Assembly (NCBI RefSeq): GCF_025118155.1
Contig: NW_026251391.1
Coordinates: 995,501-1,059,500, forward strand
Length of the DNA: 64,000 nt
DNA from: Cokeromyces recurvatus
Lineage: Eukaryota > Mucoromycota > Mucoromycetes > Mucorales > Mucoraceae
Direction of reading: 5' to 3'
Made by a program: the position numbers and the translations under genes. Positions 1 to 64,000 of the stretch are shown one piece after another (within the stretch, counting starts at the first letter, position 1; every line of letters begins with the position of its first letter). The notes under the pieces were generated by a model that made no database searches, had not been told where the DNA came from, and worked only from the letters and a program-made list of their open reading frames with translations.

Positions 1-439
1 AGCAGATTCTAAAGCAAATAAAATGCATTATTTTAAACAGAAATAAAAATGTAATAATAATAATTGATGTATAAACAACAATACACTCTAAATATACTAT
101 TTAGTTAGATATTTGTTTATGGGAAACATTAGATTCAACTCTAGATATTTTATTTATTTTTATACCCAAGTTATTTATTGACAATGAAAATAACGTATCT
201 CTTATTTTGTTGGAAGAAGATCATTTCACAACAATCATGAATGCAGCTACTTTAACATGTTCTATTATCAAAATTATTCTTTCTAAAATATATAATGATA
301 ACCATGCACATGGTTTAGATACGTTTATATTTATTCAACATTTCATGGATACAATTCAAAGAATGAAAACTGAACAGTCCTCTTGCTTGACAATAGAAGA
401 AAAAAGAAATGACAAGGTAAATGAGGATGATGATAGAAG

Positions 440-490
<51 letters not shown>

Positions 491-3067
491 ATAATTAACA
501 TTTATATTATGTAATAAGATATTGATTATGTCACAACTAAATCAAATGATAAGGTCTTTATTATTTGTTTCATTAGTCATGTCAACAACCAGCACTTGTT
601 ATCATAATAAGAAAAGTAGATCGCGTCCTTTCCCTACTAATAAATTATTGACAACACCTCCTTTAACACCTAATTCATTGGATCAACCAGGTGAAAATGA
701 AAAAAAAATATGTATAAATGTATATAAATATATTAAATAGAAAAGATGTATTTAATGATGTATATAGGAGACTATGATGACGACAGCAATTTGAACCTAT
801 TTTGTTATACTACTAATAATGATGAACAACACTTGATAAGAAGAAGGTATGTATGTATGTATTTATTTTATTTTATTCTTAATTCAAATAAATGATTTGT
901 TTATTATAGTGAAAAGAATAATACGGGTAAATAATTATATACATGTATCTTTATATAAAAGATTGGCTGTAGTACAGTACTGATAATAAATGCTATGATT
1001 AGTTGGTAAAAGATGGATTCGTCATCTTTCTATTTTTAACAATAATGAAAAGGATGACGATAAAGAAAGAGGAGAAATAGAAGATTTAAATAATATTAAT
1101 TGTATACAAACAGTCCCTTTACATGAGGTATGTATACAGACATACATTTCTATATAATGTCTTTTATGATAGATTGTGATTATATTAAATAAAGTAAGTA
1201 AAGCTGGTCTCTATTACAGACTCTGCTACTTCTTTTCAAAGGGGAAAGGAAGAATTAAATACAAGCAAGAAATTGAAACAAGGGAAAAGATATTTAAATT
1301 GGCTCAGGATCAATAAAAGGATGAAAAGATTACAAGAAAGCATTTTGCAGCCATTTACACTCTTATTAGTAGAAGAACAGAATAAGAAAAGACGAGAATC
1401 AATGATGCTATTTGAGGATGAATTACTTCGATATGTTGTTAAAGAAGAAAAGGAGGTTAAAGAAGGGTCTCGAATTTATATATCTGAAAATGGAAATCAT
1501 GTTTTAATTATGGAAATTGTATCCAATTATAAATTACAAATTGTGGCAGGCACATTTGAAAAGTTATTTCAAAGATTAGCAGTTGATGATGAAAGACCTC
1601 AAGATGTTGATTACATTGATACCTTTATCTTGTGTCATCATTTCTTTACCAATCCTTGTGAATTACTAGAAAACTTGATGGAAAGATTTTATTTAGAAGC
1701 TACTTTATTATCCCCACCACAATTTAAAATACGGGAAAGATGTATTCAAGTCAAGTAAAGTATTCAATATATCATATAAAAGAGAGAAAGATGAATGGAA
1801 TGGAATGAACTGGACTTGACTTACTCTTTTTATATACATCTATATATAGAATTTTAAACGTCATTCTAAGATGGATCAACTTACAATTTCAAGATTTTAT
1901 GAATTATCCAATATTAATTTCTAGATTAAAGGCCTTTTTAATGGGTAATGTATTACGTGCTGGGTTCACGATTGAAGCTGATATGATTCAAAGAGAATTC
2001 AATCAACAAGTAAATACATGCTAATACTACCCATATTAAATCTTTTTTATTATTATTTCTTATTTATTTCTTATATTTAGAAATCAAAGTTAACTCAACC
2101 GTATTTATGTAATAGTCATATTACGACTACAACAGGAAGAAAACCTTCTATTACACCTAGCTTTCTATCATTTACTTCCTCTATTCAAACTACTCCATCA
2201 CCTCCTGAATCACCTACATCATCCACAGAGGCTTCTCCTCCTCCTCCTTCTTCTATCTTGTTCACTTTAAACTCTAAAGATATTGCAAAATATCTAACAC
2301 TCGCTGATTTCTATATCTTTAAATCGATTACAGTTCAAGATTATTTAAAGTTAAGCAAAGTAAAAGAAGTGAATTCGATTAGTCTAATGACAGAAAGAGC
2401 CAATAAACTAACGCAATGGATTATTTCAGAAATTAGTCTATATACAATAAATAGTAAACGAAGAAGAAGCATGATACACAAGATGATTGAAATAGCCAAG
2501 GTAATTTGTATCATCTCTTTTATTAGCATAACCAACAAACTAATACAAAATTTCTAGTATTGTCTCCATTGGAATAATTTTCATACTTGTATGATCATTA
2601 CTATGGGTTTAACTCAATTAAAAGAATTTAGAGAGGAGATAACAAAGGAAGGTCAGGATGATCATCAGCCGTCTATTTCTACTCGTGATATGTTGGCTTA
2701 TAAACAACTATTAAAATATTTGAATGTATGTCACAATATGAACTATTATCGAACAGCCTTGAAGAAAATAGTATCCTCTTCTATCAAAATACCCTGTATA
2801 CCTTTCTTTCCTATCATCCTTAAAGATCTCACTTTTATACTTGAAGGAAATGAGACAAAGCGAAAAGATGGCTTGATTAACTTTACAAAGTTTCGAATCC
2901 TCATTCAATTCATTCATACTGTACTAGGCTATACTACTGAAAACTATTCATTTTCTACTGAATTAAATTATTTTCCATTCTTTAAACAATGTAAAATTGG
3001 ACCTTCGTCTTCTACATTAGATCAACTTGCTTCTCTTTTAGAAGATCAAATATATCAAGAATATTAA
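1..3067 (+). CDS. Ras guanine nucleotide exchange factor, 5'-partial, multi-exon
   Basis: Catalyses GDP release from Ras-family GTPases at membranes. Recognisable coding blocks lie near 171-415, 518-690, 768-845, 910-926, 1003-1127, 1220-1755, 1849-2008, 2081-2500 and 2558-3067. The 1273-2008 blocks give a RasGEF_N domain (AGTFEKLFQRLA, then DYIDTFILCHHFFTNPCELL, then VILRWINLQFQDF). After a Ser/Pro/Thr-rich linker, the last two blocks give the Cdc25-type catalytic domain (FTLNSKDIAKYLTLADFYIF; splice junction IEIAK|YCLHWNNFHTCMII, the usual NF.t..AI..GL helix region). It stops at 3065-3067 a little after the catalytic core, so the catalytic domain is C-terminal. The 5' end lies left of the window. 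Blocks before 1220 are low-complexity and their exact joins are uncertain (the 1127/1220 join as written does not keep phase). Family call is firm; which Ras it serves is unknown. Confidence 0.87.
445..486. repeat. A42 homopolymer inside a RasGEF intron
   Basis: Uninterrupted run of 42 A between coding blocks of the RasGEF gene. It is one of many A/T runs over 25 nt in the window (also 4211-4245, 27210-27239, 33469-33507, 37186-37224, 48167-48208). Confidence 0.9.
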
Positions 3068-3828
3068 CAAAAGAAGTAAAAATAAAATAAATAAAAAATT
3101 ACGTCACAGAACAGTGTGACCCTTTTTTTTTTTAATATGTGTATGTATACATTTAATGAAAATCGACATTTTGAATGAATGAATAAATAATAAAAAAAAG
3201 GCGCCACTCTTCAAAAAAAAAAAAAAAAAAATATTTTTTTTTTCTTCTTATTTTTATTTTATTTTTTTTTTTATTATTTCATTATTTCTTGTACCTTTTT
3301 TTTTTATTTTATTTATTTTTATTTTATTTTATTTTTCTCTACACAGTTATTAATATTTTTTTTACCCGGCTCTCTCTCTCTCTGTGTGTGTATATACGAG
3401 TGTGTGCGTGCGTGTGTGTGTGTGTGTGTGCGTGTGTGTGTGTATGTACGTGTGTATTTTTTTTTTGTAAGAAAAAAAAATATTTATCGTATAAAAGATA
3501 TAACAATCGAGAAATTAATATACATAAATATTTTTTTTTTTTTTTTTTAAAAAAAACTGTAAAATACAGCTAAGGAGAAGAATAGAATAGAATAAATCAA
3601 ATTAAAATCAAAATTAAATCAATTTTATGTATGTATGTATTTGTCATGATAAAATACATTCTATATAAACTCATATTTGTATGCAAAATTTGGTTGATTT
3701 ATATATCTTTTTTTTTTTTTTTTCAAACTAATTTTTTTTATATAGATTCAAGGTAATAAATTATGCAAAAAAAAAATAATAATAATAATAATTATAGAAA
3801 ATAATAATAATCATTCTTGTTCTTATAG
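3068..3828. other. Intergenic spacer with GT microsatellite
   Basis: Spacer between the RasGEF stop and the PHD-protein start. It holds A/T runs and a CT/GT microsatellite at about 3371-3453 (TCTCTC then GTGTGT with GC interruptions). The ORF at 3289-3573 is only translated repeat. No gene is seen; the last part before 3828 ends in a good 3' splice consensus (TCTTATAG), so a 5' UTR intron or an upstream coding exon may lie here. Confidence 0.7.
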
Positions 3829-4209
3829 ATGCCATCAGATGAGGTTTGATTATTTTAAAGAAACCAATATGTATTTTCATTGTTAACCTTGTTTATAGGA
3901 TGCTTGCTATATTTGTGAAGGAGATCGATCTACTTCAAAAAATCCAATCATTTTCTGTGATGGAAAAGGTAAAATTTTATTTACTAGACAATATATTTAA
4001 TAAAACTAATTGAATTTAAAGGATGTAATATGCCTGTACATAAACGTAAAGTAGAAGAATATATCTTTATCTAGTACTTTCTTACTTACTTGTATATGAT
4101 AGGTTGTTATAATGTTGAAGAAATTCCTGATGATGATTGGTTTTGTGACAGATGTGATAATAAGAGAAAAAAGAAAGCTACTGTAAATATATGAATGTGA
4201 ATCATGATT

Positions 4210-4247
<38 letters not shown>

Positions 4248-5809
4248 ATGTTAAAAAAAAATAACTTTATGTATAGAATATTATTTGTTGTCCAATGCAA
4301 ACAGGTGCAGTCAAGAAGACTGATGTAGCGGGCGAATTTATGCATGTCGTTTGTGCAATGTGGAATAAATTAATTGATGAAGGAAAACTTCCTTATTCTG
4401 TCCCTCGATCATTGTTAAATATACATGTAATTATTTTAATACTTTTATTATTTACAAGGAAACGAATGAATGAATGAATAAATTAACCTTCATTATAGGA
4501 ATGTAAATATTGTCATCAAAACAAAGGATTATGTATTCAATGTGAGGAGCCCGGTTGTCAAATGTAAGCCTTTTTTTTTTTTTGTATATGTATACACATA
4601 TAACTCATATTAACCTATATATGTTGATGCATTTCAAGTTATTTTCATGCTACTTGTGCAATTAATAATAGTCTTATTACACCTGCTGCCTTTGTTCCTC
4701 CTCATTTCTCTCCTAGATGTGGTCAACATCAGGCTCAAAACAAATCAATAGGCATGAAAAAGGGAAGACGTCTTCGTCCTTCTAGAGATTTATCAGACGA
4801 TGAATCCGAGAATAGTGAAGAAGAAATAAAAAAGAAACAAATCATGATGCCTAGAAAGAAGCAAAAGTTATCATTACCATCACTATTATCGTCACCTATT
4901 AAAAAAGAAAACTCGAATAGAAATTTATTTTTTGAAAAAGAGGAAGAAGAAGAAGAAAAAGTAGACGGTAGTAGTAGTAGTAGTAGTAGTAATAGTAATA
5001 ATGGTAGTGGTAATAGTAGCAGTAGTAGTGACGATGATATGGGTACATCATCAAGTAGTAAATCAAAATCATCTAATATGAGTAAAGTGAATTCATTGGC
5101 TATTCTCAATAACCGAACAGAAGATACGTCACATAGAGAAAGGTTAGAAGCGAAAAGAATGAATATAAAATCAATAGAAGAAATTAAATTATTGGGTAGT
5201 AGTGGTAAACAAAAATTACCAAATAATAATGGCATAATAAGAACAAATAACAACAATCCAACTATGATGACATCACCTATTAAAAAATATAAAGGACCGA
5301 GTATTATTAAAGATATTGAAGTAAGTATTTATTATGATTCTTATTCTTTCATAATAGTAATGAATTCCTATTTCATTTTAGATTCAAAATTCTCAGCAAC
5401 GTTGGAATAGCAGTCATCAACAACCTATGACACCTTATGGAAATAACGCTTCATTTTTTGATAATTATGAACTTATGAAAAGGTAGAAGAAAAAAAAAAA
5501 GGAAAAGACGAATAAATACTAAATATTAATATGTTTCATACAAGTCAACGTAATAGTAGTAAATCAGTAGATAATAATTCAGAAGAATTATTAAAATTAA
5601 GAGAAGAAGTTAAAAGATTGAATGGATTCAAGAAATCAGTATCAGATATATTTCAAGGATTAAATGTACCACTTCAAGGATCTAATGTGCCTTCGCCTAT
5701 AAATGATATCGAAAATTATGTGTCTTATTTACAACTTGTACTAAAACGTGTAGGTCCAATTCGCGAACAAGATCGAATTCAAATACAAGAATATGTTAAA
5801 AAACTTTAG
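3829..5809 (+). CDS. AF10/AF17-like PHD plus extended-PHD (PZP) chromatin reader
   Basis: Predicted nuclear histone reader. Blocks: 3829-3843, 3899-3968, 4022-4045, about 4104-4182, about 4276-4425, 4499-4564, about 4640-5319, about 5381-5481 and about 5517-5809. Joined, the N-terminus is a PHD finger (DACYICEGDRS...NPIIFCDGKGCNMPVH...RCYNVEEIPDDDWFCDRC), then a zinc-knuckle/extended PHD (IICCPMQTGAVKKTD, HVVCAMW, CKYCHQNKGLCIQCEEPGC, YFHATCAI). This C4HC3 - C2HC - PHD order is the PZP module of AF10, AF17, BRPF and Jade proteins; the single PZP at the extreme N-terminus fits AF10/AF17 best. The middle is Ser/Asn/Lys-rich and disordered. The C-terminus (5580-5809) is a Leu-rich heptad-like segment (EELLKLREEVKRLNGFKKSV, later YVSYLQLVLKRV), placed like the AF10 leucine zipper. 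ATG at 3829 directly follows an AG acceptor, so the true start could lie upstream. A35 fills one intron. Confidence 0.83.
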
Positions 5810-6265
5810 CGCATTATTCCCAACAACAACAACAACAACTACTACTACTACTACTACCACTTATTAATAAAAGACTTTTTTTTGTTTTTGTTGTATTTGT
5901 ATTACTTGATAGTGTTTGAGTTTGTACTACTTGTTAATAATTCAGGGCAATATAATAATAGAAGAATTCTATTATTAATAGATTTTTTATTGTCATTATT
6001 ATCATCATCATTATCATAATTAAGCTATATTTAGACAAGTTTTGTATATAAAAATACGTGTGTGCTCAACACTTGTTATTATTATAGAATTACTAATAAG
6101 AAGATATAATTATAATTATTTATATATTTATATATTAAAAAAAAGAAGAAAAAGAAAAAAAAAATTAAAAAATTCTAGACCCAAAAAAGTGAAAGTTAGA
6201 AAAAAAATAAAAGAAAAAAAGCTATTTTTATATTATTGTTCATTTTTATCAACAACGACCACTAT
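5810..6265. other. 3' UTR-like AT-rich spacer
   Basis: Contains CAA/CTA trinucleotide repeats (5821-5863) just after the stop and poly-purine runs. The ORF at 6042-6335 is Lys/Ile-rich low-complexity translation that runs into the transposon end. No gene is seen. Confidence 0.6.
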
Positions 6266-6334
6266 TACTTCAAATTCAGACAATGTTAGTTTTTTTTCTG
6301 GGCGAATCATAATTAATTTTCAGAAGTCTTGTTG
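6266..6334. repeat. Left terminal inverted repeat of the Fanzor element
   Basis: Begins TACTTCAAATTCAGACAATG and continues through GGGCGAATC and AATTAATTTTCAGA. The reverse complement is found at 9077-9148. Confidence 0.85.
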
Positions 6335-7150
6335 AGACAAAATGTTGGTCGAACTAAAATGCAACTGTAGGCTAACAGGTCAACTATTTTTTTTTTTTTA
6401 CCTCTTACATGGATGCTACTTACAAACAACCTTAAGAAGGTTTAGCTAGCGCATTATAAGAGAAGTCCATCTTTTGGTGTTGATTTAACTATACAATGGG
6501 AAACCAATTTACGACAGAGAAAATATGGGGATTATGGGAGTGAATTCTTAAAGATAGTCAGCTTCTCTAGCACTTGTACCACTAGAGCACTACACGAACT
6601 AAGAATGGAACTCAAAATTTATTTGTATATAACTTTTTACTTGGCCAACAAAGTTTCTATTGTTTAATGAAAGCGGAAGCAATTCTGCTCAATTCTGAAA
6701 AAAAAAAAGGGGGAGATCAAAATGAACAGCGTGTATAACAACCTATACATAGGAAAAACCTTGTTCTTTTTTTTTTTTCTCTTAGAGTATGATGACCTAC
6801 AATCATGTTATCTATTGTGATATATATGCTGGAATAAATGTCGTTTGTAAAGGAAAACTGTGATGAAATCAACCTAATTTAAATGACTGATCCACCTACA
6901 ATAATAAAGTGAGGCAATACAATAACATTAAAGTATGAAAAGATCCAATACAAAAGACAATAGATACTGCCCTGTAACTGAATGTAGAGATTAATGAATA
7001 ATAAAAATAAAACACTTTGGGAGGCTAGTGTGTAGACGTGCTATATTGAATTGATATATTCGAGACTTGTGAAATACCAATTAGCAAGCCAATACTTTTG
7101 TATGCCTGGTTTGTCCGCAAATCTTCTTCTTTCTTTTTATTTTAAACAAA

Positions 7151-8903
7151 ATGTGTACACCCATCTATGCTAATGTTGAGGCTTTTATACAGGCTAAGAA
7201 ACAGCACAAGTATGAAAGCGTACAAGCAAAAGCTGTTAATGATAACACAAACAAACAATTTATGAAAAAGGGTAATATAAACTATATTGTTTGATAAACC
7301 AAACTTACTCAAACTATTAAAAGGTGTCAAAAGAAAGGATACTTATAAAGAAAAGAAAGATAAAGCAAATGCAAAAAGGGCAAGAAGCTCTACTTCTTCA
7401 AGCAATCAAAACTTACCCTATAAATCTTGCAACAATATGGGTCATTCTTCAGCAAGGACTAAAGAATGCCCAAACCATAACTTTACATTGAAAGAGTTAC
7501 TAAACAGAAATCTTGGACTCAATTATCAAAGATACACTGTTTCTCTACCGCTGAAATAGTTTGTGTCCGCAACAAATCAAAATGTCTACATGCAAAATTT
7601 CCCGTAAGTGAGATTTTTTTTTTTTATCAAAAGGAGGTGAAGATATCTATTATAAAACATATAGTATTCAAACATGTCTCAGATGCAGTGCTTTCCTATG
7701 AGATACAACCAGCTATGAATGGCAACATTGCTTTTTCATTAAGTGAAGAAGCCCAAGGTAACATCCGTGCCCTCTCAAAACCATTGATTTTAGAAATTAG
7801 AAACCGATTACCTTCGTTTCCGATGACAAAAAGAAACTCTCAATAAAGCACCTTTTGGTATAATACCAGCATTAAGGCATATTCTGGTTAAATACGAAGC
7901 CTTAATTGAGGAAAACCCACAAACACAGCCTGGTTTACTAGAACAATCAGAGCAGACAAATCCACCAAATAGAAAAAGATCAAAAAAGAAGAAGGTTAAG
8001 AAGAATAAAAAGACAAGCAAAGACAATGAAAAGAAGTTCGTTCCACCCAGGCCCTTTAGTTTGTTTCCAAAACCAAGTCTTCGTTGGCGTTTTATAAAGA
8101 TCGATAGCCAAAATTTAGATGGCATATTTCCTGGGGCTTTTTTTTTTTGGAAAAACAAGATGAAGAGACTCCTTTCCAACGGATACAAAGATGTTTCTTT
8201 GTCTACTTTGATTTTTCGAAATTAAACATTAACAGGCAAATGTTAACATTGTTTACAAGAAATAAGCACACTAATTTTAAATTTGAATAGTCTTGAAGGC
8301 TTAATAGACTTGCCTCATCGAAAAGGAAAGATGCTTTTTAAATAGCATATATACAGACGGATATACGTGCAGGATATCATTCTGTAGAAAAATACAGGCA
8401 ACATTCTTATTAATGTCCCAAAAAAATACAACAAAAAAAGAAGAGGAAAGACGAAAAAAAAAAAAAAGAACACACAAGGAGAAGTTTGAGGAGGGCAACC
8501 GCCGCAAGATGCCGTTAGTTGTATTTGGCAATGGACTTAAAAACAAAAGCCAGGTAAAATTTAAAGGGCTAAAGCATGGTATATCAGAAAAGATATACAG
8601 GCAGCTGAAAATACGAGAAAAGCTTGGAGAATTGTTGCTTCTAGACATAGACGAATACAAAATATCCAAGGTAGAAAAATACATACATGTGGATATAATA
8701 AGCGTACTAATACAATATATTACACCTGTATTGTATAGACATGCAATTCCTGTCTTGAAACCAAGCTTCAAAACCTCGCATGTGGAAAGGGAGATGATGC
8801 ACATAGAATCCATCAAATATTCATCTGCAAAAGTTGCTATATTTATTGGAATCGAGATGTGATGGCTGCAAAGAACATGTTAACCATTACTACATCAATC
8901 TGA
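7151..8903 (+). pseudogene. Fanzor (eukaryotic TnpB-like RNA-guided nuclease) gene, decayed
   Basis: Fanzor proteins are TnpB/Cas12-related RuvC nucleases guided by an RNA from the element. Recognisable pieces in order: ATG at 7151 with a Lys-rich N-terminus; zinc-knuckle-like KSCNNMGHSSARTKECPNH (7287-7559 frame, first Cys of the pair apparently Tyr); 7637-7846 and 7860-8140 in another frame, ending in RPFSLFPKPSLRWRFIKID; a T11 run at 8138-8148 where the frame shifts; FSKLNINRQ near 8200; then 8413-8670 with MPLVVFGNGLKNKSQVKFKG and LLLLDIDEYKISK. An intron 8671-8738 (branch-like GTACTAATAC, acceptor TGTATAG) joins in phase to TCNSC...ICKSCYIYWNRDVMAAKNML and a stop at 8901-8903. CxxC...CxxC plus NRDVMAAKN is the TnpB/Fanzor zinc ribbon and final RuvC motif. 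At least three frame breaks and no visible DxG-type first RuvC motif argue that this copy is dead. Confidence 0.82.
8671..8738 (+). other. Intron restoring the Fanzor zinc ribbon
   Basis: GTAGAA donor, GTACTAATAC branch-like sequence at 8704-8713 and TTGTATAG acceptor. Removal joins codon 8668-8670 to 8739 in phase and converts an open but meaningless read-through (stop at 8860-8862) into a CxxC-containing zinc ribbon. The length (68 nt) matches host introns. Confidence 0.75.
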
Positions 8904-9076
8904 AGCGGAAATGATCATCCCAATGTCTTCAAAAGACAAAGCGCTATCTCGAATGTGGTTGTTACATCCCATCTCGGTGGGGTGTCGACTTGAAGATCTT
9001 ACAGGTAAAGCCAAATTTAAATTTTTACTTTGAACTTGTCTCTGATTTCCGTTTTTACATTTCCCAAAAAAGATAA

Positions 9077-9148
9077 ACAAGACGTCTGAAAATTAATTTT
9101 GATTCGCCCAAAAAAAAAAAAAAACTTACATTGTCTGAATTTGAAGTA
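9077..9148. repeat. Right terminal inverted repeat of the Fanzor element
   Basis: AACAAGACGTCTGAAAATTA through GATTCGCCC and CATTGTCTGAATTTGAAGTA; reverse complement of the left end, with A15 replacing the interrupted 8-T run. Confidence 0.85.
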
Positions 9149-9518
9149 GTCTGAATTATTATTATTTAAAAAGGCGACTCCTTTTAATTTCATGCTGGTT
9201 GGTAAGGCACGTGAGAAGCTAAGAAAAAAAAAAAAAAAAAAGTTTATATTTTTACACTTTTTGATACTATTTTTAAAAGAAAAAATAATAATAAATTGAG
9301 TTTATATTTTATTTTTATTTTTTATTAGTTTATATATAAACACATATCAAGTATCTTTTTTTCCTCTCTTCTTTTTATTTATTTATTTATTTATTTACAA
9401 GTATTATTTCACATACATACATACACACATATACATATATAGAGAGGCATTCATATATACACACACTCATACACACATTCACTTATATATATATACATAT
9501 CAATATACACTTGTAAAA
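9149..9518 (+). promoter_or_regulatory. Upstream region of the 9519 gene
   Basis: 370 bp of A/T runs, pyrimidine tract (9355-9380), ATTT repeats and a CATACA/CACACA-rich stretch (9412-9485) directly before the ATG. No exon is seen. Pyrimidine- and CA-rich sequence just before a start is typical fungal promoter/5' UTR sequence; no specific factor site can be assigned. Confidence 0.4.
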
Positions 9519-10001
9519 ATGGCTTTAACAATGAAATCAACGTCATCATGTTTAATAACACGAAAAAGGAAAAGAAGTGAAAAGACAGTTAGATTTGATG
9601 TTGAACATATAGTTATTATCGACACTTATTCAGCATCCGACTATGATCGTGGCTCTCCTTTTTCTTTACCGCCTATCCAATATAAAATAAACCCTGCTAT
9701 ACCCAAGCTATCATTGGAAATACCTTCTTCTCCTTCTGCATTTGATTCTGAAGCAAGCAGTCCTGATATAGAAACACCTATAGCAACAACAACAACAGAG
9801 TTTATTATAAATAAGAAAAATAATAAAAAGAGACCCAAGCTTACGATTAATACAACAAGTCTATCTACAGAAGGTCCACTCTTTTTTACAAAATTATCAA
9901 CAAATCATTACAGACATTCAACGATTGAAGAAGAAGATTACTCAAATGATTATCTTGTGCCAATGACTGCTCCAGCTGTAGCAACTACATTTTCTTATTA
10001 A
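9519..10001 (+). CDS. Small low-complexity protein with RVxF-like PP1-docking motif
   Basis: Single open frame of 160 residues from a good ATG (AAAAATGGC context). Near the N-terminus is RKRKRSEKTVRFDVEH: basic residues followed by K-T-V-R-F, which fits the RVxF consensus used to dock on protein phosphatase 1. It is followed by DTYSASDYDRG, a TYSxxDYDR block I associate with small fungal regulatory proteins but cannot name. The rest is Ser/Thr/Pro-rich, with a second basic patch (NKKNNKKRPK), and looks disordered. No membrane or signal segment. Codon use and low complexity resemble the genuine genes nearby. Function in phosphatase regulation is inference from one short motif. Confidence 0.62.
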   Translation: MALTMKSTSSCLITRKRKRSEKTVRFDVEHIVIIDTYSASDYDRGSPFSLPPIQYKINPAIPKLSLEIPSSPSAFDSEASSPDIETPIATTTTEFIINKKNNKKRPKLTINTTSLSTEGPLFFTKLSTNHYRHSTIEEEDYSNDYLVPMTAPAVATTFSY

Positions 10002-13000
10002 GCATTCGTTCTCTTTTTATTTCTTGTCATATCATTTAACATTAGTAACTTATCCCTCACCTTCTTCTCTTTCTTTTCTTGATTACTATTTACTATTATT
10101 ACTAATTATCGTTTTGTTTTATTCTAATAATACATTTATACTATTTATATAATACAGAATATAATGTAGAACTTTGGCTATAATTAGCCAATACTCTATT
10201 TATTTATTTTTTTTGTTATCGTTGTATATAATAATAAAAAAAAATTGATTTTGTTTTTATACATGTTTGTAGTTAGACTTTTTTTTTTCTATTTATTATT
10301 ATTAGGTATTAGTGGTACGAATGAATATCTTTTCCCTTTTTCTTGTATCTTATTTGTATTACCATACGCAAAACATATGTATATTAAAGGTACTCTTATA
10401 AAACAAATTTATCTATCTTTTTCTATCTATGGTTTGGTCTATATTTAATTTCATTAAAGGATAATAGCAAGTGCTACATTATAAATAGAATATATTTCTG
10501 TTTTAAATAGCTGAAGAAGCATGGCTTTTTTTTTCTTTTTTCTTTTTTCTTTTTTTTTTTTTTTTTTTTTCATTAAATAATAATAATCACCTAAAATTGG
10601 AGGGCTCTGCAGATCCCAATATATGAATTATAAACACCGAAGATCTGTACAAAGTTTCTCGGTAAAATCTCAAACAAATGATAATGTCACAATAGAATAA
10701 ATAAAAAGAAAAGGGAGAGAGAGAGAGAGAGTGAGTGAGAGAGAGTGAGTGAGAGAGAGTGAGAGAGAGTGAGAGAGAGTGAGAGAGGGAGGAGAGATAT
10801 TAAGTTAAAAAAAATAATAGAAATGAAATTCTTATTTTTTTATATAAATATACATGTATATTTTTTTTTAAAAAAAAATACATAAACATATAAATAAAAA
10901 AGTTTTTTTGCACGTCATAGAAACAAAAATTATACATAGTACTAAGTATTTTTAAAAAAGAAAACACGTGAAATAATATATTCAAATAGTATTAACATGT
11001 ACATTGTAGTTTAAAATCTACTGCTTGTATAGTAAATCGTAAACAATAAAAGATGTTTTGTGTGTATATTCCTGCTGTTGATTCACATGTCCTACTAATC
11101 TTTTTTTTTTTTTTTTTTGAATGACTTGACTTGAAATTCAGACGATGGTATTATAACAAAAAGAAAAAAAAAAAGCTCAGATTCAGAAAAATAGACGTTT
11201 ATATTTGAATAGATGCATCTATTTATATTGATAAACAAAAAGATTTTTGTTTCTTTTTCAATCAATCCATCTATAATCATAATCACTTTCACGCGTCTTG
11301 TGCTACATGATTTAAAAAGGAAAAAACTTTTATCAAATATGGCTGTCACTAAAAATAAAATAGTATCATCGGGATAAAAATATCGGAAATAACAACAGTT
11401 TCTGGTCGTTTTAATATATGAAGTTGAAACCGCCTTTCTTCACTACCTATTCTATTGAAATTATACGAACTAAAAGTCATTTATATTTTGAAATATATAA
11501 ATATAAATATGCATATATGAAAGGAGAAAAAAAAAGTGCCTGTGTGGCTGAAGTCTTTTTTTTTTTTTTTTTTTGTCTATTGAGATATCAAGTAATATAA
11601 AATCCTTATACAACTTATATCTTGCGTCTTCTTGTTTCTATAATCGTATTATATAACTTTAAAATAAATACTTATCTTAAAGCCTGTTGTTAAAATATTA
11701 AGGTTATCTTGTTCCTTTTGATGATTTTATTTTCTTCATAGTATTGATTTTTTGAACCAGTCAAGGTGAGGTTATTATATTACATGTCATTTTTTTTTTC
11801 TATGTCGCCGCTGTAAAAATTTTGACGGATTATTATTGTATGTCTGTGTGGGGGGGTGAGGAGGAGGAGGAAAGGGAAAAAAAGAGGTAAATCCCCCTGG
11901 TTTTATCTATTTTTAGAGGAATTCATTCAATGTGACTTTTTTTTGAGACAATTATTAATTCTTCCTTCCCAACTACTTTCTTTTAATAATAAGACATGCA
12001 TGTTATTATTTAAATAAGGGGGTTATTCTTATTTTATAACATCTATTTAATAAACTTGACTAGCCGTCTATTATTTAGGAGGAAAATAAGAAAAAATCTA
12101 TTCTATTTATAGGTTTATTATTCAAACATTTGGTATATTGTTAAAGTTAGATCAAGAAAAAAAAAAGGCCTTTGAGTAACACGATGAAAATCAAAAATAC
12201 AAATAAGCTAGGAACCAGTGTCCTCGTAGACAGGATGATAGCACCATCACTACTGACAAGTTTACTCAGCCCATATAATAAAATAGGTATCAACATCTTT
12301 TTATTAGTATAACCTGTAAATGGTTAAAGTCATCTTGCAAATAGCCAGATTTTGATAATGTAGGACGATATTTATTTATAATTTTAGACAACTTGCAATA
12401 TGAAGATGATGCAAGCGATAAAGAAGATTCAAGTTAACAATAATGTATCTATCTGCCTTTTTTTTCAATTAGAAACTGCAATACATGCCATGTTCTCTAC
12501 AAGAATATCGTCGTTAAGATCTGCTTCCATTCAAGTTTGAAAAACGTATAATTTTACCTAAAAGAAAAGGTGATCAGAGCACGTTAAATGTGTATCAGCT
12601 TTAACTATTTGCTTTTTTTTTTCTTTCATGGAATACATATATAATATTATCTACTGCAAGATTCAGTTTATTTTATTTATTTTTTGAACAGTTAAAAGCT
12701 TTGTTGAATTACAGCGCTTGATGCATTTTAGTTGCTTTGAATAAAAGTAGTCTTATGTCTTTGATTGTATCTTTGAATTATAGCGTCTTAATGGGAATAC
12801 TATTTGTAGCTATAAATACACTCTTTCTGTTAGAAAAGGACCATAGTCTATTGAAAATCTATCTTCTAGTTACTGTAGTTAATGATCAGCAGTGATTCTC
12901 TTATTATTGATTGATATTCATATTCATCAAAACTAATTAAATTTGTTTTGCAACAAGAACGCCTGAACTTTAATTTTTTTTTTTTTTCCAATTTAACATT

Positions 13001-13146
13001 CAAAAGTTTGTTTTGATGACAGAACAAATTTACTAGCATAAAAAGTGCTGGTTTCACTCGCTTACGTATTTTTATTTTTATTTTTATTTATTTATTTATT
13101 TTTTATAAGCTTATTTTATTTATTCAAAAATAATAATAATAGAAGA
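10002..13146. other. 3.1-kb gene-poor AT-rich region
   Basis: No convincing gene on either strand. Open frames at 10245, 10800, 11095, 11418 and 12866 are Phe/Ile/Lys-rich translations of A/T sequence without domains. It holds T runs (10546-10570, 11101-11119), the GA microsatellite at 10712-10796 and a G-rich patch (11851-11874, GGGGGGGTGAGGAGGAGGAGG). Could hide a noncoding RNA, but nothing supports one. Confidence 0.5.
10712..10796. repeat. GA/GAGT microsatellite
   Basis: Imperfect (GA)n with regular GAGTGA variants over about 85 bp; strand-asymmetric purine tract. Confidence 0.9.
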
Positions 13147-15474
13147 ATGGAATCACTATCTAACATACCATGTTCTGCATTAACTGATGCTTTAACAGCT
13201 TTAGCTACAAACACTCAACCAGGGAAAAGAAATTCAACTGTAAAAACTATTCCTCGTGCACAGCATACTTCCTATCTAACTGACACTGCAGATGCTGTCA
13301 GAGAAGTAGCTAGAAAAATGGGTAAAATCAAACAATCTGTTTTCAGCTTTTTTTTTTCTCTCTTTCTTTTTTTCTTTCTTTCTTTCTTTCTTATTTACAA
13401 TTACGTACCTGTTTTATAGGCAAAACACGATTAAAATGGGATAATCCCAAGAGTGTCATGATCATCACAAAGCCTGGTGATTGTTCACTCATCAAAATGA
13501 CCCGTGATATGGCTTTGTATTTAATTGAAATGCCTCGTGAAGATAATTGTGGCATCACTTGGTAAGATCATTCATATTTTTATTTATTTATTTACTTATT
13601 TTATTACTGTTATTACTCATATAGTTTCGTGGATGAAAAGTTGAAAAATTCAAAACGATTTAAATACGATAAAATTATTAAAAATCATCCAAAAGCTCAA
13701 GATAAACTTAAATTTTGGACACCTGAGTTATGTGCTTTACAACCAAAATCCTTTGATTTCATCATTACAGTAAAGTATATAATATAATATTTATATATAT
13801 ATACATATATACACGCACATGTACATATACATACACACACATACATAATACTCAAATATACAAATATATATTAGCTTGGTGGCGATGGTACTGTCTTATT
13901 CTCTTCTTGGTTATTTCAAAATTATATTCCTCCTGTTATTCCCTTTCACTTAGGTTCACTTGGATTTTTAACTCCATTCGATTTTGATCGCTATAAACTT
14001 CATTTACACAACGCTATTGATCGTGGTGTTCGAATTAATTTGAGAGGTCGTTTGACTTGTACAGTGTATCGTCGAGTTCTTCATTCAGATTGTAAATCAC
14101 CTGAGGAAGCGAAATCAATTCCATTACGTAACGTTGTGCGAGATCCTGTAACAGGTAAAATTTCTATTGGGGGCTGGTGTCAAGAAATTAAAAAGCATCG
14201 TCAAAAGAAGAAGAAATTTGGTGAAGTAGATGGTGACGATATTGATGAAGAAGAAGAAAGATGGTTAGCATCTCAAGATTTATCTAATCAACAGCAGCAG
14301 CCTGATGCTATCTTGATTGGTGAACATCGTCAAGTACCTTGTTATACTACAATTCCAGTTGAAAAATATCATGTCATTAATGATTTAGTTGTTGATCGTG
14401 GGCCCAGTCCTTATGTGAGTCTATTAGAATTATTTGGCGATGATAAGCATTTAACAACAGTGCAAGCGGATGGATTAGCTATTTCTACTCCTACTGGCAG
14501 TACTGCCTATTCTGTAAAATATTTATTTATACTATATGTGTTTGTATAAATATCATAAAACTAATTTTTTTTTATTATTATTATTAAAAAAGCTTTCAGC
14601 AGGTGGTTCGCTTACTCATCCAGATATTCAAGCTATATTAATTACACCTATTTGTCCTCATACACTTTCTTTTCGTCCTACTCTTGTACCTGATTCAATG
14701 GAATTGCGTATATGTGTACCTTTTAATTCTCGAAATACAGCTTGGGCAAGTTTTGATGGTCGTGGAAGAATTGAATTAAAACAAGGAGATCATATTAAAG
14801 TAACAGCTTCGAGATATCCATTCCCAACCGTTTGTAAAGAGGATCAAGCAACGGATTGGTTTAATTCACTTCAAAATTGTCTTCATTGGAATAAACGTGA
14901 AAGACAAAAATCGTTTGCTGTTGTTGAATCGCATGCTGCTCGTAACCAAAGTAAAACATCCTTTTCTTCTACAGCCAGTCGAAACAGTAGTTTTACACAA
15001 CTATCACAATCACCTAAAACAACAACAACGACGAATACCTTCCCTCTACCGGTACGTAGTGATACTCAGTCACCTCCTTATAACACTACTACTCAGTCAA
15101 CACAGCGTAAGTCCTCTGCTACTTCTTCTGTAGTCTCTTCTTCCTCCGATCATGATCAAATCTTTGGTTACTTTGAAGATGATGATGATTCAAATAGTTG
15201 TGATCATTACCATACTGGAATAGGTAATAATGGTCGTCGTCGAAGCAGTGTTCATCATTATCATCATCCACCCGAAACTTCCTCTTCCTCTAGTAGCATT
15301 AGTTTTGAATCTACTGATGAATTTGAAAGTGATGATGAAAGTGATTTCTATGAGGATGGGTTTAAAGGTTGGACAGATGAAGAGATTGTCAAGTCAAGAT
15401 ATATGGCTAATATTACAAAAGAGCTTGAAAAAGTGTCTATAAAATATACGAACAAGTTTGAAATTCCTGAATGA
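13147..15474 (+). CDS. NAD kinase (ATP-NAD kinase)
   Basis: Phosphorylates NAD+ (or NADH) to NADP(H) with ATP, the source of cellular NADP. Exons: 13147-13321, 13420-13561, 13625-13768, 13875-14513, 14593-15474; junction phases agree. The substrate motif LGGDGTVLFSSWLF opens exon 4, followed by PPVIPFHLGSLGFLTPF. The second conserved block ADGLAISTPTGSTAYS|LSAGGS spans the last intron, followed by ILITPICPHTLSFRP, all hallmark NAD-kinase sequence. The C-terminal 200 residues after about 14900 are Ser/Thr/His/Asp-rich and probably disordered; there is also an acidic insert (DGDDIDEEEERW) between the motifs. No clear mitochondrial presequence, so a cytosolic Utr1-like enzyme is more likely than a Pos5-like one, which is inference. 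The poly-T upstream of the ATG (13060-13110) is excluded from the CDS. Confidence 0.93.
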
Positions 15475-16148
15475 ATTGGTTTTATATATTCCAATATTAT
15501 ATAACTCTTGTAAATAGGACTACCACTACTACACACATCATGTAAAATAAAGATACACACATATATATATAAACACACAACTCTAGCGGCATGAAAATAA
15601 TAATAATTTGAATGATATCATTTGCATTGATAGCATAAACATGATCTTTCTATAATATCCATTTGATAATTTATATACATATAGATGATTGCGTGCATTT
15701 TAGTGATATTATATACAATAATAACATAACATGGATAACACATATGTATGTATGTTCTTTAGAGCCTTTTACGAGAGAAAAGGAGAGGGGGGGGGAAACT
15801 AATCACCTCCTCGTATTATTCTCTCTTTATGTTATCCTTTCCCTCCTCCATCTATACATTCGTTTTATATAAATACATACATATATATACATGATATTTA
15901 TAAAGCTTTAACCTAATTATTCCTCTTTTTTTTTTGTTACGTGCTCGAGAAAACAATTATAACTTGTGTATACACATAACTCTTATTCAAAACCATAAAA
16001 GAAAAAAAATCTTTCTTTACATACTATACTATATTAATAACAATAAAAAAGAATATAATATACAAAAACGAGATAGAGCGAGAATTATGAAAATATAATA
16101 TGTACATATAATTTTTTTTTTTTTAAAAAAAAAGAAAAATCATTTTTC
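15475..16148. other. Convergent 3' spacer
   Basis: Lies between convergent stop codons of NAD kinase and the KRE9-like gene. AT-rich, with ATAC/ATAT repeats and a G10 run (15786-15796 area). No gene seen. Confidence 0.5.
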
Positions 16149-16775
16149 TTAGAGTCCAGAGGTAACAGTACCATTACCGATAAAATGGAAATTAGCAGAA
16201 TAAGCATAATATTCGTAGCTGGCACCGTTCTCACCAAGACGAACAAAGTAGTTACCAGTGGCATAATCAGGAAGGGGATAGAACTAATTAACAAAAAGGA
16301 AATCGAAAAAAAAATAAATAAATAAAATGCAATTTATAAATCAATTATATATTTATATATAACTTACAGTAGCTGCAATGAATTCACAAGGAACCAAGTT
16401 ACCATTGGCAGTCAAGTTAGCTACGAAACTTGATGAAAAAAAAAAAAAAGGCATAAGTATAACATACTAAGACAGATATATAAGGTGTGTGTGTGTGTGT
16501 GTGTGTGTGTTTTACTTACATAGCATTATCGCTAGGACCAGTTAACAAGTGGATTTCACACTTCTTGCCTGCTTCATCAGGAGTAGAGGTCCAAGAAACG
16601 GTACCACTTTTACCAGATTCCCAAGTAGTTGCACTCCAAGGTTCAAGAATCTATATAAATAATGCTTGTGCGTTAGACATGTACCTTTAAATAAAATTAA
16701 ACTACACTATACAGTAAAACTAGCAGAAACTGCAGTAGCCAAGGCAGCGAAAATAGCAGCAGTAGTAAACTTCAT
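16149..16775 (-). CDS. Small secreted KRE9/KNH-type (PF10342-like) protein
   Basis: Four exons read from 16775 downward: 16775-16712, 16651-16520, 16428-16368, 16283-16149. The start gives a clear signal peptide (MKFTTAAIFAALATAVSA, likely cut after SA). The mature part begins SFTILEPWSATTWESGKSG, then TVSWTSTPDEAGKKCEIHLL, FVANLTANGNLVPCEF and GNYFVRLGENG, matching the Pro...W..G...I.W and Y.v.L layout of the Ser/Thr-rich, KRE9/KNH N-terminal domain family. About 130 residues in total, with no long Ser/Thr tail and no GPI signal, so it is probably a free secreted or wall-associated protein. One NLT sequon and one NGT sequon are visible. Role in wall glucan assembly is family-based inference. 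A (GT)n tract lies in intron 2. Confidence 0.82.
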
Positions 16776-17723
16776 TTTTTTTTTTTGTATATGTATTAAA
16801 GAAAAAGAAATAGAAAAGCTTGAACTACTTTTTATTTTTTTTTAAAAAAAAAAAAAAAGAAAAAAAGGATGATTTCAGGGTTTTATACATTTGAAACTTT
16901 TTTTTTTTTTTTTTTGAATTATGATAGCTGACTTTATTTTTGTTACTACCTCGTGCCAATATAAACTTTAGTTTTCGTCAGTGCGATTTTTTTTTTTAAT
17001 TCTGTAATTTTCTACAACAGTAATTTTGTTACTATAACAAAGTTTATATTTAATTCTGTCACTATGACAAGTTACGTAATTGCTATTATGTACATTATAT
17101 TATCTTTCTACTATATGTAATTAAAAAATATAAATAAATGTAATATATAGATATATTATCCTTTTTTTTTTATTTGTGTCAGATATATGGCCTTTTTTTT
17201 TTTTTTTTCTATCCCGAAATTTATTCAAATTTAAAGAAGAAATTGACATTGTTGTATTGATAACAATTATTATGATCATTATTTATTTTACCTATTAAGA
17301 TGCATATTATATTTAATATCAATGTTAAACTATTTCTTTTTTTGTTTTTTGTTTTTGTTTTCTTAAAAAAAAAAGCATTGTATAGAATAAGGTTCCTGAT
17401 TAAACCAAATAATTTAAATGATTATTTTTTATTTTTCTGGGAACAAAAAAATTTTTTTTTCTTTTTTTTTTTTTTCAATGATGATAGTAATAAAGATCAT
17501 GAGTGTAATAAACAATTATGTAAATTAATTATGACACTATGAATATATTCTGCTATACCATTATGACATACGCGTCTATTATAATTAAGCTATATCTGAT
17601 AATATTAGTGTTAATAACATATACAATAAACAGATAGATGTATATATAAAGGAAAATATGAGGATAGTTTATAACGCGATAAAAAAAAAATGCATGCATA
17701 TCAGTAGTAAAATATTCATATTT

Positions 17724-17755
<32 letters not shown>

Positions 17756-19182
17756 CAAAAGAGTAAGTGATACACTTTCTGCTGTTTTGTTTGAATGATG
17801 TATTATGTACAATTTAAAAATAGACTTGATTATTTTAAAAGGAGAATTGAATTCTAAGATATCATCGTCTGAACAAGTTTTCATGCAAATAATAGGAAAA
17901 TACCTCAAAATCCTATTTTATACAACTGTTTATGAAATATACTTATTTGTACATATTCAAAATAAATAGTTACTTTTATCCATTGGAAAGATAAAATGTA
18001 TATCTTGTGTAATTGAATTAGTGAAATCATTATTACATTGAAATTATGATTTAAACATATTTTGATAATACTATTACTAATAATAATAAAAAAAAAAAAA
18101 AAAAAAGAGAGAAGGATGGCTTCTAGATATAACATTACATAAACGTGTATGCGTGTAGTTCCCTTTTACAAAATATAAGATATACCAGCAAACTCATAGG
18201 CAAATTAAGAAAATTTTGCTTAACAGCAAAAATGCATCTGTGTAAAGTAGTAAGAATCGTTATAGTTACACAGATAATTGTTTATGCATACTTCTTTTTT
18301 TTTTCCTTTTTGTAAAACTTATTTATTTACAAGTAATTCTTTAGGATATTCCCATCAATAAATCTAGATGGAATATAAAAGATAGAGTTGTTTATCTCTT
18401 AAAAGAAAAAAAAAAAAAAAAAAAGACCGGCAGCAACAGTATTAGTTTATTAGCGGATCTGCTTGTATTTAATGAAGCTATGCTACTATGGACGCTTGCT
18501 GTTGGCAGTTATTATCATGATTGATAAAATATGACTTGATTGTTATACTATTACAAGTAATACGGATACATGGATAAAGAGAGACTCTATGATATGTATT
18601 ACAAAAGCTTTGATTTCCTATTGCTGCATTAGCTCACTTTTTGTTTTGTTTTTTACGCTATTAAGGTTAAATAAATAATAATAAAGCAACTGATTTTGGG
18701 TCAATAATAAAGATGAATAAACTGATACAAGTCAAAAGTTACGACTACATGATTTACTCATATTTATGTATATATTTTTCCATTTTTCTAAAAAAGAATA
18801 AAAATTCCAGAACAAGTCTATTAGAACAGACATGAAACACTCACAATGCCGCTGCTATTTTCCTTGTCAAAATATAGAAAATTAAAAAAAAAGGAAAGGA
18901 AAGGAAAGGAAAAAGAAAACGGAATGCATTATAGAAAACAAATAAAGTAATAGTTATATCATTAGTATTATGGGCATGAACATGAAAGGAAAGAACTATT
19001 TTATATTTCCTCCTGCTATTATCTTTCTTATATAATCATTTATTACGTTTATTAACAAATGGTTACAAATAGTCAAAAAAAAAAATTTTTTTTCTATTAT
19101 GATTGTCTCCCTATGAATACTAGTCTTTGGGAGAGAGGGGAGGGGGAGGGAAGAGAGCTATACTGTCTCTTCTTTCTGTGCT
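16776..19182. other. 2.4-kb AT-rich region without a gene
   Basis: Poly-T/poly-A runs (16897-16915, 17195-17208, 17721-17755, 18089-18106, 18402-18424). Open frames at 17300, 17669 and 17905 are A/T-repeat translations with no domain. A GGAAA repeat lies at 18893-18912. Nothing else supported. Confidence 0.5.
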
Positions 19183-19902
19183 GTGTTGGTGATCAAATTG
19201 AAGATGGTGTTCGTTGCTACTGATAAAGGTGCTCATGAATCCATGAACATGATCCATATCTTTACTAATCCCCTTATTCGTCATATTGCCTTCACTATTC
19301 TTGCTCTTCATGTCATTCAACAAATGAATGGTATTAATGCTGTCATGTATTACTCTACGACTATCAATAATATGTATGTCCTTCTCTGCTGAAATGTCCA
19401 AGTGCATGGCTATTGTCATTACCGTTGTCAACTTTGCCACTACTATTCTTTCTTTAATCCTTGATTGATCATATGGGTCGCCGTTCTCTTTTGCTGATTG
19501 CTGAAACAGGTGCCTGTATCTTTTTTTGTGTCTTGTTAATCATTGGTTATGTCTATAGCTTCTTGGGACCTCTTTTGGAGTCGTCGCCGTCTTTAGTTAT
19601 GTTGTTTCATTTGCTATTATCCCATGGATGGTTACTTCTGAAGTGACACCTACCTATGTCTCTTCTGCTGTTGGTGCTGTTGCCACTGCAAGCAGTCAAC
19701 TGGGCTACTGACTTTGTCATTGGGTCAGTGTTTCCCTCTTGTCTTTGAAGGCATTAAAGGTTACTCTTTCGCTATCTTTGCGAGTATTGCTGTACTTACT
19801 TTTTATTTCACTTACCCTAGAGTCCCTGAAACCAGGGATCATCGCTCTCTTGAAGACATCGTCAAAGGCTTTGAAAAGAACTCTTACTTTCGTTGTCTAT
19901 AG
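19183..19902 (+). pseudogene. Hexose (MFS sugar) transporter fragment, frameshifted
   Basis: C-terminal half of a GLUT/Hxt-type major facilitator. Pieces in order across frames: MNMIHIFTNPLIRHIAFTIL, ALHVIQQMNGINAVMYYSTT (the QQ.sGINaV.YYS motif of transmembrane segment 7), EMSKCMAIVITVVNFATTIL, LIDHMGRRSLLLIAETGACI (D..GRR motif), PWMVTSEVTPTYVSSAVGAV, then KGYSFAIFASIAVLTF and VPET...HRSLEDIVKGFEK. The frame breaks near 19385, 19460, 19620 and 19705, and about the first 250 residues (segments 1-6) are absent. It therefore cannot encode a transporter. GC content is visibly higher than in the flanks, as expected for former coding sequence. Confidence 0.85.
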
Positions 19903-21172
19903 GATATATGCGCACATATGCACATGTATATTCATTAACATTACCCTATATTTGTATATTTGTATATGTTTATAATAGTTCTCATAAATAAATGCTTATT
20001 TCTAACTTTTTACCAGGTGTGTACCTTTATATATGTATATATTTATATGTATCTAAAATATGTATAGGTCCTCTTTCATTTTTAAAGACAATAAATCTTC
20101 TTTACATGGATATAAAAGTCAATCTTTAAAAATAATGTGTTTAAGAGAAAGAAGTGAAAACGAAGAGGGGGAAAGGCTATAAACTTGTTTATTTGTATAT
20201 ACATATTATTAATGAAAGGAATTGGCAATAATACATGCATTTGTTTTTTTTTTGTTTTTTTTAAATAAAATAAAATAAAGTTTAATACAATACTAACAGA
20301 TCCAAACGGCATAATATAGAGTTCATTTAAATGATAATAATAAGACTTACTATTTTTTTTTTCGAATTGTATACAAACAGTTAAAGGTTATACTTGCTGT
20401 TTTTGCTTACTGTGTTTGGAATAGGTGTACAGTCAACGTATAGTAGTTACCTATGAGCGACTGTACTATTTAACCTATCAATTAAGTGAATTTCATAGAT
20501 CCCATAATGTATTAAGGAATAGAACCATACTTGTAAATAAATGGTTTAAAGATAGATATCCAAAAGTGTGAAAATTGAATAAATTAAAAATTTAACATTA
20601 ATCTTATCCATACTCACGATTAAAATGTGTTTGGATCAAAAGATTAAAATAAATGACATGAAACATATTAAATGGACTATTTATTGTCGGATGAGTTTAG
20701 TCAAGATGCTTAATTCTAAGATTTTTATGGCTTCATTGTGGAATGAAGATAGTAAATAGTTGTATACTTGATAAAGTTTATAATCATCCTTATATGATTA
20801 TGTAATTCGTGGATATATATAAAATTCTGCATCTTATTTGATTAGGTAACAATTACCTTAAATTGTAAAGAAATAAACTTAAAGTTGCTGAGCTAAATCA
20901 ATAATTTATACTTTAAATTTATTTCTAAATCTCAGCTTTTTATCTTATAAAAATTGGTTTAAAAGCTTAATTCTCAAACAGAGTTCTATCTTTTATAAAG
21001 CTACTAATGTTCCTAAAAATTAAAAAAATAAATAAATAAATAAATAGAAAATGCTGTTACACACTTCTTTAGATAAACAATCTGTACTTGATCTTCAGTC
21101 AAAACAATAGAATTATCCCCACACTATTGTAACGTACGCATATCTTTATACCTCGGTCCCTTTTACAAAGTT
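19903..21172. other. AT-rich spacer
   Basis: No gene seen. Contains ATAT/GTAT-rich sequence (19905-20060), a TAAA repeat (21024-21050) and short T runs. The ORF at 20082-20312 (-) is low complexity. Confidence 0.5.
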
Positions 21173-21855
21173 TGTTTTGTCTGTCGAAAAAGATAAATAT
21201 AAAAACAAAAGACAAGTCGATGAAAGCTTTGTATCGTTTACTCAAAAAAAAAAAAAAAAAAAGAATATGTAAAAATGCCAAGAACTATTTGTACGATGGT
21301 TTTTTGTTTAACAAGGTAAATGACATTATAGAAATATAACTTGGACAAGCAAATACTGCTGGCGTAGTCAAGAATCATGTAAGAAATAGTGTCTCCGAAT
21401 AATTCTGCATGTAATAAGATATATTTTTATCTTTATTCTCCCTGGGTTGTCGCTGTTACTAAAAATATAACAATTTATTATTTCTGGGGAAAGCAACGCA
21501 TTCACAGTGAATATTCTAGCTATAACCATATTAATTATTAATATGCAACTATTATTGTTATCCGCTGAGATATTACTACATCATTGATATATGTATAGAC
21601 ACGTATACACTTAATCTGTATGACTTGTATAAATAATGATGTAATTAAATATAGCAGTAATAAATCCTATTGAATCCTTATTATTACATAATATAATCGT
21701 TGTTAATGCTTAAACACTCTAACAATGACTATTATTAAAACTGAGTGTAGAATGAATATATTATGCTAGTTTTATTTGAATAACCTCTTTATTATTTAAT
21801 AAATGACGGTTTATTCCTATTCACTTGGTTGTTAAACATAACTACTATCAGAACA
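21173..21855 (+). mobile_element. Solo LTR, copy 1 (oldest looking)
   Basis: Begins TGTTTTGTCTGTCGAAAAAG and ends ...ACTATCAGAACA. It shares long blocks with copies at 38232, 44042 and 54889: GTCTCCGAATAATTCTGCAT, CGCTGTTACTAAAAATAT, TTTATTATTTCTGGGG, ATTATTACATAATATAA and TTTATTTGAATAACC. Five-base flanks (AAGTT and AGACT) do not match well, so it is the most eroded or a slightly mis-bounded copy. No gag-pol sequence adjoins it. Confidence 0.72.
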
Positions 21856-22060
21856 AGACTTCCGACTGTAAAGCTACTGTTTATTATTCCATTTTATATT
21901 TATATACATGTATATATGTATACATATATATATATGTATATAAAAGAAACTTTATTAGATAGGGAATATTTTGATATCTTTTTTTTTTATGATAAAGTTT
22001 TTTTTTCTGTTTTGTAAATGTAAAATTATATATACAATATATTGCATTTAAATAAAGCTA

Positions 22061-25065
<3,005 letters not shown>

Positions 25066-25482
25066 TTATAAAGTAATTAAATCAAGAAGAATTTGACAAT
25101 ATATTTTTAAAGAAAAAGAAAAAAAAAATGAAAAAAAAATGCTACGGCTGCTTAAGTATACTACTTAATTTTTCACCATAAATGGGAATATAAAAAAAAT
25201 AAAGGGCAGTTTAAAACTTCGCCATTTTTTCTAAAAAAAAAAAAAAAAAAAAATTTATGTTTTATTTTATTTCCTTTTTCCTTTTTTTTTCCTCTAAGTT
25301 AAAGATACATTTTTCTTGTTATAAAAGTTTATTATTGAATACTAATGTCCGTCTATCAACATTCAAGACGGACATTTGGAAGTAAGAATGTCTTACCATT
25401 ATCTAGTACTAATAATAACAAAAATTTAGGTAAATAAAATAAAAAACATTGCAACCAAATTATACGTAGATTAGATCTTTAG
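25066..25482. promoter_or_regulatory. Divergent promoter region, XPB / nucleotide-sugar transporter
   Basis: 417 bp separate two diverging start codons. It holds A20 (25231-25252), pyrimidine stretches (25257-25310) and TATA-like AT boxes. The close head-to-head start suggests shared open chromatin; no specific site is assigned. Confidence 0.45.
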
Positions 25483-26520
25483 ATGTTTATTGTTTCCTTA
25501 CTAGAACAAAACTTAATTTTTGGTTTGACTCGGAAACAATTATCATTAATTGTTCTTGTTGTTCAAAATAGTACACTTGTGCTAATGATGAGGTATTCTC
25601 GAATTGTGCAAAAACCTGGACAGATTATGTATATTGCATCTACAGCAGTGTTTCTTGCCGAAGTTTTAAAAATTATTGCTTGTTTAGTGGTAATAAGATA
25701 TCAACAAAGGACTTGGGAAAAATTTATGTTGATGGTTCGAAGAGAGATTTTGGGAAAACCGAGTGAGACATTAAAGATGTTAATTCCTTCAGGACTCTAT
25801 GCATTACAAAATAATTTGCTCTATGTTGCATTAAGTAATTTGGAAGCAGCTACTTTTCAAGTGACTTATCAAATGAAAATTATGTCGACCGCTGTATTTA
25901 GTGTTATTCTTTTAGGAAAAAGTCTGAGTCGTGATAAATGGTTTGCTTTATTTTTATTAATGATTGGTGTCACACTTGTTCAATCTCAAAGTATGGCAAC
26001 TACAAATGCATCTAGTACAACGACAGATAAAATTGTATTGGTGCCACAGAATCCACTGATTGGATTTTTAGCAGTCATTACAAGCTGTATTTCTTCAGGA
26101 TTTGCAGGATGTTATTTTGAAAAGATTTTAAAGACATCAGATACATCTATGTGGGTTCGCAATATACAGTTAGGAATATCAGGTTCTTTTTTTTCACTAG
26201 TTGGAATGCTTGCTTATGATATGCAACCCATTATGGAAGGTGGGTTATTGCAAGGTTATGATTGGCTCACTTGGGTAGTCGTTGCAAATCAAGCATTAGG
26301 AGGATTATTAGTAGCGATTGTAGTGAAATATGCTGATAATATTTTGAAAGGATTTGCTACTAGTTTATCAATTATAGTTTCTGGTGTAATCAGTATTTAC
26401 TTATTTAATTTCCAACCTTCAAGTGTATTTATTATAGGTGCATTCATTGTAATGATTTCATCCTATCTTTATGGTATAGACTTTTCAAAAAATATTCAGA
26501 ATCGCATAAAACCATTATAA
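25483..26520 (+). CDS. Nucleotide-sugar transporter (SLC35A / UDP-galactose transporter type)
   Basis: Golgi antiporter importing a UDP-sugar in exchange for UMP for glycan synthesis. Intronless, 345 residues, with about ten hydrophobic segments. Family signatures: LIVLVVQNSTLVLMMRYSR, YIASTAVFLAEVLKIIACL, LIPSGLYALQNNLLYVALSN, LEAATFQVTYQMKIMSTAVF (the QvTYQlKIltTA motif), SRDKWFALFLLMIGVTLVQ, SGFAGCYFEKILK, VRNIQLG and VKYADNILKGFATSLSII (the KYADNI.KgFa.s motif). This fits Nuc_sug_transp (PF04142), UDP-Gal/UDP-GlcNAc branch. Length is normal. Exact sugar cannot be told from sequence. Absence of introns is unusual beside heavily spliced neighbours. Confidence 0.93.
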   Translation: MFIVSLLEQNLIFGLTRKQLSLIVLVVQNSTLVLMMRYSRIVQKPGQIMYIASTAVFLAEVLKIIACLVVIRYQQRTWEKFMLMVRREILGKPSETLKMLIPSGLYALQNNLLYVALSNLEAATFQVTYQMKIMSTAVFSVILLGKSLSRDKWFALFLLMIGVTLVQSQSMATTNASSTTTDKIVLVPQNPLIGFLAVITSCISSGFAGCYFEKILKTSDTSMWVRNIQLGISGSFFSLVGMLAYDMQPIMEGGLLQGYDWLTWVVVANQALGGLLVAIVVKYADNILKGFATSLSIIVSGVISIYLFNFQPSSVFIIGAFIVMISSYLYGIDFSKNIQNRIKPL

Positions 26521-27205
26521 TAGATAATAATAATCTATTCTGTATAATAAATATATATATATATACATATATGCATATACATGTACATACTGTATATTGA
26601 CTCCAATGCAAGTTATATTTCCTTGTAGGATATAATACACAGTAGTAAGTCCTCCTTTATATATACATTGTTTCGCGTTTAAAAGTACAAAATTTTGGTG
26701 TTACTGAATACAAAAAAATCTTGATATTCAAGCAGTAAAATTTATGGAGGATAATTAGTGGAAGAAAAAAAAATGCAATTATTTCGTCCCTCCCACTTTT
26801 TTTTTTTTTTTTTTTTTTTTTTTTGTTTGTTTGTTTGTTTAAGTTTTATTATTCTTACTTTCAAAAGTGATATTTGTATCAAAGCTTAGATTACAATATT
26901 AGTTCTAGATATAAAAAGCTCTTCTTAATGCCATTTGGAAGCATAGTAACTGAAATAATAATTCTGCAATTCAAGAAATAAGATTGACCTTTATCAGTCA
27001 GTAAAAAAAAAAAGAGGGGGAGAGTTTAATATCTAATTTCGTGAAAAGTATATCTGTTTTTTATATCGTGGTTTATTTGACAGGAATGCACAGAGATAAA
27101 AGTAATTTGTTGCTATGACAAGCATGTACATTCTAGCATATATTCATTTTAAATTATCGAAAACTTGCTTTTTTCTAATTAAATCTATACCGGTACCCTT
27201 CATCT

Positions 27206-27242
<37 letters not shown>

Positions 27243-27796
27243 AATTGCTTGCATTTCTTTTCCATATGTATATGTATATAGTAGGGAATAACTGATTGAT
27301 AGATTAACTTAGCAAAGTGATCCTTATTTTTTCATAGAAGTTTGATTAAATAATGAAAGTCAAGTATTTGTTGATATTAGGTTCTTGTTCCCGATTTTTC
27401 TTCTGAAATTCAAGACTGGTGCCTAGTTACTAATAGTGTCACTTTGGACTAGCTACTCGGTATAAAACTTGTTGTGTTTCCCAAGTTTCGATAGAATTCA
27501 TCTAAAATCTTAAAACAGTGTATAAACTCTTCAATAATATGGCTGTTAAATATTTTGAAAGGAAGTACCGAGTTGGACAAATGAAAAATAAAAAAATATA
27601 TTTATATGTATACATGTATACATATTTACAAATAAAAAGCTCTTTCAAACGATGGTTAGAAAAGAATTGATGCAGCAGCAACAAAGTATCTCCGACTCGC
27701 ACCTAAACTTCTTTTTTAAAACAAAACTTTTTCTATTTCATTATTATTAACTTTTCTTTCTTTTTTTTCATCAAATCATGAACGAAAAGAGAAAAG
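26521..27796. other. AT-rich spacer before the permease gene
   Basis: No gene seen. T26 at about 26799-26824 followed by GTTT repeats, A30 at 27210-27239, and ATAT repeats after 26548. The ORF at 27502-27702 (-) is not supported. The last 90 bp before 27797 are pyrimidine-rich. Confidence 0.5.
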
Positions 27797-30019
27797 ATGC
27801 CAATCACTAGTAATACAGTAGATGATAGCATTTATGAAAATGCAGGAGATTTCAATACAACTTTTAGAATCACAGAATCTGATTCTGACTCTTTATTCAG
27901 TGCAGGATCACACCGACTTAGTATAGACGATGATGACAATAATAATAATAATGATGATGATCATCAAACCCTTTTACCTTTAACTCATCACCGATCCCGT
28001 TCATCTTCTACTTCTTCTATGTTTTCTTTTGAAACGATACCCATGATCCCTCTTTCTCAAACGCAAGCAAGAGGTCCTGAATTACAGAAAAAGGTTTCTT
28101 TTATAAATGGATTAGGTTTAGTCGTTGGAATGATGGTAGGTAGTGGGTTGTTCAGTTCACCAGGTACTTGTCTAGATTGTAATTAGCTATATAGAAGTTT
28201 AATAAACTAAATCTATATATATATGTATATATATGCAACTATGTTTATATTAGGTCCTGTTTTAGAGTCATCGGGCGCATATGGCACTGCATTAGTAGTA
28301 TGGTTTATTTCAGGTTTAATAGCACTTTGTGGTGCTCTATGTTATGCAGAATTAGGTACAATGCTTCCTATGAATGGCGGAGAATCTATCTATTTGGGTC
28401 GAGCATTTGGTAGTCTTGTATCCTTTATGTTTGAATTTGTCTCAATTATCGTTCAAAAGCCTGGTAGTCTAGCCATTGTTTGTATCGTATTCGGTGAATA
28501 TGTTTCTCGTATTGCCTATCATACGTATTTTTTCAATGTTCCACATGACTCAGACGCATCTGTTGAATTGGCAGATTCTATTATTCCTCCATTTTTACCA
28601 AAAATATTAGCTGTAACTTGTTTATTAGCTTTGACTGTGGTGAATGCTTTTTCAGTAAAAGCTGGTATTCGTGTCCAAGATATATTATCAATTGTTAAAA
28701 TTTTAACAGCAGTTGTTATTTCCATAGCTGGTATAGTTGTACTGTCAAATAAAGAATTAGTAGTTGGTGATAGTTTTCAAGGTGAACCTTTTGCTGGATT
28801 TGATTCTATTAGTTTTGGTCAATTTACCTTTGCTTTCTATTCAGGTAAATTTAAACATACATTTGTTCTGGTTTTTTTTTTCATTTTGTAACTAGATATA
28901 AATTATATATAGGTCTCTGGGCATATGATGGTTGGAATAATTTAAACTATGTATCTGGAGAAATGAAAGATCCTCATCGAGATCTACCTCGAGTTATTAT
29001 CTTTGGTATTCCACTTGTTATTGTTTGTTATATACTATCCAATCTTGCGTACTTGGCTGCACTTAGGCCCGAAGTTGTTATGCATACAAATACAGTTTCT
29101 ATGGACTTTGGAAAAAAGATATTTGGTGCAGCAGGAGGTATTATTTTTGCCGTCTGTGTAGCTTTAAGCTGCTTTGGGGTAACTAGTTTTAAATATTTAG
29201 AGTGTATTTATATTTGTATATTCATTGTTGTTCGATTTACTGTTAGTCTGCAAATGCAAGTGTCTTTACAGGAGCTCGTATTATTTATGTTTCTGCAAAA
29301 CAGGGGCATATACCAAACATTTTTGGAAAACTGAGTCAGACACGACAAACACCTATTTTAGCATTAGCCCTCCAAGCTATTCTAACCACTATTATGATTA
29401 TGGTTGGATCCTTTAGGATGTTGGTCAATTTTTATTCTTTTTGTGCATGGATGTAACGTATATCAAGAATGAATAACATTAAAAAAAAAAGCACTAATGT
29501 ATACCTATGCATATATGTGTATATAATTTATACGTAGATTTTATTTTTTGGCAGTTTTATCACTACTTGTTTTTAGATACACTGAACCAGGTTTAAAACG
29601 TCCATATCGTGTATGGCTTTCAACACCTATTTTGTTTTGTATAGTAGCATTATTTTTATGTACAACACCATTTATAGAGGCGCCAATTCAAAGCCTAATT
29701 GCTCTGGGAATCGTACTACTAGCTATACCCATCTGGTTTATTCATGTCAAACTCAAGCCATTGATTTTTAGGTGCTGGAACTGTAAGTTATCATTAAAAT
29801 ATAAAAAAGGAAAAATAAAAAAAGAGGTGTTTTGAATAATAATTACATGAATTCGATCCATATAAAAGAATAAAAACAAAGGAGGAAGATGAATATACAT
29901 AGACACATATACTAATAAATAAATAAAAAATGTTTAATATAGATATTACAAATCGTATCAAGAATAACTATAGAAGCAATCGTGGTTATCAAGGGATGGA
30001 AATGACAGAAACCGACTAA
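27797..30019 (+). CDS. APC-family amino-acid permease (LAT / methionine-permease type)
   Basis: Plasma-membrane amino-acid transporter. Exons: 27797-28163, 28254-28844, 28913-29178, 29247-29452, 29538-29782, 29943-30019; all junctions keep phase. The 100-residue N-terminal tail is acidic and Ser-rich (DDDDNNNNNDDD). The core starts VSFINGLGLVVGMMVGSGLF (transmembrane 1, GxGxF-type motif), then SGAYGTALVVWFISGLIALC, AELGTMLPMNGGESIYLGRA, GLWAYDGWNNLNYVSGEMKD (transmembrane 6, LAT signature), FGAAGGIIFAVCVALSCFG and the C-terminal YRVWLSTPILFCIVALFLC. This pattern matches SLC7 light-chain-like transporters and fungal Mup1-like methionine permeases. Twelve segments are expected. The short last exon adds a polar tail ending MEMTETD. 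Substrate (methionine or neutral amino acids) is inferred. Confidence 0.9.
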
Positions 30020-31196
30020 TACCATTATTATATTTACCAAATTAATGCAAATACATGTGTATTATGCATACATATAATTAGAAACTTTTTTGCTTTTTTT
30101 TTAAAAAAATATATAAGAGACTCTTATCTTCAAAAGTTTTGAAGACTGATTCAAAAATCAGGCTAAAATATTATAGAAAACAGATAGATGTGCTTTAGAC
30201 TTAAATAGCACTCTTGATAAAACTAAGGGCTATATGATACTCATGTAGTTTTTTGGATCATTGCTTTTACTAAAGTATAATTTCATATGGGAAAAAAAAA
30301 GCCTAGCACAAAGGAAATACTGAAGTAAATAAGGAGTGTAACTACAGAGTCCTATATTTTATTTTAATCAATCTATAAAGTGGAAGTTATGTATCTATGA
30401 AAAAAGATAAGATCCATAGATTCCAAAATTCCGTGTCCATATATCTGAGTTCAAACATATTATGTAATAGTATTTATCAACTCCCTAATAACGTTAATAT
30501 CTGCTTAATTCTTAGGGATTTATGCGTATCGTAGGTGTACAACTTCAAGCATAGCAGGAGACCTGTTAAGGTTACTTTCTTTATGTTTATAATCTGGATA
30601 CAACATACTAAAGTATAATAATCAAGCATTCCATTTCATTTATCATATACTGTCTCAATATAGAAAGCTTTTTTTTTCCTATTACTTTCTATTTATGCTC
30701 AATCATTAGATATCCATTTTGAAAAAAAAAAAAAAAACAAAATGTCAATTATTTCATGTAGTCATATATTCTAATAATAATAATAAACAAAATAATCTGC
30801 GCTTGTCACTGTTAGTTATCTGTCAATGATTGCAAACACAAAGATCCAAGGATGAAATCCTTATTTCAATAGCCGCAAGTTAGACAGCAAAAAAGACGAA
30901 TAAAGTCAAAGGAAGGATCAGTAATAATAAACTTAAGGGGGGAGGAAGTAATCATAGAATGGATACTTCAACCAATTAAAATGACCGAGCGATCCTTTTT
31001 TTTTTCTGAACAAGTAGTATCTAAGTGGATTAGGAGTCAAAAGAATAGGATATTAAAACAACTGAGTATGCTTATTGAACAAAAAAAAAAAAAAATGCAT
31101 TTTTATTTTTATTTTTATTTTCATTTTATTTTCTATCTTTTCTTTCCTTTTCTTTTCTTTTTCATTTTAATATATAATTCATACCTGCTTCTTTAT
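30020..31196. other. AT-rich spacer
   Basis: No gene recognised. The stretch 30981-31196 is open in frame with the next gene but translates A13 and T-rich repeats (runs of Lys then Phe/Tyr), so it is treated as 5' leader rather than coding. Confidence 0.45.
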
Positions 31197-32173
31197 ATGG
31201 AAATTATTAATGAAGAAGACTATTATGCGAGTTTATCTCTTCCACCTTTGCCACCACTATCCTTAAGAAAAAACAAACTATCGAAAAAGAAGTCAACTGT
31301 GTGTCGACTTAAGAAATATAAAGAGACTAAAGCAGAACGACTTTTACGAGCTCTTGTTACTGAGGTTGAGTGTGTTGACCTTCAGAATCGTCTCAAGCAA
31401 GCAATAGATGATATTATAACCTTTTTTACAGAAAACTACGATACTTTAATTGATGAATTTTATGAGCTTGAACATACCAAAAATGAACTTGAATACCGCC
31501 TTCATATTCAGTCTAAACATCATGAACGTTCATTAAAAGAAATACAACAATTTTATAAAATCCAATACGAAAACAATCCTAATATGCTATTTCAGCAGCA
31601 TGGTAGTCGTCGATCAACGGCTTCCTCAATACTGTTACCTAGTAATGTAAGCTGTATATCGGGTAGAAGTTATATGTCATCTTCCTCAGCACGATCTTCT
31701 TCCTGCTCATCTTCAATGCGGACATCATTTTCTCATTTAATGGATGAAATGATTGACCCTACCATGATACGTGAAGATTCAATTTTGTTAGAAAAAGAAG
31801 AAAATCAACATCATCCTAATGAAATTGATATTTATTCAGTCTTATCTGATTCAGAAGCTGGTCATGATCCTTCTAATACAACTGATTCTTCTAAAGGTGA
31901 TCATACCTTATCATCTCTAGTACAATCACCAACTGTTGATGACAATGAATTAAATACTAATAATGAAATAAGCATTTCTAAAACCAAATTCGAAAATAAT
32001 AATAGTGAGGTAACAATAACAACTGCGAAAAAGGAAAGAGAAGAAGATGCTTTGACTTTTGCTTGTGGTGATGGCTTTTGGAATACAATTGCTCGAGGAA
32101 AGAATAATAAGACAGATGTAGACACATTAATTAGGTAACTGTACTAGCACATAACATGTTTTAATTTTTATTA

Positions 32174-32231
<58 letters not shown>

Positions 32232-33233
32232 ACACACACATACATACATACACACATACACAAAATGCATATAACAGTAACTATTTACGTCGAGGAGGTA
32301 ATCCAAATGTTGCAAAAAACTCTGAAACAATAAGAAATGTCAAAGAAGGATATGGCCTCATACACGCCTTAATAGCTATCAAGAATACTTCCGCTTTACA
32401 AAAGGTGATAGCAGCTGGAGCAAAGACAAGTGCAATTCCACTTGCATCAAGGAAGGAGGACAGGATTGCCCCTTTAGTGCTTGCTGCCAAATTAGGTTAT
32501 ACGACTGGAGCTCGACTCTTGATTGAAGCGGCTGGTTCAAAAATCTGGATGCATGATCGTGGCCCATATGGCGAAAACGCGCTTCATGCTGCAGTACAAG
32601 GAGGTTCAGAGGAGATGGTTAGTTATTTATTAAGAATAACTGATAATCATCTACTTGATCTTGCTGATGACAATGGTATGCGTGTTATCAATTACATTGG
32701 AACAGTTTTTTTTGTTAATATATTTAAAATTAGGAGCAACGCCTCTTCATTATGCTTGCATTACTGGTAAAACACGAATTTTGACATTATTTATTCGAGA
32801 TTATCAATGTCAACCCGATTCAAAAGATAATAAAGGTGAAACTCCACTTCATTATGCTGTACGTAATCGAAAATTGAAGGTTGTGATCAAGCTTGTCGGT
32901 GAATTAGGTGTATATCCGAATCCCTATGTTCCAAAACAGGTTCCTACCCCTTTAGATCTCGCTAAATCTGGGGGGCTCAAGACAATTATGGAATATCTTA
33001 AAAGTGCAGGTGCTAAGACTACAAAGGAAATGGAAAAATCAAATCGAATGGGAAGTACAAACAGTAATTATAGTCAGAGAGTTTATAGCAGTAACAGCAG
33101 TGTATTTAGTGGTGAAAGTAGTCTAAGTGGTGATAGCACAAATCATGGTCCAACATCAAATATGGGTAGTAGTGTAAGACAATTTTTACATTCAAAAACC
33201 ACACAAATTTTAAAGGGCACTTTTGATTTATAA
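31197..33233 (+). CDS. Ankyrin-repeat protein with coiled-coil N-terminus
   Basis: Three exons: 31197-32134, 32278-32675, 32734-33233. ATG at 31197 (MEIINEEDYYASL) was chosen because upstream in-frame sequence is only poly-Lys/Phe. Residues about 45-130 are charged, heptad-rich and likely coiled coil (ELEHTKNELEYRLHIQSKHH). A Ser-rich linker follows (SSSSARSSSCSSS). The C-terminal third has about five ankyrin units: GYGLIHALIAIKNTSALQKV, APLVLAAKLGYTTGARLLIE, GENALHAAVQGGSEEMVSYL, GATPLHYACITGKTRILTLF and GETPLHYAVRNRKLKVVIKL. The tail is Ser/Asn-rich. Probably a cytosolic scaffold; no enzymatic domain. Some similarity in layout to fungal ankyrin proteins used in signalling, but partner and role are unknown. 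Intron 1 contains a CA microsatellite. Confidence 0.82.
32174..32262. repeat. CA microsatellite in ankyrin-gene intron 1
   Basis: (CA)n interrupted by TA steps between donor at 32135 and acceptor at 32277; reverse-strand ORF here is repeat translation. Confidence 0.9.
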
Positions 33234-33465
33234 TATGTATTTCTATGCTTTTATATTTATTTATTTATTTATATATATCTTATCTTTCTCAACATGTATG
33301 AAATACATACATTCCTATATATTATCAGTCTTTTATAAGTTGTATTTCTTTCCTTTATATATTTCATTCTCTCCGTGTTTTATCTTATTTAATCCCTTCT
33401 TTTTTTTTTTCTTTTACTTCAATCATTATCACATATAAAGTAAATGCATACAATTAAATTGTACA

Positions 33466-33509
<44 letters not shown>

Positions 33510-34434
33510 CAATTTTAGCTAATAACAAGTTTGATAATGGTGACAAAATATGCTGTACATATGATACATAAATTAATTTTGTCCTGTTTGATAAACTATA
33601 TACGTAAACTTGAAAGTTATAAAAGCTCTCAGATAAATCATACCCAGTTACAAAATATCGAAAGCTTATATTTAGAAGGTAAATAATTTTACAATAGAAA
33701 TATCTTATTTCTCCTGACAATTCAATATTAATGTACGATTTGGTACAGCAAATTAACAAACTAAAAATAAAAACTGCTATAACTTCAAGTATCAGATCAT
33801 TGTCTATGTTTTTTACTATGTGCAATAAAAAAAAAATCAAAGACTTTTATAGCAAATTTTATTTAAGAGGCTTATCATTTGTATATTCTAAATGTATGTA
33901 GTGAAACTTACGTATAGCGAAGTAAAAAAAAAAGAAGTTAAGCAAATACTAAAGATTAATTTCGATTTTCCCTTTTTATGCATACTATAACAAATTCATA
34001 GAAAAGAATAAATTCTACAAACAAGCTTTAGAGCTTCTTTTCTATTGCAAAAAATAAAAAAATAAATAAAAAAATAAAAAATTCCATTTTTACATAGACT
34101 AAGGATCTCTAGTTATAGTAGATTTTGTGAATAGTAATAGATACAAAGTAGAAGGACATTTACTAATAGACAGGTTAGTAAGATTAAATGCAGAGAAAGT
34201 AAGTTCTAAGTGATTATTCTATAAATTATAAAAGCTATTTACTAAAGTTGAAATGATAATAACTATATATAATATAAAGGACATTTACATATACATTAGT
34301 ATAGACAAATAGTATTGTATTATATATACAAATATACATCTATATGTATATATTTTTTTTTACAAAAAAAAAAGAAATTATGGGTAACATGTAATGTACA
34401 TTAATAATAATACAAATGCATATATGCAATTGTG
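33234..34434. other. Convergent spacer with T39 run
   Basis: Lies between the stops of the ankyrin gene and the F-box gene. T39 at 33469-33507. The ORF at 33454-33840 (-) reads through that run and is not supported. No gene seen. Confidence 0.5.
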
Positions 34435-36387
34435 TTAGACAGTTAATTCATTAAATCTAAGATGATCGACTGATTTGCATAGTAATAGTACAGCACCAAA
34501 TTGAATATCTTTCTCCCATAATTGTTTATCTGTAAATGATTTACGTCTTGGTGCATTTTTAATTGCTTTCCATTTCTTTTCATTCATTTCAAAATTTGCT
34601 ATTCTAACTGCTTCCTCTGTACTAAGTCGTCTAAGTTGTTTACTATTTGTGTTAGTAGACTCTGATTTATGAACATGATAAAATCTCCACATTTCTGGTG
34701 CTGCTACTGGCATCCCATTATTTTTCTTATAAATATCCTTTGTTTCCGACTTCTTCTTTCTTTCTGTTTGGCTTTCATATCGTGTTGATTCATAAAATGA
34801 TAATATAGCAATACTTGCTTCACATTTTCCATTGGAGCCGCCTGGATTTAAGTGAAGTGAATTCAGTCGTATCGATTTAAAGTTGTGTTCTGGCATACTT
34901 ATTACAATAAAAGCAGATCGTCGAGGCTTTTCTTGTACACATTTGGTAATCCAGAGCTTATCTAATTTTATACAGCTCCGAGAAATGTAATCCATTAAAT
35001 GGTTACCTAATACAGATTCTTCAAATTTTAGACTCTTAATACCATGTCTGTTTTCTGATGCCTTTTCAATTGGTTTTCCAATTGTGATAAGTGTATGAGA
35101 CAGACTGAGGGCCTCTAAAGCTTGACAATTATCCAACAACAAATCCAATCTGAGTCCATTTTTTAAAGGAATATCGCAATCCAAATCCAACTTTGTCAAG
35201 TTGGGACAAGATCTTAAGTTTTTAAATAAAGCCATGTCTGTCTTTTTACCTGTCCAAGAAAATTTAAGATCGGCTTTAGATAAAAGGCCAGTTTGTACCG
35301 TAGCCGCTTTAAAGGATGAAGAAGGATTGATTGTAGACCACCAAGCATAATCAATCATTTCTACTTTAACAAGATCAGAATGAATATCAGCAATTTCATG
35401 AAAGAAGGCATCATAAGGGAAAGGAAAGACAGATGTATTTACTCTTCTAAATCTAATTTTCTTTAAATAAAGACAAAGTTGTGCAAAACCCATACAAGCA
35501 TCCATTGATTGTTCATATAAATCTATTGTGACATTGTCATTATAAAACCAATCAAATGTCACATCAAAATCAAGCATTTCAATGTGATAAAAGGCTAAAC
35601 TAAGGAAAGTGATCAGTCGCCAATTTTGTAAGTGAACATCATCTAGAGTTAAGGAAAGTGCAGAAGTAAATAAAGGAAATCGTGTTGTAGAACACATGTC
35701 ATTTTCATCAAGTGGAAGAGTGATGCAGCCTAAGGTTAAATGTTTTAATTGGGGTAGTTGTGCTCCGAGAGCTATTATCATTTTAATGTTTAATTGTGTA
35801 TAATTTGCTCCTCTAATTATTAAATGTTCTAATTTAGGCATCCGAGACCAAACAGATGTAATGAGATTATTTTGGGCTAGGTATTCAGTTGCTTCACCGC
35901 TAATCGATAAATAAGTAAGTTGTGATATTAGATCTACATTTATATTTTTTTCTAAAAAGGGTTGAAAAATTATGTTGCGATTAAATGTTGGTAGTTGTTG
36001 GATGCATTTCATTTGAGCAAATATGTCAGAATATCGCATATATTGCCAAAGTTTAGGATCGAAATCTAAGACTTGTAAATTCTTAAAATATTTAGGAAAA
36101 CTTTCAAGCTCATCGCGTGTTAGCCCCACTGGATGTCGTCGATTGTTATCGCTGTGCTCAAAAAAGAGTTCTTTCACAAAATAACCGAGTGGTTCACGAA
36201 TGTTGGCAGATTGTTGGATAGTTTGATAAAATAATCGAAATTGATGTCGAGATCGAATAATAATTCGAGTATACAATAAGTGTAAAAAAGGCTCGTACCA
36301 GTCATAACAAACACGTATGCAAGCATTTTTATCAGATAAAGATAAATAACTGCCAACTTCTTTAAGAATCTCTATAGGTAAATACAT
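34435..36387 (-). CDS. F-box / leucine-rich-repeat protein
   Basis: Single-exon 650-residue protein. The N-terminus LPIEILKEVGSYLSLSDKNA followed by RVCYDWYEPFLHLLYTRIII is an F-box (LP.Eil..I..yL...d...c..Vck.W...). The middle carries irregular leucine-rich units: KYFKNLQVLDFDPKLW, LPQLKHLTLGCITLPL, CPNLTKLDLDCDIPL, CQALEALSLSHTLI, GIKSLKFEESVL and KLDKLWITKCV. Expected to be an SCF ubiquitin-ligase substrate receptor, with the F-box binding Skp1 and the repeats choosing the target. The C-terminus (after about 530) is Lys/Glu-rich. No F-box start alternative upstream. Target unknown. This layout is abundant in Mucorales genomes. Confidence 0.85.
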   Translation of the reverse strand: MYLPIEILKEVGSYLSLSDKNACIRVCYDWYEPFLHLLYTRIIIRSRHQFRLFYQTIQQSANIREPLGYFVKELFFEHSDNNRRHPVGLTRDELESFPKYFKNLQVLDFDPKLWQYMRYSDIFAQMKCIQQLPTFNRNIIFQPFLEKNINVDLISQLTYLSISGEATEYLAQNNLITSVWSRMPKLEHLIIRGANYTQLNIKMIIALGAQLPQLKHLTLGCITLPLDENDMCSTTRFPLFTSALSLTLDDVHLQNWRLITFLSLAFYHIEMLDFDVTFDWFYNDNVTIDLYEQSMDACMGFAQLCLYLKKIRFRRVNTSVFPFPYDAFFHEIADIHSDLVKVEMIDYAWWSTINPSSSFKAATVQTGLLSKADLKFSWTGKKTDMALFKNLRSCPNLTKLDLDCDIPLKNGLRLDLLLDNCQALEALSLSHTLITIGKPIEKASENRHGIKSLKFEESVLGNHLMDYISRSCIKLDKLWITKCVQEKPRRSAFIVISMPEHNFKSIRLNSLHLNPGGSNGKCEASIAILSFYESTRYESQTERKKKSETKDIYKKNNGMPVAAPEMWRFYHVHKSESTNTNSKQLRRLSTEEAVRIANFEMNEKKWKAIKNAPRRKSFTDKQLWEKDIQFGAVLLLCKSVDHLRFNELTV

Positions 36388-36585
36388 TATATAGCAAGTA
36401 AAAAGTAAGATAAAAAAGAATAAAATTTTATAAATACATATGTATTATAAATATATCTGTCAAATAAATATACATGTATGATATGTATATGATATATACA
36501 AATATTTATTTATATGAATAAAAGAAAAAAAAAATGCGGACTTGCAATAACAAAAAAATTTATTGTGAACAAAATAATCTTTTTT

Positions 36586-36622
<37 letters not shown>

Positions 36623-36677
36623 ATAAACTTAACGCTTAATGTTAATTATTACAAATCTTTTGTAAGTGATTAAGAGA
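36388..36677. other. Short spacer with T run
   Basis: AT-rich with T29 at about 36590-36618; no gene seen. Confidence 0.4.
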
Positions 36678-37139
36678 TTATGATTTAGATATAATCCTTC
36701 CCGTTACTGCTCCTCCAATAGCACTACCATAGAACACAATACTAGATCGAATTAAGAGCTCAATACCTAACTTTAATGTTTCTATGCGAATATTACTATT
36801 AGCTGGAGCTTTAGCGAAAAAAAGTCTATGTCTTGTGTTTGCTGTAAAAGCCAATTTGCCTAAAACTCCAATAGATGTCACTGTGCCTATAGTAGCCGCT
36901 GCGAATGAAATAGGTGGTTTTTTCAATTGTTGTTTAACTATAATGTATTACGATAAATAATCTAAACATGCAATGCCTCTTTACAATCAGTTACATTGTT
37001 CAAATGTCATTTAGGTACCTTCATCGAATGCATTAGATTGAGTAATTTGATAAACACCATTATCAACTATATCAAAAACCTTTGTCCATGTAAAATATCC
37101 AATAGGGATGCTAATGATTAGGGGAGCAAATAAAGCCAT
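36678..37139 (-). CDS. Small two-exon protein, unknown, membrane-like
   Basis: Exon 1 37139 to about 37018 encodes MALFAPLIISIPIGYFTWTK and VDNGVYQITQSNAFDE; exon 2 about 36938-36678 continues with VKQQLKKPPISFAAATIGTV and ends GSAIGGAVTGRIISKS. The GGTACC donor and TTATAG acceptor join in phase, giving about 129 residues. Two or three hydrophobic segments (the N-terminus, the ISFAAATIGTVTSIGVLG stretch and the Gly-rich C-terminus) suggest a small membrane protein, possibly mitochondrial. I do not recognise the family. Splice consensus, phase agreement and normal codon use support a real gene. Confidence 0.6.
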
Positions 37140-37182
37140 TTCTTATAAAATAAATAAATAAACGTACAATAGGCTACCCTGA

Positions 37183-37226
<44 letters not shown>

Positions 37227-37350
37227 TTCAGCTTTATTTATTATGTAATATTTATTGTATAATCTGAATTAGTGCATTAAGGAATTTTTTTTTAAATCTG
37301 TATATATACGATTAAAGAATAATTTTATTTATAATTTTTTTAATGACCTA

Positions 37351-37613
37351 AAATGAGCACGTATTGTATTGCCTGGGTCAGATCTAGAAAGAGGGAAGGT
37401 TGCTAAACCTTTTGACAGTCAAAAGGGTAAAAAAGGAAAAGAAGGGAAGATGAAAAAGAAAATATATCAGCATATACCAGTTAAGGAACTACATATCCAA
37501 GTTAACAGCTGGGTACGAAGAAGGGGGAGTTTCAAGAGTAAGTTGATGATGATGGAGATAATCGAGTTCAAATAGAGTGTGGCAGACGGCTGGCCATCGG
37601 AGTGTCCAACCTG
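37351..37613 (-). mobile_element. LINE 3'-end fragment, inverted relative to 42425-43990
   Basis: Reverse complement aligns with 43640-43945 of the longer LINE: shared blocks include ATTGCCTGGGTCAG (ATTGCCCGGGTCAG in the other), AACCTTTTGA, AAAAGGGTAAAAAAG and GATGATGATGGAGATAATCG. It covers the C-terminal coding end plus 3' UTR only, and the frame is broken. Confidence 0.72.
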
Positions 37614-37616
37614 TAT

Positions 37617-37742
37617 ATAATACAGTGCATCCACCGTCAATTAGACACATTTTTGAAAACATTGGTCAGAGAAAATTTAGTCACTTTTAGAGTTTTATTT
37701 GGTCAGCCCTTTGAAGTATTCCAACTATCTTCGGATCATTTA
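37617..37742. repeat. Left arm of a long inverted repeat
   Basis: Starts TACAGTGCATCCACCGTCAA and continues with TTTTTGAAAACATTGGTCAG, AGAAAATTTAGTCA and TTTGAAGTATTCCAACTATC. The reverse complement is at 42243-42413, where about 45 extra bases sit in the middle. TA-edged ends starting CAGTG resemble Tc1/mariner-class termini. Confidence 0.78.
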
Positions 37743-37773
37743 ATTTTTTATAAGATGGAATAATTTTCTTTAC

Positions 37774-37833
37774 GGCTCACTCTATGGCTCACTCTATGGT
37801 TCACTTTATGGCTCACTCTATGGCTCACTCTAT
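37774..37833. repeat. 12-bp tandem repeat, five units
   Basis: GGCTCACTCTAT repeated five times without gaps; the third unit differs by two C-to-T changes (GGTTCACTTTAT). Confidence 0.95.
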
Positions 37834-38765
37834 TGGTTGAAATTTGTGCTTTTTTAAAAACTTAATAGTGTCAAAAAAAAAAAAAAAAAATAATGATGAT
37901 AATAATAAAAAAATCTTGTTGAGACCTATGCTAATATGTATATTTTTTTTTTCAAATTAGATTTAAAAAAGGCATCTTTCAATTTCTACTTAAAGTATTA
38001 AGGTAATTATGTTAACTCTGTCAATTTAGGCTTTTTTTATAGATGATGTTATACGTGCTTATATTCTTGGGAATTTGATGTTACTGGAATTATGCAATCA
38101 TCATCTTTTGTTAAGCAAGCATCAAGCCATTGGCTATCATTTTGTCTTTCGTTATTTACTGGTGACATAATCATATTTCTTATACTTAATATTTGTTGTT
38201 TTAGTTGCCAAACTTGAACAAGAACAGGGAGTGTTTTGATAAGCAAAAAGTTAAAGAAAGAGAAAAAGACAAAAGACAAGTCTGTGAAAACTTCGTGTAG
38301 TTTTTATTTAGAAGAATAATACAAAAATTGTACCAGGAAAAATTATGTAAAAGGTAAAGGGTTATTTATATGTTTTTGCAAGGTAAGTGATATTAATAGA
38401 ACTACGATTTGGATAAGCAAATATTGCTATAATAAAGCATTAGTCATACATATTTTCTCCGAATAATTCTGCCTACAATAAGATCTATTTTTATTCTTTT
38501 CTGCTTGAGCTGTCGCTGTTACTAAAAATATTAAATTATTATTTCTGGGGTAAGCGACGCGTCAATATTAATTCACAGTGAATATGTCAGCTATAGCAAT
38601 ACCAATTATTTATATGCTACTATTATTATTATCCTCTAAGATATTATTACATAACAATACTCATCTTTATAGCTATCTATATATAATATGTATGGCTTAT
38701 AAATAATTGTAATTGAATATAACAGTCATAATCCTATTGAATTATTATTATTACATAATATAATG

Positions 38766-40494
38766 TATTGTATTTTTCAGCAAATAAGAGAAAATTTCAG
38801 AAAAAATAAGAGAAAATTATTGGACAAATAAGAGAAAATTATTGAACAAATAAGAGAAAATTTTAGGTCAATTAAGAGAAAAAAAAATGGCAATTAGCAA
38901 AAAATTTACTTATACTTAAATCTCATAAGTTTTTCTCCAGGGCTAAACACTTTTCAAAGAATCTGAGAGAATGGCGAATCCAGCCCTGGCAGTCTTTCTT
39001 AGTTACTTTGGAGCAGGCATCCATTATTCTGGGTGTGAGTGTCTCACCAGTTTCGAAAGGGCTTCTTTTGACGCCATACTTCACCTTCGACCAGAATAGC
39101 TCAATTGGGTTTAGGAATGGTGAGTACGGCGGAAGATATGCACACTTATAGCCTCTGCTTTCTATTAAGTTTCTTACTGTAGCTGGCTTATGTATGGGAG
39201 CATTATCCATTACCAAGTAAAAGCCCTTCATATTATTTCGGTCAAGAACATCCATCACATTACTCAAGTAATTTAAATAGTGCTCAGTCCTAGTTCCAAC
39301 CTTAGCTGTCGTTGTAACAACCTTCCCATCTATTCTTCTCTTCTTAGCTCCCGAAACTAATATTGGCTTTCTCAAAGAGATGTCAATAATGCCGGCGCTA
39401 GAGATGGCACCAAGAATGGTTATTGTGGTGCCTTTTGAAGCAGGGACAGTTGTTTTAGCAGGTTCTCCTATCTTGGACCAGCCACGAGTGCGTGTCATGT
39501 GTAAATTGAACCCTGCTTCATCCAAAAAAACGCAATTATTCTCAAAGTCCATATTTTTATCAGCTAGCCATTGAAGGATGGTCTCCTTTCTCTTCTTAAG
39601 AGTTTCTTCCGAGTTTCTAGCAGATGAAATTTTCTCCAACTTCTTCATAGATAGTGCACAGCTGGTTCTAAGATGTCTGTATACTGCGGATGGGCTCACG
39701 GAGAGACTTGGAAATTCTTTGAGCAACAACTCGTGTATTCCAGCTACAGTTGCAGTTGAACACTCATCAACAATGTCGGTAATAAACTTTGTGTGTTTTT
39801 CAGTAAGCTCAGAGACAGTTCCCATTTTGCGCCCTCTTTTTTTCTGTTGAGGTATTTCCCCTGTTTTCTGCCATTGCGATTTGAAACGGTAAGCTGATTT
39901 CTCATTTATTCCTGTTTTTAAAGCTGCATCTTTTACAGGAACCTGTTCAATTAACAGGGAAATAAGCTTGTTGATATCTTGCTGAGTGTACACACGTCTA
40001 GCATTGCTAGCGGCGTCTTTTTTTTCGGCCAGATCTCTGAGAGGCTTCTCTTCTTTCAAATCGCTCTCACTACCCTGTACATCAGCTTCATTTTCCTCCT
40101 TATCCGAGCTATTGCTGGCCTCATCACCCTCGTACCCTTCCTTCAGCTCCATCGTCGCATCTTCATCTAACTCCATGGCTGATGCAGTGATGTTGTACTC
40201 CCACTTCTTTCTCATCATTGACATTACGCTGACAATGATTTTAGGTACAGCTTCAATGTCATCGTCGCGTAGAGAAATTTCGTTCATATCAAAGTCAATA
40301 TCCATTTTTTGTTAATAATAGTGAGAAAAGTGCTTTCTACTAATTGCCATTTTTTTTTTCTCTTAATTTTTCTTGGACTTTCTCTTAATTGACCTAAAAT
40401 TTTCTCTTATTTGTTCAATAATTTTCTCTTATTTGTCCAATAATTTTCTCTTATTTTTTCTGAAATTTTCTCTTATTTGCTGAAAAATACAATA
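38766..40494 (-). mobile_element. Tc1/mariner-class DD34E transposon with repeated TIRs
   Basis: TA target duplications at 38766-38767 and 40493-40494. Inverted ends start TTGTATTTTTCAGCAAATAA on both sides: left 38768-38896, right 40340-40492. Each arm carries five or six copies of a TAAGAGAAA motif spaced 20-27 bp. The arms are nearly identical; the right has one extra repeat unit. Total 1,725 bp with an intact transposase gene. The insertion splits LTR copy 2, so it is the youngest event in the cluster. Confidence 0.92.
38923..40305 (-). CDS. DD34E transposase
   Basis: Cut-and-paste transposase, 460 residues, single open frame. N-terminus (1-105) is unusually long and acidic (DVQGSESDLKEEKP and neighbours). 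Then a helix-turn-helix pair: INKLISLLIEQVPVKDAALK...TGINEKSAYRFKSQW and a second near SVSPSAVYRHLRTS, with a basic linker KKRGRKMG. Catalytic residues: first Asp in NNCVFLDEAGFNLHMTRTRG, second Asp in GFYLVMDNAPIHK, Glu in YLPPYSPFLNPIELFWSKVK, with 34 residues between second Asp and Glu, hence DD34E. All three are present and there is no stop, so the protein could be functional. The 'LDEaGFN...TR..GWS..G' block groups it with Tc1-like transposases common in fungi. Start at 40305 follows TIR sequence by 35 bp. Confidence 0.93.
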   Translation of the reverse strand: MDIDFDMNEISLRDDDIEAVPKIIVSVMSMMRKKWEYNITASAMELDEDATMELKEGYEGDEASNSSDKEENEADVQGSESDLKEEKPLRDLAEKKDAASNARRVYTQQDINKLISLLIEQVPVKDAALKTGINEKSAYRFKSQWQKTGEIPQQKKRGRKMGTVSELTEKHTKFITDIVDECSTATVAGIHELLLKEFPSLSVSPSAVYRHLRTSCALSMKKLEKISSARNSEETLKKRKETILQWLADKNMDFENNCVFLDEAGFNLHMTRTRGWSKIGEPAKTTVPASKGTTITILGAISSAGIIDISLRKPILVSGAKKRRIDGKVVTTTAKVGTRTEHYLNYLSNVMDVLDRNNMKGFYLVMDNAPIHKPATVRNLIESRGYKCAYLPPYSPFLNPIELFWSKVKYGVKRSPFETGETLTPRIMDACSKVTKKDCQGWIRHSLRFFEKCLALEKNL

Positions 40495-42242
40495 TATAAT
40501 TATTTTTAATGCTCGAATACTCAAACAATGACTATTATCAAAACTGAGAGTAGAATGAATATTATGCTGTGAAACGCGATATATTAGTTTTATTTGAATA
40601 ACCTTTTTATTATGTAATAAATGATGGTTTATTTCTATTAACTTGATTATAAAGGCTACTACAATTATAACAGGGAGGACTTTAGCGCCGAACTTCTCTA
40701 CATTAGAAGGAATACTTAGCTCTTTTCCTCGTGATATTCTTGTAATATATCGATGTGGTCGGTCAGCAGTAATTAGTTGCATAGTTAACCCGGAATGAAT
40801 AATTCCAAATGCTTTCATTCCTATAAAATCTTTATTTTTTAAGATTAAATGATCTAACATATCTTTTAGAACCTTAGGTAATTTGGCAGATCCTTCTGTC
40901 ATTAATTTGGTTCCCTTTTGTTCATAACGAATTCCCACTTCGTCTGCTCCGTACTCTAGACTCTCTTCATGATCTGAAGTAGTATCTCTAATGAGAAAGT
41001 CACATTTATACCCAATTTGTTTTCTTTCAATTGGTGATACTGATCCAATAACTCTATTTGCATTTTTTCTGTTTGCGCTTGAAATACTCATGGCTTCACT
41101 TCTATGGTGAAAAATAGAGGTTAAATCTATACGTGTTTAACAATCGCTTCTATAACTTGCCTTACTACTTCAAGTGAAGGTACATCATCAAAAATACGAT
41201 CGATAAACGACCAGATATGAATATTGTACCACAGTTCTTTCTTTGAAGCGCTTAATGATCCACTTTCATATTCTCTTAATAATGCATGTACTGCAAACTT
41301 TAACCAATCAAAATCATGGTGTTTGCGTATATTGTATTCAGTTTCCCAGTGTTGTCTTTTAACAAGACTTTGGCGGATTTTTTCGGTAGTGGTACAGTTG
41401 AATGAATTCATATAATCGCGTAATTTACTTGGAATTGGTATTGTTGTGCTTATCACGTTTTCTTTCTTTATCTCCTCTAACTCTTTTTCAGTAAAAATAT
41501 TATGTTTCAAATATGTTTGATCATCAACGTCTATGATAAAAGAGTTCGATGGATGATCTACTAGTAACTTTTTACTAAAATTATACAAAGCGTCTTCTAC
41601 TATCTTTCCAGTTGAAAGCATCCACTTGTATGCATTATTCAATTTTGAGTAACTTTTCTCAAATTCAGGATGGCTTGCGGGTTCTGAAAATATATTTTAA
41701 TAACAGATAAAGCGATCTAATATTTATTTACCATGATGCATCTTTAAATGTAAACCAAGCTCTTCTATAGTTTCATAATGGGTAGTGCAACTCAAGCAAG
41801 CCTTAACAAATTTCACATCATTCTAAATATAAAAGAGAAGATTAGCTAACAAATTAAATAAGTTAAATATACGTTATACTTACTCTGTTTTTGGAAAACG
41901 CCTTCGATATATATTTCTTACTAGGAATGTGACATAATACAAAATTACTTAAAGAAGAGTAGTAGAATATGTAAGATTTATTACTTACTATTTCTTATTA
42001 TAGAATTTGGATGTACAGTTTGGATATGAAAGCCCTAATTCATAAATGGTAAGCAAGTTAATGAGAAAAAAAAAAGGATAAAACAATACCTTCAGTATCA
42101 ATATAATGTCGTCTTAAGCTTCTCATTTCTGTAAATTGAAGAAAACATACGTGACATTCATACTGTAAACAAAAATATTCAATAGTTTCCTTCATTTTTA
42201 TTGAAAGAAACTCTCTAAAAAAATTGTTCCATCTCACAAAAG

Positions 42243-42413
42243 GTTGAATGATCCAAGATAGTTGGAATACTTCAAAATGCTCTTGATTGGTCAGATAGAA
42301 ATTTTGTCCAATTGGATTTCGGATAATTGGTCGATTGGGCTTCAAATAATTGACTAAATTTTCTCTGACCAACGTTTTCAAAAATATGTCTAATTGACGG
42401 TGGATGCACTGTA
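42243..42413. repeat. Right arm of the long inverted repeat
   Basis: Ends TTGACGGTGGATGCACTGTA, the reverse complement of the left arm start, and also covers the first coding block of the zinc-finger gene (frame reading TLVRENLVNYLKPNRP then HFEVFQLSWIIQPF). Confidence 0.78.
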
Positions 42414-42424
42414 TGTAAGATTAT

Positions 42425-43990
42425 AACCTACCACTGGCGTCCTACAGGGTTCCATTCTATCACCTTTTTTGTATTCCATTTACATTAACCAGTTACTCTC
42501 TCTACTTCGTCGTCAACCGCTTGATGACGTGCCTCCAACAGATGTCTGCCGATTTGCTCGATCCATCAATTGTCTCCTATATGCTGCTGATGTTGTACTC
42601 ATAACTGACCCTACTGACCTTGAGGACCTGCTGCAGAAATGTGAGGAGCATAGTCAACGCTTAGGTTATCGCTGGAATCCACTGAAATGCGCTATACTGG
42701 CTCCTAGTTCTGATAACCGTTCTTATTCTCTGTATGGCACTACACTACCTCGTCAGACATCCTTTTCCTACTTGGGTATCTCTATTAGCCCTGGTGGTCT
42801 CTTGAACACAGCTGAATTAGCACAGAATAATATTAATAAGGCGCTTTAAACTATGAATCAAATGACATCCCTCGGTGTGAATCACAAAGGATTTGATCGG
42901 CTTCTCTCTGTCCGTTTTTACACTCAAATAGTACGTGCTCAGCTTGAATATAGCCTCGTTATTAACTCGGTCTCTGCTACTCAAATCACAAAATTAGAAG
43001 CATGTCAAACACAATGTATCCGAAAAATTTTTGGCGGTAGTACTCGGTGCTCAATTAAAGTTATGTTGCACTTGGTCAACCTGCCCACAATGAAGGAACG
43101 TATTCACCTCCTGCAAGCTAAATTCTTACTTCGGTCTATCTACTCTCCGGACGATATTCTTGTTTCCAAGTTTTTACCACATATACGTCCCTCTTCAAGC
43201 CATTCTCAATGGTATAAGCTTTCGAAAACACCTATCTGGCAACGGTATACTGCTTCTTTTGACGATAATATTTATGATCCTCGTGCTTTTGCTGGTATCT
43301 GTAAAGCATACCTAAAAGATAATCTTGGTGATCGACGAAATAGTAACAATGCTGTTCTCTTGTCTGTCTGCCATCCTATCCTAGATATCGATCCTAACCT
43401 CTGGTTACCTATGTCAAATGTAGAACGCAGCCGAATAGTCCGCTGGCGTCTAGGTTGGTTACCTGGCAGTGCCCCTAAACCGTGCATCTATCACCCTAAT
43501 GCCTTGTTCACAAGATCTTATGCTATATGGTGTCTACATATGCATCGACGATTACAAATGCCTTTGACCGAACCCGACCCTTTGTCCTTTCTCTTGAATA
43601 AGCTGCCAAATAAACAAAAACGCATGCCACCAATCTCATCAGCTTTCAACACATCTGTCTTTCCCGCCTGGACGATTCGTTGGCCTGCTATGTGCCGTAT
43701 ACTTTTTGAACTTGACTATCTTCATCATGACAAACTTCCTCCAGAAACTGTCCCCCCTGGTACAAAACTTGTAAACTGGTTACGTAACTCTGAATCTAGT
43801 ATTTATTGATATATCTTACTTTTCCTCTTCCCTTCTCTTTCTTTTTTACCCTTTTGCCTATCAAAAGGTTTTTTTAGTACACTTTTATCCTTTTTTGAAC
43901 TGACCCGGGCAATCCAATACACCAGTATTATGTGCTCACATGGGTTGTTTAAATTTTTGTTATAAAAATTTTTGTTATAAATAAAATAAT
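42425..43990 (+). mobile_element. 5'-truncated non-LTR retrotransposon (LINE), inactive
   Basis: Reverse-transcriptase C-terminal half. It opens at the GVLQGSILSPFLYSIYINQL motif (42434-), then RSINCLLYAADVVLITDP, the active-site block, and HSQRLGYRWNPLKCAIL, TSFSYLGISISPGG. A TAA at 42847-42849 interrupts the frame, which then continues to 43809 (RAQLEYSLVINSVSATQITK, CQTQCIRKIFGG and so on). The active site reads YAAD where YADD is expected, so one catalytic Asp is lost. About 180 bp of T- and A-rich 3' UTR ends near 43990. Truncated at the 5' side, as usual for LINEs, almost exactly where the inverted-repeat arm ends. Confidence 0.87.
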
Positions 43991-44036
43991 TCTTAATCGT
44001 ATGTTAGATTATAAATACTTCTGGATATTTTTTTGT

Positions 44037-44663
44037 AATATTGTTTTGATGCAAAAAGATGAGAAAAAGAATATGGAAACAAAAAAGACAAGTCTGTGAA
44101 AACTTTGTATATTTATTGAAAGAAAAAAAAAATACAGAAATTGTACAAAGAAAAATTAATGTGGAAAATATCGAGAGCTATTTATATGTTTTTGTAAGGT
44201 GAGTGGGAAGAATAGAAATGTGATTTAGATAAGCAAATATTATTAGAATAAAGCGTTTTACATAAAATATTGTCTCCGAATAATTATGCATATAATAGGA
44301 TATATTTTTATCCTGATTTGCTGCTGTTATTAGAAATATAAGAAATTATTATTTCTGGAGTAAGTGACGCGTCAATATTGATTTGTAGTGAAGATATTAG
44401 CTATAACAACACTAATTATTTATGAAATACTATTATTATCATCCTATGAGATCTTATTACATAACAATATTCAACATTATTAATGTATATAATTATCATT
44501 AGTGCTCGAATACTCTAATAAGGACTATTATTAAAATTGAATGTAGAATGAATATTGTGCTATGAAGTACAATATACTAGCTTTATTTGAATAACTTTTT
44601 TAATAAATAACGGTTTATTTCTATTAACTTGGTTATAAAGACGAATACAGTCATAATAAATGT
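44037..44663 (+). mobile_element. Solo LTR, copy 3
   Basis: TGTTTTGATGCAAAAAGATG (44042) to CAGTCATAATA (44658), 617 bp, flanked by AATAT (44037-44041) and AATGT (44659-44663), an imperfect 5-bp duplication. Shares GACAAGTCTGTGAAAACTT, AAGTGACGCGTCAATATT and the TTTATTTGAATAAC block with copy 2. Confidence 0.8.
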
Positions 44664-44702
44664 GTACAGATGTAAATTACAATTTTTTGTTTTGTTTTGT
44701 TT

Positions 44703-46986
44703 CTAAGCTGCAGGTGCAGCAAAACCAGAAACCCAACCCAAAGAGTTCGAATTAGTTGACCAGCAATCGTTTATATTACCAACTCTTTGGACAATTTCAG
44801 CGGCAGAAGCATTTTCAAGGCAGTAACGCAATAAAAGTTGACGAAGACGATGATATGAGTTTCTACAGCCAGCCTACAATAGATAACGAATATAAATAAA
44901 AAGATACATATTAACAATAATGAATACTTACTGTAGCCGCTCGTTCGTACCATGCCATAGCTTCTCGTAAATTAACGGGTGTACCTAAACCTTTTTCATA
45001 GCAGAGACCTAAATGATATTGTGCAGTAATTTGACCTTGTTGAGCAGCGAGTTTAAAATAGACCACTGCCTTTTCAAGATTTTGTCGACACCCAATACCA
45101 GCTTGAAGGTGGACACCAAGTTTATCTTGTGCACGAGCATGATTTTGTTGAGCTGCTCTACGATACCAATAAATCGCTTTTGTTGGATTCTCTGCGACAC
45201 CAATACCACTCGCATAGCAGTATCCGAGGTTACATTGAGCCCATGGATTACCCTGTTTAGCTGCCTTCATATACCAATGAACTGCAAATTTTGGGTCCTT
45301 TTTAACACCTAAACCTTCTTCATAACAAAAGCCAAGTGTGTTTTGTGCTAATGGATTTCCTTGTATAGCAGATAGTCTAAACCATTTAACAGCTTCTTCT
45401 TCATTTTTTTCTACACCCATACCATTTCTATAACAAAAGCCCAAGGAAAGTTGTGCGGGGGCATGGTTATGCTCAGCGCTACGCAGGTACCAATATACGG
45501 ATTCACGTAAATTAACTTCAACACCTAATCCATTTTGATAGCAGTAGCCTAAAGAATGGAAGGCAAACACATTACCTTGTTGAGCAGATTTTTTATACCA
45601 AGCAACAGCCAATTTTAAATTCTTAACCACGCCGATACCATTTTGATAACAGAAACCAAGATTATGTTGAGCGCGACCATGTCCTTGACGTGCAGCTTGC
45701 CCATACCAATAAGCTCCCTCTGCAGCATCCTTCTCAACTCCAATACCATTTTGATAGCAATAACCCAAATTACATTGAGCCCAAGGATAACCTTGCTCTG
45801 CAGATCGACGATACCATACGGCAGCAATTTGTTTATTTTGAGCAACACCAATACCATCTTCATAACAATAACCTAATGAATTCTGAGCGAATGCATTTCC
45901 TTTCTCAGCAGCTAGCAGATACCATTTAACGGCTTCGATAGGATTCTTAGGAACACCAATACCATCTTCAAAACAATAACCAATATTATAAATGGCCACA
46001 GTTTCACCTTGAATAGCAGCACGATGATACCATTCCAAGGCTGCCTTTTCAGATTTCTCAACACCAAAGCCTTCACCATAACAATAACCAAGGATACCTT
46101 GACCACGACAATTACCTTGCTCTGCACTAAGTTTATACCATTTAAATGCCAACTGTTCATCCTTTGAAACAGCAATACCATCATGATAACAAACACCCAA
46201 ACAATATTGACTAGCTGAACAATGATCTATTTCAGCAGCACGTCGAATCCATTCAATAGCCTTGGGTCCTCTCGCATTTACTTTTGTTTCCCAATATTCT
46301 GCTTCAACACGATTAATTTGAACGCCGGGACGACCATACTTTCTCAAGAAGGCTAATCGTGTGATACCTAAAAGAGTAGCATCACTTAAATCTAATTGAT
46401 CAATGGCTTCCTGACTAAATTTTGCACTGTTTGCTGTTAAAGCTGACTTGACAGACATGATGTAATAACGCTCTGCTAATTTAAAATCGATAGGAATTCC
46501 AAGACCGAACTCGTAACAAAATCCAAGGACAGCTTGTGCACCTGAGTGATTACCTTTGTTGGCAGCTTCTTGAAGATAAAGAACAGCAAGGCTTTGATCT
46601 TTTGTTTTATCATTACGTCCATATAAATGTTCCTCTGCTGTTTGAAGGAGTTCATCCATAGTATATTGAGGTGAAGAAGTGATAAGAGTAGATTGATGTT
46701 GTTGTTGTAAAGAGTTTATACTAGTTGTTAGAGATATAACAGAATCACGTTGTTTATGATGAATAGTAAAAGAATTGGATTTACAAATAGATGAAGATGA
46801 AAATGAAACTTTTGTAAAAAATTTTGGAGAAGCAGATAATTTGCTACGATGATTGTTACTGCTGTTTTGATTTTCATTTTGATTATCGCTTTTATTTTTT
46901 TGTTGATATGAAAAATATTTTCGATTGAACTTTGTAAACATACGCCGTGAAGCAAACATAAAATATGATAATGGAGTTGAAGTCAT
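44703..46986 (-). CDS. Sel1-repeat protein (about 13 repeats)
   Basis: Two exons: 46986 to about 44933 and about 44875-44703. The first 130 residues are Ser/Asn/Gln-rich and start MTSTPLSYFMFASRRMFTKF. From about residue 140 on, tandem 36-residue Sel1-like units repeat A..LG.CY..G.GV.k....A..WY..AA.qG; I count 13 copies of the GxCYxxGxGV element (for example LGYCYEDGIGVAQNKQIAA and LGFCYQNGIGVVKNLKLAV), with a Cys in almost every unit. The last exon gives a C-terminal tail ending WSTNSNSLGWVSGFAAPAA. Solenoid adaptor; fungal relatives include the chitin-synthase activator Skt5/Chs4 group, but repeat number alone does not prove that role. The stop is placed by splicing at the GTAAGT donor, not at the read-through end. 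Confidence 0.87.
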
Positions 46987-48162
46987 TAAAGGAGAGGGAT
47001 TGTTTTAAAGGATATATTTATATAAATAAAAAATTTAAAAAAAAAAGTGAAAGAATAAAAAAGAAGAAGAAAGGAGAATAAAAAAAAATAATCTTTTTGT
47101 TTTATAATTTTAATAACAAAAAAAATAAAATAAAACAATCTTCTTGTGTTTATTTTGATTTATTCATTACGCATGGCTATATGCCTCGTGAAGAATGAAG
47201 CTTTTCAAGTCGTCTTTTAGTGTAAGAAAATATTTTTTAACAAAGCAAATCATGTGGGAACACACGGTTAATTCTCGTGAAATCCATTACGGAATGAGGT
47301 TTTCCGAATATTTATGTTTTGTCCTACTTCTTTTGTTTCTTTCTTTTACAAGTTCTTGTTGACATTTTCCTTTGAACTTGTTTATAGTTCTACTTTTATG
47401 AGTATTATTGAATGATCATTGGCTAAAAAAATTAAGTATTTTGTTTTTCCATTTGCGAACAAGTTTTTTTTTATCCTTATTTGGTAATTTTTATAGTCAG
47501 TCAACAAAACAAATATAAGGTAATTTGCAAAAAAATTAAAAAAAAAAATTAAAAAAAATTAAAAAAAAAATTAAAAAGAAACTTTTGTTATATAATATTA
47601 CATAAATGACCGTGCGCACCAAAGATAATGACGCCATTATTTTTAATTTTCCTGTATAACTTTGGTATCTTAATTTCTTTTCCATCAAATTTTTATAACC
47701 ATAATTTGATAAAATAAATCAATGCGTTAAAAGACCTAATAAAAAGAAAAGAAGAGTATCTTGAATCTTAAATATGTATTTGTAATAGGCAATATTATAT
47801 AATAGTAAGGTAACATAATTGTTGTACTGAAAACATAATTTATATCGATCAGCAATGTTTTATTTTAGAAGGTCACTCATCAACATGGTAGTTAGTGATA
47901 CACTAATTGAAGGAAAACATATATACAAACTTATTTATCTTATTGTTACGAATTAATACTGACTGTCGATTGTAGTAGTAGAAAGTTTAAAATAGAAGAG
48001 AGAAAATGATATGCATTAATACCGGAAAAAAAAAAGATTTCGATAAAATCTGTCAAGAGTAATAATAACCCAGCTTACAATTATATATTATACCTGTTTT
48101 CTGCTGATCTACCTTATTTTATGATGTAAAAAAAAGTGAACACATGTTATTAAATATTTTTG

Positions 48163-48210
<48 letters not shown>

Positions 48211-48775
48211 CCGTCTTATTTGTTTAGAAGACATATACTTTTTAATGGATATGCAAAGTAATGTTATTTATTATTTTCATAAATACTAAAGTAAGTCTAC
48301 TACAAATGTTATTATACTTCCACGAATAGATCCTTTTATACTTATAAATATATGTATATAGCTAATATGTAACTAGGTAATATTTATTTATTGAACATTA
48401 AGTAAAATATTGATAATCGTCCTATTTCAACTAAAAGCATTATGCTACTATGTGTCTAATAATAGAAATAATACTTCATGTAAATTATCATATTTTTAAG
48501 ACAAGATTTAAACTGTATATTTTCATATAGCCTAACTATTAAGCATTTGCATTCAAACTTTCAGTCAGCGTGTTTATGAATAGAAAAATAAAAAAAAAAG
48601 AACCATATTTGAAACTATGATGTAAATGCTATTATTCGTAAATACTAACCTTATTATAATTGGCTAAAGCATTAACTCAAAAAAAAAAATCTCTATAATA
48701 ACAGATATAGAATTGTACGAAGAGTATTATTTTTTATTGAAATCTACAAAACATGATAGCAAGTGTATTTATTTA
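46987..48775. other. AT-rich spacer with T42 run
   Basis: Upstream of the Sel1 gene and downstream of the ABC transporter. T42 at 48167-48208, and A/T-rich repeats TTAAAAAAA at 47536-47580. No gene seen. Confidence 0.5.
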
Positions 48776-51103
48776 CTATAATACATCAACAAGTTGATGT
48801 TTTCGTTTAGCTAATGCAACAAGTGTTTCATATTCGCCTGAATTTTCACACATCTTATTGAATATAGAGTCAGGTATATTTAATAATTCTAAGGGGTTTG
48901 CAAATTCTATGATTTCTCCCTGATCGAGTACTAAGATCTTATCATATTCCATAATAGTTCGTAATCTATGAGCGATACATAGGATGGTACAATCAGCAAA
49001 CTCAGATGCAATCGTCTTTTGTATAGCTTCATCGGTTTCGAAATCAACACTGGCTGTGGCTTCATCCATAAATACAATACGGTTTCGTTTTAACAATGCA
49101 CGAGCAAGACAAATAAGTTGTCTTTGACCTTGTGAAAAATTTAAACCACCTTCACTGACAGGTGTTTCGAGATCTGTAAAAATATTCGCATTTAATTCTT
49201 CATGGCTGTGTTGATCACTTGCTTCAGGAACATCAACATCGTCCTCAGAAGGAATTAACTCTACTCTTCTCAATGCTGCTAAAATATCATCGTCATCAAA
49301 TTCATCAAAAGGATCTAAATTGGATCTTAAACTTCCAGAGAATAATATAGGATCTATTAAAAGATATTTTTGAGAAAACATGATAGCCCTTTTTATTATT
49401 ATTATTATTATTATTTCTTATTTTATTTATTTACCTTGTGGAATGATTGTCAAATTACTTCGAAGATCTTTAGTACCAATTTGACATATATCAATGCCAT
49501 CGATAAAAATAGTTCCAGCCGAAGGCTCAACAAATCTAAAGAATGAGAGAGCTAAAGTGGATTTTCCACTGCCAGTTCTTCCAACAACACCAATCTTTTC
49601 TTTGGCTTTTATTGAAAATGTCAAGCCCTTTAAAACTGGGTCTAAGTCTGGAGCATAACGCACTTCAAGATCTTTGACTTCGATTTTACCCTCAAGTGGC
49701 CACTGTTTTACATGTAATTAATATTCAATTATCAACCAATCGAACAATACATATATATATATAAATATATATATACATACCTCCGTTGGTGGTCTTAAGT
49801 TAGTTATAGCTGGAGGTTCTTGCTCAATTTCCATTAATTCTACTATTCTTTCAACAGCATTAAAACTCATTTCTAATCGAGTATATCTCTTAATAGCCAT
49901 TGTCATCTAAAAAAAAGGAAAAAAAAAAAAAAAGAAAAAGCCTAAATACAATAGTCTGAAAAAATTAATAAATATAACCTACCTGTGAAGTATAAGTCAA
50001 TACAAAACTCAAACAAAAACCTGCAAGCGAAGCATCCATATAATTTAGACTAAGCAAGATAAAGACACCAGTACAAAAGTTAACTGCAGCGCCCAAAAAG
50101 GAGAAACGAACTCCAACCCAACGATTTGCTATCCATACATAATAAAATGGTCTAGAATTAGTGTCTACTCTTCTTAAAAACTCATTCATGAATTGTCTAG
50201 TGACACCATAAGCACGAATCGTAGCAGCACCAACTAATGTCTCACCAAAGTGAGTAAATAATGGAGATCGAGTGACAGAATCCATACGTCTTAATTCCCT
50301 CGAGGCGGCCGTGAATCGCTTTCCAACCATTATATTAAGGAACGTAACAACGGCCATAGGTATTATAAAGGCAGGTAGAACGAAACAAACAGTCAAGACA
50401 GCTGAAATCATGATAATCCATTGAATTAAGAAATACATCAAATCATTTGGAACACCTGAATCAATAAATTCAAAATCCTTTGAAAATCGATTAAGAATAC
50501 GACCAATAGGTGTTGTGTCAAAGTATCGCATAGGGGCATGTAAGATACGCTTTAAAAGATCTTGATACAAGTTTTTACTTGCTTTTAGTGAGCCATAATA
50601 TAATACAGCAAAACGAGAAGCACCAACAATAATATTAGTGGTAGTGATGATTATATATATCGTTAAATACATGTTGAGCTGATCAGAGTTTTCTGTGATA
50701 CTTGTAGAAAATAAACCAAAATTTTTGTTGCCAGTAGGTATAAATTCTAAGGATCCGCCTTCATTATCTATTAAAGTAGAACCTGTGATAGTAGATAATT
50801 GCTGTCCCATGAATGTATATTGAACTCTTTTAAAAAATGAAGCATTTGAAGCTGTCATATTAGATTCATTAGAATGTACCCATTTCTTAATCCACCAACT
50901 TTCTGCAACATCTAAACTACGAGAGCCAAGAATAACCCCACATACAATAACCCAAAAAAGAGGACCACCTAATGCCTTTAAATAAGTCTTATACATCCTT
51001 GTTTTAACACGACCAATGGCTCTTGCTATGAAATAATAATAATAACAGTAATAATAATGATAAATATATGAGTATATAGTGTTAATTGAATAACTCTTTG
51101 CAG

Positions 51104-51136
<33 letters not shown>

Positions 51137-51541
51137 CATTTATATATAATACTTACTCTCTTCTTTAACTAATACTCGAGGTGAAGAATGGTCCGCCTTT
51201 TTCGAATCAGCCATTACCGTATGAATGGTCACATCTGGATCAATCATTTCAATCTCCTTCTCTATTGTCTCTTTTTGTTCGTCTTCTGCGGGAGCAACCA
51301 CATCATCCAGAATTAAATTTAATACTCCTTCAGCCTCTAATTCTTCAGGTGATCCACAAAGATGAATCCGACCGTTTTCAAGATGAACAATATAGGATGC
51401 CTCTGATATACATAAGCCAACATGATGTGTAATTAGAATTCGAGTACGACCCACCATTAATGGTCCAACAAGACATTTATCATGAAGATGCCGAGCAGTA
51501 TGAGCTATTCAATAGATATATGAGTTTTCTATGCATTCTTT

Positions 51542-51601
<60 letters not shown>

Positions 51602-54493
51602 ATCTACAGCACTAAGGATATCATCCATTAAAACGTTTTTTGCTCTCGAATATACAGCTCTTGCAAGAGCTACTCTAGCTCTTTGACCCCCTGAAAGAGT
51701 AATTCCTTTTTCACCAATTTCAGTTGCATCACCATCTTCTAAAATTTCTAAATCCTTATGCAAGGCACACGCATATAATGTTTCCTTATAACGCTTTTCC
51801 ATATAAGGTAATCCAAATAAAATATTTTCACGAATGGTGGCGTTTTGTAACCATGCTGTTTGTGAAACATAAGCAACAGCATGATCTAAAATCCAGTCCT
51901 TTCTAGTGATATTGCGTGGAACTTGATCTAACTTAGAGTCAAGGTCCTCTGCTATAGGGGCACGCGGACAAAAGCTTTCACCTTTAATCAGAGTCGTCTC
52001 TCCTAATAAACTGAGCATCATTAATGTTTTACCGGAGCCAGTTGCGCCAGAGATGATACTTAATTGACCATTCGGGAAATGACAGTTCAAATCATGAAGC
52101 ATGAATATCGTATCCGGTTCTTCTAAGCTATTCATCATGTTGGTAGTTGATGATGTAGTAGTTGAATTTAAGGATGGTTGAGATAACAAGTTATTATTCG
52201 CTGAGGTCCCTGTTGTAGTAGACTCATCGTCCGATAGTGAATTTGGTAACTCTGACCAAGCAACTGTTGCATTTCTGAATCCAATATGAACTCGACAGTT
52301 AGGATCTAAATTGGTTGTAGGTGGAGATACTTCATCCTCATTTAAATAAGATTCAATACGTCTTACACTAGGCAAAAAGAAAAAAAAATAATAATAATAT
52401 TTAAGTTTTTAATCTCAAGATTTTTTTTTTTTTTTTTACTTACCTAATAAGGGCTTGTAAGATGTCAACAAATGTTTCAGGTAAACTATTTAAAGCAGAT
52501 CTGAGTTCTGTGAAAACTGTAATGGCTGTAAATGCAATCGGAGCTGTTAACACTTGCCCTTGAAGTTTAGTAAACGTAAAGAATGAAACAATCGTTACTA
52601 GCAAAGGTGTTCTAAAGAAAAAAAAAATATTATATATAAAATGAATAAATAAAAAAAAAAGGATTAAAAAATTAGGATGTGTGTTAGCAATTCTATAATA
52701 AACCATCCTCCCCACTAACCCTTGCCATAAAAAGTTGAATAAAACTTCACTAACGAATGTTGTTTTCAAGTGCTTAATTTCAACATCTCTAGCTTCCAGT
52801 ATGTGTTTTTCCCAATTTGTTTCCCAAGCAAAAAATTTAATTTGACGAATGCCTTGCAGTACTTCGTTCATTAAAGATACACGCTTATCACGAGCTTCCA
52901 TTAATTTTTCTTGAGTCCTTGCCAACATAATGGAGTTGTAATGATTCAAAGGAAGCGTGATAATCATGACGCATAAACCCAACAAACATGAGGATCCAAG
53001 CAATGAATAAAGAAATGATATCCCAACAATCAATTCAATAGGTGCTTCAATAATGACAAACCAGGAAGTAGTAAAATCAGATATACGTTGCGAATCAGTA
53101 CTCATCAAGTTGACAATGGTACCCACTGAGTTGCTTTGATTATTATCATCTGTATTTGTAGTTGTAGCTGTTGAATGTATAGCCTTTTTATCATTATTCT
53201 CTTTTCCTTTCCCTTTCCCTTTTTCGTCATCTTTCATTTCTCGATTGATATCTGCTGAACATACTCGACGAAGTGTTTTACGATAAAGTTCAATATTTAA
53301 CATAGCCTTCACTCGAATACGCAATGATGATGAACCTATCATAATAAATAACGATATATTATTTAAAAGAGAAATGGGGGTTTTAGTCATCAAAGCTAGT
53401 TTTTTTTTTCTAATAAATATTTATTACTTACTCCAGTAATAGACTTGTCCAACAACTATACTTAAAATCATCAATGATAAAGATAATCCAGATACAATAA
53501 GGAGACCTTTAACAAAATAAAAATCAATGGGTCTTCCAGCATCAATTGCTTGAATAAGTTCGAGTAATTTATTTAAAAAGAAAGCTGGAGCATAGTAAAG
53601 ACTAGCAGAGATGGCGGTTGTGATTGATTGAAATAGAATAGCTAATAAATTGGCATGAATAAGACGATAAACCAAGGAACGACCTCGTTCTTCACCAAAT
53701 AGATAAAATAGATTATAGCCACGATAATCAGGAGGCAAACTAGGTAAATGAATCTCCTTTGCGTTTCGATAGACGCTCATCACAACTGGTGTCCCCCAAT
53801 TGAAGTATAAAAAGCTAAAAATAGAAGCTACCGTAACTCCAACAACCGGCGCTGGTTCACCTTCTTTCTCTTCATTATCACCATGTACATCTAAAAAGGG
53901 AGGGCCTTGTTCAGCGGAACCAGTAGTATAAAAGAGATCGAAAGAAAAGAGGGTTGCAAGTATCAAAGGTAAACCCTCTGCGAGTGATAGATGACTTTCG
54001 TGACGTAAAATAAAGACCTCCCATAGAGAGTAAAGTGATACTATAAGTGATGTCGTATAATATACAAATAAATGAATATTAAGAATAAAGCCCCATTTAT
54101 TAGGAAGCTTATACCTTCGAGAAATGACAGTAAGGGTGAGTGCATACATCCATGAGATACATACTAATGATTTTGATATAATATTCAAAGTGGCTGTATC
54201 AGAATCAACTTTATTTTGAGAAAACTGACTAACAGAGTTGTAAAGATCATAAAAACTCATTATTGTCATCACAAGTGTATTAAAAAGGATTCTAATTAAA
54301 CGATTTTCATCAGAGAATGGCACTGTATAGTCTCGAACATGATCATATTTTAAAGGTGAAGGGTCTTTTCCAAACTGAGTTGATGATGTATCGTGATAAA
54401 ATCTACGTTGGATAGATATTGCAATTGAACTTAAACAAGCTACACTTGTCAATCCTATTGCTGACCCTATTGAAGCAGAAAATAACTGACTCA
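48776..54493 (-). CDS. Full-length ABCC (MRP-type) ABC transporter
   Basis: Exporter or vacuolar importer of conjugates. Nine or ten exons from ATG at 54493; blocks about 54493-53450, 53336-52723, 52615-52443, 52375-51602, 51507-51157, 51027-49984, 49906-49781, 49703-49428, 49353-48776. Layout: N-terminal TMD0-like hydrophobic region, TMD1, NBD1 (Walker [19 protein letters not shown]; signature [20 protein letters not shown]; Walker [13 protein letters not shown]), TMD2 ([20 protein letters not shown] on), NBD2 (Walker [41 protein letters not shown]; signature [20 protein letters not shown]; Walker [17 protein letters not shown]). NBD1 has Asp for the catalytic Glu, normal for ABCC. The NFSQGQRQL signature and long TMD0 fit the fungal Ybt1/Vmr1 group better than Yor1. 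Introns contain T28 (51571-51598) and a TA repeat (51104-51134). Substrate unknown. Confidence 0.92.
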
Positions 54494-54883
54494 TTTTTTT
54501 TTCTTTTCCTGCAAAAATGAAAGGCAAAAAAAAAAAAAAAAAAAAATAAAAAAAAAAAAAAAAAAAAAAAAAAATAAAAAAAAAAAATAAAAATAAAAAT
54601 AAAAATAAATAAATAAAATAGAATAAAATGATTTTGTGCGCGTTTTCTTGAAATAAATTCTCCGCGCCAAATGAAAATAATAAATGATAAAATTTGCTTG
54701 TCATTTTATTCCAAATGGAAGAAGGCATTAAAATGATAATAAAATGCGTACATATACATAAAGTCTTCTTTGAGGAGTAGAGTCTAGTTTTTAATTTACT
54801 TCAAGGAAATAGGCGACTATGCAACAATAATTCTTTCATATGATTCGTAGTTTAAACAATCTAACATCTTTTCGGTTTTGATT
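54494..54883. other. Upstream region of the ABC transporter gene
   Basis: A-rich tract 54525-54620 immediately upstream of the start (on the gene's strand a poly-T/pyrimidine tract), then ordinary AT-rich DNA up to the LTR. The reading frame is open above the ATG only because of poly-T. No other gene seen. Confidence 0.45.
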
Positions 54884-55505
54884 TGATATTATTATGATTG
54901 TAATAGAATCTATGAAACGACAAGCTAATAGAAATAAACTATCATTCATCACATAAAGTAAAAGGGTTGTTTCTATAGTAAAACTAATATGTCGTATTTC
55001 ACAACATGATATATTCATTCAGTTTTAATAATAGGTTATTGTCAGAGTATCCAAGCATTGATACTAATAATAATAATTACATACATTGTATTATGTAATA
55101 ACAGGGATTCTATAGGATTATAACTGTTATATTCAATTACATAATCATTTACAAATGATATCTCATAAGATGGGAGCATATGAATAATTGGTATCGTTAA
55201 TTATAGCTGAAATCATATTCATTATGACGTGTCGCTTACTCTAGAAATAATAAATTTAGTAGCAATAGCGACAGTTCAGGGATAAATGCAAAATTATTCG
55301 GAGACAAACAATCTTTAATTTTCCAGTCTTTGTTTGTTATCAAGATACTAAAATATCATTTACCTGGTGAAAACATATAAACACTTGTATAAATAACCCT
55401 CTTCATTTTCCCCCATATAAATACATTTTTTTTCTTAATAAATTATACAGATTTGACCTTTACATTCTCTTTCTTCTTTATCTTTTTGCTACTCAAAACA
55501 GATAT
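54884..55505 (-). mobile_element. Solo LTR, copy 4, with 5-bp target duplication
   Basis: Reverse orientation. Starts (on -) TGTTTTGAGTAGCAAAAAGA at 55500 and ends CAATCATAATA at 54889, 612 bp. GATAT (ATATC on -) flanks both sides at 54884-54888 and 55501-55505, a perfect duplication. Shared blocks with other copies include GTCTCCGAATAATTTTGCAT and GAGTAAGCGACACGTCATAA. Confidence 0.87.
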
Positions 55506-55805
55506 GATAAGGCCCTTTAAATAAAGCTTGTTTTCATAAAAAGACAATCTCAGTACTTTCTGAAAATAAAGAAATAACGTATATTATCAGATCTAAATCC
55601 TTTATTAACAAACACACTACTGTCTTTTGTGAATAAGAAATTTTTTTTTTATAGCAATAAATGCGTGCAACAAAAATGAAGAACTTCTTCCCACGCTTTA
55701 TTTTTTTCGTAAATATAATAATTTTATTTATTTTATTTTATTTTATTTTATTTTTTTAACTTTCATTTCTTTTTTTTTATACACTAAATCAAACAAATAA
55801 TAGAT
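55506..55805. promoter_or_regulatory. Spacer and promoter of the E1-beta gene
   Basis: 300 bp; T-rich with TTTTA repeats at 55731-55760 and ACTAAATCAAACAAATAATAG just before the ATG. No gene seen. Confidence 0.4.
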
Positions 55806-57313
55806 ATGCTGTCTTCATTAAATAAAACGGCTAAAGTCATTACACCAGTTTTGGTAAGTTTTATTCCATTCATGGTTATTTTTTTTTTTTGTTATTGACA
55901 TTTTTCTGCAGCGACGAAGTTATGCAACAACACAACAAGTGAATGATGGGATTCAACAAGGTGTTGCTTATTCTCAACTTCTTAAAAGGAAACCTGAAGA
56001 TTCGTTTCGTTCCCCTGAGTTAGCTCATATGAGTGCCATTAATAGTTTGTATAATTTATCTTTTTTTTTTCTTCCTGTTTTAGTCTATATAAACTGATTT
56101 TTCCCTTATAAAACTGATCTAGGCGAAACAAGGAAAATGAATTTATTTCAGGCTGTAAATGATGCTATGCTCTTGGCTTTGACTACAGATGAAAAAGCAG
56201 GTAGAACCAAACAAAAAGTAAATGCCTTTTTTTTATTATTATTGATTTACTTATATTACATTGTATTCAGTTGTATTTGGTGAAGATGTTTCATTTGGTG
56301 GTGTATTTAGAGCTACATCAGGTTTAGCTGAACAGTTTGGTCGTGACCGAGTATTTAATACACCATTAACAGAACAAGGTATTGCAGGTTTTGCTGTAGG
56401 TATGGCCTCAGTAGGACATACTGCAATTGCAGAAATTCAATTTGCTGACTATATCTTTCCTGCATTTGACCAAGTAAATATAGACATTTATATACTCTTA
56501 TGTTTGTTTATTTATTTATTTTCTTTTCTTTTCTTAGATTGTCAATGAAGCCGCCAAGTTTAGATATAGATCTGGTAATCAATTTAATGTAGGTGGTTTA
56601 ACTATTCGTTCCCCTTCTTCAGCTGTTGGACATGGTGGCCATTATCATTCACAAAGTCCCGAGGCTTTCTTTACACATTGTCCTGGTTTAAAGGTATTTG
56701 TTTTTTTTTTCTCACAGAAATGTCTTTTTTTCTCACGATGAATTGACATTGAGTTACACAATAGATAGTGACTCCTAGAAGCCCTATTCAAGCAAAGGGT
56801 CTATTGTTGGCTTCAATTCGTGATAGAAATCCAATTATTTTCTTTGAACCAAAAATTCTTTATAGAGCAGCAGTGGAAGAAGTACCTGTTGCAGATTATG
56901 AATTACCATTAGGAAAGGCGGAAGTACTAAAAAAGGGAAATGATGTCACTGTTTTAGGTTATGGCTCACAAATCTATGTTTTGGAAAATGCTATACAACT
57001 GGCCGAAAAGAAAATGCCTGGTTTAAGTTGTGAGTTGATTGATTTACGAACCATCATGCCTTGGGATGTTGAAACTGTTGTCCAATCTGTGAAAAAGACA
57101 GGTAGATTAGTTATTGCCCATGAGGCTCCTAAGAATGCTGGTGTGGCTGCTGAAATTGCTACTACTGTGATGGAGCATTGCTTTTTGAATTTAGAAGCAC
57201 CTATTCAACGTGTTTGTGGCTGGGATACTCCATTTCCATTAGTCTTTGAAAAATTATATGTACCTAGTATGATTAGGTGCTTTGATGCTATTAAAACGGC
57301 TGTAAACTATTAG
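55806..57313 (+). CDS. BCKDHB: Branched-chain 2-oxoacid dehydrogenase E1 beta subunit
   Basis: Mitochondrial matrix enzyme; with E1 alpha and thiamine diphosphate it decarboxylates the 2-oxoacids from Leu, Ile and Val. Exons: 55806-55853, 55912 to about 56034, about 56121-56202, about 56272-56473, 56539-56695, about 56765-57313. [20 protein letters not shown] at the start is an Arg/Ser-rich presequence. Core: [60 protein letters not shown] (conserved TPL.EQGI), [40 protein letters not shown] and the transketolase C-terminal domain ([20 protein letters not shown]). HYHSQSPEA and GGVFR favour BCKDH over pyruvate dehydrogenase E1 beta. The exon 2 donor is ambiguous (GTGCC or GTTTG). Confidence 0.93.
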
Positions 57314-57501
57314 ATTGTCTTCATTATTTAATCAGAATTAAAGATTATATACACATATTTTTTTTTTTTAAAAAAAAAAGAAAGAACAAATATGACATTG
57401 ATTTTTATAAAAAAACACTTAAACATAATTAAAAGTCCGTTTTTTTTTCTTTTCCTTTTTTTTTTCAGTATTTTTATTATTCTTCTTTTACATTAATTAA
57501 C

Positions 57502-58715
57502 ATGTTTCATCCAACAAGAGGAGGTAATGCTTTTCTATTTTATAGATGTATATATTGGTGCTGGAAGCTAACTATCTTATTTGTCTATTATATAGGTGTA
57601 CGTGGAGGTAGAGATCAGGTAAACAGCATACCCAGATACACAACAAATAAATTTAATATATTTACAATTAAAATAACCCCTTTAAAATTAATAGTTTAGC
57701 TGGGAAGCAGTAAAAGAGGATAAACATCGAGAAAATTATCTTGGTCATTCTTTAATGGCCCCTGTAGGTCGTTGGCAAAAAGGTAGATTAACATTTTCAT
57801 TATTTTATTTTTACGCATAATTTTTTCTTCTTCTTTTTTCTCTAATCATAAAACATTAGGAAAGGATCTTACTTGGTATGCCAAAGAAAGTAAAGATGAA
57901 AATAAAGCTAAAGCAGATGCTGAAGAATTAGCAAGAATTAAAGAAGCTGAGGCTGAAGCTATGGCAATTGCACTGTAAATTTTAATTTTTACCTATATTT
58001 AAATATACTTACTTTTTATATATGTAGTGGTGTAAAAAAGAAAAAGAAATTAGAAAGCAATGTTACAGAAGAAGATTTAAAACATGCTTTGAGTAAGGAC
58101 GATGATGATGCCATTGATGAAATAAGTCAGGCAGATACAGTAGAAAAGGGTTTAGGATATGGTAAATTATTAAATCGTTTCCCTACTCAACAACATATGC
58201 CAAGTGATGGTAGACCTGTTGAAATTATGAATATGGATAGCCATTCTTATCCTATTTCTACACAATCAAAGGATGATCACAATACAGATGATGAGCATAG
58301 TAATAACCCCAAGAAATCTAAATCTCGTCATAAACACCATAAAAGTGATAAGAAAAAGAAACATAGTCGTCATAACGATGATGAGAGTGTGGAAAGAGAA
58401 AGAAAACGATCTTCAAAACATCACCATCGTCATCATCATGATGAACATAAAAGAGGTCGACGTGATGAAAATAGAAGTGATAGATCAAGCTCTCAGTATA
58501 ATAGTCATAAAAGGAGCAGTCGAGGACGAGATGAAGACGATGATTATTACCGTAAACGACGTAGATCTAATGAAAGAACAAGTAGACATTATCATCGTGA
58601 ATCATCCATTAACCGTGATGATGAAATTAGGAAAAGTAAAAGCCGTCATTCTTTATCCCCACAGCGTTCATTATCTCCTTATAGTAAACGTGTACAACTT
58701 TCAAAAAGACAATAA
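57502..58715 (+). CDS. MMTAG2 (C1orf35)-like protein
   Basis: Exons 57502-57523, 57596-57618, 57695-57782, 57860-57974, 58028-58715, all in phase. The N-terminal 80 residues match the family signature closely: [55 protein letters not shown] and an [16 protein letters not shown] end. This corresponds to PF10159, the conserved domain of vertebrate multiple myeloma tumor-associated protein 2. The C-terminal half is a Lys/Arg/Ser/His/Asp-rich disordered tail (for example [20 protein letters not shown]) with RS-like [10 protein letters not shown], the composition of nuclear RNA-processing proteins. The biochemical role of the family is poorly known; a splicing-linked nuclear role is inference. Exon 1 is only 22 nt. 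Confidence 0.88.
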
Positions 58716-58781
58716 AATATAGTCGTTGTTTCATATAAAAAAATAAAATAAAATAAAATGTTTGTAAATATCATGGTATAA

Positions 58782-60418
58782 TTAACGGTAAAAAGTAACA
58801 AGAAGAAGACAGCCAACACATGTCATAACACCACAAATTGAAAATAGCATTTCACTAGACATATCATCAACCTATTTATACATGACATATAAGGCACTTG
58901 AATACTTGTTGTTTTTTTTTATATAGATCTATTCAACTTACATGCCACATAAGAACACCTACAGCAAGATTCATTGGGATTCTTAATAATGCCATAACAG
59001 CTGCTCTTGTTTCTTCAGGGATAACATTAGCTTTTAAAGATGAAACTGAGGGATAATACAAACCAGTTGTAAACTCAAAGATATGATAAGCTGTTAACAA
59101 TAATGTTACCTAAAATAATAATAAAAGACGTTAGTTCATAATACATAACTCAATGAAAAAAAAAAAAAAATTACTGGAGTATTTCCATGATATGCCATCA
59201 GCATAAATGAGCAGAAAGCTAATCCTAGACTCAATGATAATAATTTGGCTTCATTAAATTTTAACCAAAATCGAGTCCTTCTTATTGCTTGTATTTCAAT
59301 GACTTGAAAAGTAAGAGAACCTGCCATAACAGCTAACATCATTGTTGAAAATAGATATCCCAAAGGAACACCTATAGACAATTCCATCGTGTTTGAAATT
59401 GCGTTTTCTAAAGCAGGTGTATACAATAATACAAAAATATACATGGCACATTCAAAGAGTGTTTGAGCAATACCAATAATTATAATGTTTCTATTCTTTA
59501 AAAGAGTTGCTATTCCTACGCTTAATGTATCTACTAATTTGATATCCTTTTTTTTTAAAAAAAAATATATATATACATATACACATGTATATATGTAGAT
59601 GTATATTAATAGACTGTAATCATAAATAATAATACAATATACTTTACAGTTTGATTACTTCCATAGTTTTCTGTCCAAGTCGTCATTACCATAGTAGCTA
59701 CTAAAGAGATTAAAATCATCGAACCAATATAAGGTGCTCTAAACCCCCATAATTCTACTAATACATTGGCTGTAATACCCGCTAAAATAGCAACGATACT
59801 ATTTAATAATGTACCCAAACCAAAAGTACGTGCTCGCCAATCAGCAGGGAATCCTCTAGAGGTATGTTCTGAAACATACCATGACTCAAATACACTATAT
59901 AATAAAGCAGTAGAAAGTCCAGATAACGCGTGCGAGATACATAAAATAGGATATATGTTAATTAACCGTATTGTGAGTGATACTAGCATTGTCCAACAAA
60001 ATACTAGACAAACACGTTTACGTCCCCTTTATAAAAATAATAATGTTAATATAACTGAGATGAAGAGCAATAATAAAGTGAATTCTACCATGTGTCTGCT
60101 AAACCACCAACTACAGTCCCTGCAAATGCACTACTAATGAATCCAGTTAAAAAGAGCATTGCAATTTGTGTTAATTTGAGACCATAAGAGTCGTAAAGTT
60201 TATAAAGATAAGGTCCCTGAAGCCAGTCAGAGCCTTTATAACGCGTTTAAACTTTTTAGTATATCAGTCCTTTTTTTTTTGTTATTATTATTATTTTCTA
60301 TACCCATAACTGTTAAATAGACTACTAAATATTGTCGTTGAAATGATTTGAATTGTTTTACTAATTGTATTTCATTGTTAGAATTGTAATCAAAATTATA
60401 TGTATTAACTTCGAGCAT
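58782..60418 (-). CDS. MFSD5-like major facilitator (molybdate-anion transporter family)
   Basis: Exons read down from ATG at 60418: to about 60302; about 60233-60092; about 60028-59646; about 59545-59175; about 59108-58942; about 58870-58782. Signatures: QYLVVYLTVMG|SDWLQGPYLYKLYDSYGL (DWLQGPYvY.LY.sYG is diagnostic of MFS_5), FISSAFAGTVVGGLADT(W)GRKRVC (MFS motif A), ISHALSGLSTALLYSVFESW, VSEHTSRGFPADWRARTFGL (ES.W...EH..RG), TLFECAMYIFVLLYTPAL, and near the end YYPSVSSLKANVIPEETRAA then LRIPMNLAV. The MFSD5/MOT2 family was linked to molybdate uptake in algae and humans; that substrate is inferred for this copy. Twelve hydrophobic segments expected. A poly-T sits in intron 1. Confidence 0.87.
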
Positions 60419-61001
60419 ATTTATATATGTATAAATATATTTATATATATAAAAGGAGAAAATAGCAGTTAGAACATGAAATTATACTTTTGTATTTTGC
60501 TAGTTCCAGTGTTAAATTAATACTTTTTTTTTAAATTAATTTTAGCCTCTTTTGATAATAAAAGTGGATCGGTAGTGGCGGTAGGTAGGTAGAGGGTATC
60601 TGATTATCTAATATGAAAATAAATACTGTCTTGTTAGTTAAGCCGTTTAAAGGAAAGACCTACAAATAGAAACGAGCACTAGCCACCCTTATAAAACTAT
60701 GAGTGTTAAAGGAAATGAATAGATTTAGTTGTGCAGAGAGTTCTTCACAAGGATATATAAACACAACTAATGAAAGTCTTTTTGTATATAAAGAAAGAAA
60801 AACTTCTCCATACCAATTTCAATAAACCGTATGACAAAGTCTTTCAATTGTCTTATCATTCTGAAACTGAGTACTGCTTCAAAATTACAACAATTCTAAA
60901 GGCTAAGGTTAAGCTTAATTTTAAAAGAAGAGAAATAATGATATCAACAGCACATGCGCTGAGAGTACTATAGATATTGAACTTAAATAAGAAGGGTATA
61001 T

Positions 61002-61033
<32 letters not shown>

Positions 61034-61441
61034 GATTGTATTGTACTGATAACCAAAGCTATCGATTTGCGTATTATAGCTTATGTTAGGATAAAACAAA
61101 AAAAGCTTTTTGTCCCATTCTTTTTTATTTCTGTCTCTGTTTGCAACAAAATAAATTATTCCTTTATATTTTAAAATACATCTCTTTAAATATTACAATT
61201 CATTTAAAATTAGAAGACATGCTTTATAGAGTGAGAAGTTCAACGTAGTATCTAATTAGATGTACTCTTCATACTCTGCATTAAAATCCGTCATATTATG
61301 TACATATTTTCAACTTAAGCCACCGAAAGAAAAAAAAAATTGCATACAAGAAAAATTCATAAGATTTTCTTTCCGTTTTTCTTTTTCATTATTATTATAA
61401 TTATTATTATTAATTGCTGATCAAGTATAGAAAAAAAAAAA
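60419..61441. other. Divergent spacer
   Basis: Between the MFSD5-like start and the PDCD2-like start. T30 at about 61004-61033. ORFs at 60770 (+) and 60856 (-) have no domain or splice support. No gene called. Confidence 0.45.
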
Positions 61442-62870
61442 ATGAATAGTAAAACATTAAATGACACTGACAGTGATGTGTCTGAGCTCGATCCAAAAGA
61501 ATTAAGTCAAACCACTACTTATGATAAATATGCATGCCAACTTGGCTATATTGAAGATCCGGAAACGCCATTGACAGCCGATACTTTTCCTAGTAAAACA
61601 GGTGGAAAACCTGTAAATATAAAGAGTTCATAAACTTGTCTATTGCTTTTTTTTTAAACATTCTTTATTATTAGGCATGGTTAAATCCTGAATATATTCT
61701 GTCAGCAGAACATGTCACTTGTGGAAACTGTGAACAACCTATGCCTCTATTATTACAAGTATGAACAACTCATGCAATTCATTTATTTATTTTTTTGTTT
61801 ACAAATTCAGTTTCTTTTTTTTTCTTTCTTTTAAACTAGATGTATACACCTGAAGATCATCCTGATGATGCTTTTCATAGAACTGTTTATGTATTTTGCT
61901 GTAAAAAGGGTAGTTGTGTAAAACAAGATTGGACTAAAAGGTAAAGATAAGAAAACGTTTCATCGTTATATGTATACATGTATATTTATATTTGTTATGT
62001 AGTTTTCGAGTTTTTAGATCTCAATTACCACGTGATAATCCTTATTATCCACAACCTGTAGAATCAGATAATGAAGATGATGATATACACCATTTTACAC
62101 CTAAAACTTTCAAAGCACCTACAGAATGCGTGATTTGTGGTATTGGCGGATCCAAATTTTGTGGCAAGTGCGGGAAAGCAGCCTACTGTTCTCGTGAACA
62201 TCAAATGCAGGATTGGAATATGTGTCGACATAAGGAATTTTGCAACAAACCAACACTAACAAAAGAAGAGCAAGCTACTGTGGATCAATTACGTGCTGCA
62301 CGTATTTTTATAGAAAAGGAGATTGTGAGTGAACCAGAAGGTAAAGATAAGGATGAAGAGGAAGAGGAAGAACAAGCGGCATTCTTTAAGGAAAATAATC
62401 CTGAAGAGCGATCCGATTCAAAGGCCCTTGTCCTTGCTGGTGACGAGGCAGAGGAAGAGACAGAGGTACCGGTAGATGATGTCTTTTTAAGCTTTCAATT
62501 AAAAATTCAGCAAAACCCTGATCAAGTCATCCGATATGATCGTGTTGAATATGATATGCCTCCACGCGAACCATTATGGGTACAAGAGAACTATAAACCA
62601 GAATCGATACCGAACTGTGAACGTTGCAAGGGCCCTCGTACCTTTGAATTTCAAATTCTATCGACTTTATTGAATTACATTGGAGTGAATCATGTTGCTG
62701 TAGACTCCTTGGATTGGGGATCATTATTTATTTATAGTTGTAAAGAGAATTGTACTCTTGGAAATGGTGTCTATGCTGAGGAAGTGCTCTGGAAGCAAGA
62801 CTTTTCCCAAGATGGTATGCAAGTTGGACCAAAAGATGCAAAATTATTACGTCGAAAATTGAATAAATAA
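61442..62870 (+). CDS. PDCD2 / Tsr4-like protein with MYND zinc finger
   Basis: Exons 61442-61612, 61675-61758, 61840-61940, 62003-62870, all in phase. N-terminal half: KYACQLGYIEDPET, FPSKTGGKP|AWLNPEYILS and VTCGNCEQPMPLLLQ|MYTPED, HRTVYVFCCKKGSC (the PDCD2 N-domain with its paired Cys). A MYND finger follows: CVICGIGGSKFCGKCGKAAY, CSREHQMQDWNMC, RHKEFC. After an acidic linker (DKDEEEEEEQ) comes the PDCD2_C domain: QVIRYDRVEYDMPPREPLWV, IPNCERCKGPRTFEFQILST, LLNYIGVNHVAVDSLDWGSL and FIYSCKENC. PDCD2/Tsr4 proteins are dedicated chaperones for ribosomal protein uS5 (Rps2) during 40S assembly. Presence of MYND matches animal PDCD2 rather than PDCD2-like. Length (about 408) is normal. Confidence 0.93.
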
Positions 62871-63600
62871 TACTCTTACACGTCTCTACTTGTGTAGTAA
62901 GAACTATAGTACATATTTAAATAATAATTATATATTGGAGATACTACAAGTAAAACAAAGAAAAGAATAATAATAATAATAATGGATGTATGTATCCATT
63001 CATTGAAATTTAATATTTTACACAATTTTGAGATATTATGAATGGTTTACAAACACGAGATTTTTGTAATAAAAGTTAACAGAGTAACATACTAAAACTA
63101 AGGACAAGCTAATTATTCTGTTGTATTATTAAGTCGGACTCCCTAGTATTAGATTCAATAATTGCTCTGTTGTGGGGGTATAAGTTGATAACTGAGGCTT
63201 AAATAATAAATGTAATGTTAATATCTAGAACTGTTTTTTTTTTTTTTATTTATTGAAGACAGCTTTTTTTTTTTTTTTTTTTTTCACTTGAAAAGCAGTT
63301 TATAAACATCCTAGGCTTTCTTCGGCTTTTTTTCTATCGAGTATATACATGTATACTTACAAGTTTATACTGAAATATATGAAACGAAGAAAAATGAAAA
63401 TATCTCTCATACAAAGGATAGGAAATAATATCACATGTTTATTGAATCATGAATAAGGATTAATATGCAAATAACTTGGTTAAAACAAGAGATTATTACC
63501 TTGCTTCAAACTCAGTTATTTATGCGAATTCTTGTATGCTTTGTTAGGAAAAAAAAATTTTTTTTTATTACTCTGCTATCTTGAAATAATAATAAACACA
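62871..63600. other. Spacer before the PITH gene
   Basis: AT-rich, T15-T20 runs at 63234-63247 and 63266-63284, AATAATAAT repeat at 62967-62982. The ORF frame is open from 63532 but the start used is 63601. No gene seen. Confidence 0.45.
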
Positions 63601-64000
63601 ATGAGCCATCACTGCCATGATGAGCATTGCGATCATGATCATGATGATTTACCAGGATCTGGGGATCAATTTTTACTCTATTCAAAAATTGATCTTGACA
63701 ATGTACGTTGTCTGAATGAATCAGAACCAGACAGTGGTAAAAAAGTTATTCGACCATGGAATGAACGAATGGATGATACAAAGGTTAGCTTAAGGAAATG
63801 TGAAATTTCCTTTTTTTTTTTTTCTTAACAGTTTGCTTAGTTTGTAGAAAGTGATGCTGATGAACAACTTATTATCTTTGTTCCGTAAGTAATGTACTAA
63901 TTTGATTTTTGTTGTGTATGTGTGTGTTTTTTTTTCAACGTGTATTGGTAGTTTTACAGGAAGTATTAAGTTGCGTTCAATTTGTCTTCGTACAGATCGA
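63601..64000 (+). CDS. PITH-domain protein (PITHD1-like), 3'-partial
   Basis: Exons 63601-63783, 63841-63884 and 63952 to the window edge, in phase. The start MSHHCHDEHCDHDHDDLPGS is the characteristic His/Cys/Asp-rich head of PITHD1-type proteins. It is followed by FLLYSKIDLDNVRCLNESEP, SGKKVIRPWNERMDDTK|FVE, SDADEQLIIFVP|FTGSIKLR and SICLRTDR, the opening strands of the PITH domain (also found at the C-terminus of thioredoxin-like TXNL1). No thioredoxin domain precedes it. PITH domains are linked to proteasome association in TXNL1; for PITHD1 the role is less clear. About half of the expected protein is visible. Confidence 0.9.

What the first reader, a model, noticed from the sequence alone, without database searches (positions are those of the whole stretch)
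6266..9148. A Fanzor-bearing TIR transposon with TA target sites
Seen directly: about 68-bp inverted repeats (TACTTCAAATTCAGACAATG at the outer edge) 2.88 kb apart, TA on both sides, and no transposase inside; the only coding remains are a TnpB/Fanzor-type nuclease. Known: Fanzors occur as passengers in several eukaryotic DNA-transposon classes. Inference: this is a non-autonomous Tc1/mariner-type family that kept an RNA-guided nuclease as its sole cargo. The sequence between the RuvC-III stop (8903) and the right TIR (9077) is where a guide (omega-like) RNA would be expected.
Basis: partly seen in the sequence, partly recalled or inferred. Interest (0 to 1): 0.85.

Follow-up and report, generated by a model that had tools for sequence, protein, structure and literature searches.

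The report
Fanzor transposon with possibly spliced guide
This is a broken copy of a fungal jumping element that carries a CRISPR-like, RNA-guided DNA cutter; in its relatives the guide-RNA scaffold stops at what looks like a splice site, which suggests (not yet shown with RNA) that splicing attaches the guide.

Summary
Inverted repeats (6266-6333 / 9076-9148) with TA at both edges bracket a decayed Fanzor1 gene. The genome, probably Cokeromyces recurvatus (Mucorales), holds 109 matches to the TIR core (reversed control 0). Of the 100 printed, 18 lie within 1 kb of a Fanzor TNB hit (chance 0.5) and none within 5 kb of a printed DDE_3 hit. Fanzor-only TIR elements are known (SPu-1, PUl-4), so this is a new family of a known kind. 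This copy is dead: the RuvC-I stretch is missing and 8901-8903 is a premature stop.

New: relatives carry a covarying two-hairpin RNA of 47-52 nt at the right end (93% of cells paired; slid controls 32-46%), about the scaffold length reported for Parasitella PpFz1. Probes that left the next two bases free found GT directly behind it in 52 of 53 matches, with splice-donor-like variation (GTAAGT, GTATGC, GTACGT, GTGAGT). The transposon edge lies 110-225 nt further on. I propose that splicing joins scaffold to flanking guide. The donor is well supported; acceptor and guide function are inference, and no RNA data were available. A TAM-like AWTA marks left flanks (11 of 16) but not right ones (1 of 18).

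The parts
6264..6267 (+). ATTA at the left edge: TA target base pairs preceded by AT; fits the AWTA left-flank motif of the family
   Evidence: sequence; family counts, test (the window copy itself was not in that count)
6268..6333 (+). left terminal inverted repeat (short-ended version, starts CTTCAAATTCAGAC)
   Evidence: pairs with 9076-9146; family copies
7100..8903 (+). decayed Fanzor1 gene in several frames; pieces at 7100-7249, 7308-7589, 7619-8287, 8308-8403, 8485-8673, 8739-8903; stretches that siblings have are missing near 7590-7617 and 8404-8465 (the second includes RuvC-I)
   Evidence: tblastn of sibling ORFs; window coordinate = REF + 4265; L010, L011, L012, L023 have the second stretch, L009 does not
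8739..8903 (+). TNB zinc-ribbon end of Fanzor, closed by a premature in-frame stop at 8901-8903
   Evidence: PF07282 E 3e-5; searches show the C-terminal motif continuing in relatives
8904..8993 (+). remaining C-terminal codons of the family's Fanzor, next in-frame stop 8991-8993
   Evidence: sequence; alignment
8957..9004 (+). conserved hairpin RNA, proposed omega-RNA scaffold end, closing in CTTACAG
   Evidence: A2: 90.7% of cells paired, 6 pairs with double changes, slid controls 30-54%; fold -15.2 kcal/mol, z -1.65
9005..9010 (+). GTAAAG: 5' splice-site-like sequence directly after the scaffold
   Evidence: GT at 52 of 53 matches found with these two bases left free; host introns use similar donors
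9005..9146 (+). proposed intron or spacer between scaffold and right edge (142 nt here, 110-225 nt in 18 measured ends)
   Evidence: intron status inferred
9076..9146 (+). right terminal inverted repeat; read outward it holds a branch-point-like stretch (degenerate here) and GAAG/TAG
9147..9148 (.). TA at the right edge (with the next G gives TAG)

Best explanation
The stretch 6266-9148 is a dead copy of a non-autonomous TIR transposon family in a Mucorales fungus. The family's passenger is a Fanzor1 RNA-guided nuclease with its omega-RNA scaffold at the right end. SHOWN: the TIR family, its link to Fanzor, a covarying structured RNA just before or after the Fanzor stop, a nearly invariant GT directly after that RNA, and a left-flank-only AWTA motif. 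INFERRED: (1) the scaffold is about 50 nt and ends at the GT; (2) the GT is a spliceosomal donor; (3) splicing removes the 110-225 nt spacer and most of the right TIR, using an AG within the last bases of the element, so that the scaffold is joined to the flanking host sequence as guide; (4) the nuclease then cuts empty sites of the form AWTA + right flank, which lets the element be copied back by repair, as proposed for TnpB; (5) movement itself relies on a transposase supplied from elsewhere. Splicing would let an element keep the long TIR its transposase needs without placing that TIR between scaffold and guide. Steps 1-2 are likely, step 3 is about even, and steps 4-5 rest on analogy.
For: TIR and copies. 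TIR cores near TNB hits: 18 of 100 printed cores within 1 kb where chance gives about 0.5; 0 of 100 within 5 kb of a printed DDE_3 hit. Fanzor identity: PF07282; best solved relative SpuFz1 8gkh, E 7.5e-4 for an L043 query, GtFz1 9cer, E 0.0025, for family C. Structured RNA: A1 has 21 rows (19 distinct), 93.0% of cells paired, 27 double-change cells and covariation score 0.46, each reached by 0 of 500 shuffles; slid controls 32-46%. The window type, A2, has 12 rows, 90.7% paired, 0 of 500. Donor: probes with the two bases left free matched 53 places at 4 or fewer mismatches of 28; 52 have GT (one pair, L049/L050, is a duplicate). In the 50 sites (30 distinct): +3 is A or G in 50, +5 is G in 32, the base before GT varies in 5. 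Seven loci taken by TNB alone and absent from the printed pattern list (L055, L057, L059, L060, L061, L063, L070) all have GT. Fanzor's own introns and 11 host-gene introns of the window have similar donors. PMC11423790 (sections 5 and 11 read) reports that Parasitella PpFz1 has a 75-nt omega-RNA with two stem loops and names C50-C58 as guide; the scaffolds in A1 are 47-52 nt from ATC to the tail end. Left-flank AWTA in 11 of 16 left versus 1 of 18 right ends, p 1.8e-4.
Against: There is no RNA evidence of any kind. No genomic trace of a spliced joint was found: 2 pattern hits against 3 for the reversed control, neither like the joint. One relic tail has AT instead of GT (L044:1374 minus). The acceptor is weak in this family: GTAG is present in 12 of 22 right ends versus 4 of 19 left ends, p 0.053; any TAG/CAG near the edge 14 versus 7, p 0.12; several right ends offer only AAG, which none of the 10 host acceptors I read uses. 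In long-ended copies 8-12 element bases would remain between joint and host flank. The branch-point-like CTAAC is no commoner at right ends (15 of 22) than at left ends (16 of 19), so TIR constraint explains it equally well. Two of the five covariation measures are not beyond shuffles in A1 (pairs with double change 38 of 500, further pair types 93 of 500) nor in A2 (30 and 116 of 500), and A2 is small. AWTA was chosen after seeing the data. The PpFz1 RNA sequence itself was not seen.
Confidence: 0.45

Rival explanations
1. Long unspliced omega-RNA: the RNA runs from the hairpins through the spacer and TIR into the flank, with the spacer looped out, for instance closed by pairing of scaffold UUACAG with the terminal CUGUAA of the element.
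For: Published omega-RNAs differ in length and SpuFz1's runs through its IR (PMC10432273 section 7; PMC11423790 section 5). UUACAG and the CTG-TA end are complementary in many long-ended copies.
Against: The spacer varies from 110 to 225 nt. It does not explain GT in 52 of 53 tails with GTR-type variation. Family A' (two copies) ends in ATACAG-TA and lacks the pairing partner. Short-ended copies lack the CTG.
Confidence: 0.22
2. The GT is a real splice donor, but of an ordinary 3'-terminal mRNA intron (or an exon trap onto downstream host exons) with no role in guide formation.
For: Fanzor genes here have ordinary introns with similar donors. In family C the frame stays open up to the donor (read by eye).
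Against: The donor sits exactly where the scaffold ends, in families with different ends and different stops; in the window type, the L043 type and A' a stop precedes it (read), and an intron in the 3' untranslated part would be an odd thing to conserve.
Confidence: 0.2
3. Fixed guide: the bases after the scaffold (GTAAG...) are themselves the guide and target one conserved site.
For: They follow the scaffold directly, where PpFz1's guide bases lie (PMC11423790 section 11).
Against: The first bases are nearly the same in unrelated families while later ones differ by family; no target was sought.
Confidence: 0.07
4. No functional RNA: all conserved features are relics or chance in a dead repeat family.
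For: The window copy is broken, and the siblings whose frames I read are interrupted too.
Against: Covariation with shuffled and slid controls and a nearly invariant GT among copies that have otherwise drifted.
Confidence: 0.06

Closest known systems
SPu-1 elements of Spizellomyces punctatus (SpuFz1); PMC3627910 section 5 and PMC10432273 section 7 read, further passages seen
   Same: Fanzor1 as sole gene, TIRs, TA at the edges, many copies, no transposase found, conserved bases outside the left IR (CA, giving TAM CATA) comparable to AWTA here, guide RNA at the right end
   Different: SPu-1 has 30-33 bp IRs that form part of the omega-RNA with the guide right behind them; here the TIRs are about 70-85 bp, and scaffold and edge are 110-225 nt apart with a splice-donor-like sequence between
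PUl-4 and other Fanzor elements in Tc/mariner (PMC3627910 section 7 read)
   Same: Fanzor-only element with TIRs and TA target sites
   Different: PUl-4 shares TIRs with elements of confirmed mariner type; no such partner was found here
PpFz1 of Parasitella parasitica (PMC11423790, sections 5 and 11 and passages read)
   Same: Mucorales Fanzor1; two-stem-loop scaffold of similar length; AT-containing TAM (ATN)
   Different: no chain named PpFz1 turned up in my sequence searches of solved structures; 'intron' occurs 0 times in the paper's text; its RNA sequence is in a supplement not available here
IStrons (PMC4227781, search listing and start of abstract only)
   Same: a transposon of the TnpB world in which splicing and the element's end meet (link to TnpB recalled)
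   Different: bacterial group I self-splicing of the whole element; here a spliceosomal-type donor inside a eukaryotic element

Membership tests
Fanzor1 | C-terminal TNB zinc ribbon (PF07282) | tested here: met
   window 8739-8903 E 3e-5, 24.5 bits, slightly under the 26.3 cut-off; 60 of 70 printed genome hits over it, L043 at 40.9 bits
Fanzor1 | RuvC-I with DPG/DPN motif | tested here: inconclusive
   present in relatives (DPN in L011 and L010; DPG in L043, L049, L071); this stretch is missing from the window copy
Fanzor1 | omega-RNA at the right end | tested here: inconclusive
   structured covarying RNA found; expression not testable here
Fanzor1 | RNA-guided DNA cleavage | not testable with these tools
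   needs biochemistry
Tc1/mariner | DDE transposase of the superfamily in the element or in a partner with the same TIR | tested here: not met
   no transposase hit in the 16 ORFs scanned; 0 of 100 printed TIR cores within 5 kb of printed DDE_3 hits; 9 of 109 cores and some of the 184 DDE_3 hits were not printed
Tc1/mariner | TA target site duplication on both sides | tested here: inconclusive
   window copy: yes; family: TA at 13 of 16 left but 6 of 18 right edges; no clean empty site found
Tc1/mariner | TIRs beginning CAGT next to TA (recalled convention) | tested here: met
   most sibling ends examined; the window copy itself lacks these outer bases
Fanzor-only TIR elements (SPu-1 kind) | TIR-bounded multi-copy element with Fanzor as the only gene found | tested here: met
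   Fanzor sequence in 32 of 40 loci L009-L048 (loci chosen by similarity to this element); other genes looked for only by scanning 16 ORFs with Pfam
IStron | group I intron in the element | tested here: inconclusive
   no Rfam group I hit in 8700-9250 (only a sub-threshold snoRNA match); the rest of the element was not scanned with Rfam

The most novel reading that the evidence does not exclude
Mucorales Fanzor transposons build their guide RNA by spliceosomal splicing: the scaffold is an exon ending in UUACAG, the right TIR is intronic, and the guide is host flanking sequence joined on as the next exon. This would be a guide RNA assembled by the host spliceosome, frees the transposon end from the guide RNA, and has arisen or been kept in several Fanzor families with different ends.
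Probability: 0.4. Interest if true: 0.92.

Novelty: new variant of a known kind. Interest (0 to 1): 0.62.

Why it matters
In SPu-1, as in TnpB elements, scaffold and guide lie side by side across the element's edge, so the edge serves both transposase and guide RNA. If splicing makes the join, it answers how Fanzors could move between transposons with quite different ends, and it gives a natural case of a guide RNA put together by the spliceosome, testable with one RNA-seq data set. It also gives a predicted TAM (AWTA) and scaffold for a large, little-studied Fanzor group.

Tried and rejected
Partner transposase: the Tc1-like element in the same window (38750-40510, 462-aa ORF, 155-nt TIR arms) has different TIRs. 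The two 1.6-kb TIR pairs on C21 and C43, of typical Tc1 size (recalled), proved to be truncated Fanzor copies in duplicated flanks.

Empty sites: flanks of L011, L019, L030, L033 lie in repeats, but 10-13 bp of unmatched filler separates repeat and TIR, so they do not show the pre-insertion site. TA duplication for the family therefore stays unproven.

Spliced retrocopies: none. Rfam: nothing for the RNA. PpFz1 structure not matched by sequence. Literature: searches (20 of 116 papers listed; 18 of 19; 14 of 14; 1 of 1) listed no paper on spliced omega-RNA by title or abstract start; the library is open-access only, and Jiang et al. 2023 was not held. Not run: a structure prediction, because the window copy lacks RuvC-I. 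A first count of donors (50 of 50) used sites partly collected with patterns that contain GT; it was therefore repeated with the two bases left free, which gave 52 of 53 at 4 or fewer mismatches and turned up the AT exception. Looser matches (5-7 mismatches) include real tails with GT (L063, L070, probably L037) and many chance matches, and were not counted; L034 (GT) was read by eye.

Full report
WHAT IS THERE. Window 6266-9148 carries arms of 32 nt (97%) and 44 nt (93%) at its two ends and TA at both edges. The window lies at G000:C45:995501-1059500 of a 28.05-Mb, 64-contig genome. A Fanzor from Cokeromyces recurvatus in the protein collection lies on a contig of exactly the length of our C1 (2,298,495, protein P0007), so the host is very probably that Mucorales fungus (taxonomy).

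FAMILY. The TIR core has 58+51 matches with up to 3 mismatches, and the reversed control has 0+0 (100 places printed). Of the 100 printed, 18 lie within 1 kb and 24 within 3 kb of a TNB (PF07282) hit, where chance would give about 0.5 and 1.5; none lies within 5 kb of a printed DDE_3 hit (one search printed 70 TNB hits, 60 of them over the cut-off; one search found 184 DDE_3 hits, of which the roughly 150 printed were used). Of the 40 loci L009-L048, 32 contain recognisable Fanzor sequence between or beside the TIRs (L021, L022, L029, L032, L038, L040, L045, L046 do not); these loci were picked by similarity to this element, so the fraction is not a census. The closest siblings are L009, L010, L011, L012 and L023.

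EDGES. CAGT keeps its distance to TTCAAA across subfamilies. The window copy matches the family only from TAC inward at both ends, so it is a short-ended copy bounded by the inner TA. Left and right outer bases differ somewhat: TTTTTACAC is commoner at the left, TATTTCTAC at the right.

THE NUCLEASE. Pieces of Fanzor lie at 7100-8903 in several frames. Siblings show that two stretches are missing here; the second, present in L010, L011, L012 and L023 but not in L009, contains the RuvC-I aspartate region. The stop at 8901-8903 is premature: in relatives, and in SpuFz1 itself, the motif after the zinc ribbon continues. This copy cannot encode a working nuclease. Predicted relatives in Mucor flavus (P0001-P0003) and Parasitella (P0006) are 690-720 aa and reach both ends. 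The best solved relative by sequence is SpuFz1 (E 7.5e-4; weaker); family C finds GtFz1 (E 0.0025).

THE RNA. Right ends of 21 copies were aligned. After, or overlapping, the last codons comes a conserved block. In 21 sequences of the two-hairpin type (A1), 93.0% of cells form standard pairs and 27 cells have changes on both sides; no shuffle of 500 reaches either value, and slid controls give 32-46%. Two cruder measures are not beyond shuffles (pairs with a double change 38 of 500, further pair types 93 of 500). For example the first hairpin alternates between C-G and U-A at its middle pair, and the second between C-G, U-A, G-C and A-U. The window belongs to a second type with one long hairpin, 8957-9004 (A2, 12 sequences), weaker but consistent (90.7%, 0 of 500; slid 30-54%). 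Both types run into (T)TTACAG.

THE DONOR. Directly after that block stands GT. A first list had 50 of 50, but part of it came from patterns that contain GT. A repeat with eight tail bases, three free bases and twenty spacer bases as probes, over all loci from L009 on and the window, gave 53 matches at 4 or fewer mismatches: 52 have GT (L050 duplicates L049), and one relic tail without Fanzor, L044:1374 minus, has AT. Two of the 21 aligned right ends lack the block (L009, L014). In the list, position +3 is A or G in 50 of 50, +5 is G in 32 of 50, and positions +4 to +8 vary by family: GTAAGA, GTAAAG, GTAAGT, GTATGC, GTACGT, GTGAGT and others; the base before GT varies in 5 of 50. Seven loci taken only because of a TNB hit (L055, L057, L059, L060, L061, L063, L070) all have GT. 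Ordinary introns of the same Fanzor genes have GTAAGT, GTAAGC and GTATAA. Eleven introns of an XPB-like and an ABC-transporter gene in this window, placed by reading frame and recalled protein motifs, have GTAATA, GTACCT, GTAAGT, GTAAAA, GTAGGT, GTATGT and GTAAAT, and the ten acceptors I could read end in TAG or CAG. The tail therefore looks like a working 5' splice site in this fungus.

WHY IT MATTERS FOR THE GUIDE. Parasitella PpFz1, also from Mucorales, has a 75-nt omega-RNA with two stem loops, and C50-C58 are named as guide (PMC11423790 sections 5, 11). The A1 scaffolds are 47-52 nt from ATC to the tail end. So the guide should begin at about the GT, yet the element's edge is 110-225 nt away (18 ends; distances assume the long-end register except in the window copy). 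Splicing from this donor to an AG near the edge would join scaffold and flank. AGs are present there: CCTAG or CCCAG in family B, CCTAG in C, ATACAG exactly at the edge in A', and GTAG in 12 of 22 right ends of family A. But the last figure is only marginally above left ends (4 of 19, p 0.053), and other right ends offer only AAG. I regard the donor as well supported and the acceptor as open. In family C an extra intron seems to divide the scaffold, with GGCG/CGCC and GGTG/CACC on its two sides in L061 and L070; this was read by eye and not tested.

LEFT FLANK. Outside the left edge, the positions before and including TA read A (14 of 16), A/T (16 of 16), T (15 of 16), A (14 of 16); on the right the same positions read A 3 of 18, A/T 11 of 18, T 12 of 18, A 9 of 18 (16 of 19 left and 18 of 22 right ends used, the rest dropped for lacking a CAGT-like edge). 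AWTA: 11 of 16 versus 1 of 18, motif chosen after inspection. The window copy, one of the dropped, has ATTA. A one-sided motif is what a TAM would leave and is not what a symmetric TA target would; SpuFz1's CATA with conserved CA outside the left IR is the precedent (PMC10432273 section 7).

COMPARISON. As an element this belongs with Fanzor-only TIR elements such as SPu-1 and PUl-4 (PMC3627910 sections 5, 7). Mucor, Rhizopus and Phycomyces are already on that paper's list of Fanzor hosts. New here, as far as searches of an open-access library show by titles and abstract starts, is the splice-donor-like end of the scaffold. No RNA evidence was available.

Noticed in passing
window 38750-40510: Tc1-like element with 155-nt TIR arms (89%) and a 462-aa DDE_3 ORF (38926-40311, minus); ten printed genome hits including this one share its score and eight of them its frame length, suggesting a recently active family with different TIRs.
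   Followed up: partly
L035 (1042-2936) and L041 (968-5152): Two Fanzor 3' halves face outward toward opposite TIRs, so both TIRs act as right ends, each with its own scaffold and donor.
   Followed up: partly
L032, L038, L046, L054: Ghost-like loci: the scaffold tail and donor are kept while the sequence upstream of the tail is unrelated.
   Followed up: no
L060, L061, L063, L070: Family C seems to have a second intron inside the scaffold, with apparent stem partners on its two sides.
   Followed up: no
window 11130-11151: A lone TIR-like match (4 mismatches of 22) without partner nearby.
   Followed up: no
L011, L019, L030, L033 flanks: Host repeats are joined to the TIR through 10-13 bp of unmatched bases; the cause is unknown.
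   Followed up: partly
L014, L011, L025, L041 N-terminal parts: A CCHC-like zinc-knuckle motif precedes the Fanzor core in this group (by eye; Pfam hit below its cut-off for L041).
   Followed up: no
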